Of a DNA stretch of 64,000 bases, positions 1 to 64,000 are shown in pieces. The stretch lies in NCBI RefSeq assembly GCF_900106045.1, contig NZ_LT629802.1, forward strand, positions 5,456,001 through 5,520,000. Direction: 5' to 3'. The position numbers and the translations under genes were made by a program. Source of the stretch: Pseudomonas mucidolens. GTDB lineage: Bacteria; Pseudomonadota; Gammaproteobacteria; Pseudomonadales; Pseudomonadaceae. Under the pieces are notes generated by a model. It made no database searches. It was not told the DNA's origin and saw nothing but the letters and a program-made list of their open reading frames with translations. Every line of letters starts with the position of its first letter. Position 1 is the first letter of the stretch.

Positions 1-1
1 C

Positions 2-1261
2 CTGGCCAACGTTATCCCGAACATGAGTTATCCACCGGAGCCGTTCCTGCACCTGGCGGCCGGCATCAAGGAAGTGGTCAAGGTCCCGGTGCTGCACGCG
101 CAGAACATCAAGGACCCGAACCAGGCCACGCGCATTCTTGAAGGCGGCTACGTGGACATGGTCGGCATGACGCGCGCGCACATCGCCGACCCGCACCTGA
201 TCGCCAAGATCAAGATGGGCCAGATCGACCAGATCAAGCAGTGCGTTGGCGCCAACTATTGCATCGACCGTCAATACCAGGGCCTGGATGTGTTGTGCAT
301 TCAGAACGCCGCGACTTCCCGTGAATACATGGGCGTGCCGCACATCATCGAAAAAACCACCGGGCCCAAGCGCAAGGTGGTGGTGGTCGGCGCCGGCCCG
401 GCAGGGATGGAAGCCGCACGCGTGGCCGCCGAACGTGGGCACGATGTGATCTTGTTCGAGAAAAAGGAGTTCATTGGCGGCCAGATCACCACGGCCTCCA
501 AGGCCCCGCAGCGCGATCAGATCGCCGGCATCACCCGCTGGTATCAGCTGGAACTGGCGCGCTTGAAAGTCGATCTGCGCCTGGGCGTGGCCGCGGACGC
601 CGCGACCATTCTCGACGTGCGTCCGGATGTGGTGGTGCTGGCCGTCGGCGGGCATCCGTTCATCGAGCAGAACGAACACTGGGGCGCGGCCGAAGGGCTG
701 GTGGTCAGCAGTTGGGACGTGCTCGACGGCAAGGTTGCGCCGGGCAAGAACGTGCTGGTCTACGACACTATCTGTGAGTTCACCGGTATGTCGGTGGCCG
801 ACTTCCTCGCGGACAAAGGCTGCCAGGTCGAAATCGTCACCGACGACATCAAACCGGGCGTGGCGGTGGGCGGGACGTCGTTCCCTACCTACTACCGCAG
901 CATGTACCCCAAGGAAGTGATCATGACCGGCGACATGATGCTGGAAAAGGTCTATCGCGAAGGCGACAAGCTGGTGGCGGTGCTGGAGAACGAATACACC
1001 GGCGCCCAGGAGGAACGGGTCGTCGATCAGGTGGTGATCGAGAATGGTGTGCGGCCTGACGAAGAAATCTACTACGCACTCAAGCCGGGCTCGCGCAACA
1101 AAGGCCAGATCGACGTCGAAGCGTTATTTGCGATCAAGCCGCAACCGTGCCTGAGCGAGGCGGGCGATGGGTACTTGCTGTTCCGCATCGGCGACTGCGT
1201 GGCTCAGCGTAATACCCATGCCGCGATCTATGACGCCCTGCGCCTGTGCAAGGATTTCTAG
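2..1261 (+). CDS. dgcA: Dimethylglycine demethylation protein DgcA (5' end outside window)
   Basis: This is the C-terminal 419 or so residues of an NADH:flavin oxidoreductase/2,4-dienoyl-CoA reductase-type protein. The frame is open to the window edge, so the first ATG at 23 is internal; the family is about 690 residues long. Visible parts are the end of the FMN barrel, three cysteines (CX5C then X11C, nt 242-300) fitting the [4Fe-4S] site, and a dinucleotide motif GAGPAG near nt 395. With DgcB it demethylates dimethylglycine to sarcosine in betaine catabolism. The call rests strongly on the neighbours dgcB, the ETF pair, gbcAB and sox. A generic dienoyl-CoA reductase is the alternative and is unlikely here. 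Confidence 0.9.
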   Translation: MANVIPNMSYPPEPFLHLAAGIKEVVKVPVLHAQNIKDPNQATRILEGGYVDMVGMTRAHIADPHLIAKIKMGQIDQIKQCVGANYCIDRQYQGLDVLCIQNAATSREYMGVPHIIEKTTGPKRKVVVVGAGPAGMEAARVAAERGHDVILFEKKEFIGGQITTASKAPQRDQIAGITRWYQLELARLKVDLRLGVAADAATILDVRPDVVVLAVGGHPFIEQNEHWGAAEGLVVSSWDVLDGKVAPGKNVLVYDTICEFTGMSVADFLADKGCQVEIVTDDIKPGVAVGGTSFPTYYRSMYPKEVIMTGDMMLEKVYREGDKLVAVLENEYTGAQEERVVDQVVIENGVRPDEEIYYALKPGSRNKGQIDVEALFAIKPQPCLSEAGDGYLLFRIGDCVAQRNTHAAIYDALRLCKDF

Positions 1262-1271
1262 GCAACCTCCT

Positions 1272-1375
1272 TTGTAGGAGCGAGCTGGCTCGCGAAAAAC
1301 TCAAAGACACTGCGTTCATCCAGATTGGGCGCGTAATCGTTGACGATCTTCGCGAGCAAGCTCGCTCCTACAAAA
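1272..1375. repeat. REPIN (two inverted REPs) between dgcA and dgcB
   Basis: Two REP units face each other: TTGTAGGAGCGAGC plus a TTCGCGAGC-type arm on the left, and the inverted copy ending in GCTCGCTCCTACAAAA on the right, separated by about 50 bases. It fills most of the dgcA-dgcB gap. The transcript probably reads through it, and the hairpin may act as an mRNA stability element (inference). Confidence 0.85.
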
Positions 1376-1394
1376 CCCTTGCGGGAGCTTCACC

Positions 1395-3338
1395 ATGTTG
1401 AACATCCTTCTTCCCATCCTGCTGTTCGCCGCGCTGGGCCTCGCGGTCCTTGGCGCCTTGCGGCGGGTGAACATGTGGCGTCGTGGCCGGGCTTCCAAGG
1501 TGGATTTGCTCGGCGGCCTGCTGGCCATGCCCAAGCGCTACATGGTCGACTTGCACCATGTGGTCGCCCGCGACAAGTACATCGCCAATACCCACGTCGC
1601 CACGGCGCTGGGTTTTGTGCTGTCGGCGCTGCTGGCGGTGCTGGTGCATGGCTTCGGCCTGCACAATCGCCTCCTTGGCTATGCGCTGTTGCTGGCTTCG
1701 GTGCTGATGTTTGTCGGTGCCACCTTTGTCTACCTGCGTCGCCGCAATCCACCGTCACGCTTGTCGAAAGGCCCGTGGATGCGCCTGCCGAAAAGCCTGA
1801 TGGCGTTCTCGGTGAGTTTCTTCCTGGTGACCTTGCCGGTAGCCGGCATCCTGCCGGCGGACTTTGGCGGCTGGCTGCTGGCGGCGCTGCTGAGTGTGGG
1901 TGTGCTGTGGGGCGTGTCGGAGATGTTCTTCGGCATGACCTGGGGCGGCCCGATGAAACACGCCTTTGCCGGTGCGTTGCACCTGGCCTGGCACCGTCGC
2001 GCGGAACGCTTTGGTGGTGGCCGCTCGACCGGTCTGAAAGCACTGGACCTGAAAGACAAAAACGCTCCCCTGGGCGTTGAAAAACCCAAGGATTTCACCT
2101 GGAACCAACTGCTCGGCTTTGACGCGTGCGTGCAATGCGGCAAGTGCGAAGCCGCGTGCCCGGCGTTCGCCGCCGGCCAGCCGCTGAACCCGAAAAAACT
2201 CATCCAGGACATGGTGGTCGGCCTGGCGGGTGGCACCGATGCAAAGTTCGCCGGCAGCCCTTATCCAGGTAAGCCGGTGGGCGAGCACAGCGGCAATCCG
2301 CACCAGCCAATCGTCAACGGCCTGGTGGATGCCGAGACGCTGTGGTCCTGCACCACCTGTCGGGCCTGTGTGGAAGAATGCCCGATGATGATCGAGCACG
2401 TGGACGCCATCGTCGACATGCGCCGCCACCTGACCCTGGAAAAAGGCGCGACCCCGAATAAGGGCGCCGAAGTCCTGGAAAACCTGATCGCCACCGACAA
2501 CCCCGGCGGTTTTGCCCCGGGCGGACGGATGAACTGGGCGGCGGATTTGAACCTGAACTTGCTCAGCGACAAGCAGACCACCGACGTGCTGTTCTGGGTC
2601 GGTGATGGTGCCTTCGACATGCGCAACCAGCGCACCTTGCGCGCTTTCGTCAAAGTGCTGAAAGCGGCCAAGGTCGACTTCGCCGTGCTCGGCCTGGAAG
2701 AGCGCGACAGCGGCGACGTTGCGCGGCGCCTGGGCGATGAAGCGACGTTCCAGTTGCTGGCGACACGCAATATCCAGACCCTGGCCAAATACAGCTTCAA
2801 GCGCATCGTCACCTGCGATCCGCACAGCTTTCATGTGCTGAAAAACGAATACGGCGCGTTCGACGGCAACTACCTCGTGCAGCACCACAGCACCTATCTG
2901 GCCGAGCTGATCGCCGCTGGCGCCCTGAACCTGGGCCGGCATAAAGGCGATAGCGTGACTTACCACGATCCCTGCTACCTGGGCCGCTATAACGGCGAGT
3001 ACCAAGCACCGCGAGATGTGCTGCGGGCGCTGGGCATCGAGGTCAAGGAAATGCAACGCTCCGGTTTCCGCTCGCGTTGCTGCGGTGGTGGCGGTGGTGC
3101 GCCGATCACCGATATTCCTGGCAAGCAGCGGATTCCCGACATGCGTATGGAAGACATCCGTGAGACCGGCGCCGAACTGGTGGCCGTGGGCTGTCCACAA
3201 TGTACGGCGATGCTCGAAGGCGTGGTCGAACCGCGCCCGTTGATCAAAGACATTGCCGAGTTGGTGGCGGACGCGTTGCTGGATGACGCCGCAGCCGCCA
3301 GCACACCGGCCAAGCGTGAACCCGCGGAGGTGCATTGA
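1395..3338 (+). CDS. dgcB: Dimethylglycine demethylation protein DgcB (membrane Fe-S protein)
   Basis: A 647-residue protein. The N-terminal third is hydrophobic, with about five membrane segments (residues 5-25, 75-115, 135-185). Two ferredoxin-type [4Fe-4S] motifs follow: CVQCGKCEAACP near 242 and CTTCRACVEECP near 318. The C-terminal half has heterodisulfide-reductase-type CCG motifs (RCCGGGGG near 561, GCPQC near 600). It probably passes electrons from DgcA, with the adjacent ETF, toward the quinone pool during dimethylglycine oxidation. GGGAG stands 8 bases before the ATG. The stop overlaps the next start (TGATG), so translation is probably coupled to etfA. Confidence 0.92.
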   Translation: MLNILLPILLFAALGLAVLGALRRVNMWRRGRASKVDLLGGLLAMPKRYMVDLHHVVARDKYIANTHVATALGFVLSALLAVLVHGFGLHNRLLGYALLLASVLMFVGATFVYLRRRNPPSRLSKGPWMRLPKSLMAFSVSFFLVTLPVAGILPADFGGWLLAALLSVGVLWGVSEMFFGMTWGGPMKHAFAGALHLAWHRRAERFGGGRSTGLKALDLKDKNAPLGVEKPKDFTWNQLLGFDACVQCGKCEAACPAFAAGQPLNPKKLIQDMVVGLAGGTDAKFAGSPYPGKPVGEHSGNPHQPIVNGLVDAETLWSCTTCRACVEECPMMIEHVDAIVDMRRHLTLEKGATPNKGAEVLENLIATDNPGGFAPGGRMNWAADLNLNLLSDKQTTDVLFWVGDGAFDMRNQRTLRAFVKVLKAAKVDFAVLGLEERDSGDVARRLGDEATFQLLATRNIQTLAKYSFKRIVTCDPHSFHVLKNEYGAFDGNYLVQHHSTYLAELIAAGALNLGRHKGDSVTYHDPCYLGRYNGEYQAPRDVLRALGIEVKEMQRSGFRSRCCGGGGGAPITDIPGKQRIPDMRMEDIRETGAELVAVGCPQCTAMLEGVVEPRPLIKDIAELVADALLDDAAAASTPAKREPAEVH

Positions 3339-4558
3339 TGAGCGACATTATCCGCCGTGACCCACGGGCCGAATGGATCGCCCGCAACCGCTTGCACCCG
3401 CTGCACGCAGCCATGCAGCCGGTACAACACAGCTGGATGGGGCCCAACGGTGTCGTGCGCAAAAATGTCCACGGTGTCGGTTTTATCGGCCCCAACGGCA
3501 TCAAGCGTATAGACCGCAGCGGCGCCCAGCAGGGCGGCGCGGCCAAGCGTACAGCAGCGGTGGCGGTGCAACTGCCGCTGCATCAGATCACAACCCCGGC
3601 GTTCTACATAAACGTAGTACCGGACATGGTCGGTGGCCGATTGAGCAGCCACGACCGCGACTTGCTGGGCCTGGCGCGACAGTTGGCCGGCAGCGACGGC
3701 GCGGTGTTGGCGGTGGTGTTCGGTGAACATAAGGAAAGCGCCTTCGACAGCGCCGGAGTGGACCGCCTGCTGGTGTTGGAGGGTCCAGTGTTCGAGGGTT
3801 ATTCACCGGAACAGCGGGTCCAGGGCTTGCGGGCTGTGGATAACCAGTTCAACCCGCGCCACTGGCTGTTGCCGGATAGCCGCAGCGGCGGCGCGGAACT
3901 CGGCCGGCGCTTCGCGGCGAGCATCCAGGAACGCCCGGCCACTCGGGTTTGGCAGGTCAAGGACCAAACGTGCATCGGCCGTGCCGGTGCGGGCCAGCAA
4001 GACTTGGCCCGGTCACTGCCGCGGATGATTCTGGCCGCTGCAGAGTGCGCGGATCCGGTCAGTGACACGCGTCATGAAGTGTTGCCCGTGGAGTTATCCA
4101 CAGCCCTGGCGCGCAGCTTGCCGCGTATTGAAGACCTGGGCGCGGTCGCGGTGGACCCAGGCGCGATTCCGATGGCCGAAGCCGAGTTTATTTTCTCCGG
4201 TGGCAACGGCGTCAAGGACTGGGACTTGTTCCACCAGACCGCCGCCGCCCTGGGCGCGACCGAAGGGGCGTCGCGGGTCGCGGTGGATGATGGCTTTATG
4301 GCGCGTGATCGTCAGGTCGGCGCCAGCGGCATCTGGGTGACCGCCCGGGTATACGTGGCCGTGGGTATTTCCGGGGCGATCCAGCATCTGCAAGGCATTG
4401 GTGCCTGCGACAAGGTGGTGGCGATCAACCTCGATCCCGGTTGCGACATGATCAAGCGTGCCGACTTGTCGGTGATCGGCGAAAGCGCCGCGATTCTGCA
4501 AGCCTTGATCACGGCGGTCGAGACCTACCGCAATGGCGCCAAGCGCGATGCGGCTTAA
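3338..4558 (+). CDS. etfA: Electron transfer flavoprotein alpha subunit of the dgc locus
   Basis: A 406-residue ETF alpha subunit. The C-terminal FAD-binding motif GISGAIQHLQGI is near residue 341, followed by NLDPGCDMIKRAD. It is longer than a typical 310-residue EtfA because of an N-terminal extension of about 90 residues, as in other dgc-linked ETFs. The frame also offers TTG at 3335, but the ATG at 3338 overlaps the dgcB stop and fits coupling better. Partnered with EtfB, it is the likely electron acceptor for betaine-pathway dehydrogenases. It is probably not the ETF of general beta-oxidation (inference from location). Confidence 0.9.
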   Translation: MSDIIRRDPRAEWIARNRLHPLHAAMQPVQHSWMGPNGVVRKNVHGVGFIGPNGIKRIDRSGAQQGGAAKRTAAVAVQLPLHQITTPAFYINVVPDMVGGRLSSHDRDLLGLARQLAGSDGAVLAVVFGEHKESAFDSAGVDRLLVLEGPVFEGYSPEQRVQGLRAVDNQFNPRHWLLPDSRSGGAELGRRFAASIQERPATRVWQVKDQTCIGRAGAGQQDLARSLPRMILAAAECADPVSDTRHEVLPVELSTALARSLPRIEDLGAVAVDPGAIPMAEAEFIFSGGNGVKDWDLFHQTAAALGATEGASRVAVDDGFMARDRQVGASGIWVTARVYVAVGISGAIQHLQGIGACDKVVAINLDPGCDMIKRADLSVIGESAAILQALITAVETYRNGAKRDAA

Positions 4559-4573
4559 GCAAAGGATATGGCC

Positions 4574-5344
4574 ATGACGACCAATGTAATCAGCCTGGTG
4601 TCCATCGGCGCGCACCCGACCTCCGGCCGGCCGCGCCGCGCCGAACAAGACGCGCGCGCCGTGGAACTGGGTTTGCAACTGGCTGGGGATAACCTGCAAG
4701 TGCTGCACGCAGGTGATATTGCCGAGCCGACCCTGCGCGCTTATCTGGGCATGGGGCTTACCCAACTGTATGTGCTGGAACAACCGGAGGGCGCCGACGC
4801 CTTGCCGGTGCTCAGTGATTATCTGCGCGGTTCCGATACCCAAGTGGTCCTCACCGGCAGCCAGGCGGAAACCGGTGAAGGTTCAGGGATGCTGCCGTAC
4901 CTGCTGGCCGACCAGTTGGGTTGGCCGCTGATCGTTGGCCTGGCCCAGGTGGAATCCATCGATGCCGGCGTGGCCCAGGTGCTGCAAGCCCTGCCACGTG
5001 GTCAACGGCGCCGCTTGAAAGTGCGCTTGCCGTTCCTCGCCACGGTGGACAACGCCGCGCCCAAGCCTCGGCAAAGTGCCTACGGCCCGGCCCAGCGTGG
5101 CGTATTGGAGGCCCACGAGGTGCATGTGGTGGAGGATGAGTTATTCACAGGCGCTGTGTTGCAACCGGCCAAGCCCCGGCCCAAGCGTCTGAAGGTGATC
5201 AAGGCCAAAAGCGGCGCTGACCGGATGAAGGCTGCGACGGCCAAGGCCAGTGGCGGCGGTGGGCAAGTACTCAAGGGCGTCAGCCCGGAAGAGGGTGCCC
5301 AGGCGATTCTCAAGTTGTTGATCGAGGAAGGTGTGGTGCGCTGA
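4574..5344 (+). CDS. etfB: Electron transfer flavoprotein beta subunit of the dgc locus
   Basis: A 256-residue ETF beta-type subunit of the AANH-like alpha/beta fold, with the ETF-domain segment TGSQAETGEGSGMLPYLLADQLG near residues 95-117. The C-terminal tail is lysine-rich. An AAAGGA ribosome site lies 8 bases before the ATG at 4574 but only about 2 before the in-frame ATG at 4568, so 4574 is preferred. It is separated from etfA by 15 bases and ends the dgcAB-etfAB transcription unit. Confidence 0.88.
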   Translation: MTTNVISLVSIGAHPTSGRPRRAEQDARAVELGLQLAGDNLQVLHAGDIAEPTLRAYLGMGLTQLYVLEQPEGADALPVLSDYLRGSDTQVVLTGSQAETGEGSGMLPYLLADQLGWPLIVGLAQVESIDAGVAQVLQALPRGQRRRLKVRLPFLATVDNAAPKPRQSAYGPAQRGVLEAHEVHVVEDELFTGAVLQPAKPRPKRLKVIKAKSGADRMKAATAKASGGGGQVLKGVSPEEGAQAILKLLIEEGVVR

Positions 5345-6186
5345 GCACCCGTAACGATGACGCCCGGCCAATCCCGAGACCGGTATGCCCGCCGGTCGTC
5401 ATGTACTGGCCGGCACTGCCAGCCATAAGCCTGCCATCTAAGTTGATTCTTCTATCACCCTCCAGCACTTCGCCGCCGCAGGTGCTCAGAAGTCTATGTT
5501 CTCCAACGCAGTCTTAATCTGCGCTGGAGGGCGACCAACATGTTGTGATCACTGGTTACCCACAATCCCTGTTGGCGTATCTGTGGATAACCTGTTCGCG
5601 GCTCCTTGCACCCCAGGCAAATAAACGCCTGCAGCCCTCTGTACGAAAACTGATCAACATAACCTGCGGTTTTTTCTCGGGTTTTTCTGTGGAAAAAGTA
5701 AAATACCGATCCCGACTTGCCCCCAAAGTCTGTTGGCGCTTCTGTGGATAAGATGTTTGCTATCCGCTGCAGGCCACGTAGACAGAGGCTTTTGTCTGTT
5801 TGGTCAAAATATGATCAATGTCGTCATTTCAGCATTTAAATCCCCTCAAAGCCGCGATTCTGCGTGGCTTCAGCAGGTTTTCCACAGATCGGCCGAAGTT
5901 GCCCCCAAAGTCTGTTGGTGCTTCTGTGGATAAGGTGTTCGCAGTACAGCTGCAGCCCCTATAAATCGGGGTCTCAGGGCTTTAGATCAAAAAATGATCA
6001 GTTGGGAGTAAATACGCAGCTTTTGAATAAGTCACGGATTTTCATGATTTTATTTTGAGAAACGAGAGCAGTTGCCCACAATTGCTGTGGGTGGCTCTGT
6101 GGATAAGTTGTTGGGCAAAGGCTGGGAGCGTGAGTATCAGGGGGCCTGCACATTATTGGGTGTTTTTTGTACAGCGCAAATCTGCG
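5345..6186. repeat. Gene-free stretch with a four-copy array of about 175-bp repeats, each with a DnaA-box 9-mer
   Basis: No gene is visible in this stretch. Four imperfect direct repeats each contain a conserved block of about 36 bases (GTTGCCCCCAAAG, TGTTGGYG, then CTGTGGATAA). The perfect DnaA-box complement TGTGGATAA occurs at 5582, 5743, 5925 and 6098. A palindromic TGATCA (5651, 5812, 5995) follows each of the first three at 69-70 bases. In copy 4 the same offset holds TGTACA (6168). Between the anchors the copies are AT-richer and strongly diverged. Extra TTCTGTGGAAAA and TTTTCCACAGAT relatives occur near 5686 and 5878. The function is unknown; DnaA titration or a datA/DARS-like site is one possibility. 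Confidence 0.8.
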
Positions 6187-6195
6187 TGTGGGAGC
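6187..6195 (+). repeat. Left half of a REP interrupted by the IS110 element
   Basis: TGTGGGAGC here is the first nine bases of the REP form seen complete at 48096. Joining it to the sequence at 7350 (GGGCTTGCTCGCGATAGCG) restores a perfect REP, so this is the upstream flank of the insertion. Confidence 0.85.
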
Positions 6196-6218
6196 AACTG
6201 TCTTCACCATGCCATTCG

Positions 6219-7136
6219 TCACCGCCACTCAGTGCCATCTCGCAACATGGCATTGAGCCTAATCAGCAGTACACGCATGCAGGCGATGAGCGCGACCTTC
6301 GCGCTCTTACCTCGCTCTCGAAGGCCTTCGTAGCGTGCCTTGAAGTCGGGCTGATGGCGGATTACAACCCAGCAGGACATGTACAGAGCCCGTCTGACAC
6401 GGGCTCTGCCTCCATAGATATGTCGCTTCCCGCTGTGATTACCGCTGTCGTCGTTCAAGGGCGCGATACCTGCCAAGGCCGCAACCTCACGGCGATCAAG
6501 CTCACCTAGTTCGGGCAGATAAACCAGCAAACTCGCGGTGGCAACCGTACCGATACCTTTAACAGAGATGAGCCGCTGGGCTTTTTCTGCGTCCAGTTCG
6601 TGCATGCTCTGATTGATGGCCTTATCAAGTTGCCTGATTTGCGTTTGCAGGAAGTGAATATGGCCTTTGATCAGCGCAATAACGGCTGGTAGCTGGGCTT
6701 GCTGAAGACGGCGCTTATTGTCGTCTCGTTGCTGAACGAAATGCTCGCGCTGCTGAACCAGCTCGCGGAGCGCTTCACGCTCAGGCGAAATAACCTTGCT
6801 GCTTGAGGCATTCAGCACTTCAGCAAAGTCTGCTAGAACGGCCGCATCAATAGCGTCAGTCTTCGCATTCTTGCCCATCGCCACGGCAAAGGATCTGGCT
6901 CGGCGAGGATTGACCCTGAGCACCTTGAAGTTTGCGCCTTGCAGAGCCGCCATGGCATTACGCTCATAGCCCCCGGTGGCCTCCAGCAAAATCAGACTGA
7001 CTTCAAACTGACTCAATCGTCGAATCAGCTCAAGAAATCCTTCTGAAGTGTTTGAAACATCGAAACCTTCGCTCTGTGGTTTAACCCAGACGACAAGGTT
7101 TGATTTTGAGATGTCGATACCGACCCAGGAAATCAT
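6219..7136 (-). CDS. IS110-family transposase (DEDD recombinase)
   Basis: A 305-residue transposase. The N-terminal RuvC-like DEDD domain shows GIDISK (first Asp), LEATGGYER (Glu) and KTDAIDAAVLADF (two Asp). A central helical region rich in Gln and Arg follows. The C-terminal Transposase_20 domain shows LISVKGIGTVATASLL and ALAGIAPLNDDSGNHSGKRHI, followed by the conserved serine region. The gene is full length with no frameshift, so the copy may be active. In this family the recombinase works with a structured bridge RNA from the element's non-coding end, described separately. Confidence 0.93.
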   Translation of the reverse strand: MISWVGIDISKSNLVVWVKPQSEGFDVSNTSEGFLELIRRLSQFEVSLILLEATGGYERNAMAALQGANFKVLRVNPRRARSFAVAMGKNAKTDAIDAAVLADFAEVLNASSSKVISPEREALRELVQQREHFVQQRDDNKRRLQQAQLPAVIALIKGHIHFLQTQIRQLDKAINQSMHELDAEKAQRLISVKGIGTVATASLLVYLPELGELDRREVAALAGIAPLNDDSGNHSGKRHIYGGRARVRRALYMSCWVVIRHQPDFKARYEGLRERGKSAKVALIACMRVLLIRLNAMLRDGTEWR

Positions 7137-7164
7137 GGCAAAACCCTCTTACACTCAGATGTGA

Positions 7165-7316
7165 GAGTGCTCTGGCTTTGCCCACGCTTGTGATTTCGAG
7201 TGGCTGCTCGTCCAACTGTTCGGGCTTGTAGGCCAGAGTGGAAAGGTGGATGGCAGCTCGGCTCCCACACGTGCTTTGAGCACCGCGGACTTGCAGCTTG
7301 CCATCCACCCCTCTCA
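7165..7316 (-). ncRNA. Predicted IS110 bridge RNA with target-binding and donor-binding loops
   Basis: Read on the minus strand, 5' to 3'. The first stem is made by 7309-7295 and 7258-7245 (14 bp, one bulge). Its loop holds GCAAGTCCGC (7294-7285), which matches REP left half GCAAGCCCGC with one G-U-compatible change. A GTGCT/AGCAC hairpin comes next, then TGTGGGAGC (7269-7261), the complement of the other REP half. The second stem is made by 7238-7232 and 7176-7170. Its loop holds ACAGTTG (7219-7213), identical to the element's right end, and CACAAGC (7192-7186), complementary to its left end. Order and polarity match the LTG-RTG and LDG-RDG arrangement known from IS621. The RNA ends are estimates. 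Confidence 0.78.
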
Positions 7317-7349
7317 CCCCAGAGTTTATTCCTAGATCAAGACACAAGC

Positions 7350-7430
7350 GGGCTTGCTCGCGATAGCGTAGTGTCATTCAACGAATCAGTTGGCTGATAC
7401 ACCACTATCGCGAGCAAGCCCGCTCCCACA
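7350..7430. repeat. Right part of the interrupted REPIN
   Basis: GGGCTTGCTCGCGATAGCG begins here. The inverted partner ACTATCGCGAGCAAGC...CGCTCCCACA ends at 7430. Together with 6187-6195 this forms a complete REPIN like that at 48096-48187. Confidence 0.88.
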
Positions 7431-7451
7431 TTTTGGTTGCCGGTAGCTCAG

Positions 7452-8747
7452 TTATTCGTGGGCCGCGACGCCTTTGAGGTACGCCGCAGGTTCAGCGCCC
7501 AGATTGTTCAGCATCCGTTCGCTGTACCAATCCACAAAGTTCACCACGCCAAACTCGTACGTCTTGGAGTACGGCCCGGGCTGGTAAGCGGTGGAGTTGA
7601 TCCCGCGCTGGTTCTCTTCGGCCAGGCGTCGGTCCTGGTTGTTAGTGGCGTCCCATACCAGGCGCATGCGCTCGACGTCGTAATCCACGCCTTCCACGGC
7701 ATCCTTGTGGACCAGCCATTTGGTGGTGACCAGGGTTTCCTGGGCGCTGATCGGCCACACGGTAAAGACGATGATGTGATCGCCCATGCAATGGTTCCAC
7801 GAGTGGGGCAGGTGCAGGATGCGCATCGAGCCGAGGTCCGGGTTTTTGATCCGGCCCATGAGCTTCTGGCAGCCTTGCTTGCCATCGAGGGTCATCGACA
7901 CAGTGCCTTTGAGCAGTGGCATGCGCACGATACGGTTGCGCAGGCCGAAGCTGGCGTGGGCGTAAGGAATTTTTTCCGCATCCCAGGCGGCGGCGGAGGC
8001 GGCCACGTGGTCCTTGAAAGCCTGGTCGGCGCGCGGGTCGGTAACGTCGTCCCATTCCAGCAGGGTTTTCAACAGCTCGGGGTGCGACGCGTTGCAGTGA
8101 TAGCACTCGCGGTTGTTTTCCAACACCAGTTTCCAGTTGGCTTGTTCCCTCAAGGTGGTTTGCAACGCCACCTTGGTGTTTTCCATGTCGTACGGTTCCA
8201 TGTAATGGGTCAGCGTCGCCAGGAAGTCATCGATGGCCGGCGGGTTTTCGGCCAGGCTGATGAAAATATAGCCCCCCGCGGTCTTCACGTTCACGGGCTT
8301 GAGGCCGTACTGCTGCATGTCGAAGTCGGCGCCCATCTCGGTGCCGGCGAACAACAGGCGCCCGTCCAGTTCGTAGGTCCACTGGTGGTAATGGCAGACC
8401 AGCTTGGCGACCTTGCCCTTGTCGCTGGTGCACAAGCGTGAACCGCGATGGCGGCAGACGTTGTGGAACGCGTGTACCACGCCTTCGGCACCGCGGATCA
8501 CGATGATCGGATTCTTGCCCACTTGCAGGGTCAAGTAGTTGCCTTTGGCGGGGATTTCGCAGGTCATGCCGGCGATCAGCCATTCTTTCTGGAAGATCTC
8601 CTGCATGTCGATATCAAACAGCCGTTCATCAGAGTAAAACGGCTGGGGCAGGGAAAAGGTGCGTTCGCGCTCTTGCAGCATTTGCGCGGTGGCCTTGCGT
8701 GCGGGTTCCAGCGGATCGCCGAGGCTTAAGGTTGCGGTGACGTCCAT
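7452..8747 (-). CDS. gbcA: Glycine betaine demethylase, Rieske oxygenase subunit GbcA
   Basis: A 431-residue Rieske-type ring-hydroxylating oxygenase alpha subunit. The Rieske cluster ligands are C98, H100, C118 and H121 (CRH...CHYH). The mononuclear iron motif ECYHCNASH follows later. The open frame extends upstream to 8999, but the ATG at 8747 is preceded by GAGGA at 8 bases and gives the usual N-terminus (MDVTATLSLG). GbcA removes one methyl group of betaine as formaldehyde, giving dimethylglycine, with GbcB as reductase. It is divergent from gbcB across a 281-bp control region. Confidence 0.94.
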   Translation of the reverse strand: MDVTATLSLGDPLEPARKATAQMLQERERTFSLPQPFYSDERLFDIDMQEIFQKEWLIAGMTCEIPAKGNYLTLQVGKNPIIVIRGAEGVVHAFHNVCRHRGSRLCTSDKGKVAKLVCHYHQWTYELDGRLLFAGTEMGADFDMQQYGLKPVNVKTAGGYIFISLAENPPAIDDFLATLTHYMEPYDMENTKVALQTTLREQANWKLVLENNRECYHCNASHPELLKTLLEWDDVTDPRADQAFKDHVAASAAAWDAEKIPYAHASFGLRNRIVRMPLLKGTVSMTLDGKQGCQKLMGRIKNPDLGSMRILHLPHSWNHCMGDHIIVFTVWPISAQETLVTTKWLVHKDAVEGVDYDVERMRLVWDATNNQDRRLAEENQRGINSTAYQPGPYSKTYEFGVVNFVDWYSERMLNNLGAEPAAYLKGVAAHE

Positions 8748-9028
8748 CGTATGTGTCCTCAAGGCCATTCTGTGTGGCCGGGATAAGTGGCTACGGTTAT
8801 TGCATTGCAAGGCGTAAAACTGTGTATTTGATGGGTGCGAGTGTGGGCCCGGCTTCATCCGTAACCTTGTCCATGAGCGACATGCCCCACTCTGTTCCCG
8901 ACGCGCAACCCCAGTGGTATAGGGGCTGGTTGCGATAAGTATGTGAATGTCGCTGGCAGGTAAATGGACGAATCTCGCCTTACGCAGAATCGCCAGCATA
9001 AAGCCGACGTACGGCCGTGGAGAACAGC
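8748..9028. promoter_or_regulatory. Divergent gbcA-gbcB control region
   Basis: This non-coding gap holds the promoters of both gbc genes. In Pseudomonas both are activated by the AraC-family regulator GbdR in response to betaine or dimethylglycine. A dyad AGCGACAT (8876-8883) / ATGTCGCT (8947-8954), 63 bases apart, is the only clear symmetry I see. It could hold activator half-sites, but that is a guess. Confidence 0.5.
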
Positions 9029-10129
9029 ATGTCCAACAGCTTCCTGAATCCGGTCACCACCCAGACCTGGGCCAATGGTCGTCATATAGTCCGTTGCGTC
9101 AAAGTCATCCAGGAAACCTGGGACGTGCGCACGTTTTGCTTCATGGCCGACCAGCCGATCCTGTTCTTCTTCAAGCCCGGGCAGTTCGTCACCCTGGAGC
9201 TGGAAATCGAAGGCCAGCCGATCATGCGCTCCTATACCATTTCCAGTTCGCCGTCGGTGCCCTACAGCTTCTCGGTGACTATCAAGCGCGTGCCGGGCGG
9301 CCGTGTTTCCAATTGGTTGCACGACACGCTTCACGAAGGGCAAGAGCTGGCGGTGCACGGGCCGGTCGGGCTGTTTAATGCCATCGACTACACCAATCCG
9401 AAAGTGCTGTACCTCAGTGGTGGCGTGGGTATCACACCGGTGATGTCCATGGCGCGTTGGTATTACGACACCAACGCCAATGTCGACATGGTGTTTGTCC
9501 ACAGCGCCCGCACGCCCAAAGACATCATTTACCACCGCGAGCTGGAGCACATGGCGTCGCGGATCGATAACTTCAGCCTGCACCTGATTTGCGAAAAGCA
9601 CGGGTTGGGCGAGCCATGGGCGGGTTATCGCGGTTATCTGAACCAGAAAATGCTCGAACTGATGGTGCCGGACTTCCTTGAGCGTGAAGTGTTCTGCTGC
9701 GGCCCCACGCCGTACATGAACGCGGTCAAGCGCCTGCTGGAAGCCAATGGCTTCGACATGAGTCGCTACCACGAGGAATCGTTTGGCGCGACGCCGGCCG
9801 AAGCCCGCGCCGATGCGGTGGAGCAAGCCGAACAAGCGGCGGACGCCCCGGAAATCGACCTGGCGGATCTGCACCAGGTGGAGTTCATTTCGTCGGGCAA
9901 GAGCATTCGCGTGGCCCCGGGCGAGACAGTCCACGCCGCTGCGGCCAAGCTTGGCCTGCTGATTCCCAAAGCCTGCGGCATGGGGATCTGCGGCACCTGC
10001 AAAGTGATGAAGCTGGGCGGCGAAGTGGAGATGGAGCACAACGGCGGGATCACCGAGGAAGACGAAGCCGAAGGCTACATCCTGTCGTGCTGCAGCGTGC
10101 CGAAGGGCGACGTGCGTATCGAGTTCTGA
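9029..10129 (+). CDS. gbcB: Glycine betaine demethylase, ferredoxin-reductase subunit GbcB
   Basis: A 366-residue reductase. The FAD-binding motif RSYTISS is near residue 68, and the NAD-binding segment LSGGVGITPVMSM is near 132. The C-terminal plant-type [2Fe-2S] ferredoxin has CGMGICGTC plus a later Cys (SCCSVPKGD). It passes NADH electrons to the GbcA Rieske cluster. GTG at 9017 is possible, but GGAG at 9019-9022 is well placed for the ATG at 9029, which is chosen. Confidence 0.93.
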   Translation: MSNSFLNPVTTQTWANGRHIVRCVKVIQETWDVRTFCFMADQPILFFFKPGQFVTLELEIEGQPIMRSYTISSSPSVPYSFSVTIKRVPGGRVSNWLHDTLHEGQELAVHGPVGLFNAIDYTNPKVLYLSGGVGITPVMSMARWYYDTNANVDMVFVHSARTPKDIIYHRELEHMASRIDNFSLHLICEKHGLGEPWAGYRGYLNQKMLELMVPDFLEREVFCCGPTPYMNAVKRLLEANGFDMSRYHEESFGATPAEARADAVEQAEQAADAPEIDLADLHQVEFISSGKSIRVAPGETVHAAAAKLGLLIPKACGMGICGTCKVMKLGGEVEMEHNGGITEEDEAEGYILSCCSVPKGDVRIEF

Positions 10130-10136
10130 TACGAGG

Positions 10137-10174
10137 GCTCCATCTGTGGCGAGTCTCCTCGCCACAGATGGAGC
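10137..10174. terminator. 17-bp perfect hairpin between convergent gbcB and ltaE
   Basis: GCTCCATCTGTGGCGAG (10137-10153) and its exact complement (10158-10174) enclose a 4-base loop. It sits between two convergent stops and lacks a long T run, so it is a likely bidirectional terminator or 3'-end stabiliser. Confidence 0.65.
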
Positions 10175-10179
10175 GGGTC

Positions 10180-11220
10180 TCAGGCGCCCATCACTTCCCG
10201 AATATCCGCCGCCAGTTCTCGCACGCGCGCCTCTTCGGTGTCCCACGCACACATGAACCGCGCGCCACCCTTGCCGATAAAGGTGTAGAAGCGCCAGCCC
10301 TTGGCTGTCAGCGCGGCGATGGCCGGTTCGGAGAGTTGCAGGAACACGCCGTTGGCCTGCACCGGAAACATCAACTCAACTCCCGGAATGTCCGCCACCA
10401 GGTGGCTGAGCAACTGCGCGCAGTGGTTGGCATGCCGGGCATGTTTGAGCCAGGCGTCGTTTTCCAGCAAGCCGACCCAGGGCGCCGATAGGAAGCGCAT
10501 TTTCGAGGCCAACTGTCCCGCCTGTTTGCAGCGGTAATCGAAGTCCTCGGCCAGCTTGTGGTTGAAGAACAGGATCGCTTCGCCCACCGCCATGCCGTTT
10601 TTGGTGCCGCCGAAGCACAGCACGTCGACGCCGGCTTTCCAGGTCAGGTCGGCGGGCGAGCAGCCGAGGAACGCGCAGGCGTTGGAGAAACGCGCGCCGT
10701 CCATATGCAGGTTCAACCCCAACTCCTTGCACGTCACGCTGATGGCGCGGATTTCTTCCGGGGTGTAGACGCTGCCCACTTCGGTGGCTTGGGTCAGGGT
10801 GACAACGCGGGGCTTGGGGTAGTGAATGTCCTGGCGCTTGAGGGCGATCTCGCGGATCGACTCCGGCGTCAGCTTGCCGTTTTCGGTGCGGGCGACGAGC
10901 AGCTTGGAGCCGTTGGAGAAAAACTCCGGCGCGCCGCATTCGTCGGTTTCGACGTGGGCGGTTTCCGAGCAAATCACGCTATGGTAGCTCTGGCACAGTG
11001 AAGAGAGTGCCAGGGAGTTGGCCGCAGTGCCGTTGAAGGCGAAGAACACTTCGCAGTCGGTTTCGAACAGTTTGCGGAAACCGTCGGCGGCGCGGAGGGT
11101 CCATTCATCATCGCCATACGCACGTTGATGGCCCTGGTTGGCGAGCTCCATGGCGGCCCAGGCTTCCGGACAGATACCGGAATAGTTGTCGCTGGCGAAT
11201 TGTTGGCTCTTGTCAGTCAT
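10180..11220 (-). CDS. ltaE: Low-specificity L-threonine aldolase
   Basis: A 346-residue fold-type I PLP enzyme of the beta-eliminating lyase/threonine aldolase family. The N-terminus is FASDNYSGICPEA. AYGDDEWT follows, then FNGTAANSLAL, and the PLP lysine is in CFGGTKNGMAVG. It interconverts threonine (and allo-threonine) with glycine plus acetaldehyde. That fits a block whose end product is glycine, and it converges on gbcB. Length and motifs are typical and the start at 11220 gives the normal N-terminus. Confidence 0.9.
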   Translation of the reverse strand: MTDKSQQFASDNYSGICPEAWAAMELANQGHQRAYGDDEWTLRAADGFRKLFETDCEVFFAFNGTAANSLALSSLCQSYHSVICSETAHVETDECGAPEFFSNGSKLLVARTENGKLTPESIREIALKRQDIHYPKPRVVTLTQATEVGSVYTPEEIRAISVTCKELGLNLHMDGARFSNACAFLGCSPADLTWKAGVDVLCFGGTKNGMAVGEAILFFNHKLAEDFDYRCKQAGQLASKMRFLSAPWVGLLENDAWLKHARHANHCAQLLSHLVADIPGVELMFPVQANGVFLQLSEPAIAALTAKGWRFYTFIGKGGARFMCAWDTEEARVRELAADIREVMGA

Positions 11221-11310
11221 GGCCCGTTCCTGTGATCGATATTGGTGCGCACTTTAACCAAGAATATCCGGCGTGCGCACGCAGTGTTAATGCAAAATCT
11301 GTGGGGAATT

Positions 11311-12039
11311 ATGCACGGTACTGAAACGATTCCTGTAAGGCGCGTCCGCGATGGCGCGCTTGACCTGCTCAAATGGCTGGCACTGCTGTGCATGGTGCTG
11401 GATCACCTGCGGTATATCGGGTTGAGTCTTGACGGGCTGTATGTACCGGGCCGTCTGGCGTTCCCGTGGTTTTGCCTGGCGATTGCAGCGAACCTGCACC
11501 GGGTCAAGGATGCCTCGCCGACCTTTCAATGGCGTTACCTGGGTTGGCTGCTGCTGTTCAGCGTGATCAGTGAGGTGCCGTATCGGATGTTTATCGCCGA
11601 TGCCGCGACGCTCAACGTATTACCGAGCCTGGCGCTGGGATTGCTGGTTGCCAGAGGATGGCAGCAAAAGACGCTTTTTGATCGAGGTTTGGCGCTGATC
11701 GCCGTCGCAATAGCCGCGGTGTTTTCCACGCACCTGATGTTCGGCTTCTTTGGTGTATTACTGCCGCTGGCAATGCTGTTGGTGTTCCGTCGCCCATGGT
11801 ATTTCAGCCTGTTGCCGGGACTGGTCTGTGTTGCCGCCAACCAATGGCACGTTCTGCTCGAAAGCGCCAACGCCGTCGCATTGTCGGGGTTGGTCGCTTG
11901 CCTGATCGCGCCATTGGCCGGCCTGGTCCTGTTGCGACATGCCGCAAACGCCTCGCCACCGGCCATGCGTCGCTGGGCGTATGCGCTTTACCCCGGGCAT
12001 TTCCTCGTGCTGCTACTTATCCGCCAGCTCATCGCCTGA
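11311..12039 (+). CDS. TraX-family integral membrane protein
   Basis: About 242 residues, very hydrophobic, with six to eight membrane segments. It begins with the family hallmark ALDLLKWLALLCMVLDHLRYI, followed by RLAFPWFCLAIAANL. TraX was first known as the F-pilin N-acetyltransferase, but chromosomal homologues are common and mostly uncharacterised. ATG 11311 is preceded by GTGGGGA. Upstream in-frame starts at 11242 and 11290 lack such a site. No conjugation genes are nearby, so a pilin role is unlikely; acetylation of another envelope substrate is conceivable. Confidence 0.82.
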   Translation: MHGTETIPVRRVRDGALDLLKWLALLCMVLDHLRYIGLSLDGLYVPGRLAFPWFCLAIAANLHRVKDASPTFQWRYLGWLLLFSVISEVPYRMFIADAATLNVLPSLALGLLVARGWQQKTLFDRGLALIAVAIAAVFSTHLMFGFFGVLLPLAMLLVFRRPWYFSLLPGLVCVAANQWHVLLESANAVALSGLVACLIAPLAGLVLLRHAANASPPAMRRWAYALYPGHFLVLLLIRQLIA

Positions 12040-12042
12040 TCC

Positions 12043-12146
12043 TCTGTAGGCGCGAGCTTGCTCGCGAAAAACGCCAAAATAACGCGTGCATGCTGAATGA
12101 GCGCGGTGCCCTCTGGTTTTTCGCGAGCAAGCTCGCTCTTGCACAT
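12043..12146. repeat. REPIN between traX-like gene and glyA
   Basis: CTGTAGGCGCGAGCTTGCTCGCGAAAAA on the left faces an inverted TTTTTCGCGAGCAAGCTCGCTCTTGCACA arm on the right. The arms are slightly diverged from the commoner TGTAGGAGCGAGC form. Confidence 0.82.
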
Positions 12147-12299
12147 TTTCAGCCCCCCTCAAAACTATTTGCTCAGGCCATGTCGTAAACGCACCTTTGC
12201 GTGGCGCCCGTAGGCATTTGACCTCTTCAAGCCAGCCCTACCATCGCATCAAAGGGCCCTGCACGGGCCTCAACAATACGAAAGGCTGGGAGAGACGCG

Positions 12300-13553
12300 A
12301 TGTTCAGCAAACAAGACCAGATCCAGGGATATGACGACGCACTGTTGGCGGCGATGAATGCCGAGGAACAGCGTCAGGAAGATCATATCGAGCTGATCGC
12401 GTCAGAGAACTACACCAGCAAGCGCGTGATGGAGGCTCAAGGCAGCGGCCTCACCAACAAATACGCTGAAGGCTATCCGGGCAAGCGCTATTACGGCGGT
12501 TGCGAGCACGTGGACAAGGTCGAAGCCCTGGCCATCGAGCGTGCCAAGCAGCTGTTCGGTGCCGATTACGCCAACGTCCAGCCGCATTCCGGTTCCTCCG
12601 CCAACAGCGCGGTATATCTGGCACTGTTGAACGCCGGTGACACCATCCTCGGCATGAGCCTGGCTCACGGCGGTCACTTGACCCACGGCGCCAAGGTGTC
12701 GTCCTCGGGCAAGCTGTACAACGCCGTGCAATACGGGATCAACACCGACACCGGCCTGATCGATTATGACGAAGTCGAGCGCCTGGCCGTCGAGCACAAG
12801 CCGAAGATGCTGGTCGCAGGCTTCTCCGCCTACTCGAAAACCCTGGATTTCCCGCGCTTCCGTCAGATTGCCGACAAGGTCGGTGCGCTGTTGTTCGTCG
12901 ACATGGCTCACGTCGCCGGCCTGGTCGCCGCCGGCCTGTACCCGAACCCGCTGCCGTACGCCGATGTGGTCACCACCACCACCCACAAGACCCTGCGCGG
13001 TCCGCGTGGCGGGCTGATCCTGGCCAAGGCCAACGAAGAGATTGAAAAGAAACTCAACGCAGCCGTATTCCCCGGCGCCCAGGGCGGCCCGTTGATGCAC
13101 GTGATCGCTGGCAAGGCGGTGTGCTTCAAGGAAGCGCAGGAACCTGGCTTCAAGGCGTATCAGCAACAAGTGATCGACAACGCCCAGGCCATGGCCGGCG
13201 TGTTTATCAAACGCGGCTACGATGTAGTGTCCGGCGGTACCGATAATCACCTGTTCCTGGTCAGCCTGATCCGCCAGGGCCTCACCGGCAAAGAGGCAGA
13301 CGCCGCCCTGGGTCGCGCGCATATCACCGTCAACAAGAACGCGGTGCCGAATGATCCACAGTCGCCGTTCGTGACGTCGGGTTTGCGCATCGGCACTCCG
13401 GCGGTGACCACGCGTGGTTTCAAAGTGCCGCAGTGCACCGAGTTGGCAGGCTGGATCTGCGACATCCTCGACAACCTCGGCGACGCCGACGTCGAGGCCA
13501 ACGTGGCCAAGCATGTGTCCGCCCTGTGCGCTGATTTCCCGGTTTATCGCTGA
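12300..13553 (+). CDS. glyA: Serine hydroxymethyltransferase
   Basis: A 417-residue PLP enzyme interconverting glycine plus methylene-THF with serine plus THF. Signature segments are [34 protein letters not shown], and the PLP lysine in [18 protein letters not shown] precedes the ATG. It stands 22 bases ahead of soxB, so it is probably the first gene of the glyA-soxBDAG unit. There it would consume the glycine and methylene-THF made by sarcosine oxidase. Pseudomonads often carry a second glyA; this is the betaine-linked one by context. Confidence 0.95.
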
Positions 13554-13575
13554 GCGCGGTTTTGGAGTAATGACT

Positions 13576-14826
13576 ATGCAACGCTACTCGGGCTTCGGCC
13601 TCTTCAAGCACTCACTCAGCCATCACGAAAACTGGCAGCGCATGTGGCGCACGCCCACGCCGAAAAAGCTCTACGACGTGGTCATCGTCGGCGGTGGCGG
13701 GCATGGTCTGGCGACGGCGTACTACCTGGCGAAAGAACACGGCATCACCAACGTGGCCGTGGTCGAGAAGGGCTGGCTGGGCGGTGGCAACACCGCGCGT
13801 AATACCACGATCGTGCGTTCCAACTACCTGTGGGACGAGTCGGCGCACCTCTACGAACACGCGATGAAACTCTGGGAAGGCCTGTCTCAGGACTTGAACT
13901 ACAACGTGATGTTCTCCCAGCGTGGCGTCTACAACCTGTGCCATACCCTGCAGGACATCCGCGATTCCGAGCGCCGCGTCAGCGCCAACCGCCTCAACGG
14001 CGTGGACGGCGAACTGCTCAATGCCCAGCAAGTGGCCGACGAGATTCCGTACCTCGACTGCTCGAAAAACACCCGCTACCCGGTACTCGGCGCGACCGTG
14101 CAACGGCGTGGCGGCGTGGCCCGTCACGATGCCGTGGCCTGGGGCTTTGCCCGCGCCGCCGACGCACTCGGCGTGGACTTGATCCAGCAGACCGAAGTGA
14201 TCGGTTTCCGCAAGGAAAACGGCGTGTGCATCGGCGTGGAAACCAACAAAGGCTTTATCGGCGCCAAGCGCGTCGGTGTGGTGACGGCCGGTAACTCCGG
14301 GCATATGGCGGGGCTTGCGGGCTTCCGCCTGCCGATCGAATCCCACCCGCTGCAAGCGCTGGTGTCGGAGCCGATCAAACCGATCATCGACAGCGTGATC
14401 ATGTCCAACGCCGTACACGGCTACATCAGCCAGTCCGACAAGGGCGACCTGGTGATCGGCGCCGGTATCGACGGCTACAACGGCTACGGCCAGCGCGGCT
14501 CGTACCCGGTGATTGAACACACCGTGCAGGCCATCGTCGAGATGTTCCCGGTGCTCTCGCGGGTGCGCATGAACCGCCAATGGGGCGGCATCGTCGATAC
14601 CACGCCGGACGCCTGCCCGATCATCTCCAAGACCCCAGTGCCGAACATGTTTTTCAACTGCGGTTGGGGCACCGGTGGCTTCAAGGCCACTCCGGGCTCG
14701 GGCAACGTGTTTGCCGCCAGCCTGGCCAAGGGTGAAATGCACCCGCTGGCCGCACCTTTCTCCATCGACCGTTTCCACAACGGTGCGTTGATCGACGAAC
14801 ACGGCGCTGCGGCCGTCGCCCACTAA
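13576..14826 (+). CDS. soxB: Sarcosine oxidase beta subunit
   Basis: A 416-residue FAD amine oxidase subunit. It begins [12 protein letters not shown] and has the dinucleotide motif [18 protein letters not shown] near residue 36. The catalytic subunit carries noncovalent FAD and covalent FMN and oxidises sarcosine to glycine. ATG at 13576 lies 9 bases after TGGAG. An in-frame ATG at 13570 is too close to that site. It is followed by soxD after 14 bases. Confidence 0.94.
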
Positions 14827-14840
14827 CAGGAGAAATTCCT

Positions 14841-15143
14841 ATGTTGCATATCTTCTGTCCTCATTGTGGCGAGCTGCGCTCCGAAGAGGAATTCCACGCC
14901 TCCGGCCAGGCGCACATCCCGCGCCCGCTGGACCCGAATGCCTGCACCGATGAAGAGTGGGGCGACTACATGTTCTTCCGCGATAACCCTCGCGGCCTGC
15001 ACCATGAGTTGTGGATCCATGCCGCCGGTTGCCGCCAGTACTTCAACGCTACCCGCGACACCGTGACCTACGAGATTCTTGAAACCTACAAGATTGGCGC
15101 CAAGCCGCAATTCACCGCCAAGGCTTCTGGAGAGAAGGTATGA
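14841..15143 (+). CDS. soxD: Sarcosine oxidase delta subunit
   Basis: A 100-residue zinc-binding subunit. CPHCG at the N-terminus, a downstream His and Cys (GCRQYF near 63) fit the tetrahedral zinc site of heterotetrameric sarcosine oxidase. AGGAG lies 7 bases before the ATG. Its stop overlaps the soxA start by four bases (ATGA), indicating translational coupling. Confidence 0.93.
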   Translation: MLHIFCPHCGELRSEEEFHASGQAHIPRPLDPNACTDEEWGDYMFFRDNPRGLHHELWIHAAGCRQYFNATRDTVTYEILETYKIGAKPQFTAKASGEKV

Positions 15144-18100
15144 GCCAGATCAATCGCCTGTCCAACGGCGGCCGGATCGACCGGAATAAAGTCCTGACGT
15201 TCACGTTCAATGGCCAGAGCTACAAAGGCTATGAAGGCGACACCCTGGCCGCCGCCTTGCTGGCCAATGGCGTCGATATCATCGGTCGCAGCTTCAAGTA
15301 CTCGCGTCCACGCGGTATCTACGCCGCCGGCGCCGAAGAGCCGAACGCGGTGCTGCAGATCGGTGCCACCGAAGCCACGCAGATTCCCAATGTGCGCGCC
15401 ACGCAACAGGCGCTGTACCAAGGCCTCGTCGCCACCAGCACCAACGGCTGGCCGAGCGTCAATAACGACATGATGGGTATTCTCGGCAAGGTCGGCGGCA
15501 AGCTGATGCCGCCGGGGTTCTACTACAAAACCTTCATGTACCCGCAATCGTTCTGGATGACCTACGAAAAGTACATTCGTAAAGCTGCCGGTCTTGGCCG
15601 TTCGCCGACCGAAAATGATCCGGACACCTACGATAACCTCAACCGTCATTGCGACGTGCTGGTCGTCGGCGCCGGTCCTGCGGGGCTGGCCGCTGCATTG
15701 GCGGCCGCGCGCAGCGGCGCCCGCGTGATCATCGCCGATGAGCAGGAAGAGTTCGGCGGCACGCTGCTCGATTCCCGCGAAAGCCTCGACGGCAAGCCGG
15801 CTGCCGAGTGGGTCGCGAGTGTGGTTGCCGAACTGCAAGCCTTGCCGGACGTGGTGCTGCTGCCACGCGCCACGGTCAACGGTTACCACGACCATAACTT
15901 CCTGACCATTCACGAACGCCTGACCGACCACCTCGGTGATCGTGCGCCGATTGGCCAGGTGCGCCAACGTATCAACCGGGTACGCGCCAAGCGTGTGGTG
16001 CTGGCGACCGGGGCGTGCGAGCGTCCGCTGGTGTATGGCAACAATGACGTGCCGGGTAACATGCTGGCGGGTGCGGTGTCCACCTATGTGCGCCGCTACG
16101 GCGTGGCGCCGGGCAAGAAACTGGTGTTGTCGACCAACAACGATCACGCCTATCGCGTTGCGCTGGACTGGTTCGATGCCGGCCTGCAAGTTGTCGCGGT
16201 GGCTGACGCGCGTCCCAACCCGCGCGGCGCGCTGGTGGAAGAAGCCCGCGCCAAAGGGATTCGCATCCTTACCGGCAGCGCAGTGATCGAAGCCCGTGGC
16301 AGCAAACACGTGACCGCTGCACGGATCGCGGCCATCGACGTCAAGGCACACACAGTCACCAGCCCCGGCGAATGGCTGGATTGCGACCTGGTCGCCAGTT
16401 CCGGTGGTTACAGCCCGGTGGTGCACTTGGCCTCGCACTTGGGCGGCAAGCCGACCTGGCGTGAAGATATCCTCGGTTTTGTACCGGGCGAAGCCCCGCA
16501 GAAGCGTGTGTGCGTCGGCGGCATCAATGGCGTCTACGGCCTGGGCGATTCCCTGGCGGACGGTTTTGAAGGCGGCGTGCGCGCGGCCAGCGAAGCCGGT
16601 TTTGCGCCGGTCGAGGGCACGCTGCCCAAAGCCCTGAGCCGTCTGGAAGAGCCAACCCTGGCGCTGTTCCAGGTGCCTCACGAAAAAGCTACCGCACGGG
16701 CGCCGAAGCAATTTGTCGACCTGCAAAACGACGTGACCGCCGCCGCCATCGAACTGGCGACCCGCGAAGGTTTCGAGTCGGTGGAACACGTCAAACGCTA
16801 CACCGCGCTGGGCTTCGGCACCGACCAGGGCAAGCTGGGTAACGTCAACGGCCTGGCGATTGCCGCCCGTTCGCTGAACGTGACCATCCCGCAGATGGGC
16901 ACCACCATGTTCCGTCCCAACTACACGCCGGTCACCTTCGGCGCCGTAGCGGGCCGTCACTGTGGGCATATCTTCGAGCCAGTGCGCTACACCGCGCTGC
17001 ACGCCTGGCACGTGAAAAACGCAGCCGAGTTTGAAGACGTCGGCCAATGGAAACGCCCTTGGTACTTCCCGCGCAACGGTGAAGACCTGCATGCCGCGGT
17101 GAAACGCGAGTGCCTGGCGGTGCGCGACAGCGTCGGCCTGCTCGATGCCTCGACCCTCGGCAAGATCGATATCCAGGGCCCGGATGCCCGCGAGTTTCTC
17201 AACCGCATCTACAGCAACGCCTGGACCAAGCTTGACGTGGGCAAGGCGCGCTACGGTCTGATGTGCAAGGAAGACGGCATGGTTTTCGACGACGGCGTCA
17301 CCGCCTGTCTGGCCGACAACCACTTCCTGATGACCACCACCACCGGCGGCGCGGCTCGCGTGTTGCAGTGGTTGGAAATCTATCAGCAGACCGAATGGCC
17401 AGACCTCAAGGTGTACTTCACCTCGGTCACCGACCATTGGGCGACCATGACCTTGTCCGGCCCCAACAGCCGCAAGTTGCTGAGCGAAGTCACCGAAATC
17501 GACCTGGACAAGGACGGTTTCCCGTTCATGACCTGGAAGGAAGGTCTGGTCGGCGGCGTGCCGGCGCGGGTGTTCCGAATCTCGTTTACCGGCGAGCTGT
17601 CGTACGAAGTCAACGTGCAGGCCGACTACGCCATGGGCGTGCTGGAACAGATCGTCGAGGCCGGCAAAAAGTACAACCTGACCCCGTACGGCACCGAGAC
17701 CATGCACGTGCTGCGGGCTGAGAAGGGCTTCATCATCGTCGGGCAAGACACTGACGGTTCGATGACCCCGGACGACCTGAACATGGGCTGGTGCGTCGGT
17801 CGTACCAAGCCGTTCTCGTGGATCGGCTGGCGCGGGATGAACCGTGAAGACTGCGTGCGTGAGGAGCGCAAGCAACTGGTGGGCCTGAAGCCGATCGATC
17901 CGAAGGTGTGGTTGCCGGAAGGCGCGCAATTGGTGTTCGACGCCAAACAGGCGATCCCGATGAAGATGGTCGGCCACGTCACCTCAAGTTATGCCCACAA
18001 CTCTCTCGGCTATTCGTTTGCCATGGGCGTGGTCAAGGACGGCTTGAAGCGCATCGGTGAGCGGGTTTTCTCACCGTTGGCGGATGGCAGTGTGATCGAG

Positions 18101-18157
18101 GCGGAGATTGTGTCTTCGGTGTTCTTTGACCCGAAAGGCGAACGCCAGAACATCTGA
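15140..18157 (+). CDS. soxA: Sarcosine oxidase alpha subunit
   Basis: A 1005-residue subunit. The N-terminal ferredoxin-like domain (residues about 20-100, GRSFKYSRPRGIYAAG) is followed by an NAD-binding flavoprotein domain (VLVVGAGPAGLAAALAAARSG near 173). The C-terminal third is GcvT/aminomethyltransferase-like and binds tetrahydrofolate (EDGMVFDDGV, LSGPNSRKLL, GELSYEVNV). It captures the sarcosine methyl group as 5,10-methylene-THF. Length is normal for the heterotetrameric enzyme. Confidence 0.95.
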   Translation: MSQINRLSNGGRIDRNKVLTFTFNGQSYKGYEGDTLAAALLANGVDIIGRSFKYSRPRGIYAAGAEEPNAVLQIGATEATQIPNVRATQQALYQGLVATSTNGWPSVNNDMMGILGKVGGKLMPPGFYYKTFMYPQSFWMTYEKYIRKAAGLGRSPTENDPDTYDNLNRHCDVLVVGAGPAGLAAALAAARSGARVIIADEQEEFGGTLLDSRESLDGKPAAEWVASVVAELQALPDVVLLPRATVNGYHDHNFLTIHERLTDHLGDRAPIGQVRQRINRVRAKRVVLATGACERPLVYGNNDVPGNMLAGAVSTYVRRYGVAPGKKLVLSTNNDHAYRVALDWFDAGLQVVAVADARPNPRGALVEEARAKGIRILTGSAVIEARGSKHVTAARIAAIDVKAHTVTSPGEWLDCDLVASSGGYSPVVHLASHLGGKPTWREDILGFVPGEAPQKRVCVGGINGVYGLGDSLADGFEGGVRAASEAGFAPVEGTLPKALSRLEEPTLALFQVPHEKATARAPKQFVDLQNDVTAAAIELATREGFESVEHVKRYTALGFGTDQGKLGNVNGLAIAARSLNVTIPQMGTTMFRPNYTPVTFGAVAGRHCGHIFEPVRYTALHAWHVKNAAEFEDVGQWKRPWYFPRNGEDLHAAVKRECLAVRDSVGLLDASTLGKIDIQGPDAREFLNRIYSNAWTKLDVGKARYGLMCKEDGMVFDDGVTACLADNHFLMTTTTGGAARVLQWLEIYQQTEWPDLKVYFTSVTDHWATMTLSGPNSRKLLSEVTEIDLDKDGFPFMTWKEGLVGGVPARVFRISFTGELSYEVNVQADYAMGVLEQIVEAGKKYNLTPYGTETMHVLRAEKGFIIVGQDTDGSMTPDDLNMGWCVGRTKPFSWIGWRGMNREDCVREERKQLVGLKPIDPKVWLPEGAQLVFDAKQAIPMKMVGHVTSSYAHNSLGYSFAMGVVKDGLKRIGERVFSPLADGSVIEAEIVSSVFFDPKGERQNI

Positions 18158-18183
18158 TGGACCGAGTCGCCTGCAGCGCAGGT

Positions 18184-18223
18184 AAGCCAGCTCCCACAGT
18201 TGTGGGAGCTGGCTTGCTCGCGA
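18184..18223. repeat. REP hairpin between soxA and soxG
   Basis: AAGCCAGCTCCCACA (18184-18198) and its perfect complement (18201-18215) are separated by only two bases, followed by GCTCGCGA. It interrupts the soxBDAG unit and may make soxG expression lower or separately stable than soxA (inference). Confidence 0.85.
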
Positions 18224-18265
18224 AGGCGGCAGTAGATTCACCACAGAATTCAGAACAGGTGCTCT

Positions 18266-18898
18266 ATGACAGCAGCCAATGTGTACCAACAACGCCCCAC
18301 CACCGACGCCAAGGCCGAGTCGTTGCTGCACCATGCCGACCTCGCCAGCCTCGCGGGCAAGGGGCGCAAGAACGCCGGCGTGACCGTGCGCGAAAAGAAA
18401 CTCCTCGGCCACCTGACCATTCGTGGCGACGGGCATGACGCGGCGTTTGCCGCCGGCATCCACAAGGCGCTGGGCATCGAGTTGCCGGGCGCCTTGGCGG
18501 TCATCGTCAAGGGCGAAACTAGCCTGCAATGGCTCGGCCCGGATGAGTGGCTGTTGATCGTGCCGAGCGGTGAAGAGTTTGCCGCCGAGAAAAATCTGCG
18601 TGAGGCGTTGGGGGATCTGCATATCCAGATCGTCAATGTCAGCGGCGGCCAGCAGATCCTCGAACTGACTGGCCCGAATGTGCGTGATGTGCTGATGAAG
18701 TCCACCAGCTATGACGTGCATCCGACTAATTTCCCGGTGGGCAAAGCCGTCGGCACGGTGTTCGCCAAGTCGCAACTGGTGATCCGGCATACCGCTGAAG
18801 ATACCTGGGAGCTGGTGATCCGGCGCAGTTTCTCGGATTACTGGTGGTTGTGGTTGCAGGATGCATCGGCCGAGTATGGCCTGAGCGTCCAAGCCTGA
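18266..18898 (+). CDS. soxG: Sarcosine oxidase gamma subunit
   Basis: A 210-residue gamma subunit. Family features include LLHHADLASLAGKGRKNAGVTVREK near the N-terminus, WLGPDEWLLIVP in the middle, and the C-terminal FSDYWWLWLQDASAEYG. It completes the tetrameric enzyme next to soxBDA. The ribosome site before the ATG is weak (ACAGGTG). Confidence 0.93.
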   Translation: MTAANVYQQRPTTDAKAESLLHHADLASLAGKGRKNAGVTVREKKLLGHLTIRGDGHDAAFAAGIHKALGIELPGALAVIVKGETSLQWLGPDEWLLIVPSGEEFAAEKNLREALGDLHIQIVNVSGGQQILELTGPNVRDVLMKSTSYDVHPTNFPVGKAVGTVFAKSQLVIRHTAEDTWELVIRRSFSDYWWLWLQDASAEYGLSVQA

Positions 18899-18929
18899 CA
18901 TGCCCCCCGACGGCTATTGCCGCGCCCAC

Positions 18930-19034
18930 TCTGTAGGAGCGAGCTTGCTCGCGAAAAACGCAAGAACGCCGCGCGAATCAGAATGCCGGCGTTATCGTTG
19001 ACGATTTTCGCGAGCAAGCTCGCTCCTACAGAGG
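18930..19034. repeat. REPIN between soxG and purU
   Basis: CTGTAGGAGCGAGCTTGCTCGCG and its inverted copy CGCGAGCAAGCTCGCTCCTACAG are almost perfect complements around a spacer of about 55 bases. This is the TGTAGGAGCGAGC type. Confidence 0.88.
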
Positions 19035-19077
19035 GCGAAGGTAGTTGAGGCCTTGAGTTGTTTTAGGAGTTTCCGCA

Positions 19078-19935
19078 ATGAGCCGCGCACCCGATACATG
19101 GATTTTGACCGCCGACTGCCCCAGCGTGCTCGGCACGGTGGATGCGGTCACTCGCTACCTGTTCGAACAGGGTTGCTACGTCACTGAGCACCATTCCTTC
19201 GATGACCGGCTCTCGGGCCGCTTCTTCATCCGGGTGGAGTTTCGCCAACCGGACGGTTTTGACGAACAGGCGTTCCGCGATGGCTTGGCCAGTCGTGGCG
19301 AAGCCTTTGGCATGATCTTCGAACTTGTGGCGCCGAACTATCGGCCAAAAGTCGTGATCATGGTCTCCAAGGCCGATCACTGCCTGAACGATTTGCTCTA
19401 CCGCCAGCGTATCGGTCAACTGTCGATGGATGTGGTTGCGGTGGTCTCCAATCACCCCGATCTCAAACCTTTGGCCGACTGGCATCAGATTCCCTACTAC
19501 CATTTCCCCCTCGACCCCAACGACAAACCGTCCCAGGAACGTCAGGTATGGCAAGTGGTTGAAGACACCGGCGCTGAACTGGTGATCCTTGCGCGCTACA
19601 TGCAAGTGCTGTCGCCGGAGCTGTGCCGCAAGCTGGATGGCAAGGCGATCAATATCCACCACTCGTTGTTGCCGGGGTTCAAGGGCGCCAAGCCGTATCA
19701 CCAGGCGTACAACAAGGGGGTGAAGCTGGTGGGCGCCACCGCGCATTACATCAACAACGACCTGGATGAAGGCCCGATCATCGCCCAGGGCGTCGAGGTG
19801 GTGGACCACAGTCACTACCCCGAGGACTTGATTGCCAAGGGGCGGGATATCGAAGGGCTCACCTTGGCTCGCGCCGTGGGTTATCACATCGAGCGGCGGG
19901 TGTTCCTGAACGCCAATCGGACGGTGGTGCTCTGA
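19078..19935 (+). CDS. purU: Formyltetrahydrofolate deformylase
   Basis: A 285-residue protein with an N-terminal ACT domain (TADCPSVLGTVDAVTRYL) and a C-terminal formyltransferase fold. The latter contains NIHHSLLPGFKGAKPYHQAY and HYINNDLDEGP, which supply the catalytic Asn/His/Asp. It hydrolyses 10-formyl-THF to formate and THF, releasing folate loaded by sarcosine oxidase. TAGGAG precedes the ATG at 8 bases. Placement between soxG and fdhA ties it to one-carbon disposal. Confidence 0.94.
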   Translation: MSRAPDTWILTADCPSVLGTVDAVTRYLFEQGCYVTEHHSFDDRLSGRFFIRVEFRQPDGFDEQAFRDGLASRGEAFGMIFELVAPNYRPKVVIMVSKADHCLNDLLYRQRIGQLSMDVVAVVSNHPDLKPLADWHQIPYYHFPLDPNDKPSQERQVWQVVEDTGAELVILARYMQVLSPELCRKLDGKAINIHHSLLPGFKGAKPYHQAYNKGVKLVGATAHYINNDLDEGPIIAQGVEVVDHSHYPEDLIAKGRDIEGLTLARAVGYHIERRVFLNANRTVVL

Positions 19936-20068
19936 TGGATGCCTTCGCGAACAAGTCGAAAGGGCCATCACGCACAACATAAAAAACAGCATCTGTACCC
20001 GAGCACTTAATGCGCTGCCCACCCAAAGGGGCAACGCGGTTCCATAAAAACAACAGCGAGGTGAAAGC

Positions 20069-21268
20069 ATGTCTGGTAATCGTGGTGTCGTGTATCTCGG
20101 CAACGGCAAGGTCGAAGTACAGAAAATCGACTATCCCAAAATGCAGGACCCCCGAGGCAGGAAGATTGAGCACGGCGTGATCCTGCGCGTGGTGTCCACT
20201 AACATCTGCGGCTCCGACCAACACATGGTGCGCGGCCGTACTACCGCCCAGACCGGTCTGGTGCTGGGGCACGAAATCACTGGTGAAGTGATCGAGAAGG
20301 GCAGTGACGTCGAGAACCTGAAAATCGGCGATCTGGTGTCGGTGCCGTTCAACGTCGCGTGCGGCCGCTGCCGTTCTTGCAAGGAACAGCACACCGGCGT
20401 CTGCCTGACCGTCAACCCGGCCCGTGCCGGTGGCGCCTACGGCTACGTCGACATGGGCGACTGGACCGGAGGCCAAGCTGAATATGTACTGGTGCCGTAC
20501 GCCGACTTCAACCTGTTGAAGCTGCCGGACCGCGACAAGGCCATGGAAAAAATCCGCGACCTGACGTGCCTCTCCGACATTCTGCCAACCGGTTATCACG
20601 GTGCGGTGACGGCGGGCGTCGGGCCGGGCAGCACCGTCTACATCGCCGGTGCCGGTCCGGTCGGCCTGGCGGCCGCCGCTTCCGCACGCCTGTTGGGTGC
20701 GGCGGTGGTGATCGTCGGCGACGTCAACTCGATCCGCCTGGCCCACGCCAAGGCGCAAGGGTTTGAAGTGGTCGACCTGTCCACCGACACGCCACTGCAC
20801 GAACAAATCGCGGCCCTGTTGGGCGAGCCTGAAGTCGACTGTGCCGTCGACTGCGTGGGCTTCGAAGCGCGCGGTCACGGCCACGACGGAGTCAAGGCTG
20901 AAGCGCCGGCCACCGTGCTCAACTCGCTGATGGGCGTGGTGCGCGTGGCGGGCAAGATCGGTATTCCCGGCCTGTACGTCACCGAAGATCCGGGTGCTGT
21001 GGACGCCGCCGCGAAAATGGGCAGCCTGAGCATCCGCTTCGGTCTCGGCTGGGCCAAGTCCCACAGCTTCCACACCGGCCAGACGCCGGTGATGAAGTAC
21101 AACCGCCAGCTGATGCAGGCGATCATGTGGGACCGCATCAACATCGCCGAAATCGTTGGTGTACAGGTCATCAGCCTGGACGATGCACCGCGTGGCTACG
21201 GCGAGTTCGATGCTGGCGTACCGAAGAAATTCGTGATCGACCCGCACAAACTGTTCAGCGCTGCCTGA
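20069..21268 (+). CDS. fdhA: Glutathione-independent formaldehyde dehydrogenase
   Basis: A 399-residue zinc-dependent MDR dehydrogenase. The catalytic zinc ligands lie in CGSDQHMV and GHEITGE. The structural zinc site is CGRCRSCKEQHTGVC, and the NAD motif is GAGPVGLAAAASARLLGA. It oxidises formaldehyde to formate with tightly held NAD and no glutathione, removing formaldehyde made by GbcA and the demethylases. GAGGTGA precedes the ATG, and a strong terminator follows. Confidence 0.94.
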   Translation: MSGNRGVVYLGNGKVEVQKIDYPKMQDPRGRKIEHGVILRVVSTNICGSDQHMVRGRTTAQTGLVLGHEITGEVIEKGSDVENLKIGDLVSVPFNVACGRCRSCKEQHTGVCLTVNPARAGGAYGYVDMGDWTGGQAEYVLVPYADFNLLKLPDRDKAMEKIRDLTCLSDILPTGYHGAVTAGVGPGSTVYIAGAGPVGLAAAASARLLGAAVVIVGDVNSIRLAHAKAQGFEVVDLSTDTPLHEQIAALLGEPEVDCAVDCVGFEARGHGHDGVKAEAPATVLNSLMGVVRVAGKIGIPGLYVTEDPGAVDAAAKMGSLSIRFGLGWAKSHSFHTGQTPVMKYNRQLMQAIMWDRINIAEIVGVQVISLDDAPRGYGEFDAGVPKKFVIDPHKLFSAA

Positions 21269-21282
21269 ATCTGGGGCAAATG

Positions 21283-21312
21283 AAAGGGCGACCCTCGGGT
21301 CGCCCTTTTTTA
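21283..21312 (+). terminator. Rho-independent terminator after fdhA
   Basis: AAAGGGCGACCC, a TCG loop, then GGTCGCCCTTTTTT: a perfect stem with a T run, 14 bases after the fdhA stop. Confidence 0.92.
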
Positions 21313-21328
21313 TGCGGTGTCCAGGCGT

Positions 21329-21775
21329 TCAGCGAGCGGCCAGCGCGCCTTGATAGACCGTCGGGCCAGTCGGTTGCTTGCTCAGCGAGCCACCCTTGCT
21401 TTCCGAGCTGACCATCAGTTCCACCGGCTGGCTGATGGTTTCCTGCTGGCGGGGGTTGAGGCCGATGATGCCTTTACCGTCTTCCGGTAACAGGCCCAGG
21501 GAAACCGGTGTGCCGCCGGCGGGAAGAGCCCACAGTTCGAGGCTGCGGTCCGGTTCCGGCGCGGTGGACGCAATCGGTTCAACCTCCAGGTAATCCTTGT
21601 GGGCCATGATTTGCGCGGCGGGCTGTTGAGTGGTGGTTACCAAGGTTGCCGAGGACTTGACGCTGTCCTGGGTGTAAAGCGCGCCACCGATACCGGCAAT
21701 CACCACGACGCAAACGCCAACGAACAAGCGTGGACGGGTCCAGAAGCTGGGTTTTTGGTCAATCACGTGAGTCAT
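21329..21775 (-). CDS. RskA-like (anti-sigma-K C-terminal domain) protein lacking the sigma-binding domain
   Basis: 148 residues: a short cytoplasmic N-terminus, one membrane helix (about 17-36, PRLFVGVCVVVIAGIGGALY) and a periplasmic part. The periplasmic part resembles the RskA C-terminal domain (LELWALPAGGTPVSLGLLP and a GGSLSKQPTGPTVYQG ending). The usual N-terminal zinc anti-sigma helix bundle is absent, and no ECF sigma gene is adjacent. AGGA lies 9 bases before the ATG at 21775. It may be a remnant or a stand-alone periplasmic module; its role is unknown. Confidence 0.72.
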   Translation of the reverse strand: MTHVIDQKPSFWTRPRLFVGVCVVVIAGIGGALYTQDSVKSSATLVTTTQQPAAQIMAHKDYLEVEPIASTAPEPDRSLELWALPAGGTPVSLGLLPEDGKGIIGLNPRQQETISQPVELMVSSESKGGSLSKQPTGPTVYQGALAAR

Positions 21776-22091
21776 AAGGCTGTTCCTGACAGTGGTTGAG
21801 TGCAATACGCAGCGGCCAGTAATGGCTCTTTGATTTTAACTGCTACGGGCATTCTCAGTAGTGAAATTGACCCTGAGAACAGCGTCAGGTTCCGGAGCTG
21901 GCGCAATGATTACGGGGTTGGGTGATGTCAAATCGCCTCGCCTGGAACCGTTCTCCGCTGAAAGAGCGGTGTTCCTGAACAAATCTGCAGGTACCTTCAG
22001 CCACGGAACAATCCCCGTAAGATCCCGGTCAAATGCGTGCTTCTGCCCACCCGCATGTGGGGTGTGGCTCCTGAATTTAGAGGTTGTCTCG

Positions 22092-22661
22092 ATGAAAATT
22101 TCACGCGGTTTGGCCCTTTCCTGCCTGATGAGCCTGGCAGCCGGTCCGGTGCTGGCAGCCGGTTTCAGTCTGGGTGATGCGGCCAATGCCATCTCCGGCA
22201 TGCAGGGCGGCAACAAGGCCGCCGCCGCAGCTCCTACGTCAGAAACCGCTGGTTTGCTCAGCGCGTTGACCTCGCAGTTGAATATCACACCCGAGCAAGC
22301 TGTCGGCGGGACCGGCGCGATGCTGGGGTTGGCCAAGAATCAGTTGGGCGGCGGTGATTATTCGCAACTGAGCAAAAGCGTGCCCGGCCTCGACAAGCTG
22401 TCTGGCAGCAACTCGTTGGACAGCCTCGGGGCGCTGAGTGGCATGCTCGGCCAGAATGGCGGCAGCAAGACGTCGGGTCTGGACGGTCTGTTGGGCAACG
22501 TGAAGACCACCAGCGACCTGAACACCGCGTTCAGTGCGCTGGGCATGGACAGTGGCATGATCGGCCAGTTTGCCCCGGTGATCCTGCAGTACCTGGGCGG
22601 ACAGGGTGCCGACAGTTCCTTGCTCGGCAAACTGGCCCAGGCCTGGGGCACCGGCAGCTAA
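22092..22661 (+). CDS. Secreted/periplasmic DUF2780 protein (VcgC/VcgE type)
   Basis: A 189-residue protein with a clear signal peptide (MKISRGLALSCLMSLAAGPVLAAG, cleavage near 22). The mature part is rich in Gly, Ser, Ala and Leu, with no cysteines in it and repeated LSALTSQL/LGALSGML-like segments. This fits DUF2780, of unknown function. The ATG at 22092 follows AGAGGT. The same frame is open back to 21861, but that would bury the signal peptide. Its 3' end overlaps the convergent acyltransferase gene by four bases. Confidence 0.78.
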   Translation: MKISRGLALSCLMSLAAGPVLAAGFSLGDAANAISGMQGGNKAAAAAPTSETAGLLSALTSQLNITPEQAVGGTGAMLGLAKNQLGGGDYSQLSKSVPGLDKLSGSNSLDSLGALSGMLGQNGGSKTSGLDGLLGNVKTTSDLNTAFSALGMDSGMIGQFAPVILQYLGGQGADSSLLGKLAQAWGTGS

Positions 22662-23545
22662 GGGCGCCCCGCGCGCAGCGCGTCGATGCGCGCATCCTTC
22701 TCCATCCAGAGCTGGTTGACCCAGTTCTGGACGGTCTGGCGGAACGCCGGATCGTTCTCGTAATCCCCCTGCCACAATGCCGGGTCGAGCTCGCGGGTGC
22801 GGATATCCACGATCACGCGAGGCACCGCACCGCTGATCAGATCCCAGAAACCCGGAATCCTGTCCTGTGGATACACCACGGTGACGTCGAGGATAGCATC
22901 CAGCTGTTCGCCCATTGCCGCCAGGACGAATGCCACGCCGCCGGCCTTGGGTTTGAGCAGGCGGGTGAAGGGTGAATTCTGCTGTGCGTGCTTGGTTTCG
23001 CTAAAACGCGTGCCCTCCAGGTAATTGACCACGGTCACTGGCTGGCGTTTGAACAGCTCGCAGGCTTGCTGGGTGATTTTCAGGTCCTGGCCCGCCAACT
23101 GCGGATTTTTCGCCAGGAACGCCTTGGTGTAGCGCTTCATGAACGGGTAATCCAGCGCCCACCAGGCCAACCCCAGGAACGGCACCCAGATCAGTTCCTT
23201 TTTCAGGAAGAACTTGAAGAACGGTGTACGCCGGTTGAGGGTCTGGATCAGCGCCGGGATGTCGACCCAGGACTGATGGTTGCTGATCACCAGGTACGAG
23301 GTATCGCGGCGCAGGCCTTCGCCGCCGCGAATATCCCATGCGGTGGGGATGCACAGGGCGAAGATCAGCTTGTCGATTTCGGCCCAGGTTTCGGCGATCC
23401 ACATCACCGCCCCTGAGGCGTGGTCGCGGTAGCGACCGGGCGCCACCAACTTGAGCAGGGCGAACACCAGTAAAGGGCCGATCAGGATCAGCGTGTTGAG
23501 TAACAGCAGCAGTGTGACGAAACAGCCGGTGAGCAGGCGGCGCAT
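22658..23545 (-). CDS. Membrane-bound acyltransferase of the PlsC/YihG type
   Basis: A 295-residue 1-acyl-glycerol-3-phosphate acyltransferase-fold protein. The N-terminal membrane helix is residues 5-33. The catalytic HX4D motif is NHQSWVD near 90. Substrate-binding motifs are EGTRFS near 178 and PKAGGVAF. YihG-like proteins have been linked to lysophospholipid acylation. This is probably not the essential PlsC, which is shorter. No operon partner is seen. Confidence 0.85.
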   Translation of the reverse strand: MRRLLTGCFVTLLLLLNTLILIGPLLVFALLKLVAPGRYRDHASGAVMWIAETWAEIDKLIFALCIPTAWDIRGGEGLRRDTSYLVISNHQSWVDIPALIQTLNRRTPFFKFFLKKELIWVPFLGLAWWALDYPFMKRYTKAFLAKNPQLAGQDLKITQQACELFKRQPVTVVNYLEGTRFSETKHAQQNSPFTRLLKPKAGGVAFVLAAMGEQLDAILDVTVVYPQDRIPGFWDLISGAVPRVIVDIRTRELDPALWQGDYENDPAFRQTVQNWVNQLWMEKDARIDALRAGRP

Positions 23546-23720
23546 AAGTAACTCTTGAAAACGGTTGGGCGGGCCATGATAAGCAGCTTCAGTCTAGAGA
23601 CCAAATCGCAAATCGCCTGACGAATGTTTCACGTTGTATTGCGTATGCTGGGCAACGATCCAACTTTGGGCTGTGTTTGCAGTCTAGTATTTGCCTACTT
23701 ATCTCAAGGAAACCTGCCAC

Positions 23721-24221
23721 GTGAAATCCCTCCTTGCCCTGTTATCCCTCGTCGCCCTGCCGATCATGGCCGCCGAGCCGACCCTTTACGGGCGCTACGA
23801 ATACATTCAGTTGCCGGAATTCGGTGAAACCTTCAAGGCCAAGATGGACACCGGCGCGTTGACCGCTTCGCTGTCGGCCCGCGACATTGAGACCTTCACT
23901 CGCGATGGCGAGGACTGGGTGCGTTTCCGCCTGGGTGACAAAGCCGAGAACAACAAAGTGTATGAACACAAGGTGGCGCGCATCAGCAAGATCAAGAACC
24001 GCGCCGACGAAGATGATGACAAGGATGAAACCAGCGTGGCCAAGCGCCCGGTGGTGGAACTGCAGATGTGCCTGGGCAACGTCAAGCGCACGGTGGAGGT
24101 TAACCTCACCGACCGCAGCAGCTTCAACTACCCGCTGTTGATCGGCGCCAAGGCGCTGCGTAAGTTTGATGCTGCGGTGAACCCGGCCCGTCGCTACACA
24201 GCCGACAAGCCCGACTGCTGA
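23721..24221 (+). CDS. RimB-like aspartic-type 'ATP-dependent zinc protease' family protein, exported
   Basis: 166 residues, starting at GTG with AAGGA 10 bases upstream. A signal peptide (MKSLLALLSLVALPIMAAEP) precedes a retropepsin-like domain with KMDTGALTASL (catalytic-type DTG) and YPLLIGAKALRKF. An acidic insertion (DEDDDKDE) lies near residue 100. The PF05618 family name is historical; retropepsin folds use the Asp, and zinc dependence is doubtful. It lies just upstream of creBCD, as in other pseudomonads. Confidence 0.82.
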   Translation: MKSLLALLSLVALPIMAAEPTLYGRYEYIQLPEFGETFKAKMDTGALTASLSARDIETFTRDGEDWVRFRLGDKAENNKVYEHKVARISKIKNRADEDDDKDETSVAKRPVVELQMCLGNVKRTVEVNLTDRSSFNYPLLIGAKALRKFDAAVNPARRYTADKPDC

Positions 24222-24280
24222 TTGACGCGCAATGAGGCATGGGGCACCGTTCACCTTTGCCTTCCCTGTGCTCGGATGCC

Positions 24281-24958
24281 ATGCCTCATATCCTGATTGT
24301 CGAAGACGAAGCGGCAATAGCCGATACGCTGATATTTGCCCTGCAGGGTGAAGGCTTCACCACCACCTGGCTGACCCTTGGCCAGGTCGCGCTGGAGCAC
24401 CAGCGCCAGACCCCCGCCGACTTGATCATCCTCGACATCGGTTTGCCGGATATCAGCGGTTTTGAAACCTGCAAGCAACTGCGCCGCTTCACCGAAGTGC
24501 CGGTGATGTTCCTCAGTGCCCGGGACGCGGAAATCGATCGCGTGGTGGGCCTGGAGATCGGTGCCGACGATTATGTGGTCAAACCCTTCAGTCCACGGGA
24601 AGTGGCGGCGCGGGTCAAGGCGATCCTCAAACGTGTGACACCCGTTGCGGCTCCCGCCAGCAGCGGGGTGTTCCTGGTGGACCCCGAGCGGGTCCAGATT
24701 CAGTACCACGGCCAGCCCCTGAACCTCACCCGTCATGAGTTTCGCCTGCTCAACTGCCTGTTGGAGCAGCCCGAACGCGTGTTCAGTCGCGAGCAGTTGC
24801 TGGATGCGGTGGGCGTGCCCGCCGATGCAGGTTACGAGCGCAATATCGATAGTCACATCAAAAGCCTGCGCAGCAAGTTGCGCGCAGTCGCCCTGGATGC
24901 CGAGCCGATCCAGACTCACCGTGGCCTGGGTTACAGCTACAGCCCGAGCCACGCCTGA
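24281..24958 (+). CDS. creB: Two-component response regulator CreB
   Basis: A 225-residue OmpR-type regulator. The receiver domain has acidic EDE at the N-terminus, phospho-Asp in LIILDIGLPD, and Lys in DDYVVKPFSPRE. The C-terminal winged helix (NLTRHEFRLLNCLLEQP...YERNIDSHIKSLRSKL) binds DNA. In Pseudomonas, CreBC responds to PBP4 inhibition or ampD-type signals and affects beta-lactam resistance and biofilm. ATG 24281 is preferred over the upstream GTG-type start at 24239. The stop overlaps creC by one base. Confidence 0.93.
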   Translation: MPHILIVEDEAAIADTLIFALQGEGFTTTWLTLGQVALEHQRQTPADLIILDIGLPDISGFETCKQLRRFTEVPVMFLSARDAEIDRVVGLEIGADDYVVKPFSPREVAARVKAILKRVTPVAAPASSGVFLVDPERVQIQYHGQPLNLTRHEFRLLNCLLEQPERVFSREQLLDAVGVPADAGYERNIDSHIKSLRSKLRAVALDAEPIQTHRGLGYSYSPSHA

Positions 24959-26397
24959 TGCGTCTGGGACTGCGGATTTTCCTGGTGTACGCGCTGTTTA
25001 TCGGTCTGACCGGCTATTTTGTGCTCAGCACGGTGATGAAGGAAATTCGCCCCGGCGTGCGCCAGTCCACCGAAGAAACCTTGGTGGATACCGCCAACCT
25101 GCTGGCGGAAGTCCTGCGCGATGACGTCAAGAACGGCACCCTCGGACAAAGCCATTGGCCGAGCGTGCTCAAGTCCTACGGCGACCGTCGGCCGGGCGCG
25201 ACCATTTGGGGCCTGGCGAAAAACCAGGTCAACCACCGCATCTATGTCACCGACGCCAAGGGCATCGTGCTGCTCGATTCCAGCGCTGAGGCGCTGGGCC
25301 AGGATTATTCGAAATGGAATGATGTCTACCTGACCCTGCGCGGTGAGTATGGTGCGCGTTCGACCCGCAGCAATGCCGAAGATCCGGCTTCATCAGTGAT
25401 GCACGTGGGTGCGCCGATCCGCGATAACGGGCAGATTATCGGGGTGGTCACCGTGGCCAAACCCAACAGTTCGCTGCAACCTTATGTCGATCGCACCGAA
25501 CGCCGTTTGCTGTGGTACGGCGCCGGGCTGGTGGCGCTGGGGTTGCTGCTGGGGGCGTTGTTGTCGTGGTGGCTGAGCGTCGCGCTGCGGCGCCTGACCA
25601 GCTATGCACAGGCGGTCAGTGAAGGGCGACGTGCCGAGTTGCCGCATTACCGTGGCGGCGAGCTTGAGCAACTGTCCACGGCCGTGGAGCACATGCGCAC
25701 GCAACTGGAGGGCAAGGCCTACGTCGAACGTTATGTGCATACCCTGACCCACGAACTGAAAAGCCCGCTGGCGGCGATTCGCGGCGCGGCGGAGCTGCTG
25801 CAAGGGCAGATGACCCCGGTTCAGCAGCAGCGGTTTGTCGGCAATATCGCCAGTGAAAGTGCGCGTTTGCAACAGTTGATCGAGCGTCTGTTGAACCTGG
25901 CCCAGGTCGAGCAACGCCAGGGCCTGGAGCAGCAAGCCCCGGTGCCGCTGGCGGCTTTGGTGGATGAGGTGATCAAGGCCCAGTGTGCGCGGATCGAGCA
26001 GGCCGGCTTGCACATCGAGCGCTTGATCGATGCCGATGTGACGTTGTTCGGCGAACCTTTCCTGCTGCGCCAGGCCCTGGGTAATCTGCTGGAAAACGCT
26101 TTGGACTTCACCCCGCCCGGCGGCACTCTGCGCTTCAGCGCCGCGGTACAACGCAACGCTGTGCAGGTCAGCCTGTTCAATCAGGCCGAAGCGATTCCCG
26201 AGTACGCCTTGCCGCGCTTGACCGAGCGTTTCTATTCCTTGCCGCGTCCGGGCAATGGTCGCAAGAGCACCGGGCTGGGCCTGAACTTTGTCGAAGAAGT
26301 CATGAAGTTGCATGGCGGCTCGTTGCAGATTGGCAACGTGCCCGGTGGCGTGCAGGTGGTACTGCATCTCCACACAGTCTCCACATTGCCCTCATAA
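24958..26397 (+). CDS. creC: Two-component sensor kinase CreC
   Basis: A 479-residue membrane kinase. There are membrane helices at about 5-25 and 182-205, with a periplasmic sensor between them. A HAMP-like segment follows, then HisKA with HTLTHELKSPLAAIRGAAELL. The ATPase domain has the N box GNLLENALDFTPPGG and G box GRKSTGLGLNFVEEV. It phosphorylates CreB. It is coupled to creB (TGATG) and followed by creD. Confidence 0.93.
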   Translation: MRLGLRIFLVYALFIGLTGYFVLSTVMKEIRPGVRQSTEETLVDTANLLAEVLRDDVKNGTLGQSHWPSVLKSYGDRRPGATIWGLAKNQVNHRIYVTDAKGIVLLDSSAEALGQDYSKWNDVYLTLRGEYGARSTRSNAEDPASSVMHVGAPIRDNGQIIGVVTVAKPNSSLQPYVDRTERRLLWYGAGLVALGLLLGALLSWWLSVALRRLTSYAQAVSEGRRAELPHYRGGELEQLSTAVEHMRTQLEGKAYVERYVHTLTHELKSPLAAIRGAAELLQGQMTPVQQQRFVGNIASESARLQQLIERLLNLAQVEQRQGLEQQAPVPLAALVDEVIKAQCARIEQAGLHIERLIDADVTLFGEPFLLRQALGNLLENALDFTPPGGTLRFSAAVQRNAVQVSLFNQAEAIPEYALPRLTERFYSLPRPGNGRKSTGLGLNFVEEVMKLHGGSLQIGNVPGGVQVVLHLHTVSTLPS

Positions 26398-26449
26398 ACC
26401 GCCCACAGTCGGCTCCCAGACTCTTGCTCATCAAAACAGGGAGAGACCG

Positions 26450-27823
26450 ATGAACCGCAGCCTGCTATTCAAACTGGGCGCGATTGCGCTGCTGATCCTG
26501 CTATTGCTGATTCCGTTGTTGATGATCGATGGCATCATCGATGAGCGCCAGCAACTGCGCGACGGTGTATTGATGGACATTGCCCGCAGCTCCAGCTACA
26601 GCCAGCAGGTGAGCGGGCCGGTGATGGTCGTGCCGTATCGCAAGACCGTGCGTGAGTGGAAGCTCAACGAAAAACTCAACAAGCGCTATGAGCAAACTCG
26701 CGAGGTGCACGGTCGTCTGTATTTCCTGCCGGAGCACTTCGAACTCGACGGCCAGGTGCAAACCGAACTGCGGGCACGGGGGATTTATCAGGCGCGGCTG
26801 TTCCATGCGGATAACCGCATCAGCGGCCGCTTTGTATTGCCGGAGCAGTTGGGTATCAAGGAAAACTTTGCCGACTACCAGTTTGACCCGGCGTTTCTGG
26901 CGGTGGGTATCAGTGATATTCGCGGCATCGAAAATGCCCTGACGCTGGAGCTGGGCAGTCAGCGCCTGGCGTTTTCGCCGGGGACTCAAGTGGCGTGGTT
27001 GGGCGAGGGCGTGAGTGTGCTGTTGCCCGTCCTCGACAGCAAAAAACCGGCGCCGCTGGACTTCGCCTTCGACCTGCGCCTGCAAGGTACCGAGCAGTTG
27101 CAAGTGCTGCCCGTGGGCAAGACCAGTCAGGTCAAGCTGACGTCCAACTGGCCGCATCCCAGTTTTATCGGCAACTTCCTGCCGGCCCAGCGTGAAATCA
27201 CTGATCAAGGCTTTAGCGCGAACTGGCACACCTCGTTTTTCTCCACCAACCTGGAAGAGGCCCTGCGCGGTTGCCTGTCGGAACGCGGTTGTGAAGACTT
27301 CAATGGCCGCAGCTTTGGCGTGAACTTTATCGACCCGGTGGACCAGTACCTCAAGAGTGATCGGGCGATCAAATATGCGCTGTTGTTTATCACCCTGACA
27401 TTTGCCGGATTTTTCCTCTTCGAGGTGCTCAAGAGCCTCGCGGTACACCCGATCCAGTACGCGCTGGTCGGGGTGGCCCTGGCGTTTTTCTACCTGCTGC
27501 TGTTGTCGTTGTCCGAACACATCGGCTTCGCCCTGGCGTACCTGATATCGGCCAGCGCGTGCGTGTTGTTGATTGGCTTTTATGTCTGCCATGTGCTGCG
27601 CAGCGTCGTCCATGGTGTGGGGTTCTCGGCGGGACTGGCGGCGCTGTATGGCTTGCTGTACGGGTTGTTGAGCGCCGAGGATTACGCGCTGCTGATGGGC
27701 TCGCTGCTGTTGTTCGGCCTGTTGGGCACGGTGATGGTGCTGACGCGCAAACTCGACTGGTACGGCGTGGGCAAACGCAAGGCCGCCGCGCCGCTGGAGT
27801 TTGACCTGGAGGCGGTGCAATGA
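26450..27823 (+). CDS. creD: Inner membrane protein CreD
   Basis: A 457-residue protein. One N-terminal membrane helix (about 6-26) is followed by a large periplasmic domain (MVVPYRKTVREWKL; YFLPEHFELDGQV; AFSPGTQVAWLGEGV). The C-terminus has five closely spaced helices from about 305 to 440. It is the CreBC regulon effector, linked with envelope integrity and colicin/beta-lactam tolerance. GGGAGAG precedes the ATG at 26450. Confidence 0.92.
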   Translation: MNRSLLFKLGAIALLILLLLIPLLMIDGIIDERQQLRDGVLMDIARSSSYSQQVSGPVMVVPYRKTVREWKLNEKLNKRYEQTREVHGRLYFLPEHFELDGQVQTELRARGIYQARLFHADNRISGRFVLPEQLGIKENFADYQFDPAFLAVGISDIRGIENALTLELGSQRLAFSPGTQVAWLGEGVSVLLPVLDSKKPAPLDFAFDLRLQGTEQLQVLPVGKTSQVKLTSNWPHPSFIGNFLPAQREITDQGFSANWHTSFFSTNLEEALRGCLSERGCEDFNGRSFGVNFIDPVDQYLKSDRAIKYALLFITLTFAGFFLFEVLKSLAVHPIQYALVGVALAFFYLLLLSLSEHIGFALAYLISASACVLLIGFYVCHVLRSVVHGVGFSAGLAALYGLLYGLLSAEDYALLMGSLLLFGLLGTVMVLTRKLDWYGVGKRKAAAPLEFDLEAVQ

Positions 27824-27936
27824 TCGGGCTGCGCGAGGATCGGCGGATGGCAGTGCGATTGATCAGCAGAATCAATGCGCTGTTTCCGGTGGCGCGGCCT
27901 GTGGAAGAAAGTTTTCCCTGCGGGAAGGGTGCTTGC

Positions 27937-28079
27937 CCTGTGGCGAGGGGGCTTGTCCCCCGTTGGGCTGCGCAGCAGCCCCAAGCATTCAAGCAGCATG
28001 CGGTGTATCAGGCATTCCTCAGTGGCTGGTTTTGGGGCTGCTGCGCAGCCCAACGGGGGACAAGCCCCCTCGCCACAGG
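27937..28079. repeat. Large perfect inverted repeat (48-bp arms) plus trailing short repeats after creD
   Basis: The gap 27824-28166 (343 bases) has no gene. Arms 27937-27984 and 28032-28079 are exact complements (CCTGTGGCGAGGGGGCTTG... start; 47-base spacer). Each arm itself contains a palindrome (GGGCTGCGCAGCAGCCC). ACAGGACAAGC then recurs three times to 28125 (starting 28075, about 28093 and about 28113). The GAGGGGGCTTGTCCCC motif is a REP-family variant common in P. fluorescens. Confidence 0.85.
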
Positions 28080-28166
28080 ACAAGCTCCGCCACAGGACAA
28101 GCACTCCTCAGCACAGGACAAGCCTTTTTACAGGGAGAGCCTTATTCCCCAATCTTGTCCTATGAA

Positions 28167-28796
28167 TCAGGCCGGCGGTTGGGTTGCCTGCATCGAGGGG
28201 CGTTGACTGACCTCGGCATACCACGCCGCGAGCTTGGGGTTGTCCGAGCGCCATGACAGGTCCGGGTGCCGGAAGTCCAGGTAACCCAAGGCGCAGGCGA
28301 CGCTGATGGCGGCGACGTCGAAATGGCTGGTCAGTTCGGCGATGGCATCCGCTTCAAGTTCGGCAACGGCGCGGTGGATCTTGTTGCGCTGCTCTTGCAG
28401 CCAGCTGTCCCAGTGTTTTTCCGGCGGGCGCAGGGCGGTTTCATAGCGGACCAGCACGGCTGCGTCCATGATCCCGTCAGCCATCGACGCCAATGTCAGG
28501 CGCCGCCAGCGGGCCGAGCCGTCACGTGGGATCAACGGGTTGCCGACGTGTTGATGGTCGAAGTAATCGAGGATCACTCGACTGTCGTGCAATACATTGC
28601 CATCGGCCAGGCGCAGGGCCGGGATCTTGCCCACCGGGTTGCTCTCGTTCAGCACGCCCACCGGGTTGACTGGCGTGAGCAATACGGTTTGCAAGGCCAC
28701 CCGGTCTTGTTGGCCGGTTTCATGTAACAGCACCAGGACTTTGCGGACAAACGGCGAAGCGGGGTTGTGGAACAACGTCATGCTGGGCACGGACAT
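28167..28796 (-). CDS. Glutathione S-transferase family protein
   Basis: 209 residues. The N-terminal thioredoxin fold begins MTLFHNPASPFVRKVLVLLHE (candidate Ser/Asn GSH contacts). The cis-Pro region is NPVGKIPALRLADG with LHDSRVILDYFD, and an all-helical C-terminal domain follows. It is likely cytoplasmic glutathione conjugation or peroxidase activity; the substrate is unknown. ATG 28796 is used: the upstream frame start is TTG and AAGGA is 11 bases away. Confidence 0.88.
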   Translation of the reverse strand: MSVPSMTLFHNPASPFVRKVLVLLHETGQQDRVALQTVLLTPVNPVGVLNESNPVGKIPALRLADGNVLHDSRVILDYFDHQHVGNPLIPRDGSARWRRLTLASMADGIMDAAVLVRYETALRPPEKHWDSWLQEQRNKIHRAVAELEADAIAELTSHFDVAAISVACALGYLDFRHPDLSWRSDNPKLAAWYAEVSQRPSMQATQPPA

Positions 28797-28810
28797 GGGC
28801 AATTCAATCC

Positions 28811-28838
28811 TTTGTAGGCGCGAGCGTGCTCGCGAAGA
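28811..28838. repeat. Solitary REP upstream of the GST gene
   Basis: TTTGTAGGCGCGAGCGTGCTCGCGAAGA is a single diverged REP followed by the spacer motif ATGCCAACGATAACGC that is common in REPINs. The inverted partner is missing. Confidence 0.7.
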
Positions 28839-28892
28839 ATGCCAACGATAACGCAGCGTGCCGGGTTTAACGCGGGGTTCTCAGGTTTTTTC

Positions 28893-29066
28893 CTACTTGC
28901 GAAATGCCCATATTCCGATAACAGCCGGTACGCCCAACCCGACCCAGCTCAATGAGTCCCACAACCCATCCCCCAGCAGCGCGGCGAACAGCCCCGTCGT
29001 ACTCAGTGCACCGATCACCAGCGGAATCCCGAACACCTTCCAGAAACTCGACTGCCGGGGCTTCAT
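28893..29066 (-). CDS. Small two-helix membrane protein of the siderophore-receptor cluster
   Basis: 57 residues with two predicted helices (about 11-31 and 36-54; FGIPLVIGALSTTGLFAALLG and WVGLGVPAVIGIWAF). The ATG overlaps the upstream PepSY stop by four bases (ATGA), strong evidence that it is real and co-translated. I do not recognise a named family. Context suggests a helper of the PepSY-type reductase or transporter. Confidence 0.75.
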   Translation of the reverse strand: MKPRQSSFWKVFGIPLVIGALSTTGLFAALLGDGLWDSLSWVGLGVPAVIGIWAFRK

Positions 29067-30166
29067 GGCTGCCCCGCCTTGCGCCGCACCAGCCACAGGT
29101 ACACGCCGCTGCCCAGCACGATAATGGTCAACACATCGAGTACCGCCCAGAGGATTTTCATCGGCATACCGCCGTAGTCACCAAAGTGCAGGGGCTGAGA
29201 CATGCCCATGGCATCCAAGTACCACGGCCGTTCGCCGACGGCGGTCACGTGCAGGTTGCTGGCGTCGATCAGCACCGGCGTCAGTAGATGTGAGGTCAGG
29301 TGGGTACTGCCCTTCATGAAGACGGCGTAATGATGCTCGCTGGAAAACCGTGTGCCGGGGAAGGCGATAAAGTCCGGCGTCATACCCGGCGCAGCCTGCT
29401 CGGCAATTGTCAGCAGGTTCGTGGCAGGGGCGCGCAAGGTCAGCGGCGGGGCGTTTTTGTACGGCTCGACCATCGCGCTCAGGCTGTCGCTGCGCCAGGC
29501 GGCGATGATCAGGTCGGCACAGGCGCTGATCACCCCCGTGACACCCACCACCAGCGCCCAGGTCAAGGTGACAACGCCGATCAGGTTATGCAGGTCCAGC
29601 CAGCGCAGGCGCGTGGATTTGTCCTGGCGCACGGTGGCGAACTTCAAACGGCGCATGAATGGCAGGTACAACACCGTGCCGGAGATAATCGCCAGCACAA
29701 ACAGCAACCCCATGAACGCCAGCAGCAACTTGCCCGGCAGGCCGGCGAACATGTCCACATGCAGGCGCAGCAGGAACATCGTCAACCCGCCATTGGCCGA
29801 CGGCATCTCCACACTTTCCCCGGTACGGGCGTCGAGCATGAAGGTGTGGGACGAATTGGGTTCGGTCCCCGCGGTGGCAGCCATGATCGCGATCACGCCG
29901 TTCTTGTCATCCTCATCCCAGGCCAGGTACTGCATGGCTTCGCCGGGGCGGTGGGCCTGTGCAGCTGTGACCAGTTGTTCGAGATTGAGTTGCGGTGTAT
30001 CGGCCGCCATCTGCTTGAGTTCGGGCTCATTGCCCAGCAGATGATCGATCTCGTGGTGAAAGATCAGCGGCAGGCCGGTGAGGGCCAGCATCAGCAGGAA
30101 CACGGTGCAGATGAGGCTGGTCCAGGTGTGGATGAAGGACCAGCGGCGGATGGTTTTGCTTTTCAT
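29063..30166 (-). CDS. PepSY-associated membrane protein (siderophore-iron reductase-like)
   Basis: 367 residues with four main membrane helices: an N-terminal one (SFIHTWTSLICTVFLLMLALTG), two in the middle and a C-terminal one (LDVLTIIVLGSGVYLWLV). A conserved HTW and an H-rich loop fit the PepSY_TM family, some members of which reduce ferric siderophores. GAAGG sits 7 bases before the ATG at 30166. It is downstream of the TonB receptor and probably in the same operon. Confidence 0.86.
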   Translation of the reverse strand: MKSKTIRRWSFIHTWTSLICTVFLLMLALTGLPLIFHHEIDHLLGNEPELKQMAADTPQLNLEQLVTAAQAHRPGEAMQYLAWDEDDKNGVIAIMAATAGTEPNSSHTFMLDARTGESVEMPSANGGLTMFLLRLHVDMFAGLPGKLLLAFMGLLFVLAIISGTVLYLPFMRRLKFATVRQDKSTRLRWLDLHNLIGVVTLTWALVVGVTGVISACADLIIAAWRSDSLSAMVEPYKNAPPLTLRAPATNLLTIAEQAAPGMTPDFIAFPGTRFSSEHHYAVFMKGSTHLTSHLLTPVLIDASNLHVTAVGERPWYLDAMGMSQPLHFGDYGGMPMKILWAVLDVLTIIVLGSGVYLWLVRRKAGQP

Positions 30167-30238
30167 TTCATTGCCTTCAGACAAGCCAAAGCCGTCCTCA
30201 TGGGACGGTCTGGTTGTGGAGCCGGTTAGCTCAGCGCA

Positions 30239-32668
30239 TTACCACTGATAGGTTGCACTGGCGACGACGCTGCGTTGGTCGCCGTAGTAGCAGTACGAGC
30301 CGTCGCAGGTGGAAATGTAGTCCTTGTCGAACAGGTTGGTGGCGTTGAGCTTTGCCGAGGCGCCTTTGAGGCTGTTGTCCAGGCGGCCGAGGTCGTAGTG
30401 CACCGCGGCGTCGAATACGGTGTAGGCATCGGCTTTGCCCAGCCATGTGTTGGCTTGGTCGCCGTAGGTATTGCCCGTGTAGCGGGCCCCCGCGCCGATG
30501 CCGAAACCGTCCAGCACGCCGTTGTGCCAAGTGTAGTCAGTCCATAGGGAGGCTTGCTGGTTTGGCATCAATTGCAGGCGATTACCTTTGTGCTCGCCTT
30601 TTTGTACCTCGGACTTGGCCAGCGTGTAAGCGGCGATGACCTTGAGGTTCTCAGTCACGTCAGACACGGCTTCCAGTTCCAGGCCCTTGACCTTCACTTC
30701 GCCGGTCTGGTCGGTGGTCGACACGCCCCCGGGTTCGAAGCTGGTGACCAGCACGTTTTTCTGGGTCAGGTCGTAAATCGCCGCACTGAGCAATGTATTT
30801 GAACCGGGCGGCTGATACTTGATCCCCAATTCCCATTGTTTGCCTTCGGTGGGTTTATACGACTCGGTAGGGGAGACGCTGGCGTTACTGGCAGGCTGGA
30901 ACGATTCGGCGTAGGAGATGTAGGGCACAATGCCCGAATCGAACACGTAGCTCAGCGCCGCATTGCCACTGAAATTCTTGCTGCGGTCAGTGTTGGTCGC
31001 ATCGTTCTTGTTGAAGTAAGTGGTGCCCTGGTGCACCCAGTCTTCACGACCACCGAGGGTCAGGCGCCAGTTATCCAAGGCCATCTGGTCTTGCACGTAG
31101 AGACCGGTCTGTACGGTTTTCTGGTTGTAGTCATAGAACGCGCCTGAGCGCGCCGGGCGCTCGATCGGCTGGCCGTAGATCGGGTTGTAGATGTTGGTAC
31201 CTGGCGCTGTACCGAAAATCGACAGGTAGGAGGTGTCGGTGCGTTGATGATCCAGACCGAGCAGCAATGTGTGGGTGATGTCGCCAGTGGCGAAGTCAGC
31301 CTGGAAATTGTTGTCGACCGCGAACTGGCCAATATTCTCGTCAACGTTGGTCGACGAGCGACTGATATTTCCTTGCGCGTCAGCAGGTGAATAGCCATAA
31401 GCGCCGACGGTCAGTTGCTGGAAGGACAGCTCTGACTTGGTATAACGCAAGTTTTGACGGAACTGCCAGGTGTCGTTGAAGCGATGCTCGAAGGCGTAGC
31501 CCAGTGCGTAGTAGGTGCGGTCGTAGAACTCGTAGTCCGGATCGCCCAGGTTCTTGTGGTGCGAGACGTCGCCCAGCGGCGATTTGATCTTGGTGCCCTG
31601 TATCGGCAGGAACTGGCTGGTGGCGCCAGTATCGTCGCGGGTGAACTGCGACAGCAGTGTCAGCTTGGTGTCGGTATTGATGTTCCAGGTCAGGCTGGGG
31701 GCGATGTTGTAGCGTTTGTTGTCGATATGATCAACCTGGGTTCCCGCATCGCGCACGACCCCGCTGACACCGTAGAGAAACTCACCTTCGTCGTCGATCT
31801 TGCCGGTGCTGGCGAAGTTGATCTGGCGATAGTTGTCACTGCCGTACTGAACCTGGATGGCATGGCTCGATTCGGCGCTTGGGCGCCGGCTGACCATGTC
31901 CAGCAAACCGCCCGGTGGGGTCTGGCCGTAGACAGAGGAGGCCGGGCCGCGCAGCAGCGCGATGCGGTCGAGGTTCCAGGTTTCCGCTTTCGGGTTGGCA
32001 TATACACCCCTTGGTAGTGGCAGTCCGTCGAGAAACTGGGTGGGTTCGAAGCCACGTACACGCATCCAGTCGTAGCGGGTGTCACTGCCGTAGCTGGCGG
32101 AAACAATACCGGGCATGTAGCGCACGGCGTCATCAAGGTTCTGGACGTTGCGGTCCTGCATCTGCTGGCGGGTAGCGACCGAGATTGATCGGGGTGCTTC
32201 TACCAGCGCGGTATCAGTCTTGCTCCCCGCTGCCGTCCGCGTTGCGACATAACCCTCCACCGGTCCCCATGCACTCTCATAGTTGCTTTGGCCAATGATG
32301 CTGGTTTCCGGCAGGGCCACCACGCCCTGCGGAATCGCGGCCAGGCTGAACGTGCCGGCGCTGCTTTGTTCCAGTTGCAAACCCGTACCGCGCAAGGCTT
32401 CACGCAAGGCGCCCGGTGCGTCGAACTGACCCTGGACCGGCGTCGAGGTCTTGCCTGCCGCCAGTGCCGGATCAAGCGTCAGCGCCAGGCCGGCCTGGCT
32501 GGCGATCTGGTTCAGGGTGCTGGCCAAAGGCGCGGCGGGCAGGTTGTAGGCGCGCACGCTGGAGGCTTGTTCGGCGGCGATCAACTGGGTGCTGGCCAGC
32601 GGGGCGCTGAGGGCAATGGCCACGGCTAACAGGCTGGGACGCAACAACGTATCGAGCGTGCGGGACAT
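30239..32668 (-). CDS. TonB-dependent siderophore receptor with signalling (STN) domain
   Basis: An 809-residue outer membrane receptor. A signal peptide (about 1-32) is followed by an STN/secretin N-terminal signalling domain (about 38-118, YNLPAAPLASTLNQIASQAG). The plug domain has VEAPRSISVATRQQMQDR and LRGPASSVYGQTPPGGLLD, and a 22-strand barrel ends in the aromatic YQW. STN domains contact FecR-type proteins, matching the adjacent fecI-fecR pair. Similarity in style is to hydroxamate xenosiderophore receptors (FoxA/FiuA), but the ligand cannot be decided from sequence alone. Confidence 0.9.
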   Translation of the reverse strand: MSRTLDTLLRPSLLAVAIALSAPLASTQLIAAEQASSVRAYNLPAAPLASTLNQIASQAGLALTLDPALAAGKTSTPVQGQFDAPGALREALRGTGLQLEQSSAGTFSLAAIPQGVVALPETSIIGQSNYESAWGPVEGYVATRTAAGSKTDTALVEAPRSISVATRQQMQDRNVQNLDDAVRYMPGIVSASYGSDTRYDWMRVRGFEPTQFLDGLPLPRGVYANPKAETWNLDRIALLRGPASSVYGQTPPGGLLDMVSRRPSAESSHAIQVQYGSDNYRQINFASTGKIDDEGEFLYGVSGVVRDAGTQVDHIDNKRYNIAPSLTWNINTDTKLTLLSQFTRDDTGATSQFLPIQGTKIKSPLGDVSHHKNLGDPDYEFYDRTYYALGYAFEHRFNDTWQFRQNLRYTKSELSFQQLTVGAYGYSPADAQGNISRSSTNVDENIGQFAVDNNFQADFATGDITHTLLLGLDHQRTDTSYLSIFGTAPGTNIYNPIYGQPIERPARSGAFYDYNQKTVQTGLYVQDQMALDNWRLTLGGREDWVHQGTTYFNKNDATNTDRSKNFSGNAALSYVFDSGIVPYISYAESFQPASNASVSPTESYKPTEGKQWELGIKYQPPGSNTLLSAAIYDLTQKNVLVTSFEPGGVSTTDQTGEVKVKGLELEAVSDVTENLKVIAAYTLAKSEVQKGEHKGNRLQLMPNQQASLWTDYTWHNGVLDGFGIGAGARYTGNTYGDQANTWLGKADAYTVFDAAVHYDLGRLDNSLKGASAKLNATNLFDKDYISTCDGSYCYYGDQRSVVASATYQW

Positions 32669-32826
32669 GGAAGGGCTCCTGAATGGAAATATTTCTCAAT
32701 TGCCTGTGTGCCGCACGAGAATCAAAAAGTGATAGGGCTGGGTGAAAATATTTTCTTGCCTGGGGATTTTCGGTGGTTTTTAGGGCCTCATCGCGAGCAA
32801 GTCGAATCGCCCAGGCACCGCAAAAC

Positions 32827-33795
32827 TTAAGGTTTTACGGTAACCGTTACCCACCACGGTGTGCGCTGTCGGATCTGCACCGGCAACGTCGGCAACAGTG
32901 CATTCAACGCCAGGTCGGTGTCGTGCAGTGGGAAGCTGCCGGTGATCCTCAGGTCGGCCAGTTGCGGCTCGATTCCCAGATAGCCACTGCGATAACGCCC
33001 GAGTTCTTCGATCACATCCCCCAGCCGCGCGTTATCCACCACCAGCATGCCGCGGGTCCAGGCATCGCTGCCGGGCGCGACAGCCTGCAGTGGGCCGAGG
33101 CCATCGCTGCGCATCAGCACTTGTTGACCTTGCTTGAAGATCTGTTCCCGATGCAGCGTCTCTGGTTGGGCGGCGACGGCGGACTGCAGCACACTCAGCC
33201 GTGTGCCATCGTCCTCGCGTTTGACGATGAAGCGTGTACCCAGGGCCCGCAGACTGCCTTCGCGGGTTTTGACGATAAACGGGCGGCTGTCGTTGTGACC
33301 GGTCTCGACAAGAATTTCACCTTCCTGCAGCACGATCAGCCGGCGCTTGTCGTCAAATTGCACGTCAATCGCGCTGTGGGTATTGAGGTTGACCAGCGTA
33401 CCGTCCGCCAACCTCAGCGTGCGCTGTTCGCCGGTGGCCGTGCGTTGGTCGGCCAGCCAATAGTCGATGGGCAAATAACGTTGTCCGGCAAACAACACCA
33501 GGCCACAGACCAGGACCACACTGGCCAGTCCGCTGCCGAGTTTGCGCACACGCTGGCGAATGCCTTCGCGCGACTGCAACAGCGCCGCCCGCGCCGGCCC
33601 CGAGGCGATGCTGAAGCGCTGGTCGAGCATGCCCAATTGGCGCCAGGCTCGGGCGTGTTCTTCATCACTGGCCAGCCATTTGTTGAATTCTTCGTGAGCA
33701 ATCAAGCTGCCGTCCCCGGAATCCAGAGACAGTTGCCAGGCGATGGCGGCATCCAACACGCGGGCGGAAACCGGTTTGGAACTGATCGGGCTCAC
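32827..33795 (-). CDS. FecR-family anti-sigma/sigma regulator
   Basis: About 322 residues starting at GTG, which overlaps the sigma factor stop (GTGA). The N-terminal cytoplasmic domain (DUF4880 type, AIAWQLSLDSGD...WLASDEEHARAW) precedes a membrane helix near 95-112 (ASVVLVCGLVLFAGQRY). The periplasmic FecR domain begins TATGEQRTLRLADGTLVNLNT, and the C-terminal STN-like region contacts the receptor. It transmits the siderophore signal from receptor to sigma factor. Confidence 0.9.
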   Translation of the reverse strand: MSPISSKPVSARVLDAAIAWQLSLDSGDGSLIAHEEFNKWLASDEEHARAWRQLGMLDQRFSIASGPARAALLQSREGIRQRVRKLGSGLASVVLVCGLVLFAGQRYLPIDYWLADQRTATGEQRTLRLADGTLVNLNTHSAIDVQFDDKRRLIVLQEGEILVETGHNDSRPFIVKTREGSLRALGTRFIVKREDDGTRLSVLQSAVAAQPETLHREQIFKQGQQVLMRSDGLGPLQAVAPGSDAWTRGMLVVDNARLGDVIEELGRYRSGYLGIEPQLADLRITGSFPLHDTDLALNALLPTLPVQIRQRTPWWVTVTVKP

Positions 33796-34310
33796 TGCGG
33801 TTCGCCATACAGCGCGATGTAACACTGACGAATGCCCTGGGCCAGGTATTGCCGCACACGAGGTACCGAGACACCCAGGCGTTGGGCGATTTCGGCGTGG
33901 CCAAGACCGTCGAGGCGGTTATAGAAAAACGCCGCGCGGGCCTTGCTGGAAAGTTTGCCGAGCAAGCGGTCGATAGCCCTGAGGTCTTCGAGGATCAGTT
34001 GCTGTGCTTCCGGCGACGGGTGTTCGCTCTCCGGGATCAGCATCAGTTCGGTGAGGTAGGCCTGTTCCAGCGCAGCGCGGCGGAAATAGTCGAACAGCAG
34101 CCCCTTGGCGACGGCCACCAGAAACGCCCGAGGTTCGCGAGGCGCGCGCAGTTCGTCACGCCCCAGCAGGCGCATGAACGTGTCCTGGCTCAGGTCTTCG
34201 GCGCGGCTCGGGCAAGCCACGTTGCGCCGCAGCCAAGCCAGCAGCCAGCCGCGATGGTCGCGGTATAACGCGCCAACAAGCTCACTGTGGGGACTTTGGG
34301 CTGACGACAA
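33792..34310 (-). CDS. FecI-type ECF sigma factor for siderophore uptake
   Basis: About 172 residues. Region 2 has LYRDHRGWLLAWLRRNVACPSRAEDLSQDTFMRLL; region 4 has LSSKARAAFFYNRLDGLGHAEIAQRLGVSVPRVRQYLAQG. The frame is open to 34412, but a Fur box lies inside that extension. The TTG at 34310 with GGTGA upstream gives the family-typical N-terminus SSAQSPHSELVGALYRDHRG. It should direct transcription of the receptor gene at 32668. Confidence 0.88.
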   Translation of the reverse strand: MSSAQSPHSELVGALYRDHRGWLLAWLRRNVACPSRAEDLSQDTFMRLLGRDELRAPREPRAFLVAVAKGLLFDYFRRAALEQAYLTELMLIPESEHPSPEAQQLILEDLRAIDRLLGKLSSKARAAFFYNRLDGLGHAEIAQRLGVSVPRVRQYLAQGIRQCYIALYGEPQ

Positions 34311-34333
34311 GGCATCACCGACTAAAAGTTTAA

Positions 34334-34352
34334 AATAACGAGAATTATTCGC
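34334..34352. promoter_or_regulatory. Probable Fur box upstream of the fecI-type gene
   Basis: AATAACGAGAATTATTCGC agrees with the 19-bp Fur consensus (GATAATGATAATCATTATC) at 13 of 19 positions by eye, including the central AGAAT/ATTAT core. It lies 24 bases before the chosen TTG start, where Fur-Fe would block the promoter. Confidence 0.65.
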
Positions 34353-34455
34353 GATTGTGTCAGAGGCGCGAGATGCTGGCAATTGGCATTGGTCGGGTAG
34401 CGGACCGGTCACCCTGAAGGCATGAGCCCGCTCACCCCGAAGTTGCGCGGCATCG

Positions 34456-35163
34456 CTAGAAAGAGGGTGCCTGCGTGCGCCGCTTCCATTGGCTCACGCG
34501 CTGTTGCAAGGCGAGGGGGCTGTCGAGGTGTTGCTGACGTGCTCGGCTGAACAGGATCAAGGCCAGCTCCGCCGTGGCCAGGGCATCGGCGCTGGCATGA
34601 TGGCGCTCACCGACTTGCAGGTTGAAGTGATCGATCCAGTTATCCAGGCCCGTCTCACGGATCGAGGCTTGCGGACACAACAGCGGCGCCAGGTCGGCGA
34701 CGTCGAGAAACGGGTGAGCCAGGTGATAGCCGAGGCTGTCCTTGAGCGCACGGCCGAGCATGTGCTGGTCGAACGGCGCATGAAATGCCAGCAGCGGACT
34801 GTCACCGACAAACGTCATGAAATCCAGCAACGCCTCGACCGGATCGCACCCTGCGGCAATGGCGCTGGGCCCCAGGCCGTGGATCAGCACGCTGGGGCCG
34901 GGCTTGGCATCGGCCCGTTGCAGGGTGCGCTCGAACTGCTGGGAAAAGTCGATGGCTGCGTCCTCGATCACCACCGCGCCAATCGACAGCACCTGGTCGC
35001 GATTGAGGTTGAGGCCGCTGGTCTCCAGGTCCAGCACTACCCAGCGTTGCGCCCGCAGCGAGCCGTCGCCCAACGGCCGGGCGCCTGGCAACTGTTCCAG
35101 ACGAGCCTGTTGTGTGGCGCTCAAAGCTGGCCGTGACGGACGTAGCCAACTGAACCAACTCAC
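34456..35163 (-). CDS. DnaQ-like 3'-5' exonuclease (DEDDh)
   Basis: 235 residues. Exo I is LDLETSGLNLNRDQVLSIGAV near 44, exo II is HAPFDQHMLG, and exo III is HHASADALATAEL, giving the DEDDh catalytic set. It is related to the epsilon proofreading subunit but is stand-alone and paired with the DUF294 gene: its ATG overlaps that gene's stop by four bases. The substrate is unknown. Confidence 0.88.
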   Translation of the reverse strand: MSWFSWLRPSRPALSATQQARLEQLPGARPLGDGSLRAQRWVVLDLETSGLNLNRDQVLSIGAVVIEDAAIDFSQQFERTLQRADAKPGPSVLIHGLGPSAIAAGCDPVEALLDFMTFVGDSPLLAFHAPFDQHMLGRALKDSLGYHLAHPFLDVADLAPLLCPQASIRETGLDNWIDHFNLQVGERHHASADALATAELALILFSRARQQHLDSPLALQQRVSQWKRRTQAPSF

Positions 35164-37100
35164 AACTGATACCTCAGGGCCAGGCTGCTTTGCAGGCGTT
35201 GGGCCTGGCGCAGGGATTCGCGCAGGATACGACGGTCCAGATGGTTGAGGCTGTCCGGGTCGACCCGGTTGGAGTAAGGCTGGTTCTCACGGGTTTGCAC
35301 TTGGTGCTGCTGCATGCGCGTCTGCTGGATAAAGTGATACGCCTCCTCATAGGCGGCACCGTCCAGGCGTTCGATCACGCCCTTGTCCACCAGTTGTTGC
35401 AAACGCTGCAACGTATTATTGGTGGCGATGCCGTTGGCCAGGGCCAGCAGACGGGCGCCATCAACGAACGGTGTGAGCCCCTGCACTTTGAGGTCCAGTG
35501 TGGCTTTGTCACTGCCCTTGCGCGTCAGCACAAAGTCGCGCAAACGTCCTAGCGGCGGGCGTTGGCGCAAGGCGTTGCCGGCCAGCATGCGCTGGAACAG
35601 GCGGTTGTCCGCGACCTGATCCAGAATGCCCTGGCGCAGTTGCTCGCAGCCGCGTTCATCGCCCCAGACGACCCGCAGGTCGAAGTAGATGCTGGACCTG
35701 AGCAAGTTCTCCGGGGTCGCTTCGCGGATAAACGCAGCGAAGCGTCGGGCCCATTCGGCGCGGGACAGGCACAGCTCGGGGTTGCCGGCCATGATGTTGC
35801 CCTTGCACAGGGTAAAACCACACAGTGCCAAACTCTGGTTGATTTGTTGCGCCAGCGGCAACAGGCGCCGACGAATCTCGGCGGCTTCGACGCCATCCTT
35901 GGCTTCAAACAGAATGCCGTTGTCCTGATCGGTGTGCAGCGTCTGTTCGCGACGGCCTTCGCTGCCGAAACACAGCCAACTGAAGGGCACGCCGGGATCG
36001 CCGCGCTCCGCCAGGGTCAGCTCGATGACCCGGCACACCGTATGGTCGTTGAGCAGGGTGATGATGTGGGTGATCTGGGTCGAAGACGCGCCGTGGGCCA
36101 GCATGCGCTCCACCAGTTGGCCGATCTCGCCACGCATCGCTACCAGGTTGTCCAGCCGGGGCGCGTTGCGGATGGTCCGGGCCAGGTGAACGAGGTCGAT
36201 CCGTTGCAGGGAAAACAGATCGCGTTCGGAGACCACGCCGCACAGACGCCGGTCCTTGACCAGGCACACATGGGCGATGTGGCGTTCGGTCATGGCGATG
36301 GCCGCATCGAAGGCGCTGTGGTCCGGGCTGAGGAAGAACGGTGCCGGGGTCATATGGCCTTCGATGGCCTGATTGAAGTCGTTGGTACCGTCCGCCACCA
36401 CATGGCGCAGGTCACGCAGGGTGAAAATCCCCACGGGCGCCTTGTCTGGGTCCACCACCACGATGCTGCCGACCTGCTGCTCATGCATCAGTGTCACAGC
36501 CTCGCGCAGCGGCATCAGCGGGCTGCACGTCACCGGATGACGCATGGCCAGCTCGCCCAGGCGGGTATTCAATGAGTATTGGGTGCCAAGGGTTTCCACG
36601 GCTTTTTGCTGGACCTGCTGGTTGACCTGGTCCAGCAGGCTACTCACGCCGCGCAAGGCGAAGTCGCGGAAAGCGCCGGACAGCGCAAACAGCTTGATGA
36701 AGGCCGGCTTGTTCAATTGCAGGCAGAAGGTGTCCTCGGCCGCCAGGTGTTCAGTACGCGTAGCCCGCTCGCCCAGCAGCGCCGCCAGCGGAAAGCACTC
36801 GCCCGTGGTGATTTCGAACGTGGTTTCAGTGCCGCCGGTGGCCGAATGCAGCCGCTCGCCGACGACACGTCCCTGCTTGACGATATAGAAGTGTTCTACC
36901 GGGCCGGACGACGGTTTGAGAATGCTCTCGCCGGGACCGTAGAAGCGCAATTGGCACTGCTCCACCAGAAACGCCAGGTGGGCGTACTCCATTTGGTTGA
37001 AAGGCGGGAATCGTTGGAGGAATTGCAGGGTGCCGTGGATGTTCTGCAACACCGCAGTTTTTCCTGCCTGGGTGAAAGCATCAGCTTTACTCATAACCAT
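35160..37100 (-). CDS. DUF294 nucleotidyltransferase-like protein with cNMP-binding and CBS domains
   Basis: 646 residues. A cyclic-nucleotide-binding domain (about 28-145, LRFYGPGESILKP...TTGECFPLAALLG) is followed by two CBS motifs (about 180-305). The putative nucleotidyltransferase DUF294 has GSEGRREQTLHTDQDNG near 385 (GSX..DXD metal motif), and a helical DUF294 C-terminal domain ends the protein. It is probably a signal-controlled nucleotidyltransferase acting with the downstream exonuclease. The start could be ATG 37100 or 37094; neither has a clear ribosome site. Confidence 0.88.
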   Translation of the reverse strand: MVMSKADAFTQAGKTAVLQNIHGTLQFLQRFPPFNQMEYAHLAFLVEQCQLRFYGPGESILKPSSGPVEHFYIVKQGRVVGERLHSATGGTETTFEITTGECFPLAALLGERATRTEHLAAEDTFCLQLNKPAFIKLFALSGAFRDFALRGVSSLLDQVNQQVQQKAVETLGTQYSLNTRLGELAMRHPVTCSPLMPLREAVTLMHEQQVGSIVVVDPDKAPVGIFTLRDLRHVVADGTNDFNQAIEGHMTPAPFFLSPDHSAFDAAIAMTERHIAHVCLVKDRRLCGVVSERDLFSLQRIDLVHLARTIRNAPRLDNLVAMRGEIGQLVERMLAHGASSTQITHIITLLNDHTVCRVIELTLAERGDPGVPFSWLCFGSEGRREQTLHTDQDNGILFEAKDGVEAAEIRRRLLPLAQQINQSLALCGFTLCKGNIMAGNPELCLSRAEWARRFAAFIREATPENLLRSSIYFDLRVVWGDERGCEQLRQGILDQVADNRLFQRMLAGNALRQRPPLGRLRDFVLTRKGSDKATLDLKVQGLTPFVDGARLLALANGIATNNTLQRLQQLVDKGVIERLDGAAYEEAYHFIQQTRMQQHQVQTRENQPYSNRVDPDSLNHLDRRILRESLRQAQRLQSSLALRYQL

Positions 37101-37338
37101 GACCGCAGTTTTTGTCGTTATCGTCCTGCATGGTCGACTCCTGCGCGCGGAGTGCCCATTGGACGTAAGTCTAGGTAGCTATGTCACTGTCCGTGATTAG
37201 GGAAAAGCCTTACATGAATATCGTCCAAACTCCGTAGAAGGCCCACTAGGAAAACTTTCCGACGAAGTGCACATTGAGCGCCCTTGCGCTGATGTCTGAC
37301 GTCTGAGCTGGAGAGTGTTGAAAACTGCCGAGAGACGT

Positions 37339-37785
37339 ATGTCCGACCACGATATTTTGAGTGATGACGAGCGCGAGGCGCTGAGCGCCGTGATGCTCGA
37401 ACCTGATTTACCGCCACAACGCGTGCTGATCGTGGACGACGACAAGGACGCGCGCGAACTGCTGGCGGAAATCCTTGGGTTGGACGGCATTCGCTGCATG
37501 ACGGCGAGTAGTGGCGAAGCGGCGTGGGCGTTGTTGAACACTCACGCCTCGATCGGTTTGCTGATCACCGACCTGCGCATGGCGCCCAGCAATGGCCTGG
37601 AATTGATTCGTCAGGTTCGCGGTTCCACCCGTGCAGCGCTGCCGATCATCGTGGTGTCGGGGGACGCCGAGGCGCCGGATGTGATCGATGCCATGCACTT
37701 GAGCGTGGTGGACTTCCTGCTCAAGCCGATCGATAGCGTGAAATTGGCGAAGATGGTGAAGCGCGAGCTGGGAATGGCTTCCTGA
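37339..37785 (+). CDS. Single-domain response regulator (receiver only)
   Basis: 148 residues: about 30 N-terminal residues, then a CheY-like receiver. It shows DDD (VLIVDDDKDA near 33), phospho-Asp in LLITDLRMAPSNG, Ser where Thr is commoner (IIVVSGDAEA), and Lys in VDFLLKPIDSVKL. There is no output domain and no adjacent kinase. GAGAGACGT precedes the ATG. It is a possible phospho-relay or kinase-modulating protein. Confidence 0.85.
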   Translation: MSDHDILSDDEREALSAVMLEPDLPPQRVLIVDDDKDARELLAEILGLDGIRCMTASSGEAAWALLNTHASIGLLITDLRMAPSNGLELIRQVRGSTRAALPIIVVSGDAEAPDVIDAMHLSVVDFLLKPIDSVKLAKMVKRELGMAS

Positions 37786-37843
37786 AACTCGCGCTGAATG
37801 TGCCGGCCTCATCGGCGCCAGTCAAATCAGCATGAAGCCTAAG

Positions 37844-37876
37844 AAAAAGCCCCGATCTCTCGATCAGGGCTTTTTT
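37844..37876. terminator. Bidirectional terminator between receiver gene and glcB
   Basis: AAAAAGCCCCGATC, loop TCTC, GATCAGGGCTTTTTT: an A-run and T-run on opposite sides serve both convergent genes. Confidence 0.9.
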
Positions 37877-37879
37877 CAT

Positions 37880-40057
37880 TTACAGACCATTCCGGGCCTT
37901 GAACTCCCTGCGCCGACGGTGCAACACCGGCTCGGTGTAACCATTGGGCTGCTTGGTACCTTCGACCACCAGTTCCACCGCTGCCTGGAACGCAATGTTG
38001 CTATCGAAGTCCGGAGCCAGTGGGCGGTACAGCGGGTCACCGGCATTCTGCCGATCCACCACAGGTGCCATGCGCTTGAGACTTTCCATGACCTGGGTTT
38101 CGTTGACGATGCCATGGCGCAGCCAGTTGGCAATGTGCTGGCTGGAAATCCGCAGGGTGGCGCGGTCTTCCATCAGGCCGACATCGTTGATGTCCGGCAC
38201 TTTGGAACACCCCACGCCCTGGTCGATCCAGCGCACCACATAACCGAGGATGCCTTGAGCGTTGTTGTCCAGTTCGTTGCGGATTTCCTCGTCAGACCAA
38301 TCGGTGTTGCTGGCCAGAGGAATGCTCAGGATATCGTCGACCGAGGCACGCTCGCGCTGGGCCAGCTCGGCCTGGCGGGCGAACACGTCGACCTTGTGAT
38401 AGTGCAGCGCGTGCAACGCGGCGGCGGTCGGCGAAGGTACCCACGCGGTGTTGGCGCCGGCCAGCGGGTGAGCAATCTTCTGCTCGAGCATGGCCGCCAT
38501 CAGGTCGGGCATCGCCCACATGCCTTTACCGATTTGCGCACGACCCTGCAGGCCGGTGCTCAAGCCGATATCGACGTTCCAGTTCTCGTAGGCGCCAATC
38601 CACTTTTCAGCTTTCATCGCGGCCTTGCGCACCATCGCGCCGGCTTCCATGGACGTATGGATTTCGTCGCCGGTACGGTCGAGGAAACCGGTGTTGATAA
38701 ATACCACGCGTTCGCTGGCCGCCTTGATGCAGGCCTTGAGGTTGACCGTGGTGCGGCGCTCCTCGTCCATGATCCCGACTTTCAGAGTGTTGCGCGGCAG
38801 GTTCAACACGTCTTCGACACGGCCGAACAGCTCGTTGGTGAACGCCGCTTCTTCAGGGCCGTGCATCTTCGGCTTGACGATATAGACCGAACCGGTGCGG
38901 CTGTTCTTGCGGGTGTTGTTACCGTTGAGGCTGTGGATCGCCGCGAGGCTGGTCAACAGGCCGTCGAGGATGCCTTCCGGCACTTCGTTGCCGTCCTTGT
39001 CGAGGATCGCGTCGATGGTCATCAGGTGGCCGACGTTGCGCACGAACAGCAGCGAACGGCCGTGCAGCGTTACGTCCTGGCCGTCCACGCCGGTGTAGAC
39101 GCGGTCGGCGTTCATGGTGCGGGTGAAGGTCTTGCCGCCCTTGGCCACTTCTTCGGCCAGGTCGCCCTTCATCAGGCCGAGCCAGTTGCGGTAAATCACC
39201 ACTTTGTCATCAGCATCGACGGCGGCAACCGAGTCTTCGCAGTCCATGATGGTGGTCAGTGCGGCTTCCATCAGGATGTCTTTGACGCCGGCGGCATCGG
39301 TCTGGCCGACCGGGGTGCTGGCGTCGATCTGGATCTCGAAATGCAGGCCGTGATTTTTCAGCAGGATCGCGATCGGTTGGGCGGTCTCGCCCTGGAAACC
39401 GATCAACTGGGAATCGTCACGCAGGCCGCTGTTGCTACCACCCTTGAGGCTGACGATGAGCTTGCCGTCGACAATCTTGTAGCCGGTCGAATCCACGTGG
39501 CTGCCGGCCGTCAAGGGTGCCGCTTCGTCGAGGAACGCGCGGGCAAAGGCGATGACCTTGTCGCCCCGCACTTTGTTGTAGCCCTGGCCTTTCTCGGCGC
39601 CGTTGGCCTCGCTGATGGCGTCGGTGCCATACAGCGCGTCGTACAGCGAACCCCAGCGCGCATTGGAAGCGTTGAGGGCGAAACGCGCGTTCATCACCGG
39701 CACTACCAGCTGCGGGCCGGCCATGCGGGCAATCTCGTCATCGACGTTTTGTGTCGTCGCCTGGAAATCCGCGGCTTCTGGCAGCAGGTATCCGATGTCT
39801 TGCAGGAAGGCCTTGTAGGCCACCGCGTCGTGGGCCTGGTCAGCATGGGTCTGGTGCCAGGCATCGATCCGCGCTTGGAAATCGTCGCGTGTGGCGAGTA
39901 GGGCTTTGTTCTTCGGTGCCAGGTCGTGAATGACCTTGTCGGCGCCGGCCCAGAACTGGTCGGCGGTCAGGCCGGTACCGGGAATGGCTTCGTTGTTCAC
40001 GAAGTCGAACAGGACTTTGGCGACCTGCAGGCCACCGACTTGAACGTGTTCAGTCAT
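37880..40057 (-). CDS. glcB: Malate synthase G
   Basis: A 725-residue enzyme condensing glyoxylate and acetyl-CoA to malate. It begins [21 protein letters not shown]. Motifs include [38 protein letters not shown], and HEMGAM-like [17 protein letters not shown]. Length matches isoform G. GAGG stands 7 bases before ATG 40057; the longer frame to 40069 is not needed. It is monocistronic by context. Confidence 0.95.
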
Positions 40058-40476
40058 TGCTTGCCTCACTCTGCTCAGCTATTCGCTTTTCAGCTTTTCA
40101 ATTTACCAATGCAGCCTCTGGCCATTTAAACCACAAACCCAGGGTACCAGTACATGCCAATCGATGGCGGCTGGGTGGTTCCAATCAACGGCGCAAAGCT
40201 TGCTGACGGGGTGTTCGGGGTTATCACGGCGCCTTGGCAGACATCGACCTAACGTTATGTAGTGCGCGCTGCGGCATACTACATGATGAGTTGCGGTTGT
40301 GAAAATTAGACTAAATACGTCGTTAAGCGACCCACTTTGGTCATACGGTCACAGCGGGGTATGGGATGTTCTCAAAAAACTATTGGATTGTCCCAGATAA
40401 ATCTAAAAATGGTACACGATTTGTTTTCATGGGAACCTGCGTCCACCTTGTAGGTTGAACTCCAGAGGACTGTGCC
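40058..40476. other. Gene-free divergent region between glcB and gcvR
   Basis: 419 bases without a gene, holding both promoters. A dyad ATGTAGT (40257-40263) / ACTACAT (40278-40284) with a 14-base spacer is the clearest structure and could be an operator. The part nearest gcvR is AT-rich. No riboswitch fold is recognisable by eye. Confidence 0.5.
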
Positions 40477-40995
40477 ATGGACCATCTCGTACTCACGATC
40501 ATCGCCGCGGATAAACCAGGCCTGGTTGGACGCATCGCCCAGTGCATTGCCGGGCAGGGCGGAAATTGGCTGGAAAGCCGCATGGCGCATATGGCTGGGC
40601 AGTTCGCCGGGATCCTGCGGGTGAGCGTTCCGGCGGAGAGTCGGCAGGCATTGATGGACGCGCTGGAAGACTTGTCCACCCATGGCATTCGTGTGCTGGT
40701 GGGTGAAAGCAGCGCCGGGCTGGCGGCGGCGAACAAAGCGATTCTGATGACGCTGGTGGGCAATGATCGGCCGGGCATCGTGCGCGAGATCACCGCGCTG
40801 TTGAGCAGCCAGGGCGTCAACCTTGAGCGGCTGAACACCGATGTGCGTCCAGCGCCCATGAGTGGTGATCCGTTGTTTTATGCCGAAGCGTCATTGGCCG
40901 TGCCGGCGACGTTGACGCTGGATACGCTGCAAGCCGCTCTGGAAACCCTGGCGGATGACTTGATGGTAGAGCTGGCGCTGCGCAACGAGGAATAA
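40477..40995 (+). CDS. gcvR: GcvR-like glycine cleavage regulator (two ACT domains)
   Basis: 172 residues made of two ACT domains: the first has TIIAADKPGLVGRIAQCIAG, the second TLVGNDRPGIVREITALLSSQG near 90. In E. coli, GcvR binds GcvA and blocks gcv activation without glycine. Here it may sense glycine or another amino acid. CCAGAGGA precedes the ATG. No gcvA or gcv gene is nearby. Confidence 0.8.
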   Translation: MDHLVLTIIAADKPGLVGRIAQCIAGQGGNWLESRMAHMAGQFAGILRVSVPAESRQALMDALEDLSTHGIRVLVGESSAGLAAANKAILMTLVGNDRPGIVREITALLSSQGVNLERLNTDVRPAPMSGDPLFYAEASLAVPATLTLDTLQAALETLADDLMVELALRNEE

Positions 40996-41033
40996 CTGTC
41001 CACCAGGTTGTTCATGGAAAACCTGCATGGGCC

Positions 41034-41154
41034 TGTGGATAAGCTGTAGAAACCTGGCCCCAGACCACGTCTGCTGGGGCTTGTCGGGTTTTGAGCAAAA
41101 AACGAGCAATTTCAACGGCTTGTGCACAAGCGCCGGGGACCAGCCTGTGGATAA
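41034..41154. repeat. Pair of DnaA-box 9-mers flanking a palindrome downstream of gcvR
   Basis: CCTGTGGATAA occurs twice (9-mers at 41034-41042 and 41146-41154). The perfect 12-bp palindrome CTTGTGCACAAG (41119-41130) lies between them. The 9-mer is the same as in the 5582-6106 array, but the larger repeat unit and the TGATCA partner are missing. Confidence 0.65.
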
Positions 41155-41165
41155 CCTTGGGGTGG

Positions 41166-41205
41166 AACCCTGCAGGCCACGGCAGCTGAGGCCTGCAGGG
41201 TTTTG
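41166..41205. terminator. Terminator between gcvR and rarD
   Basis: AACCCTGCAGGCC (41166-41178) and GGCCTGCAGGGTT (41190-41202) form a perfect 13-bp stem ending in TTGT. It serves the convergent gene pair. Confidence 0.85.
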
Positions 41206-41217
41206 TACGTTATTTGA

Positions 41218-42102
41218 TCAGCGTTTGCGCAGGTTGAGCCACGCATCCACGCTGTAGACCGCCAGCCCGACCCAGATAAACACGAAGGCCACCAGGCTGC
41301 TGGGGCTCATGTGTTCGTCGAACAGCAGCACGGCTTGCAACAACACCAGGGTCGGCGCCAGGTACTGCAAAAAGCCCAGAGTGGTATAGGGCAAATGCCG
41401 CGCTGCCGCGTTGAAACACACCAACGGGACCAGCGTCACCGGGCCTGCCGCCACCAGCCACCAGGCTTCGGACGTGCTCCAGAACGCCAGGTCGGCGCTA
41501 TGGGCGGTAGGATTGAACAGCAGCCACGCCAGCGCAATCGGCACCAGCATCCAGGTTTCCACCACCAGGCCGGGCAGCGCCTTGACCGGTGCTTGTTTGC
41601 GGATCAAGCCGTAGAAACCGAATGTCAGTGCCAGCACCAGCGACACCCACGGCAAACTGCCGACTTGCCACACTTGTTGCGCGACACCCACCGCGGCCAG
41701 TGCGACCGCCACCCATTGCAGGCGACGCAGGCGTTCGCCGAGGATCAGCATGCCCAGCAACACATTGATCAGCGGGTTGATGTAGTAACCCAGGCTGGCT
41801 TCAAGCATGCGTCCGCTGTTTACCGACCAGACGTAAGTCAGCCAGTTGCCGGCGATCAGTGAGCCGCTCAGCGCGAGGATCGCCAGGCGCTTGGGGTTGT
41901 CGCGCAGTTCTCGCCACCAGCCGGGGTGTTTCCAGACCAGCAACAGCAGGCCGCCGAACAGCGCCGACCAGAGCACCCGGTGGACAATGATTTCGGCGGC
42001 GGGAACGCTGGCGATGGCTTTGAAGTAGAGCGGGAACAAGCCCCAGATGATGTAGGCGCTCAGGCCTAATATGTACCCGCGACGCGGGTTGGCAGCGTGC
42101 AT
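41218..42102 (-). CDS. rarD: EamA-family transporter RarD
   Basis: A 294-residue permease with ten hydrophobic helices and two EamA repeats. It begins NPRRGYILGLSAYIIWGLFPLYFKAI, typical of RarD. The RarD name stems from chloramphenicol sensitivity in Pseudomonas; the true substrate is unknown. It is convergent with gcvR. Confidence 0.9.
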   Translation of the reverse strand: MHAANPRRGYILGLSAYIIWGLFPLYFKAIASVPAAEIIVHRVLWSALFGGLLLLVWKHPGWWRELRDNPKRLAILALSGSLIAGNWLTYVWSVNSGRMLEASLGYYINPLINVLLGMLILGERLRRLQWVAVALAAVGVAQQVWQVGSLPWVSLVLALTFGFYGLIRKQAPVKALPGLVVETWMLVPIALAWLLFNPTAHSADLAFWSTSEAWWLVAAGPVTLVPLVCFNAAARHLPYTTLGFLQYLAPTLVLLQAVLLFDEHMSPSSLVAFVFIWVGLAVYSVDAWLNLRKR

Positions 42103-42176
42103 GCTGAATCCTTGCTTAGGCAGCTAACAAAAGCGTGATTGTAAGTAAATTTGTCGAGGATGGGGATTGGCTTTCT

Positions 42177-42206
42177 GTGGGAATACGGCGGACCGCCGCT
42201 TCCCAC
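42177..42206. terminator. Possible hairpin terminator downstream of srkA
   Basis: GTGGGAATACGGCGG with GCCGC/TTCCCAC makes an imperfect stem 11 bases beyond the srkA stop. There is no T tract, so the terminator role is tentative; it may be a REP relic. Confidence 0.4.
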
Positions 42207-42216
42207 GGAATAATCG

Positions 42217-43191
42217 TCAGAACAGTTTCAACGGTTCTTCATTGAGTGCCGACAATTGCTCGCGCAGCGCCAGCACCTGATCGCCCCAATACCGCTCGCT
42301 GCCAAACCACGGGAAGCTGCGCGGGAACGCCGGATCGTCCCAGCGCCGTGCGAGCCAGGCGCTGTAGTGCATCAGGCGCAGGGCGCGCAACGGTTCGATC
42401 AGCGCCAGTTCGCGGGGATCGAAGTCGTGGAACTCCTGATAGCCGTCCATCAATTCTGACAATTGCCCCAGGCATTCCTGGCGATCACCGGCCAGCATCA
42501 TCCACAGATCCTGGACCGCCGGGCCCATGCGGCAGTCGTCAAGGTCGACGATGTGGAACATCTCGTCGCGGCACATCATGTTGCCGGGGTGGCAGTCGCC
42601 GTGCATGCGGATGTTCTTGTACGGCGTGGCCGTGTAGACCTCTTCCACGCGCTTGAGCAGGTCGCGGGCCACGGACTCGTAGGCCGGCAACAGACTCTTG
42701 GGAACAAAGTTGCCTTCGAGCAGGGTGGTGAGGGAGTCGTGACCGAAGTTCTTCACTCCCAGCGCCTCGCGGTGTTCGAACGGGCGGGTGGAACCCACGG
42801 CGTGCAAGCGCCCGAGCAATTGCCCAAGACGATACAGCTGGTCCAGATTGCCCGGCTCCGGCGCCCTGCCACCGCGACGGGGGAACAGGGTGAAACGGAA
42901 ACCGGCGTGCTCGAACAGACTTTCGCCGTGGTGAATCATCGGCGCGACCACCGGGACTTCGCACTCGGCCAGTTCGAAGGTGAAACGATGTTCTTCGAGG
43001 ATCGCTTCGTTGGTCCAGCGCTGAGGGCGGTAGAACTTGGCGATCAGCGGCTCGGAGTCTTCGATGCCCACTTGATAGACACGGTTTTCGTAGCTGTTCA
43101 GCGCGAGCACGCGGGCGTCGCTGAGAAAACCGATGCTTTCGACAGCGTCGAGTACCAGGTCAGGGGTCAGTGTTTCAAACGGATGGGCCAT
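42217..43191 (-). CDS. srkA: Stress response serine/threonine kinase SrkA (YihE)
   Basis: A 324-residue kinase of the aminoglycoside-phosphotransferase fold. The catalytic loop is MHGDCHPGNMM near 198, and the metal-binding DxD is IVDLDDCRMGP near 217. The N-terminus is PDLVLDAVESIGFLSDARVLALNSYENRVYQV-like, as in YihE. It counters stress-induced death, partly via the Cpx-linked pathway in enterics. Monocistronic. Confidence 0.92.
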   Translation of the reverse strand: MAHPFETLTPDLVLDAVESIGFLSDARVLALNSYENRVYQVGIEDSEPLIAKFYRPQRWTNEAILEEHRFTFELAECEVPVVAPMIHHGESLFEHAGFRFTLFPRRGGRAPEPGNLDQLYRLGQLLGRLHAVGSTRPFEHREALGVKNFGHDSLTTLLEGNFVPKSLLPAYESVARDLLKRVEEVYTATPYKNIRMHGDCHPGNMMCRDEMFHIVDLDDCRMGPAVQDLWMMLAGDRQECLGQLSELMDGYQEFHDFDPRELALIEPLRALRLMHYSAWLARRWDDPAFPRSFPWFGSERYWGDQVLALREQLSALNEEPLKLF

Positions 43192-43264
43192 GCGAACTCC
43201 TGCGCGCAGCAGAGCGCCGCGTCCGGCCGCGTATGGTAACGCACAAGGAAGGGAGAAAGGGGCC

Positions 43265-43374
43265 TTGTAGGAGCGAGCTTGCTCGCGAAGAACTTCAGGC
43301 GCACGCGGGGTGTCAGGCTTCCCGTGTTTTCGTTGACGATCTTCGCGGACAAGCCCGCTCCTACAGAGGGCTGC
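43265..43374. repeat. REPIN between srkA and phoX-like genes
   Basis: TTGTAGGAGCGAGCTTGCTCGCGA on the left; TTCGCGGACAAGCCCGCTCCTACA inverted on the right. The right arm is a hybrid (GACAAGCCCGC), so the two arms derive from different REP variants. Confidence 0.85.
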
Positions 43375-43380
43375 GGTTTA

Positions 43381-45285
43381 TCAGGCGCCGACGATCCCGC
43401 CATCCTCGCGCCGAATCGCCATCACCGAGGAGCGCGGCTTGGCGTTGGGCAGATGTTCCGGGAAGGTTGAATCACCCGTGTCACCCGGATGCTGAATCCC
43501 CACAAACAAAGTCTTCTGGTCCGGCGAGAAGCTGATGCCGGTCACCTCGCACGCCACAGGTCCCACCATGAATCGGCGGATTTCACCGGTGTTCGGGTCG
43601 GCACAGAGCATCTGGTTATTGCCCATGCCAGCAAAGTCGCCACTGTTGCTGTAGTCACCGTCGGTGAGGATCCACAGGCGCCCGGCCTGGTCGAAACCCA
43701 GGCCGTCGGGACTGTTGAACATGTTCTGCGGGGTGATAGTGGACGAGCCGCCCTTCGGGCTGCCGGCATGTACGCCGGGGTTGCCGGCCACCACGAACAG
43801 GTCCCAGGTAAAGTCTGACGCGCCGTGGTCATCCGCATTGGCCTTCCAGCGCAGGATCTGGCCGTAGAGGTTGTTCTCCCGAGGGTTGGGGCCGCCCACC
43901 GGCTGGCCGTCTTCACCACGCTTGGTATTGTTGGTCAGGGTGCAATAGACCTGGCCGTCGGTGGGGCTGACGACGATCCATTCCGGGCGGTCCATGCGCG
44001 TGGCTTTCACCACGCTGGCGGCCAGGCGTGCATGGATCAGCACTTCGGCCTGGCTGGTGAAACCGCTGCTGGCGTCGATAGCGTTTTTTCCGAAGCTCAG
44101 TTCGACCCATTGTCCCTTGCCCTTGGGGTGGTCGGTATTGCCGTCGCCCGCGTCGAAGATCGCCACGTACAAGGTGCCGTGGTCCAGCAGGTCTTTGTTG
44201 GCCTTGGGGTCCTGGTGATTGATCGTGTCGCGGCTGATGAACTTGTAGATGAACTCGCCGCGCTCGTCGTCGCCCATGTAGACCACCGCTCGGCCGTCAC
44301 GGGTTTGCGCCAGGGCCGCGTTCTCGTGTTTGAAGCGGCCCAGGGCGGTGCGCTTGACTGGAATCGATTGCGGGTCGAACGGATCGATTTCCACGACCCA
44401 GCCATGGCGATTGAGTTCGTTGGGGTGCTTGGCGATGTCGAAACGCGGGTCGTATTGATGCCAGTTGATCTCCTTGCTGGCGGCCACCACGCCATAGCGC
44501 TTTTGCCCGGCGTCAAAGGCCTGTTGCGGGTTACTGCTGCCGAAACAGTCGGTGAAGTTCTCTTCGCAGGTCAGGTACGTGCCCCACGGCGTCATGCCGT
44601 TGGCGCAATTCTGGAAGGTGCCGAGGACGTGTTGGCCGGAGGTGTCGGCGCTGGTTTTCAACCAGTCGTGGCCGGCCGCCGGACCACTCAGGCGGATCGG
44701 CGTGTTGCCGTGGATACGTCGGTTGTAACGTGAGCCCTGAACGAATTGCCAGGTGTCGCCCTGGCGTTTGACTTCGATCACCGACACGCCTTCGCTGGCC
44801 TGGGCCTTGTGTACCTCCTCGGCGGATTGCGGCATGCCGCCGTGGGCGAACAGGTAGCGGTAGTTGGTGTACTCATTGTTGATGGCCAGCAAGGCGCGGG
44901 TGTCGTCATCGGGGAAGGCGAACAGGCTCATGCCGTCGTTGTTATCGCCAAATTGCTGTTCTTGGGCCTTGGCCGTGCCGTTGCCGCTCGGGTCGAAGGC
45001 CGGGCCATCCTGGTGCAGCGGCTGCCCCCAGCTGATCAGCACCGAGGCGGTGTAGCCGGGCGGCAAGGTGAGGGTGTCGCGGGTGCTGGCGGCAATGCTG
45101 GCAAAACCCAGCAACGGGCTATTGGAGGCGGCGCTGACGCCAGCGGCGAGGGCGCTGCGGGTCAGCAGGTTGCCACCCAGAAACATCGCGGCGCCGCACA
45201 GGGCGCCGGCACCGATAAAACGGCGACGAGTGAGGCCGACCATCTGTTCGAGATCGGTGGCTTGGTTTTCTTCTAATAGGTTCAT
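43381..45285 (-). CDS. PhoX-family phosphatase (DUF839), Tat-exported
   Basis: 634 residues with a Tat signal (TRRRFIGAGALCGAAMFLGG near 18-37). The PhoX/DUF839 domain includes SLFAFPDDDTRALLAINNEYTN, TPWGTYLTCEENFTDCFG and GFDQAGRLWILTDGD. PhoX enzymes are Ca/Fe-dependent alkaline phosphatases matured in the cytoplasm. No Pho box is obvious just upstream. Some family members have other esterase roles, so the symbol is withheld. Confidence 0.87.
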   Translation of the reverse strand: MNLLEENQATDLEQMVGLTRRRFIGAGALCGAAMFLGGNLLTRSALAAGVSAASNSPLLGFASIAASTRDTLTLPPGYTASVLISWGQPLHQDGPAFDPSGNGTAKAQEQQFGDNNDGMSLFAFPDDDTRALLAINNEYTNYRYLFAHGGMPQSAEEVHKAQASEGVSVIEVKRQGDTWQFVQGSRYNRRIHGNTPIRLSGPAAGHDWLKTSADTSGQHVLGTFQNCANGMTPWGTYLTCEENFTDCFGSSNPQQAFDAGQKRYGVVAASKEINWHQYDPRFDIAKHPNELNRHGWVVEIDPFDPQSIPVKRTALGRFKHENAALAQTRDGRAVVYMGDDERGEFIYKFISRDTINHQDPKANKDLLDHGTLYVAIFDAGDGNTDHPKGKGQWVELSFGKNAIDASSGFTSQAEVLIHARLAASVVKATRMDRPEWIVVSPTDGQVYCTLTNNTKRGEDGQPVGGPNPRENNLYGQILRWKANADDHGASDFTWDLFVVAGNPGVHAGSPKGGSSTITPQNMFNSPDGLGFDQAGRLWILTDGDYSNSGDFAGMGNNQMLCADPNTGEIRRFMVGPVACEVTGISFSPDQKTLFVGIQHPGDTGDSTFPEHLPNAKPRSSVMAIRREDGGIVGA

Positions 45286-45363
45286 CTCAGGCTCCTTGAT
45301 GTTTTTGCAGACACCTTAGGGAGCGTTTATGACGAAACGGTTTCAGTTTAGTGAATGCGTCAA

Positions 45364-46128
45364 TTACGCCGGGGTACCCAGCAGCACATTGCTCGGGGCA
45401 AATTGCACCTGGAGAGGGTTTCCCTTGACCGCGCCCAGGGCCGCAAGCTGCCCCGGCGAGGCCAATGCACAGAGCACCTGGCCATTCGACAGGCTGATGC
45501 GTACTTCACTGGGACCGTCGTCGGCCTCGAGAATCGCGTCGACCTGGCCACTCATGCAGTTGTAGTCAGGCGTTGCGGCGTCGTTGGCGCCGAGCAGCTC
45601 TAGCCAACCGGCCTTGATCAACGCCACGACTTGCGTGCCGATTTCCAATTCAAGGCGCAGGGTGCTGTCGTGGGTGATCTGCGCCTCGAGGGTCAACTCG
45701 GCGGCCAGTTGCAGGCGAATCAGGTCATTGTGGCCGTTGCGGGTGATGGCGACGACTTGGCCGTGCAACTGGTTGCGCGCACTGGTGCGCAGCATCAGGC
45801 GGCCCAACAGGTTGAAGTCGCTGGCGTCCTCGGCGGCTTCCAGCACCTGGGCCTGCAGGGTTTGCAGGCGCAGGTACAGACGCAGCACCCGTTCGCCTTC
45901 TGCCGACAACCGCGCACCGCCGCCGCCCTTGCCGCCGACGCTGCGTTCAACCAGAGGCTTTTGCGCCAGATTGTTCAACTCATCAATGGCGTCCCACGCG
46001 GCCTTGTAGCTCAAGCCCGCGCTTTTCGCCGCGCGGGTAATGGAACCCTGCTCGGCGATGTGTTGCAGCAGGGCAATGCGCTGCGGGCGTCGGACGATGT
46101 GTTGGCTCAACAGTGTGGGTAAAGGCAT
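45364..46128 (-). CDS. modE: Molybdate-responsive regulator ModE
   Basis: 254 residues. The N-terminal LysR-type winged helix (RIALLQHIAEQGSITRAAKSAGLSYKAAWDAIDEL) is followed by GGKGGGGARLSAEGERVLR. Two C-terminal TOBE/Mop molybdate-binding repeats follow (SARNQLHGQVVAI and YNCMSGQVDAIL). It represses modABC and activates molybdoenzyme genes. No mod transporter is in the window. Confidence 0.92.
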   Translation of the reverse strand: MPLPTLLSQHIVRRPQRIALLQHIAEQGSITRAAKSAGLSYKAAWDAIDELNNLAQKPLVERSVGGKGGGGARLSAEGERVLRLYLRLQTLQAQVLEAAEDASDFNLLGRLMLRTSARNQLHGQVVAITRNGHNDLIRLQLAAELTLEAQITHDSTLRLELEIGTQVVALIKAGWLELLGANDAATPDYNCMSGQVDAILEADDGPSEVRISLSNGQVLCALASPGQLAALGAVKGNPLQVQFAPSNVLLGTPA

Positions 46129-46192
46129 GGCGAACGGTTACGCGCTGGCTTGGATGCTCGAGACGTTGCGGGCAGGCGGCGTTGGAGTCAAG

Positions 46193-46930
46193 TCAGGCGC
46201 CGGGTTTGGGGGTGCGCGCCAGGCAATATACGTCGACCTGTCGGGCGCCGGCCTGCATCAACAGGCGCGCCAGGCTGTGGGCGGTGGCGCCAGTGGTCAA
46301 CACGTCATCCACCAGGGCCAGGTGCCGACCTTCGACCTGCGTATCGGCGGCCAAGGCGAAGGCGTTGAGCAGGTTGCACTGGCGGGTCCTGGCGTCCAGT
46401 TCCTGCTGGGCGACAGTTTCCTGGGGGCGCAACAACAGGTGTTCATTGACCGGCACATTGAGGTCCTTGCTCAGCCAGCGAGCGAGCATCACGGCCTGGT
46501 TATATCCGCGCTGGCGCAAGCGTTTGCCGGCCATCGGCACGGGCAGCAGGCAGTCGGGGCGAGTCAGTTGGGTGTTTTCGAAGCGATCCTGAAGGTATTG
46601 CCCCAGCAGGTTTGCCAGCAGGTGTCCAAGAGGCCATTGGCCTTGGTGCTTGAATCGGCTGATCAGGCTGTCGACCGGGAAGCTGTAGCTCCAGGGCGCC
46701 ACCACCTGTTTGAACGCGCGGGGCGATTTCTGGCATTGGCCGCAGACCAGGCCACTCATCGGCAGCGGCAGGGCGCAGACTTCACACTGCGCCAGCAGCC
46801 ACGGCAGCTCGATTTCGCAGAGGTTGCACACGGCCATGGGGGAATCGGTGGTTTCATTGCAGATCAAACAGTATTGTTTGTTTTTTGACCAGATGTAAAC
46901 CTTGGGTTTGCGCTCAGGTTGACAGTGCAT
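46193..46930 (-). CDS. comF: ComF-family phosphoribosyltransferase-like protein
   Basis: 245 residues. The N-terminal zinc-type cysteines are CLICNETTD, CNLCE, CEVC and CGQC. The C-terminal type I PRTase fold has the PRPP loop ALVDDVLTTGATAHSL near 203. It is similar to the competence protein ComF/GntX, usually placed just upstream of and divergent from bioB in Pseudomonas, as here. Confidence 0.88.
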   Translation of the reverse strand: MHCQPERKPKVYIWSKNKQYCLICNETTDSPMAVCNLCEIELPWLLAQCEVCALPLPMSGLVCGQCQKSPRAFKQVVAPWSYSFPVDSLISRFKHQGQWPLGHLLANLLGQYLQDRFENTQLTRPDCLLPVPMAGKRLRQRGYNQAVMLARWLSKDLNVPVNEHLLLRPQETVAQQELDARTRQCNLLNAFALAADTQVEGRHLALVDDVLTTGATAHSLARLLMQAGARQVDVYCLARTPKPGA

Positions 46931-47022
46931 GAATCTTCCTTAAATATGCCGAGCATCCGTGTCGTGCCTGTGGGTATTGCCCTTCCCGCAGCGCTTGCCA
47001 AAGCATAATCAAGGAATCGCCC

Positions 47023-48078
47023 ATGAGCGCCAGCATCACTGCCACTCTGCGTCACGACTGGTCTTTGGCCGAGGTCAAGGCACTGTTCGTCCAACCGTTC
47101 AATGACCTGTTGTTCCAGGCGCAGACCGTGCACCGCGCGCATTTCGATGCCAATCGGGTTCAGGTATCCACCCTGTTATCGATCAAGACCGGCGCCTGCC
47201 CGGAAGATTGCAAATATTGTCCGCAGTCGGGCCACTACAACACCGGCCTGGAAAAAGAAAAGCTGATGGAAGTGCAGAAGGTCCTCGAGGAGGCCGCGCG
47301 CGCCAAGGCCATTGGTTCGACGCGTTTCTGCATGGGCGCCGCCTGGAAGCATCCGTCGGCCAAGGACATGCCTTACGTGTTGCAAATGGTCAAAGGCGTA
47401 AAAGCCATGGGCCTGGAAACCTGCATGACCCTCGGTCGTCTCGACCAGGATCAGACGTCCGCCCTGGCCGAGGCCGGGCTCGACTACTACAACCACAACC
47501 TGGATACCTCCCCGGAGTTCTACGGATCGATCATCACCACCCGTACTTACAGCGAGCGCCTGCAGACCCTGGCGTATGTGCGGGATTCGGGGATGAAGAT
47601 CTGTTCCGGCGGGATTCTCGGCATGGGTGAATCCCTCGACGACCGCGCCAACCTGTTGATCCAGCTGGCCAACCTGCCGGAGCATCCGGAGTCGGTGCCG
47701 ATCAACATGCTGGTGAAGGTCGCCGGTACGCCGCTGGAGAATGCCGACGATATCGACCCGTTCGACTTCATCCGCATGTTGGCCGTGGCGCGCATCCTGA
47801 TGCCGAAGTCCCATGTGCGGTTGTCTGCCGGCCGCGAGGCGATGAACGAGCAGATGCAAGCCCTGGCGTTCTTCGCCGGCGCCAACTCGATTTTCTACGG
47901 TGACAAGTTGCTGACCACCGCCAACCCACAGGCGGACAAGGACATGCAATTGTTCTCGCGCCTGGGGATCCTGCCGGAAGCCCGCGAAGAGCACGCCGAC
48001 GAAGTCCACCAGGCCGCGATTGAGCAGGCGTTGGTGGAACAACAGAACAGCGAGCAGTTTTATAACGCCGCCGTCTGA
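47023..48078 (+). CDS. bioB: Biotin synthase
   Basis: A 351-residue radical SAM enzyme inserting sulfur into dethiobiotin. The CX3CX2C cluster motif is [19 protein letters not shown] near 54. Later are [20 protein letters not shown] and the [2Fe-2S] ligand Arg region [12 protein letters not shown]. It is the first gene of bioBFHCD. AAGGA precedes the ATG. Confidence 0.97.
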
Positions 48079-48095
48079 TTGAAGTGCAATCCAAA

Positions 48096-48187
48096 TGTGG
48101 GAGCGGGCTTGCTCGCGATAGCGGTGTATCAGTGAGTACAGGTGTTGACTGACACACAGCTATCGCGAGCAAGCCCGCGGCCACATT
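48096..48187. repeat. REPIN between bioB and bioF
   Basis: TGTGGGAGCGGGCTTGC then TCGCGATAGC faces GCTATCGCGAGCAAGCCCGCGGCCACA. This intact copy is the type interrupted by the IS110 element at 6196. It splits the bio operon and may modulate bioB versus downstream mRNA levels. Confidence 0.9.
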
Positions 48188-48223
48188 TTGACCGAGTCCA
48201 ATCCGCCAACTCCGAGGCCCCGC

Positions 48224-49402
48224 ATGTCTTTTGATCTCGCCGCGCGCCTCGCTGCCCGCCGTACAGAACACCTCTATCGCCAGCGCCCGCTGCTGCAAAG
48301 TCCTCAAGGTCCGCAAGTGGTGGTGGATGGCCAAGCGTTGTTGGCCTTTTGCAATAACGATTACCTGGGCTTGGCCAATCATCCTCAAGTGATCGAAGCC
48401 TGGCGCGCCGCAGCGTCCCGCTGGGGCGTGGGCGGCGGGGCGTCGCATTTGGTGATTGGCCACAGCACGCCGCATCACGCCTTGGAAGAGGCCTTGGCCG
48501 ACTTCACTGGCCGACCGCGTGCGCTGCTGTTCAGCACCGGTTACATGGCTAACCTCGGCGCGGTCACGGCGCTGGTGGGGCAGGGCGATACAGTGCTGCA
48601 AGATCGCCTCAACCATGCCTCGCTGCTGGATGCCGGTTTATTGTCCGGGGCGCGCTTCAACCGTTACCTGCACAACGACGCCGTGAGCCTGGCCAAGCGC
48701 CTTGAGAAGGCCAGCGGCAATACGCTAGTGGTGACCGATGGGGTGTTCAGCATGGACGGCGACCTCGCCGATCTGCCCGCGCTGGTTCGCGAAGCCCGGG
48801 CCAGGGGCGCGTGGCTGATGGTCGATGATGCCCACGGCTTCGGCACGCTGGGCGCCACTGGCGGTGGCATCGTCGAGCATTTCGGCTTGAGCCTGGACGA
48901 TGTGCCGGTGCTGGTCGGCACCCTGGGCAAGGCATTCGGTACGGCTGGCGCCTTTGTTGCCGGCAGCGAAGAGTTGATCGAAAGCCTGATCCAGTTCGCT
49001 CGACCCTACATCTACACCACCAGCCAACCCCCGGCCCAGGCCTGCGCGACCCTGAAAAGCCTGGAGTTGCTGCGTACCGAACACTGGCGGCGTGAGCATT
49101 TGAACGCGCTGATCCGCCAGTTCCGCCAGGGCGCCGAGCAGATCGGCCTGGAGTTGATGCACAGCTTCACGCCGATCCAGCCGATCATGATCGGCGACAG
49201 CGGCCGGGCGATTCGCCTGTCGCAGATGCTGCGTGAGCGCGGCTTGATGGTAACGGCGATCCGCCCACCCACCGTGCCCAACGGCACCGCGCGTTTGCGG
49301 GTGACCTTGTCGGCGGCCCACAGCGAGGCCCAGGTGCAGCTATTGTTAAACGCATTGGAAGCGTGTTTCCGCTTGTTGGGTGAGGAACCCGAGCATGCGT
49401 GA
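48224..49402 (+). CDS. bioF: 8-amino-7-oxononanoate synthase
   Basis: A 392-residue PLP enzyme joining pimeloyl-[ACP] and alanine. Motifs are [49 protein letters not shown], and the PLP Lys in [16 protein letters not shown] 48224 gives the standard N-terminus. The end overlaps bioH by eight bases. Confidence 0.96.
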
Positions 49403-50126
49403 TCGACTGATATTGCTCCCCGGCTGGGGGCTTGGGGTATCGCCGCTGGAACCGTTGGCCGCCGCGTTGCGCGGGCTGGACGAACACTTGCGGGTGGATA
49501 TCGAGCCTTTGCCGGAGCTGGATTGCAGCGACCTCGACGAATGGCTCGATGAACTTGACGCGACCTTGCCGGACAACGCCTGGCTCGGCGGTTGGTCTCT
49601 GGGTGGAATGCTCGCGTCCGAACTGGCAGCGCGGCGTGGTGAGCGCTGTTGCGGCCTGCTGACCTTGGCCAGCAACCCGTGTTTTGTGGCCCATGCTGGC
49701 TGGCCGTGTGCGATGCCCGGCGAAACCTTCGATGCGTTCCTGGCCGGTTGCCATGCCGACTCCCAAGTCACCCTCAAACGTTTCGGCCTGCTCTGCGCCA
49801 AGGGCGCGCAAGACCCCAAGGGACTGGCGCGTCTGCTGGTCAGCAGTGCACCGAAGACCTCCTCCAAAGGCTTGATGAGCGGCCTGGAGTTACTCGCGCA
49901 ACTGGACACGCGTGATGCCCTGCAAGCGTTCCGTGGCCCGCAACTGCACGTGTTTGCCGGCCTGGATGAGTTGGTGCCCTGCGAGGCTGCGACTGAGTTG
50001 CTGAAGTTATTGCCCGATATCGAGATCGGCCTGATTGAACAGGCCGGGCACGCCTTTCTTCTGGATAACCCCCACGGAGTGGCGGGGGCGATTCAGGCTT
50101 TTTTGCATGAGTGCGGTGATGACTGA
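49395..50126 (+). CDS. bioH: Pimeloyl-[ACP] methyl ester esterase
   Basis: A 243-residue alpha/beta hydrolase. The nucleophile elbow is GGWSLGGML near 73, the acid is in [12 protein letters not shown], and the catalytic His is in [12 protein letters not shown]. It frees pimeloyl-ACP from its methyl ester. ATG 49395 (inside the bioF end) gives [12 protein letters not shown]. The end overlaps the bioC start by eight bases. Confidence 0.95.
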
Positions 50127-50931
50127 TTTATCCCATCCTCCGCTGCCGGGCGCCTTGCCTGACAAGCGCCAGGTCGCGGCGTCCTTTTCCAGGGCTGCGT
50201 CCAGCTATGACAGTGTCGCGGCGCTGCAGCGCGACGTGGGCGGCGAGTTGCTCGGACGTCTGCCGTCTGGATTCAGGCCGCGACGTTGGCTTGACCTGGG
50301 CTGCGGCACCGGCTATTTCAGCCGTGCGTTGAACACGGTGTTTCCCCAGGGGCACGGCGTGGCGCTGGATATCGCCGAAGGCATGCTCAATCACGCACGG
50401 CCCTTGGGTGGCGCCGAACATTTTGTCGCCGGCGATGCCGAGCGCATGCCGCTGCAGGATGGCTGCTGCGAATTGATCTTCTCCAGCCTGGCGGTGCAGT
50501 GGTGCGCGGATTTCGCCTCAGTGCTCAATGAAGCGCAACGCGTGTTGCAGCCGGGTGGCGTGATGGCGTTTGCCAGCCTGTGCGTCGGGACCCTGGATGA
50601 GCTGCGCGAAAGTTGGCGGGCGGCGGATGGCATGGTTCACGTCAATCGCTTTCGAGCGTTCACTGCCTATCAACAGCTGTGCGCAGCCAGCGGACTGCGT
50701 GTGGTGAGTTTGGAGCGACGTGCTCACGTCGTGTATTACCCGGACGTGCGCAGCCTGACCCATGAATTGAAAGCATTGGGCGCGCACAATCTGAATCCGG
50801 GACGCCCTGGCGGCTTGACCGGGCGCGCGCGGATTGTTGCGCTGGTTCAAGCGTACGAGCAGTTCCGCCAGGCCAAGGGTCTGCCGGCAACTTATCAAGT
50901 GGTGTATGGCGTGCTGGAGAAACCGCTATGA
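50119..50931 (+). CDS. bioC: Malonyl-[ACP] O-methyltransferase
   Basis: A 270-residue SAM methyltransferase with motif [16 protein letters not shown] near 55 and [11 protein letters not shown], typical of BioC. It methylates malonyl-ACP to prime pimelate synthesis. ATG 50119 (MTDLSHPP) is preferred; 50107 is in frame four codons earlier. It overlaps bioD by four bases (ATGA). Confidence 0.95.
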
Positions 50932-51608
50932 GTGCTGCGTATTTTATCACCGGTACCGATACCGATGTCGGCAAGACGACGATCGCCGCCGGGCTGCTGC
51001 ATGCCGCTCGGCAGGCAGGCAAGAGCACCGCTGCGGGCAAGCCGGTGGCCTCGGGCTGTGAACTGACGCCCAAAGGCCTGCGCAACGCCGATGCCCTGGC
51101 ATTGCTGGCTGAATGCTCGTTGCCGCTGACTTACGCCGAGGTCAATCCGCTGGCGTTCGAGCCGGCCATTGCGCCTCATCTGGCGGCGCGTGAGGCTGGC
51201 GTGGCGTTGACCGTGCAAGCCTTGTTGACACCGATGCAGCAGATCCTCGCCAAGCACGCGGATTTCACCTTGATCGAAGGTGCGGGCGGATGGCGTGTAC
51301 CGTTGGCCGATCAGGACAACCTTTCGGACCTGGCCAAGGCTTTGCAACTGCCGGTGATTCTGGTGGTGGGCGTACGCCTGGGGTGTATCAATCACGCGCT
51401 ATTGAGCGCCGAAGCGATCGCCCGGGACGGTTTGCCGTTGGCCGGATGGGTGGCCAATATCATTGATCCCAAGACCTCTCGTCTGGAAGAAAATCTCGGG
51501 ACGCTGGCCGAACGCCTGCCCGCGCCGTGCCTGGGGCGGGTGCCCAGGCTCAAGCAACCGTCTGCCGAAGCGGTGGCCGGGTACTTGCAGTTGGACCTGC
51601 TTGATTGA
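50928..51608 (+). CDS. bioD: Dethiobiotin synthetase
   Basis: A 226-residue ATPase with the P-loop [16 protein letters not shown] near the N-terminus, followed by KPVASGCE and [10 protein letters not shown]. It forms the ureido ring of dethiobiotin. It is the last gene of the bio operon; bioA is not in the window. Confidence 0.96.
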
Positions 51609-51715
51609 TTTTCTTAACGGTTAGGGCACAGTGCCATTAGTGTTTTTGACGGGCCTTTTGCCAGATTGTCTGCTTCAATAAGGGTTCACGCTTTATTGCA
51701 AGGCAGGTTCACGCG

Positions 51716-51997
51716 ATGGAAATCTCTGGAAGCAGTGCGTTTTATTCGGGACTGAGCAGTATTCAGACCGGGCAGAACCGTGTCGACCAGGCCGCCGGCA
51801 AGATCGCCAGTGCTGCCACCACCCAGCCGTCGGACGCTCAGAATGATCGGCTGCGCGCGGTTGATCGCGGTCAATCGACCACCTCGGCAAGTAATATGGT
51901 GGAAATGGCCGAAGGCAAGTTTCAAGTGGAGCTGGGCGTAAAAGTCGCCAAGGCCTCCGACGAAATGCTCGGTACGTTGATCGATACCTACGCCTGA
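51716..51997 (+). CDS. Small protein with a FlgC/flagellar-rod-like C-terminal motif
   Basis: 93 residues without signal peptide or membrane helix. The N-terminus (SAFYSGLSSIQTGQNRVDQAAGKIASA) and C-terminus (SNMVEMAEGKFQVELGVKVAKASDEMLGTLIDTYA) look like the heptad-patterned ends of flagellar axial proteins (rod, hook, flagellin). The middle is absent. GGCAGG is about 8 bases before the ATG. No flagellar genes are adjacent. It follows bioD as in other Pseudomonas genomes and its function is unknown. Confidence 0.78.
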   Translation: MEISGSSAFYSGLSSIQTGQNRVDQAAGKIASAATTQPSDAQNDRLRAVDRGQSTTSASNMVEMAEGKFQVELGVKVAKASDEMLGTLIDTYA

Positions 51998-52346
51998 TCC
52001 CATACCTCCTTTTTTGTAGGCGTTAGGGGGCGCCTAGCTCGTGCTCGCAAAGAGCTAGGCGCCGCGTTCAGTCTGAATGCACGCATTATCGTTGACGTTT
52101 TTCGCGAGCACGCTCGCTCCCACATACCTGTATTAGCCCTACTGGCAGCTTTCAACTTTGAAATTTGATGCGGCATTGCGCTGCAGGCCTCGTCGTGCCT
52201 GCTATTGACCCCCGTCAAGACAGACGGCAGCCGAAGGGCGCTTGACAAGGATTGGTCGTAAACGTATGTTTCAAACAACTGTTTGACCGCTATAACAAAT
52301 CCACGCGGTTGTTCATTCCAGGATTCATCAGCAGAGGTTTATCGCT
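51998..52346. repeat. Gene-free stretch with a diverged REPIN carrying an internal hairpin
   Basis: TTTTTTGTAGGCG (52011) and TTTTTCGCGAGC...CGCTCGCTCCCACAT (to 52125) mark a decayed REPIN. Its left arm holds an extra perfect hairpin, GGCGCCTAGCTC (52029-52040) / GAGCTAGGCGCC (52052-52063). The remainder to 52346 holds the promoter of the first acyl-CoA dehydrogenase gene. Confidence 0.75.
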
Positions 52347-54153
52347 ATGCCTGACTACAAGGCCCCCTTGCGTGATATTCGCTTCGTTCGTGACGAACTG
52401 CTCGGCTACGAAGCGCACTATCAGAGTCTGCCGGCTTGCCAGGACGCTACCCCGGACATGGTTGACGCCATTCTCGAAGAAGGCGCCAAGTTCTGTGAGC
52501 AAGTGCTGGCACCGCTGAACCGCGTGGGTGACATCGAAGGGTGTACCTGGAGCGAGTCAGGCGTTAAAACCCCCCGCTGGTTTCAAAGAAGCCTACAAGC
52601 AATTCGTCGAAGGCGGCTGGCCGAGCCTGGCCCACGACGTTGCACACGGCGGCCAAGGCCTGCCGGAATCCCTGGGCCTGGCCGTCAGCGAGATGGTCGG
52701 CGAAGCTAACTGGTCGTGGGGCATGTACCCAGGCCTGTCCCATGGCGCGATGAACACCATTTCCGAGCACGGCACGCCCGAGCAGCAAGACGCTTACCTG
52801 ACCAAACTGGTATCGGGCGAGTGGACCGGCACCATGTGCCTGACCGAACCGCACTGCGGTACCGACCTGGGCATGCTGCGCACCAAGGCCGAACCTCAGG
52901 CCGACGGTTCCTACAAGGTTTCCGGGACCAAGATCTTCATCTCGGCCGGTGAACACGACATGGCCGACAACATCGTCCATATCGTGCTGGCTCGCCTGCC
53001 GGATGCGCCGGCCGGCACCAAAGGCATCTCGCTGTTTATCGTGCCAAAGTTTCTGCCTGGCGCCGACGGTTCGGTGGGTGAGCGCAATGCCGTGTCCTGT
53101 GGTTCCCTGGAACACAAAATGGGTATCCACGGTAACGCCACTTGCGTGATGAACTTTGACGCGGCCACCGGTTTCCTGATCGGCCCGGCGAACAAAGGCC
53201 TGAACTGCATGTTCACCTTCATGAACACCGCTCGCCTGGGGACCGCGCTGCAAGGCCTGGCCCACGCCGAGATCGGTTTTCAGGGCGGTCTGAAATATGC
53301 GCGTGATCGCTTGCAAATGCGTTCCCTGACGGGCCCGAAAGCGCCGGACAAGGCGGCCGACCCGATCATCGTGCATCCTGATGTACGCCGCATGCTGCTG
53401 ACCATGAAAGCCTTCGCCGAAGGTAACCGTGCGATGGTGTACTTCACCGCCAAGCAAGTGGACGTGGTCAAGTACGGCACCGACGAAGAAGCCAAGAAAC
53501 AGGCTGATGCGCTGTTGGCCTTCATGACCCCGATTGCCAAGGCGTTCATGACCGAAGTCGGTTTCGAGTCCGCCAACCACGGCGTGCAAATCTACGGCGG
53601 TCACGGCTTTATTGCCGAGTGGGGCATGGAGCAGAACGTTCGCGACAGCCGTATCTCGATGCTGTACGAAGGCACCACCGGGATTCAGGCGCTGGACTTG
53701 CTCGGCCGTAAGGTGCTGATGACCCAGGGCGAAGCGCTCAAGGGCTTCACCAAGATCGTGCACAAGTTCTGCCAGGCCAACGAAGGCAACGAAGCGGTCC
53801 AAGAGTTCGTTGCACCGCTGGCCGCACTGAACAAGGAATGGGGCGAGTTGACCATGAAGGTCGGCATGGCGGCGATGAAGGATCGTGAAGAAGTCGGTGC
53901 GGCGTCGGTGGACTACCTGATGTACTCCGGCTATGCCTGCCTGGCTTACTTCTGGGCTGACATGGCACGCCTGGCTGCCGAGAAACTGGCTGCCGGTACC
54001 AGCGAAGAGGCGTTCTACACCGCCAAGCTGCAGACGGCGCGTTTCTACTTCCAGCGCATCCTGCCGCGTACCCGCACTCATGTCGCGACTATGCTGTCGG
54101 GCGCCAACAACCTGATGGACATGAAAGAAGAGAACTTCGACCTGGGCTACTAA
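52347..54153 (+). pseudogene. Large acyl-CoA dehydrogenase, paralogue 1, with a one-base frameshift
   Basis: The first 76 or so codons (MPDYKAPLRDIRFVRDELLG...) are in one frame. From the C6 tract at 52570-52575 the protein continues in the next frame (AGFKEAYKQFVEGGWPSL...) to 54153. Removing one C restores a 601-residue protein matching the paralogues at 55735 and 57649 (TPAGFKEAY-type junction). As written, translation stops at 52709 after 120 residues. The downstream part keeps all motifs, including YEGTTGIQALDLLGRKVL with the catalytic-type Glu. It could be a sequencing error, a true mutation, or slippage. Confidence 0.85.
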
Positions 54154-54176
54154 GTCCTAGCCGGTTCACGCCAAGA

Positions 54177-54208
54177 CCGCCGCTCTTTCGGGAGCGGCGG
54201 TTTTTTTT
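54177..54208 (+). terminator. Rho-independent terminator after paralogue 1
   Basis: CCGCCGCTC, a 6-base loop, GAGCGGCGG and eight T residues, 24 bases after the stop. Confidence 0.93.
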
Positions 54209-54351
54209 GAGCGAAAAAACTGAGTTGCGCGCTCAGGGATCGGGTTTTGCTGCCGTTACAGTGATGGCAATGTGATACACGTCACAGCGAGTGTGCTTAA
54301 CTGGCTGAGGTGAAGGCATTTTGCCATTTTTTGTGGGTCGGAGCTTTACCC

Positions 54352-55644
54352 TTGTCGCGCGCGTCTGCTGTACGTTTCAGCCATTTCCTACCATCGTTGC
54401 TGTTATTGCTGGCGGGGGTGGCGGCTGCGTACGCCAAGGACCTCAACGTTTTCTTCACCTCGCTGTTCAACGTGCTGCCGACCCTGGTGTTGCTGCTGGG
54501 CGGTGCGTATTGCGCGGTGTACCGTCGTCAGCGTGAACTGTTTCTGATGATCAGCGTGTACATCGCCTATTTCCTGCTGGATACCCAGACCGATTTCTAC
54601 CGGGATAACGGCCGGGTGCGAGATGACGCTGCCGTGGCGTTCCATCTGGTGTGTCTGCTGCTGCCGCTGCTGTTCAGCGTTTACGCGTTGTGGCAGGAGA
54701 AAACCCACCTGTTTCGCGACTTTGTCGCTCGGTGCGCTGTGGTGCTGGCCTTGGGCGGCGTTGCCCTGGCCCTTGAACAAAGCTATCCCCAGGCGCTGTT
54801 GAACTGGCTGGCGGAGATTCGTTGGCCGGCGTTGCATGGTACCTGGATGAGTTTGATCCAACTGTCCTACCCGATGTTCGTGTTGGGTTTCATTGCGCTG
54901 GCATTGCAGTACTGGCGCGAGCCAAGACCCCTGCATGCGGCACAGTTGGTGGGGTTGCTGGGAATGTTCTGGATGTTGCCCCAGACCTTTATCCTGCCGT
55001 TTACGCTGAACATTATGTGCAGCCAGGTAATGCTGATGATCGCCGCGGGTGTCGCCCATGAGGCTTATCAGATGGCCTTTCGCGATGAGCTGACCGGTCT
55101 GCCGGGGCGACGTGCGCTGAATGAGCGGATGCAGCGCCTGGGGCGCAATTATGTGCTGGCCATGGGTGACGTTGATCACTTCAAGCGTTTCAACGATACC
55201 CATGGACATGACGTGGGTGACCAGGTACTGCGGCTAGTGGCCAGCAAATTGTCGAAAGTCGGCGGCGGCGGTCGAGCCTATCGCTACGGTGGTGAAGAGT
55301 TTGCCGTGGTGTTTGCCGGCAAGACCCTGGATGAATGCATGCCGCATTTGGAACAGATCCGCGAAGTCATCGCCCACTACCACATCAAGTTACGCAGCCT
55401 GGACAGTCGACCCCTGGACGATCACCAGGGCCGGCAGCGCCGTGCGGGCAGCGGTGCTACCAGTGTTTCAGTGACGGTGAGCATTGGCGTGGCCGAACGC
55501 CAGTCCGAGCAGCGCACGCCGGAAGAGGTGCTCAAGTGCGCCGACCAGGCGCTATACAACGCTAAGGGCGCGGGGCGTAACTGCGTGCTAGCCGCTGGCC
55601 AGAACCGCCGCGGTGCAGTGCGTATGCAAAGCGCTGCCGGTTGA
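54352..55644 (+). CDS. Membrane diguanylate cyclase (GGDEF)
   Basis: About 430 residues. Seven or so membrane helices span residues 10-245. The GGDEF domain follows (DELTGLPGRRALNERM; DVDHFKRFNDTHGHDVGDQVLR; YGGEEFAVVFAG). It makes cyclic-di-GMP. The RXXD inhibitory site normally five residues before GGEEF is missing (sequence GGGGRAYRY), so product inhibition is unlikely. An insertion of about 20 residues (SLDSRPLDDHQGRQRRAGSG) precedes SVTVSIGVAE. TTG 54352 follows CGGAG at 8 bases. GTG 54310 is the alternative. Confidence 0.88.
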   Translation: MSRASAVRFSHFLPSLLLLLAGVAAAYAKDLNVFFTSLFNVLPTLVLLLGGAYCAVYRRQRELFLMISVYIAYFLLDTQTDFYRDNGRVRDDAAVAFHLVCLLLPLLFSVYALWQEKTHLFRDFVARCAVVLALGGVALALEQSYPQALLNWLAEIRWPALHGTWMSLIQLSYPMFVLGFIALALQYWREPRPLHAAQLVGLLGMFWMLPQTFILPFTLNIMCSQVMLMIAAGVAHEAYQMAFRDELTGLPGRRALNERMQRLGRNYVLAMGDVDHFKRFNDTHGHDVGDQVLRLVASKLSKVGGGGRAYRYGGEEFAVVFAGKTLDECMPHLEQIREVIAHYHIKLRSLDSRPLDDHQGRQRRAGSGATSVSVTVSIGVAERQSEQRTPEEVLKCADQALYNAKGAGRNCVLAAGQNRRGAVRMQSAAG

Positions 55645-55734
55645 GTGATGGTGATGTATTCAGCGCCTGTACAGTGATTGTCCAGGGTGTCGCGCGGCAG
55701 TAGCTTGGAGCCATCTGCCGCCGGAGATATCACC

Positions 55735-57519
55735 ATGCCCGACTATAAAGCTCCCCTGCGTGACATGCGTTTTCTGATCGATCATGTCTTTGACTTTCAT
55801 GGCCACTACGCTGGACTGGGCGCTACCGACGCCAGTCCGGACATGGTCGGCGCTATTCTCGAAGAAGGCGCCAAGTTCTGCGAAAACGTGCTCTCTCCGT
55901 TGAATCGTTCTGGGGATGAAGAAGGCTGCCATTTTGATAACGGTGTGGTGACCACGCCCAAGGGCTTCAAGGAAGCGTTTGCGCAATACGTCGAAGGCGG
56001 CTGGCACGGCGTGGCAGCAGACCCGGCCTATGGCGGGCAGGGCTTGCCGTCGTCCCTGGGCTTGGTGTTGAGCGAGATGATCGGCTCCAGCAACACGTCG
56101 TGGGGCATGTACCCCGGCCTGACCCACGGTGCCATGTCGGCGATTCACGCTCATGGCAGCCAGGCCCAGAAAGACACCTATCTGACCAAACTGACTGCCG
56201 GCCAATGGACGGGCACCATGTGCCTGACCGAAGCCCATTGCGGCACGGACCTGGGCATCATCAAGACCCGCGCCGTGCCCCAGGCCAATGGCAGTTATGC
56301 GCTGACCGGCAGCAAGATCTTCATCTCGGCCGGCGAGCACGACATGAGTGAGAACATCATCCACCTGGTGCTGGCCAAATTGCCGGATGCGCCGGCCGGC
56401 ACCAAGGGAATCTCGCTGTTTATCGTACCCAAGTTTCTGCCGGAGTCGGGTGAGCGCAACGGGGTGAGTTGCGGCTCCATCGAGCACAAGATGGGGATCA
56501 AGGCGTCTGCCACCTGTGTGCTGAACTTCGATGGCGCCGAGGGGTATTTGATCGGCGAGGCGAACAAAGGCCTCAACTGCATGTTCACCATGATGAATCA
56601 CGCACGCCTGGGCACCGGCATGCAGGGCTTGTGCAATGGCGAGGCGAGCTTCCAGGGCGCGGTCAAATACGCCAATGATCGCCTGCAGATGCGCTCCCTG
56701 ACGGGGCCGAAAGCGCCGGACAAGGCCGCCGACCCGATCATCGTGCACCCCGATGTGCGGCGCATGTTGCTGACCATGAAAGCCTTCAACGAAGGCAATC
56801 GCGCGTTGGCCTATTTCACCGCACAGCTGCTGGACACGGCGCACCTGAGTGCCGATCCGGATCAGCGCCAGGAGGCCGAGGATCTGTTGGCGTTTCTCAC
56901 GCCGATCTGCAAAGCCTTCATGACCGAAACCGGGCTGGAGGTGACCAATCACGGCATGCAGGTGTTTGGTGGTCACGGTTTTATTCGCGAATGGGGCATG
57001 GAGCAGTTGGTCCGCGATTGTCGGATTGCGCCGATCTACGAAGGCACCAACGGCATACAGGCCTTGGACTTGCTGGGTCGTAAGGTGCTAGGTAGCCAGG
57101 GCAAGTTGTTGCGTGGCTTCACCAAAATCGTGCATAAATTCTGTGCCGCCAATGCCGAGCATCCGCAGTTGAAAGTCCAGGTCGCGAAGCTCAATCAGTT
57201 GAATCAGCAATGGGGCGAACTGACGGCCAAGGTCGGCATGGCGGCGATGAAGAATCCCGATGAGGTCGGTGCCGCGGCCCTCGATTATTTGATGTACAGC
57301 GGCTACATCATCCTCGGCTACCTGTGGCTGCGCATGGCGCTGGTCGCCCAGGCGCAGATAGACAATGGCAGCGGCGACCCTGACTACGCCCGTGGCAAGC
57401 TGGCCACGTGTGAGTTCTACTTCAAACGCCTGTTGCCGCGCACCGCAACCCATCGAGCGGCGGTGGAAGCGGGCAGCGAATGCCTGATGAGCCTGCCGGC
57501 GGAGTTGTTTGCGCTATAA
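55735..57519 (+). CDS. Large acyl-CoA dehydrogenase, paralogue 2
   Basis: 594 residues, the ~600-residue type with an acetyl-CoA-dehydrogenase-like C-terminal domain. It begins MPDYKAPLRDMRFLIDHVF. FAD/substrate segments are CLTEAHCGTDLG and KIFISAGEHDMSENI. The base-carrying motif is YEGTNGIQALDLLGRKVLG. It catalyses the first oxidation of fatty acyl-CoA beta-oxidation. Closely similar neighbours indicate tandem duplication. The chain-length preference cannot be read from sequence. ATG 55735 follows CGGAG. Confidence 0.92.
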   Translation: MPDYKAPLRDMRFLIDHVFDFHGHYAGLGATDASPDMVGAILEEGAKFCENVLSPLNRSGDEEGCHFDNGVVTTPKGFKEAFAQYVEGGWHGVAADPAYGGQGLPSSLGLVLSEMIGSSNTSWGMYPGLTHGAMSAIHAHGSQAQKDTYLTKLTAGQWTGTMCLTEAHCGTDLGIIKTRAVPQANGSYALTGSKIFISAGEHDMSENIIHLVLAKLPDAPAGTKGISLFIVPKFLPESGERNGVSCGSIEHKMGIKASATCVLNFDGAEGYLIGEANKGLNCMFTMMNHARLGTGMQGLCNGEASFQGAVKYANDRLQMRSLTGPKAPDKAADPIIVHPDVRRMLLTMKAFNEGNRALAYFTAQLLDTAHLSADPDQRQEAEDLLAFLTPICKAFMTETGLEVTNHGMQVFGGHGFIREWGMEQLVRDCRIAPIYEGTNGIQALDLLGRKVLGSQGKLLRGFTKIVHKFCAANAEHPQLKVQVAKLNQLNQQWGELTAKVGMAAMKNPDEVGAAALDYLMYSGYIILGYLWLRMALVAQAQIDNGSGDPDYARGKLATCEFYFKRLLPRTATHRAAVEAGSECLMSLPAELFAL

Positions 57520-57648
57520 CGGGAAGTGACTAAAAAATACCAATCAGTCACAAGCAGACCCTATGTGTCGCAAAAGTTGTTCGGTTACACTCGGGGTCTA
57601 TGAAACCGATCCTACCGAATCACTTTTAACGTTCTCACGAGGTTTGCC

Positions 57649-59427
57649 ATGGCTGACTACAAAGCGCCGCTGCGCGATATGCGCTTCGTCCTCAACGAAG
57701 TATTCGAGGTCGCCAAGTTGTGGGCACAACTGCCGGCCCTGGCAGACACCGTCGACGCTGAAACCGTCGAGGCGATCCTTGAGGAAGCCGGCAAAGTCAC
57801 CGCCAAGACCATCGCGCCGCTGAGCCGCGACGGCGACGAGGAAGGTTGCCGCTGGGACAACGGCGTGGTCACCACGCCGGCGGGTTTCCAGCAAGCCTAC
57901 AAAACCTACGCCGAGGGTGGCTGGGTGGGCGTGGGCGGCGATCCAGCCTACGGCGGCATGGGCATGCCCAAGGCGGTTTCGGCCCAGGTCGAGGAAATGA
58001 TCAACTCTTCGGGGCTGGCGTTCGGCCTGTACCCGATGCTGACGTCCGGCGCCTGTGTGTCGATCAACACCCACGCCAGTGACGAACTGAAAGCCACCTA
58101 CCTGCCGAACATGTACTCCGGCGTGTGGGCCGGTTCCATGTGTCTGACCGAGCCCCATGCCGGCACCGACCTGGGGATTATCCGCACCAAGGCCGAGCCT
58201 CAGGCGGACGGCTCCTACAAGGTCAGTGGGACCAAAATTTTTATCACCGGTGGCGAGCACGACCTCACCGACAACATTATCCATCTGGTGCTGGCCAAAC
58301 TGCCGGACGCCCCGGCGGGGCCCAAGGGCATCTCGTTGTTCCTGGTGCCCAAATTCCTGGTCAATGCCGATGGCAGCCTCGGTGCGCGTAACCCGGTGAG
58401 CTGCGGTTCCATCGAGCACAAAATGGGGATTCAGGCGTCAGCGACCTGTGTGATGAACTTCGACGAAGCCGTCGGCTATCTGGTCGGCGAACCGAACCGT
58501 GGCCTGGCGGCGATGTTCACTATGATGAACTACGAGCGTCTGGGCGTCGGTATTCAGGGGCTGGCGTCCGGTGAGCGTTCCTACCAGAACGCGATTGAAT
58601 ACGCCCGTGACCGTGTGCAAAGCCGTTCACCCACCGGCCCCAAGGCCAAGGACAAGATCGCTGACCCGATCATCGTCCACCCGGATGTGCGTCGCATGCT
58701 GTTGACCATGAAAGCCGCGAACGAAGGCGGTCGTGCGTTCTCCACCTACGTGGCGATGCAACTGGACACGGCCAAGTTCAGCGAAGACGCGGCCACCCGT
58801 AAACGCGCGGATGACCTGGTGGCGTTGCTGACACCTGTGTCCAAAGCGTTCCTGACCGACCTGGGCCTGGAAACCACCGTTCACGGCCAGCAGATTTTCG
58901 GCGGCCATGGCTACATCCGCGAATGGGGCCAGGAGCAACTGGTGCGTGATGTGCGTATCACCCAGATCTACGAAGGCACTAACGGCATTCAGGCCCTGGA
59001 CTTGGTGGGGCGCAAGATCGTGGGCAGCGGCGGGGCGTTCTACACCTTGTTCGCCGATGAGGTTCGCCACTTCATCGCCACGTCCAACCCAGACCTGGCC
59101 GAGTTCACCAAGCCGCTGAGCGCCGCGGTGGATGAGCTTGATGCGTTGACCGCGTGGGTCCTGGATCGCGCCAAGCACAATCCGAATGAAATCGGCGCGG
59201 CTTCGGTGGAATATCTGCATGCATTCGGTTACATGGCCTACGCCTACATGTGGGCGCTGATGGCCAAGGCGGCTTTGGGGAAAGAAGCCCAAGAGGATTT
59301 CTACGCCAGCAAGCTGGGCACTGCGCGTTTCTATTTTGCCCGTCTGTTGCCGCGCATTCACTCCTTGAGTGCTTCGGTAAAAGCTGGCAGTGAATCGTTG
59401 TTCCTGCTGGACGAAGCGCAGTTCTAG
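57649..59427 (+). CDS. Large acyl-CoA dehydrogenase, paralogue 3
   Basis: 592 residues, beginning MADYKAPLRDMRFVLNEVFEV. It carries CLTEPHAGTDLGIIRTKAEPQADG, KIFITGGEHDLTDNI and YEGTNGIQALDLVGRKIVG. It is more diverged than paralogues 1 and 2 and separated from paralogue 2 by 129 bases with its own likely promoter. AGG precedes the ATG at a good distance. Its substrate range probably differs from paralogue 2 (inference). Confidence 0.92.
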   Translation: MADYKAPLRDMRFVLNEVFEVAKLWAQLPALADTVDAETVEAILEEAGKVTAKTIAPLSRDGDEEGCRWDNGVVTTPAGFQQAYKTYAEGGWVGVGGDPAYGGMGMPKAVSAQVEEMINSSGLAFGLYPMLTSGACVSINTHASDELKATYLPNMYSGVWAGSMCLTEPHAGTDLGIIRTKAEPQADGSYKVSGTKIFITGGEHDLTDNIIHLVLAKLPDAPAGPKGISLFLVPKFLVNADGSLGARNPVSCGSIEHKMGIQASATCVMNFDEAVGYLVGEPNRGLAAMFTMMNYERLGVGIQGLASGERSYQNAIEYARDRVQSRSPTGPKAKDKIADPIIVHPDVRRMLLTMKAANEGGRAFSTYVAMQLDTAKFSEDAATRKRADDLVALLTPVSKAFLTDLGLETTVHGQQIFGGHGYIREWGQEQLVRDVRITQIYEGTNGIQALDLVGRKIVGSGGAFYTLFADEVRHFIATSNPDLAEFTKPLSAAVDELDALTAWVLDRAKHNPNEIGAASVEYLHAFGYMAYAYMWALMAKAALGKEAQEDFYASKLGTARFYFARLLPRIHSLSASVKAGSESLFLLDEAQF

Positions 59428-59440
59428 GGTAGGAAGGGTT

Positions 59441-59458
59441 TGTAAGCATTCTCTTACA
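59441..59458 (+). promoter_or_regulatory. GacA-binding upstream activating sequence
   Basis: TGTAAG-N6-CTTACA is a perfect match to the GacA box of rsm sRNA genes. Its centre is about 66 bases before the predicted RNA start, the usual distance. A possible -10 (TAATCT) is at 59504-59509. Confidence 0.93.
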
Positions 59459-59515
59459 TGACGTGCTGCTGTTCGTCCTCTATCGCCACATTGGATCCAC
59501 GGTTAATCTACTTCA

Positions 59516-59637
59516 CATGGACGTCGCGCAGGAAGCGCAAAGCAACAACACGGACACGTAGGATTCTGCCAGGATGGCGGAGTGAAATGGATGTCAGGGA
59601 AACAGTCTGCAAAGCCCCGCTTCGGCGGGGTTTTCTT
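59516..59637 (+). ncRNA. rsmY: Rsm regulatory small RNA, rsmY-like
   Basis: A transcript of about 120 bases with seven GGA motifs (ATGGAC, CAGGAAG, ACGGAC, TAGGAT, CAGGAT, GCGGAG, ATGGAT), several in hairpin loops (GCGCAGGAAGCGC is a classic one). It ends in a GC hairpin (CCCCGC-TTCG-GCGGGG) with TTTTCTTT. It sequesters RsmA/RsmE proteins and so relieves translational repression of secondary-metabolite and exoenzyme genes. GCGCAGGAAGCGC and the length (RsmY is about 118) favour rsmY; rsmX is the alternative. The 5' end is inferred. Confidence 0.9.
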
Positions 59638-59653
59638 TGGTCCGCGAAAAAGT

Positions 59654-60574
59654 TCAGGTCAGCCCGTCCAGTGGCGCCATCGGTCCATGCGGGCCATTCA
59701 TCACGTCTTCGAGCAAGGTGCGCAACAACTTCAGTGTTGCCTGTTGCCGCTGCACATCCCGACACACCAACCCCACTTTCAATGGCACCCGCGGTTCACT
59801 CAAGGGTTTCCATAGCAATGCCTGGTGGCTGTGCTCGTCCTGAGAACGCCCGGGCAGTACGGTGGCCAGCCTGGTATGGGGCAGACTGTCGAGAATCCCG
59901 ACCATGGTATTCAGCTCAGCCTGTACCTGTGGCCGGCGTCCGAGGTTGGCCAGTTGAGCTTGCCAGATCTGCCTGATTTGAAACTCCTCGCCAAGTAATA
60001 GCATGGGCAATTCGGCGGCCTGCTTCAGGGAGACTTTCTTGAATTCGCGCAGTGGATGTTCAACTGGTATCACAACCTTCAGTTCATCTTCGTACAACAG
60101 CACACCGTGCAAGCCGGGTTGGCGTGGCGGCAGGTAACTGATGCCGATGTCCAGCGAGCCATTGAGCAAGCGTCGCTCGATCTCAAGTCCGGTCAACTCA
60201 TAGATTTGCACGACCAGGTGCGGTTGGGCTTTGCGCACGCGTTCCAGCATTTTTGGGACAAGGCTGGTGTGCACGGTTTGCAGCACGCCGATGGCCAAGG
60301 TGCGCAACGCCTGGCCCTTGAAGTTACGCAGGGCCTCGATCGCCTGTTGCATGCCGTCGAGCAGCGGCAAGGCGTGGTTATACAGGGTATGGGCAGCCAA
60401 GGTCGGTAGCAGCCGTTTGCTGCTGCGCTCGAACAGGCTCACATCGAGGTTTTGTTCGAGCTGGCGGATCTGTTGCGACAGCGCCGGCTGGGAGATCGAC
60501 AGGCGCTCGGCGGCGCGGCCTACGTGGCCTTCTTCATACACCGCGACGAAATAACGCAGTTGCTTGAAATCCAT
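59654..60574 (-). CDS. LysR-family transcriptional regulator (CynR-like)
   Basis: 306 residues. The N-terminal winged helix (FKQLRYFVAVYEEGHVGRAAERLSISQPALSQQIRQLE) is followed by an effector domain (LAIGVLQTVHTSLVPKML; LDIGISYLPPRQPGLHG). Its stop lies 17 bases from the end of the convergent rsm RNA, and it is divergent from the class III aminotransferase gene. It may control that gene and itself. The effector is unknown. Confidence 0.9.
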   Translation of the reverse strand: MDFKQLRYFVAVYEEGHVGRAAERLSISQPALSQQIRQLEQNLDVSLFERSSKRLLPTLAAHTLYNHALPLLDGMQQAIEALRNFKGQALRTLAIGVLQTVHTSLVPKMLERVRKAQPHLVVQIYELTGLEIERRLLNGSLDIGISYLPPRQPGLHGVLLYEDELKVVIPVEHPLREFKKVSLKQAAELPMLLLGEEFQIRQIWQAQLANLGRRPQVQAELNTMVGILDSLPHTRLATVLPGRSQDEHSHQALLWKPLSEPRVPLKVGLVCRDVQRQQATLKLLRTLLEDVMNGPHGPMAPLDGLT

Positions 60575-60587
60575 AAGTAATGCTTAT
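60573..60587. promoter_or_regulatory. Candidate LysR operator overlapping the lysR start codon
   Basis: ATAAG-N5-CTTAT is a perfect dyad of the T-N11-A type, placed across the start of the LysR gene. It fits autoregulation. A separate recognition site for the aminotransferase promoter was not found. Confidence 0.5.
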
Positions 60588-60792
60588 CGAAAAAGCTGGA
60601 AAATCGAAATGGCTGTGCGCCCCCGAGGCGCCTAGTCTAGCGCCTAATCACACGGCTTACAGGGCCAGATTGCACGATGAATAGCGTTTGCGTCGATGGT
60701 GTTTACATAGGCAGGACAAAATACCTCAGGGGTGAAGTCTGTACACAGGCGGTTGCCAGACGGCACCGATTATGGCTGACGGGGGGACGCGC

Positions 60793-62073
60793 ATGAATCT
60801 GTTTAACCTGCGTCGCCCCGGCCCCAGCCTTGACGACCTGATCCTGGAGTCCCAGCCCGTGACGCTGCGCGATAACCCGTCCACCCAGTGTCTGATGCCT
60901 AGCGTGGACCGACCGTCCCAGGTATTTGTGCGTGGCCAGGGTTCCTGGCTGTGGGACAGCGATGATCGCGCCTATCTCGATTTTTCCCAGGGCGGCGCCG
61001 CCAATAGCCTGGGACACAGTCCGTCGGCGCTGGTCGCTGCCCTGGCGGACCAGGCGCAAGCGCTGATTAACCCAGGTAACGGCCTGCACAACCGCGCTCG
61101 GTTGAATTTGGCTGACCGCCTGTGCCACAGCACTGGCAGCGACCAGGCCTATGTGCTCAACACCGGCGCGGAAGCCTGTGAGGCGGCGATCAAACTGGCG
61201 CGCAAGTGGGGCCAACTGCATCGCGGCGGCGCTCACCACATCATCACCGCCAGCAGCGCGTGTCACGGTCGCAGCCTGGGTGCGTTGGCGGCGTCGGCGG
61301 ATGCGCGCCAGAACCGTTTCGAACCGCAATTGCCTGGCTTCAGCCATGTCCCGTTCAATGACCTGCCCGCGCTGCATGCAGCGGTGGATGCACAAACGGT
61401 GGCAATCATGCTGGAGCCGATCCAGAGCGCGGCCGGCGTCATCCCGGCGCGCGAAGAATATCTCAAGGGTGTCGAACGGCTGTGCCGCGAACTGGGGATC
61501 CTGTTGATCCTCGATGAAGTGCAGAGCGGAATCGGCCGCTGCGGCAGCTTGCTCGCGGAGCAGCGCTATGGCGTGCGTGCCGACATCATCGCCCTCGGCA
61601 AAGGCCTGGGCGGCGGCGTGCCATTGGCCGCCTTGCTGGCCCGGGGCAAAGCCTGTTGTTTTGAGTGGGGCGAGCTGGAAGGCACTCATCACGGCAACGC
61701 CTTGATGGCGGCTGCCGGGGTCGCCGTGCTCGACGCCGTGCTGGACAGCAACTTTCTAAACCATGTGCGTGCTAATGGCCAGTACCTGGGCGAAGGGCTG
61801 GCACGCCTTGCGCGCCGCTACGGCCAGGGCGAACTGCGTGGTCAAGGCCTGCTGTGGGGCCTGTCGGTGTCAAATGACTCGGCAGACGCGCTAGTGAAGG
61901 CAGCGCTGCACGAAGGCCTGATCCTCAACGCTGCGCAACCCGATTGCTTGCGCTTCACCCCGGCGCTGACCGTCAGCAAAAGCAACATCGACGAAATGCT
62001 CTTGCGCCTGACCCGCGCCTTCGCCCGCGTCCACACCGCCCAAGTGCAATGCCGCAAAGGCATCGCCGTTTAA
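60793..62073 (+). CDS. Class III PLP aminotransferase (acetylornithine/aspartate aminotransferase family)
   Basis: 426 residues. Substrate/PLP segments are LNTGAEACEAAIKLARKWGQ, HGRSLGALAASA, LILDEVQSGIGRCG, and the PLP Lys in IALGKGLGGGVPLAALLA. The amino donor is probably an omega-amino or acetylated diamine compound. It precedes pqq genes and follows lysR-rsmY in fluorescent pseudomonads. ATG 60793 follows GGGGGAC. Confidence 0.88.
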   Translation: MNLFNLRRPGPSLDDLILESQPVTLRDNPSTQCLMPSVDRPSQVFVRGQGSWLWDSDDRAYLDFSQGGAANSLGHSPSALVAALADQAQALINPGNGLHNRARLNLADRLCHSTGSDQAYVLNTGAEACEAAIKLARKWGQLHRGGAHHIITASSACHGRSLGALAASADARQNRFEPQLPGFSHVPFNDLPALHAAVDAQTVAIMLEPIQSAAGVIPAREEYLKGVERLCRELGILLILDEVQSGIGRCGSLLAEQRYGVRADIIALGKGLGGGVPLAALLARGKACCFEWGELEGTHHGNALMAAAGVAVLDAVLDSNFLNHVRANGQYLGEGLARLARRYGQGELRGQGLLWGLSVSNDSADALVKAALHEGLILNAAQPDCLRFTPALTVSKSNIDEMLLRLTRAFARVHTAQVQCRKGIAV

Positions 62074-62108
62074 CCCCGCAATCCTGAACCGTCTCGCGGT
62101 ATACGCGG

Positions 62109-62145
62109 CGCCCCAGCCTGGTTTGTTTGGCTGGGGCGTTTTTTT
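62109..62145 (+). terminator. Rho-independent terminator after the aminotransferase
   Basis: CGCCCCAGCC, a 10-base loop, GGCTGGGGCG and seven T residues. Confidence 0.93.
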
Positions 62146-62297
62146 GTCTCGAGGGTTTTCATCGTGCAGAAACACGGCTTGGAAATCCTTGCCTGAAGAG
62201 AGCGCTGGCCGCGTGCCAGATTCCACTGAACCCTCACGAATGCTCAAGGTCGATTAGCTGTACGGCTCACACGAGCCGATTTTCAGGAGCTGAACCC

Positions 62298-62456
62298 ATG
62301 GACATCATTCGAATCATCATCGCTATTCTGTTGCCGCCCTTGGGCGTGTTCCTGCAAGTGGGTTTCGGCGGCGCGTTCTGGCTGAATATTTTGCTCACGC
62401 TGTGCGGCTACATCCCGGGCATCGTGCATGCGGTCTACATCATCGCCAAACGCTAA
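62298..62456 (+). CDS. YqaE/Pmp3-family small membrane protein
   Basis: 52 residues with two helices (IIRIIIAILLPPLGVFLQVG and FWLNILLTLCGYIPGIVHAVYIIA), the typical Pmp3/UPF0057 layout including LPPLGV and GYIPGIVHA. Members affect membrane potential and salt stress. CAGGAG lies 8 bases before the ATG. Convergent with pqqE, five bases apart. Confidence 0.92.
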   Translation: MDIIRIIIAILLPPLGVFLQVGFGGAFWLNILLTLCGYIPGIVHAVYIIAKR

Positions 62457-62460
62457 ACCG

Positions 62461-63612
62461 TCAGCCTTTGGCAATCAGGCGTGAATTTCGCTCGTTGCGA
62501 AAGGCCAATTGCTCGATGGTCTGCGTGGCCTGTTCGGCCTCGAGGCGGGCGTTGAGGATAATGCCGTGATCGGCGGATTTGCTGCACACCGGGTCGGCAT
62601 TGCTGGCGTCACCGGTCAGCATGAACGCCTGGCAACGGCAGCCGCCAAAGTCCTTTTCCTTCTCGTCGCAGGAGCGGCACGGCTCGGGCATCCAGTCATA
62701 GCCACGAAAACGGTTGAAGCCGAACGAGTCGTACCAGATGTGTTGCATGGTGTGATCGCGCACATTGGGAAACTGCACCGGCATCTGTCGGGCGCCGTGG
62801 CAGGGTAGCGCTGTACCGTCCGGCGTCACCGTCAGAAAGATACTGCCCCAGCCGTTCATGCAGGCTTTGGGGCGTTCTTCGTAGTAGTCCGGGGTGACGA
62901 AGATCAGTTTGCACGGATGACCTTCGGCTTCCAGTTTGGCGCGGTACTCGTTGGTGATGCGTTCGGCGCGGGTCAGTTGCTCCTGGGTCGGCAGCAAGCC
63001 GACACGATTGAGCTGGGCCCAGCCATAAAACTGGCAGGTGGCGAGTTCGACGAAGTCGGCCTCAAGCGCGATGCACAGCTCGATGATGCGGTCGATCTTG
63101 TCGATATTGTGCCGATGCGTGACGAAGTTCAGCACCATCGGATAACCATGGGCTTTTACCGCGCGGGCCATTTCCAGCTTTTGCGCAAAGGCTTTTTTCG
63201 AGCCGGCCAACAGGTTATTCACCTGTTCGTCGCTGGCCTGAAAGCTGATCTGGATATGATCGAGGCCGGCTTTCTTGAAGTCGCTGATCTTCTGCTCGGT
63301 GAGGCCGATACCGGAGGTGATCAGGTTGGTATAGAACCCCAGCTTGCGGGCCTCGCCAATCAGCTCGGCGAGGTCCTGGCGCACCAGCGGTTCGCCGCCG
63401 GAAAAACCCAGTTGTGCAGCGCCCATTTCCCTTGCTTCACGAAATACCTTGATCCATTGCTCGGTGCTCAGCTCCTTGCCTTGCTCCGCAAAATCCAGCG
63501 GGTTGGAGCAATACGGGCATTGCAGCGGGCAGCGATAGGTCAGCTCCGCCAGCAGCCACAGCGGCAGGCCAATTTCGGGTTTGTCAGGCAAGTTCGATCC
63601 AGTGCTGTGCAC
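62461..63612 (-). CDS. pqqE: PQQ biosynthesis radical SAM protein PqqE
   Basis: 383 residues. The CX3CX2C motif CPLQCPYC is near 26, [12 protein letters not shown] is near 61, and the C-terminal SPASM cysteines are CMNGWGS, PCHGAR and [16 protein letters not shown]. It cross-links Glu and Tyr of PqqA. GTG 63612, with GGAGG 6 bases before it, is chosen; it overlaps pqqD by 29 bases. The frame is open further up to 63717. Confidence 0.95.
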
Positions 63613-63859
63613 GGGCGACCTCCATGAATTGCTCGATGTCATCACCGAGTTCAGGCACACCGGGGAATTGCTCCTCCAGTTTAGCGACAATCGCTGCCAC
63701 ATCACGCTCGCCATCAATCAAGCCGCCAATCAGCGCGGCACTTTCGTTGAGCTTGATCATGCCTTCCGGGTACAGCAGTACGTGGCCTTTTTGTGCGGGT
63801 TCGTACTGGTAACGGTAGCCTTGGCGCCAGGTCGGTTTTTTGCTGCGGTCGATACTCAT
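63584..63859 (-). CDS. pqqD: PQQ biosynthesis chaperone PqqD
   Basis: A 91-residue peptide chaperone binding PqqA and presenting it to PqqE. It contains [30 protein letters not shown] 63859 overlaps the pqqC stop by four bases; the end overlaps pqqE. Confidence 0.95.
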
Positions 63860-63999
63860 AAGTTGATTCCCTTATGCCAGACCCGTTGCTCGGTCACGCT
63901 GTGATACGGCGGGCGTTTCAGTTCGTAGGCCATGCTCATGGCATCAAGCATGCTCCACAGGATGTCCAGTTTGAACTGGAGAATTTCCAGCATGCGCTC
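63856..63999 (-). CDS. pqqC: Pyrroloquinoline-quinone synthase PqqC (C-terminal 47 residues)
   Basis: The frame runs off the window edge. It translates to [21 protein letters not shown]...[16 protein letters not shown], the PqqC C-terminus, ending at TGA 63856-63858. PqqC performs the final oxidation to PQQ. The 5' part lies beyond the window. Confidence 0.92.
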
Positions 64000-64000
64000 C

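Follow-up and report, generated by a model that had tools for sequence, protein, structure and literature searches.

The element and its recombinase

The window analysed here is a stretch of 64,000 nucleotides from Pseudomonas mucidolens, and all coordinates refer to it. It contains an IS110-group element of ~1.15 kb (1152 bp between the cores, 7346–6195), which lies on the minus strand within a REP pair, downstream of a long open reading frame (7452–8999) that by eye looks like a Rieske-type oxygenase gene. The main parts of the element are:

6193–7348, minus strand: IS110-group element with a CT core at each end, one of 13 identical copies
7347–7348, minus strand: left copy of the core CT
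6193–6194, minus strand: right copy of the core CT
6219–7136, minus strand: gene for a DEDD recombinase (transposase) of 305 aa

The recombinase has the domains of the IS110 group, a DEDD RuvC-like N-terminal domain and a C-terminal Transposase_20 domain with a serine (Pfam PF01548, E = 2.6e-25, and PF02371, E = 3.5e-17). It scores 224.6 bits against the NCBIfam model NF033542, 'IS110 family RNA-guided transposase' (cut-off 140), and the only PDB sequences that it matches at E ≤ 0.001 are those of ISCro4 (5.8e-30) and IS621 (3.6e-26). Residues D8, E52, D94, D97 and S231, which from their positions we take to be the catalytic residues, are invariant across 18 aligned sequences. Judged by these matches, the protein belongs to the IS110 family. 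The layout of the element is likewise that of the IS110 group: the left end (LE, 7346–7137, 210 bp) holds the non-coding RNA, and the right end (RE, 6218–6195) measures 24 bp. An IS1111-type layout, with the non-coding RNA in a long right end, was ruled out by this short RE and by the position of the RNA upstream of the recombinase gene.

A predicted two-loop RNA carrying four guides

The initial annotation had read the non-coding segment upstream of the transposase gene, 7165–7316, as two stem-loops forming a bridge RNA. This segment does fold into two main stem-loops, at −78.3 kcal/mol (z = −4.7), and none of 200 shuffles was equally stable. The 5' end given there, ~7316, was retained, and the RNA probably ends at ~7140–7160, so that its 3' end may lie past 7165. 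The RNA, its guides and the two halves of its target are:

7140–7317, minus strand: predicted bridge RNA with two main stem-loops, its extent estimated from the −10 box and the fold
7285–7294, minus strand: left target guide (LTG) GCAAGTCCGC, in loop 1
7261–7269, minus strand: right target guide (RTG) TGTGGGAGC, in loop 1
7213–7219, minus strand: left donor guide (LDG) ACAGTTG, in loop 2
7186–7192, minus strand: right donor guide (RDG) CACAAGC, in loop 2
7349–7357, minus strand: left half of the REP target, GCAAGCCCG, followed by the core CT (7348–7347)
6187–6192, minus strand: right half of the REP target, CCCACA, after CT (6194–6193)

The empty site reads GCAAGCCCG-CT-CCCACA. Loop 1 had been said to match both halves of this REP, and the match holds: the LTG differs from the left half at one position, where the guide has U and the top strand C (an rU:dG wobble), and the RTG is the exact reverse complement of GCTCCCACA. 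The matches claimed for loop 2 were found as well. The LDG is identical to 6201–6195, the right end of the element, and the RDG is complementary to GCTTGTG, its left end; guides that match the element's own ends are a mark of the IS110 group. In each loop the 5' guide corresponds to the top strand of a left half and the 3' guide to the reverse complement of a right half. This polarity and the order of the guides, LTG/RTG and then LDG/RDG, agree with those of IS621, as had been proposed.

We compared these matches with 5000 dinucleotide shuffles of 7165–7316. An LTG with at most one mismatch arose in 353 of them, an exact RTG in 32, an exact LDG in 61 and an exact RDG in 715, and all four jointly in none. 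The LTG and RDG are thus weak when taken singly, but the set of four is not. A chance match as the source of the guides was ruled out by this joint result together with the guide–target covariation described below.

Thirteen copies in one genome

The 13 copies in the P. mucidolens genome are identical over the 1149 bases compared (1149/1149). All are inserted at (C/T)CCG|CT|CCC in one orientation relative to the REP, and so share a core dinucleotide, CT, as members of the IS110 group do. The left half is GCAAGCCCG in 10 of the 13 and GCAAGTCCG, GCCAGTCCG and GCTTGCCCG in one copy each, GCAAGTCCG being a perfect match to the LTG; the right half is CCCACA in 11, CCCACC in one and CCCGCC in one. 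Aligning every copy with its flanks had been suggested as a check on the guides, and it placed 13/13 at matching REP sites and none at a site unrelated to loop 1.

Intact AGYCCGCTCCCAC sites number 80 in the genome (78 C-type and two T-type, with one in a backwards-read control), against 11 C-type and two T-type REP sites that are occupied, a comparison that is no more than suggestive of a preference between the two types. The count of CTCCCACA, 333 versus 172 in the backwards control, is too unspecific for use. Matches of the bridge RNA model (R1) in this genome number 13, one per copy, and none is a stand-alone bridge RNA. The neighbouring REP pair gave weak matches to Rfam microRNAs, which lie far below the cut-off and were set aside.

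Conservation of the fold

Over 26 aligned sequences, the RNAalifold consensus contains 35 pairs, 17 of which have changes on both sides in one sequence or more. Of the cells, 97.5% hold standard pairs, versus 91.0% in column shuffles, and only 34–48% of cells are paired when the partners are slid by 1–3 columns. The number of further pair types, 36 versus 32.0 shuffled, was reached by six of 500 column shuffles; the other four measures were reached by 0/500. The two-loop non-coding RNA with a conserved fold that characterises the IS110 group is thus present. Across the same 26 sequences the LDG is invariant except for its last base, as is the ACAAGC of the RDG throughout, so there is no donor-guide covariation to examine.

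One further helix may close the RNA:

7311–7317, minus strand: GTGAGAG, possible closing helix of the bridge RNA, complementary to CTCTCAC at 7167–7161

This helix is present as the outer helix of the Rfam sX15 model (see below) and absent from the RNAalifold consensus. CTCTCAC has two alternative partners, GTGAGAG and GTGTAAGAGGG (within 7144–7155), the latter covering the likely ribosome-binding site of the recombinase gene. The choice between them is a possible switch between folding of the bridge RNA and translation of the recombinase.

Guides and targets change together among relatives

A survey with the recombinase at E ≤ 1e-60 gave matches in 29 of 398 Pseudomonas genomes, that of P. 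mucidolens included. Copies from the matching genomes were fetched and named relatives added, giving 196 loci with a recombinase match; the protein search comprised 1021 proteins, of which the best 120 were listed, and in a search of 1112 plasmid records the best place in each was below 60% identity. Guides were set by an automatic rule relative to the inner hairpin, for which 120 of the 196 loci were usable. Dropped were 72 loci without the CTTGTGTC left end, 57 of them L140–L198 (relatives 37–47% identical), and four without the inner hairpin pattern. A further 11 of the 120, with a missing or short flank or N, were left out, which leaves 109 for the covariation test. These include repeat fetches of the same copies, and the test uses one row per guide haplotype with its commonest target. 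For the haplotype of L027 that target came from a different copy and is out of register, so it counts against pairing.

Co-variation of guide segments with targets had been named as a further check. Among 18 guide haplotypes, LTG positions −5 to −1 match the target at 75 of 90 positions (shuffled mean 55.6, maximum 70) and the RTG at 89 of 90 (mean 74.8, maximum 87), and in both cases 0/50,000 shuffles reach the observed value. Reduced to 13 rows, one per distinct set of the last five LTG bases, the LTG matches at 54/65 positions versus 36.4 (0/50,000) and the RTG at 65/65 versus 53.0 (1/50,000). These shuffles ignore relatedness, and the stronger part of the covariation is, in our view, the RTG match, which is nearly complete, together with the changes between similar proteins. 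Seven haplotypes outside the setting of the rule were scored with slightly widened left-end and hairpin patterns, L243, L248, L250 and L255 having been eyed beforehand; their LTGs match at 25/35 positions versus 20.0, a value reached by 327 of 20,000 shuffles. Where a right flank was available, in two of the seven, the RTG matches at 5/5 positions each.

Individual cases illustrate the pattern. Guide and target both read ATTCG in genome G018, and the right guide GTAGG faces the target CTCCTAC in G363, Luteimonas and others. In G161 the guide is TTCGTCCC and the target TTCGCCCC, with a right guide TAGGAAG for CTTCCTA. The proteins of L035 and L036 are 73.8% identical, and both guides and both target halves differ accordingly. 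Between L137 and L139 (84.5% identical) the left guide has changed, and each fits its own target one position better, a small margin. By eye, the targets of the relatives appear to be REPs. The loop 1 target guides thus covary with the target, as in the IS110 group, with G165 (below) excepted.

Several other loci are recorded here as observations. Among the 72 dropped loci, the guides of G338 and of a second element in G188 match their targets by eye and are uncounted. L090–L098, from the same two genomes, represent a distant IS110 subtype in which upstream TGTGCCC and AGTGAG match the target around CT; this target is un-REP-like by eye. R1 matches in other Pseudomonas genomes were fetched at 20 places, 10 of which are cut by a contig end. 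No recombinase match was found at three of these matches, L250, L255 and L257. L255 appears by eye to be an internally deleted copy. At L250 (G126) a bridge RNA lies in a REP-like flank and the fetched 3 kb contain no recombinase match; this copy is decayed or an orphan. L244 (G265) has, at 1300–1710, a tandem pair of bridge RNAs upstream of one recombinase gene, with N between them, which may be an assembly join.

Exceptions to the pairing rule

Four results do not fit the simple rule. In genome G165 (L078–L080) the element has inserted three times, between different flanks, at GCCCC|CT, and the LTG there reads GCCCG. The model found no other bridge RNA in that genome (three matches), and L027, whose protein shares 82.4% identity with that of G165, has a guide that fits this same target. 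LTGs of the GCCGC type, together with L122, match only at a 3-nt offset from the inner hairpin, versus 2 nt. LTG positions −8, −7 and −6 match in 5, 5 and 11 of the 18 haplotypes, so the long left guide of the P. mucidolens element is not general. Finally, the proteins of L026 and L038 are 97.7% identical and share a target, with guides one base apart.

A candidate promoter across the circle junction

A putative promoter element lies just upstream of the predicted RNA:

7323–7328, minus strand: −10-like box TAAACT of the bridge RNA, a putative promoter element

When the RE end ACAGTTG is joined to the LE start CTTGTGTC, the circle reads TTGCTT, 17 nt, TAAACT. We propose that circularisation, by joining the ends around CT, completes a promoter, TTG|CTT – 17 nt – TAAACT, whose −35 box spans the RE–LE junction, 17 nt upstream, and exists only in the circular form. 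A TAnnnT box at a spacing of 16–17 nt occurs in 33/33 distinct LE heads, and at 15–18 nt in 783 of 16,500 shuffled heads. The junction promoter would, on this pattern, work in the P. mucidolens element.

An Rfam sRNA family on the opposite strand

The bridge RNA segment is also matched on its other strand:

7160–7323, plus strand: segment matched by the Rfam family sX15 (RF02234), running antisense to both bridge RNA and recombinase gene
7150–7155, plus strand: antisense −10-like box TACACT, just before the sX15 start at 7160, a putative promoter element

The sX15 match covers the whole segment and passes the gathering cut-off (57.9 versus 55 bits). Rfam models the strand opposite to the bridge RNA, and its entry describes only a Xanthomonadaceae sRNA. 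Of 20 relatives searched, 15 have an sX15 match (E ≤ 0.01) antisense to the bridge RNA, 12 of the 15 below the gathering score. In another bacterial family, the one that includes G409, a match was present in 35 of 198 genomes, 22 of these above the cut-off. From that family we fetched 30 sX15 loci, one per genome (L104 and L259–L287), counting all matches per locus and taking the strand of sX15 as that of the Rfam model. An IS110 recombinase gene starts on the opposite strand within 40 nt (20–29) of the sX15 5' end at 21 of the 30 loci, and none of the 30 has such a start on the same strand within 200 nt. The other nine loci, five of them at contig ends, have no adjacent recombinase start. A literature search, which did not extend to the original sX15 description, returned no publication joining sX15 with IS110.

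In the clade of the P. mucidolens element, a TAnnnT box on the antisense strand is present in a fixed stretch of seven positions in 27 of 29 distinct tails (1101 of 14,500 shuffled), and anywhere in the last 40 nt in 29/29 (4376 of 14,500). The box shares positions with the run that precedes the ribosome-binding site of the recombinase gene, and this run by itself could conserve its bases. We tentatively suggest, at somewhat under even odds, that in this gammaproteobacterial clade the bridge-RNA loci of IS110 elements have a second gene built into their opposite strand. It would encode an antisense RNA, an 'anti-bridge', and have a conserved −10 box of its own just before the recombinase start; sX15 and the Asr9 RNA of ISPpu9 would belong to this group. 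By pairing to the bridge RNA and to the leader of the recombinase gene, such an RNA would set the rate of transposition.

Discussion

We conclude, with a probability of roughly 0.94, that the element is a transposon of the IS110 group that resembles IS621, is guided by a bridge RNA and inserts at one fixed position of its host's REPs. The anatomy of the element, the guide–target match, the target consensus and single orientation of the 13 copies, and the covariation both within the structure and between guide and target are all seen directly. For this system we infer transcription, RNA–protein binding and catalysis. In the proposed mechanism, an excised circle would join the right and left ends around the core CT, the sense RNA would fold into a target loop and a donor loop, and the DEDD/Ser recombinase would exchange strands at CT.

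Two other explanations were weighed. The recombinase protein itself might read the REP, the REP-like stretches in the loop being remnants of picked-up REP sequence. All 13 copies in the genome share one target, so that recognition by guide and by protein are inseparable from this genome alone, and in G165 guide and target disagree at the base adjacent to the core. It is the relatives that speak against this account: their loop segments keep one register within a conserved stem-loop and vary along with the target, and guide and target change even between proteins that are 74–85% identical. We therefore consider recognition by the protein alone very improbable. The claim that the element is RNA-programmed for REPs is supported by its family domains, guide order and guide–target covariation, with the exception of G165.

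The functional RNA might instead be the antisense strand, an sX15- or Asr9-like RNA with its guides read in reverse. The sX15 match is on that strand, and ISPpu9, a REP-targeting IS110 element, has an abundant and stable antisense RNA, Asr9, over its recombinase leader (PMC8450116). The 24 pairs common to the folds of both strands are neutral, with G-U and A-C cells equal (3 versus 3), and 10 of 26 single sequences are no more stable as sense; on the same alignment RNAalifold gives −43.8 kcal/mol for the sense strand versus −29.9 for the antisense. The sense guides moreover have the polarity of IS621, and over 130 cells from 13 guides, four guide–target differences are wobble-compatible as sense and none as antisense. 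Polarity, wobbles and consensus energy together favour the sense RNA, which we hold to be the guide strand, and leave a guide role for the antisense strand barely credible.

The closest described system is IS621, which itself targets REPs. As described in PMC11208160, it shares with the present element a DEDD recombinase, an RNA upstream in a long left end, a target loop followed by a donor loop, the polarity of the guides, the CT core, the REP target and, putatively in the present element, a promoter across the RE–LE junction. The two differ in protein length (328 residues in the IS621 PDB chain versus 305 aa, at a match of E = 3.6e-26) and in the REP, here a Pseudomonas sequence. The match of the right guide is 9 nt long in the P. 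mucidolens element, with the core and the preceding base included; for the 3' guides of IS621 the published figure is four to seven (PMC11208160).

REP targeting by Pseudomonas IS110 elements has been in print since at least 2006 (PMC1525189). ISPpu10 of P. putida, compared here by its description, resembles our element in its REP target, its 2-bp repeat (PMC1525189) and its bridge-RNA guides, which Durrant et al. predicted together with target and donor (Extended Data Fig. 10 legend, PMC11208160). ISPpu9, again by its description in PMC8450116, is alike in its REP target, in a structured 5'-UTR over the recombinase start and in an antisense sRNA there. It differs in the flanking repeat, published as AG at the 5' end of the recombinase unit, versus CT, and in an additional downstream sense sRNA, Ssr9 (PMC8450116). 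As an aside, the ssr9 unit is described as having A and B boxes at its bounds and an internal B-AG-A junction, with orphan copies at sites apparently unrelated to REPs (PMC8450116), and by analogy it reads like a bridge-RNA-only mobile unit.

Since bridge RNAs (2024), REP targeting by IS621 and the predicted guides of ISPpu10 are already in print, the element is a new example of a kind already known. The initial annotation had offered its guides as the molecular basis of REP targeting; this is supported for the present copy and is not new for the type, the ISPpu10 guides having been predicted before. As an example of this known kind of RNA-guided transposon, well supported by comparison, we find the element convincing.

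The natural guide–target pairs, in 18 haplotypes from this element and its relatives, show how the address in a bridge RNA is changed to suit target variants in different hosts. They are useful in framing rules for the design of bridge recombinases: most of the match lies in some 5 nt to either side of CT, and the left side tolerates a wobble. A further outcome is a link between an Rfam sRNA family and IS110 elements, which raises the question of whether bridge RNAs are routinely controlled by antisense RNA.
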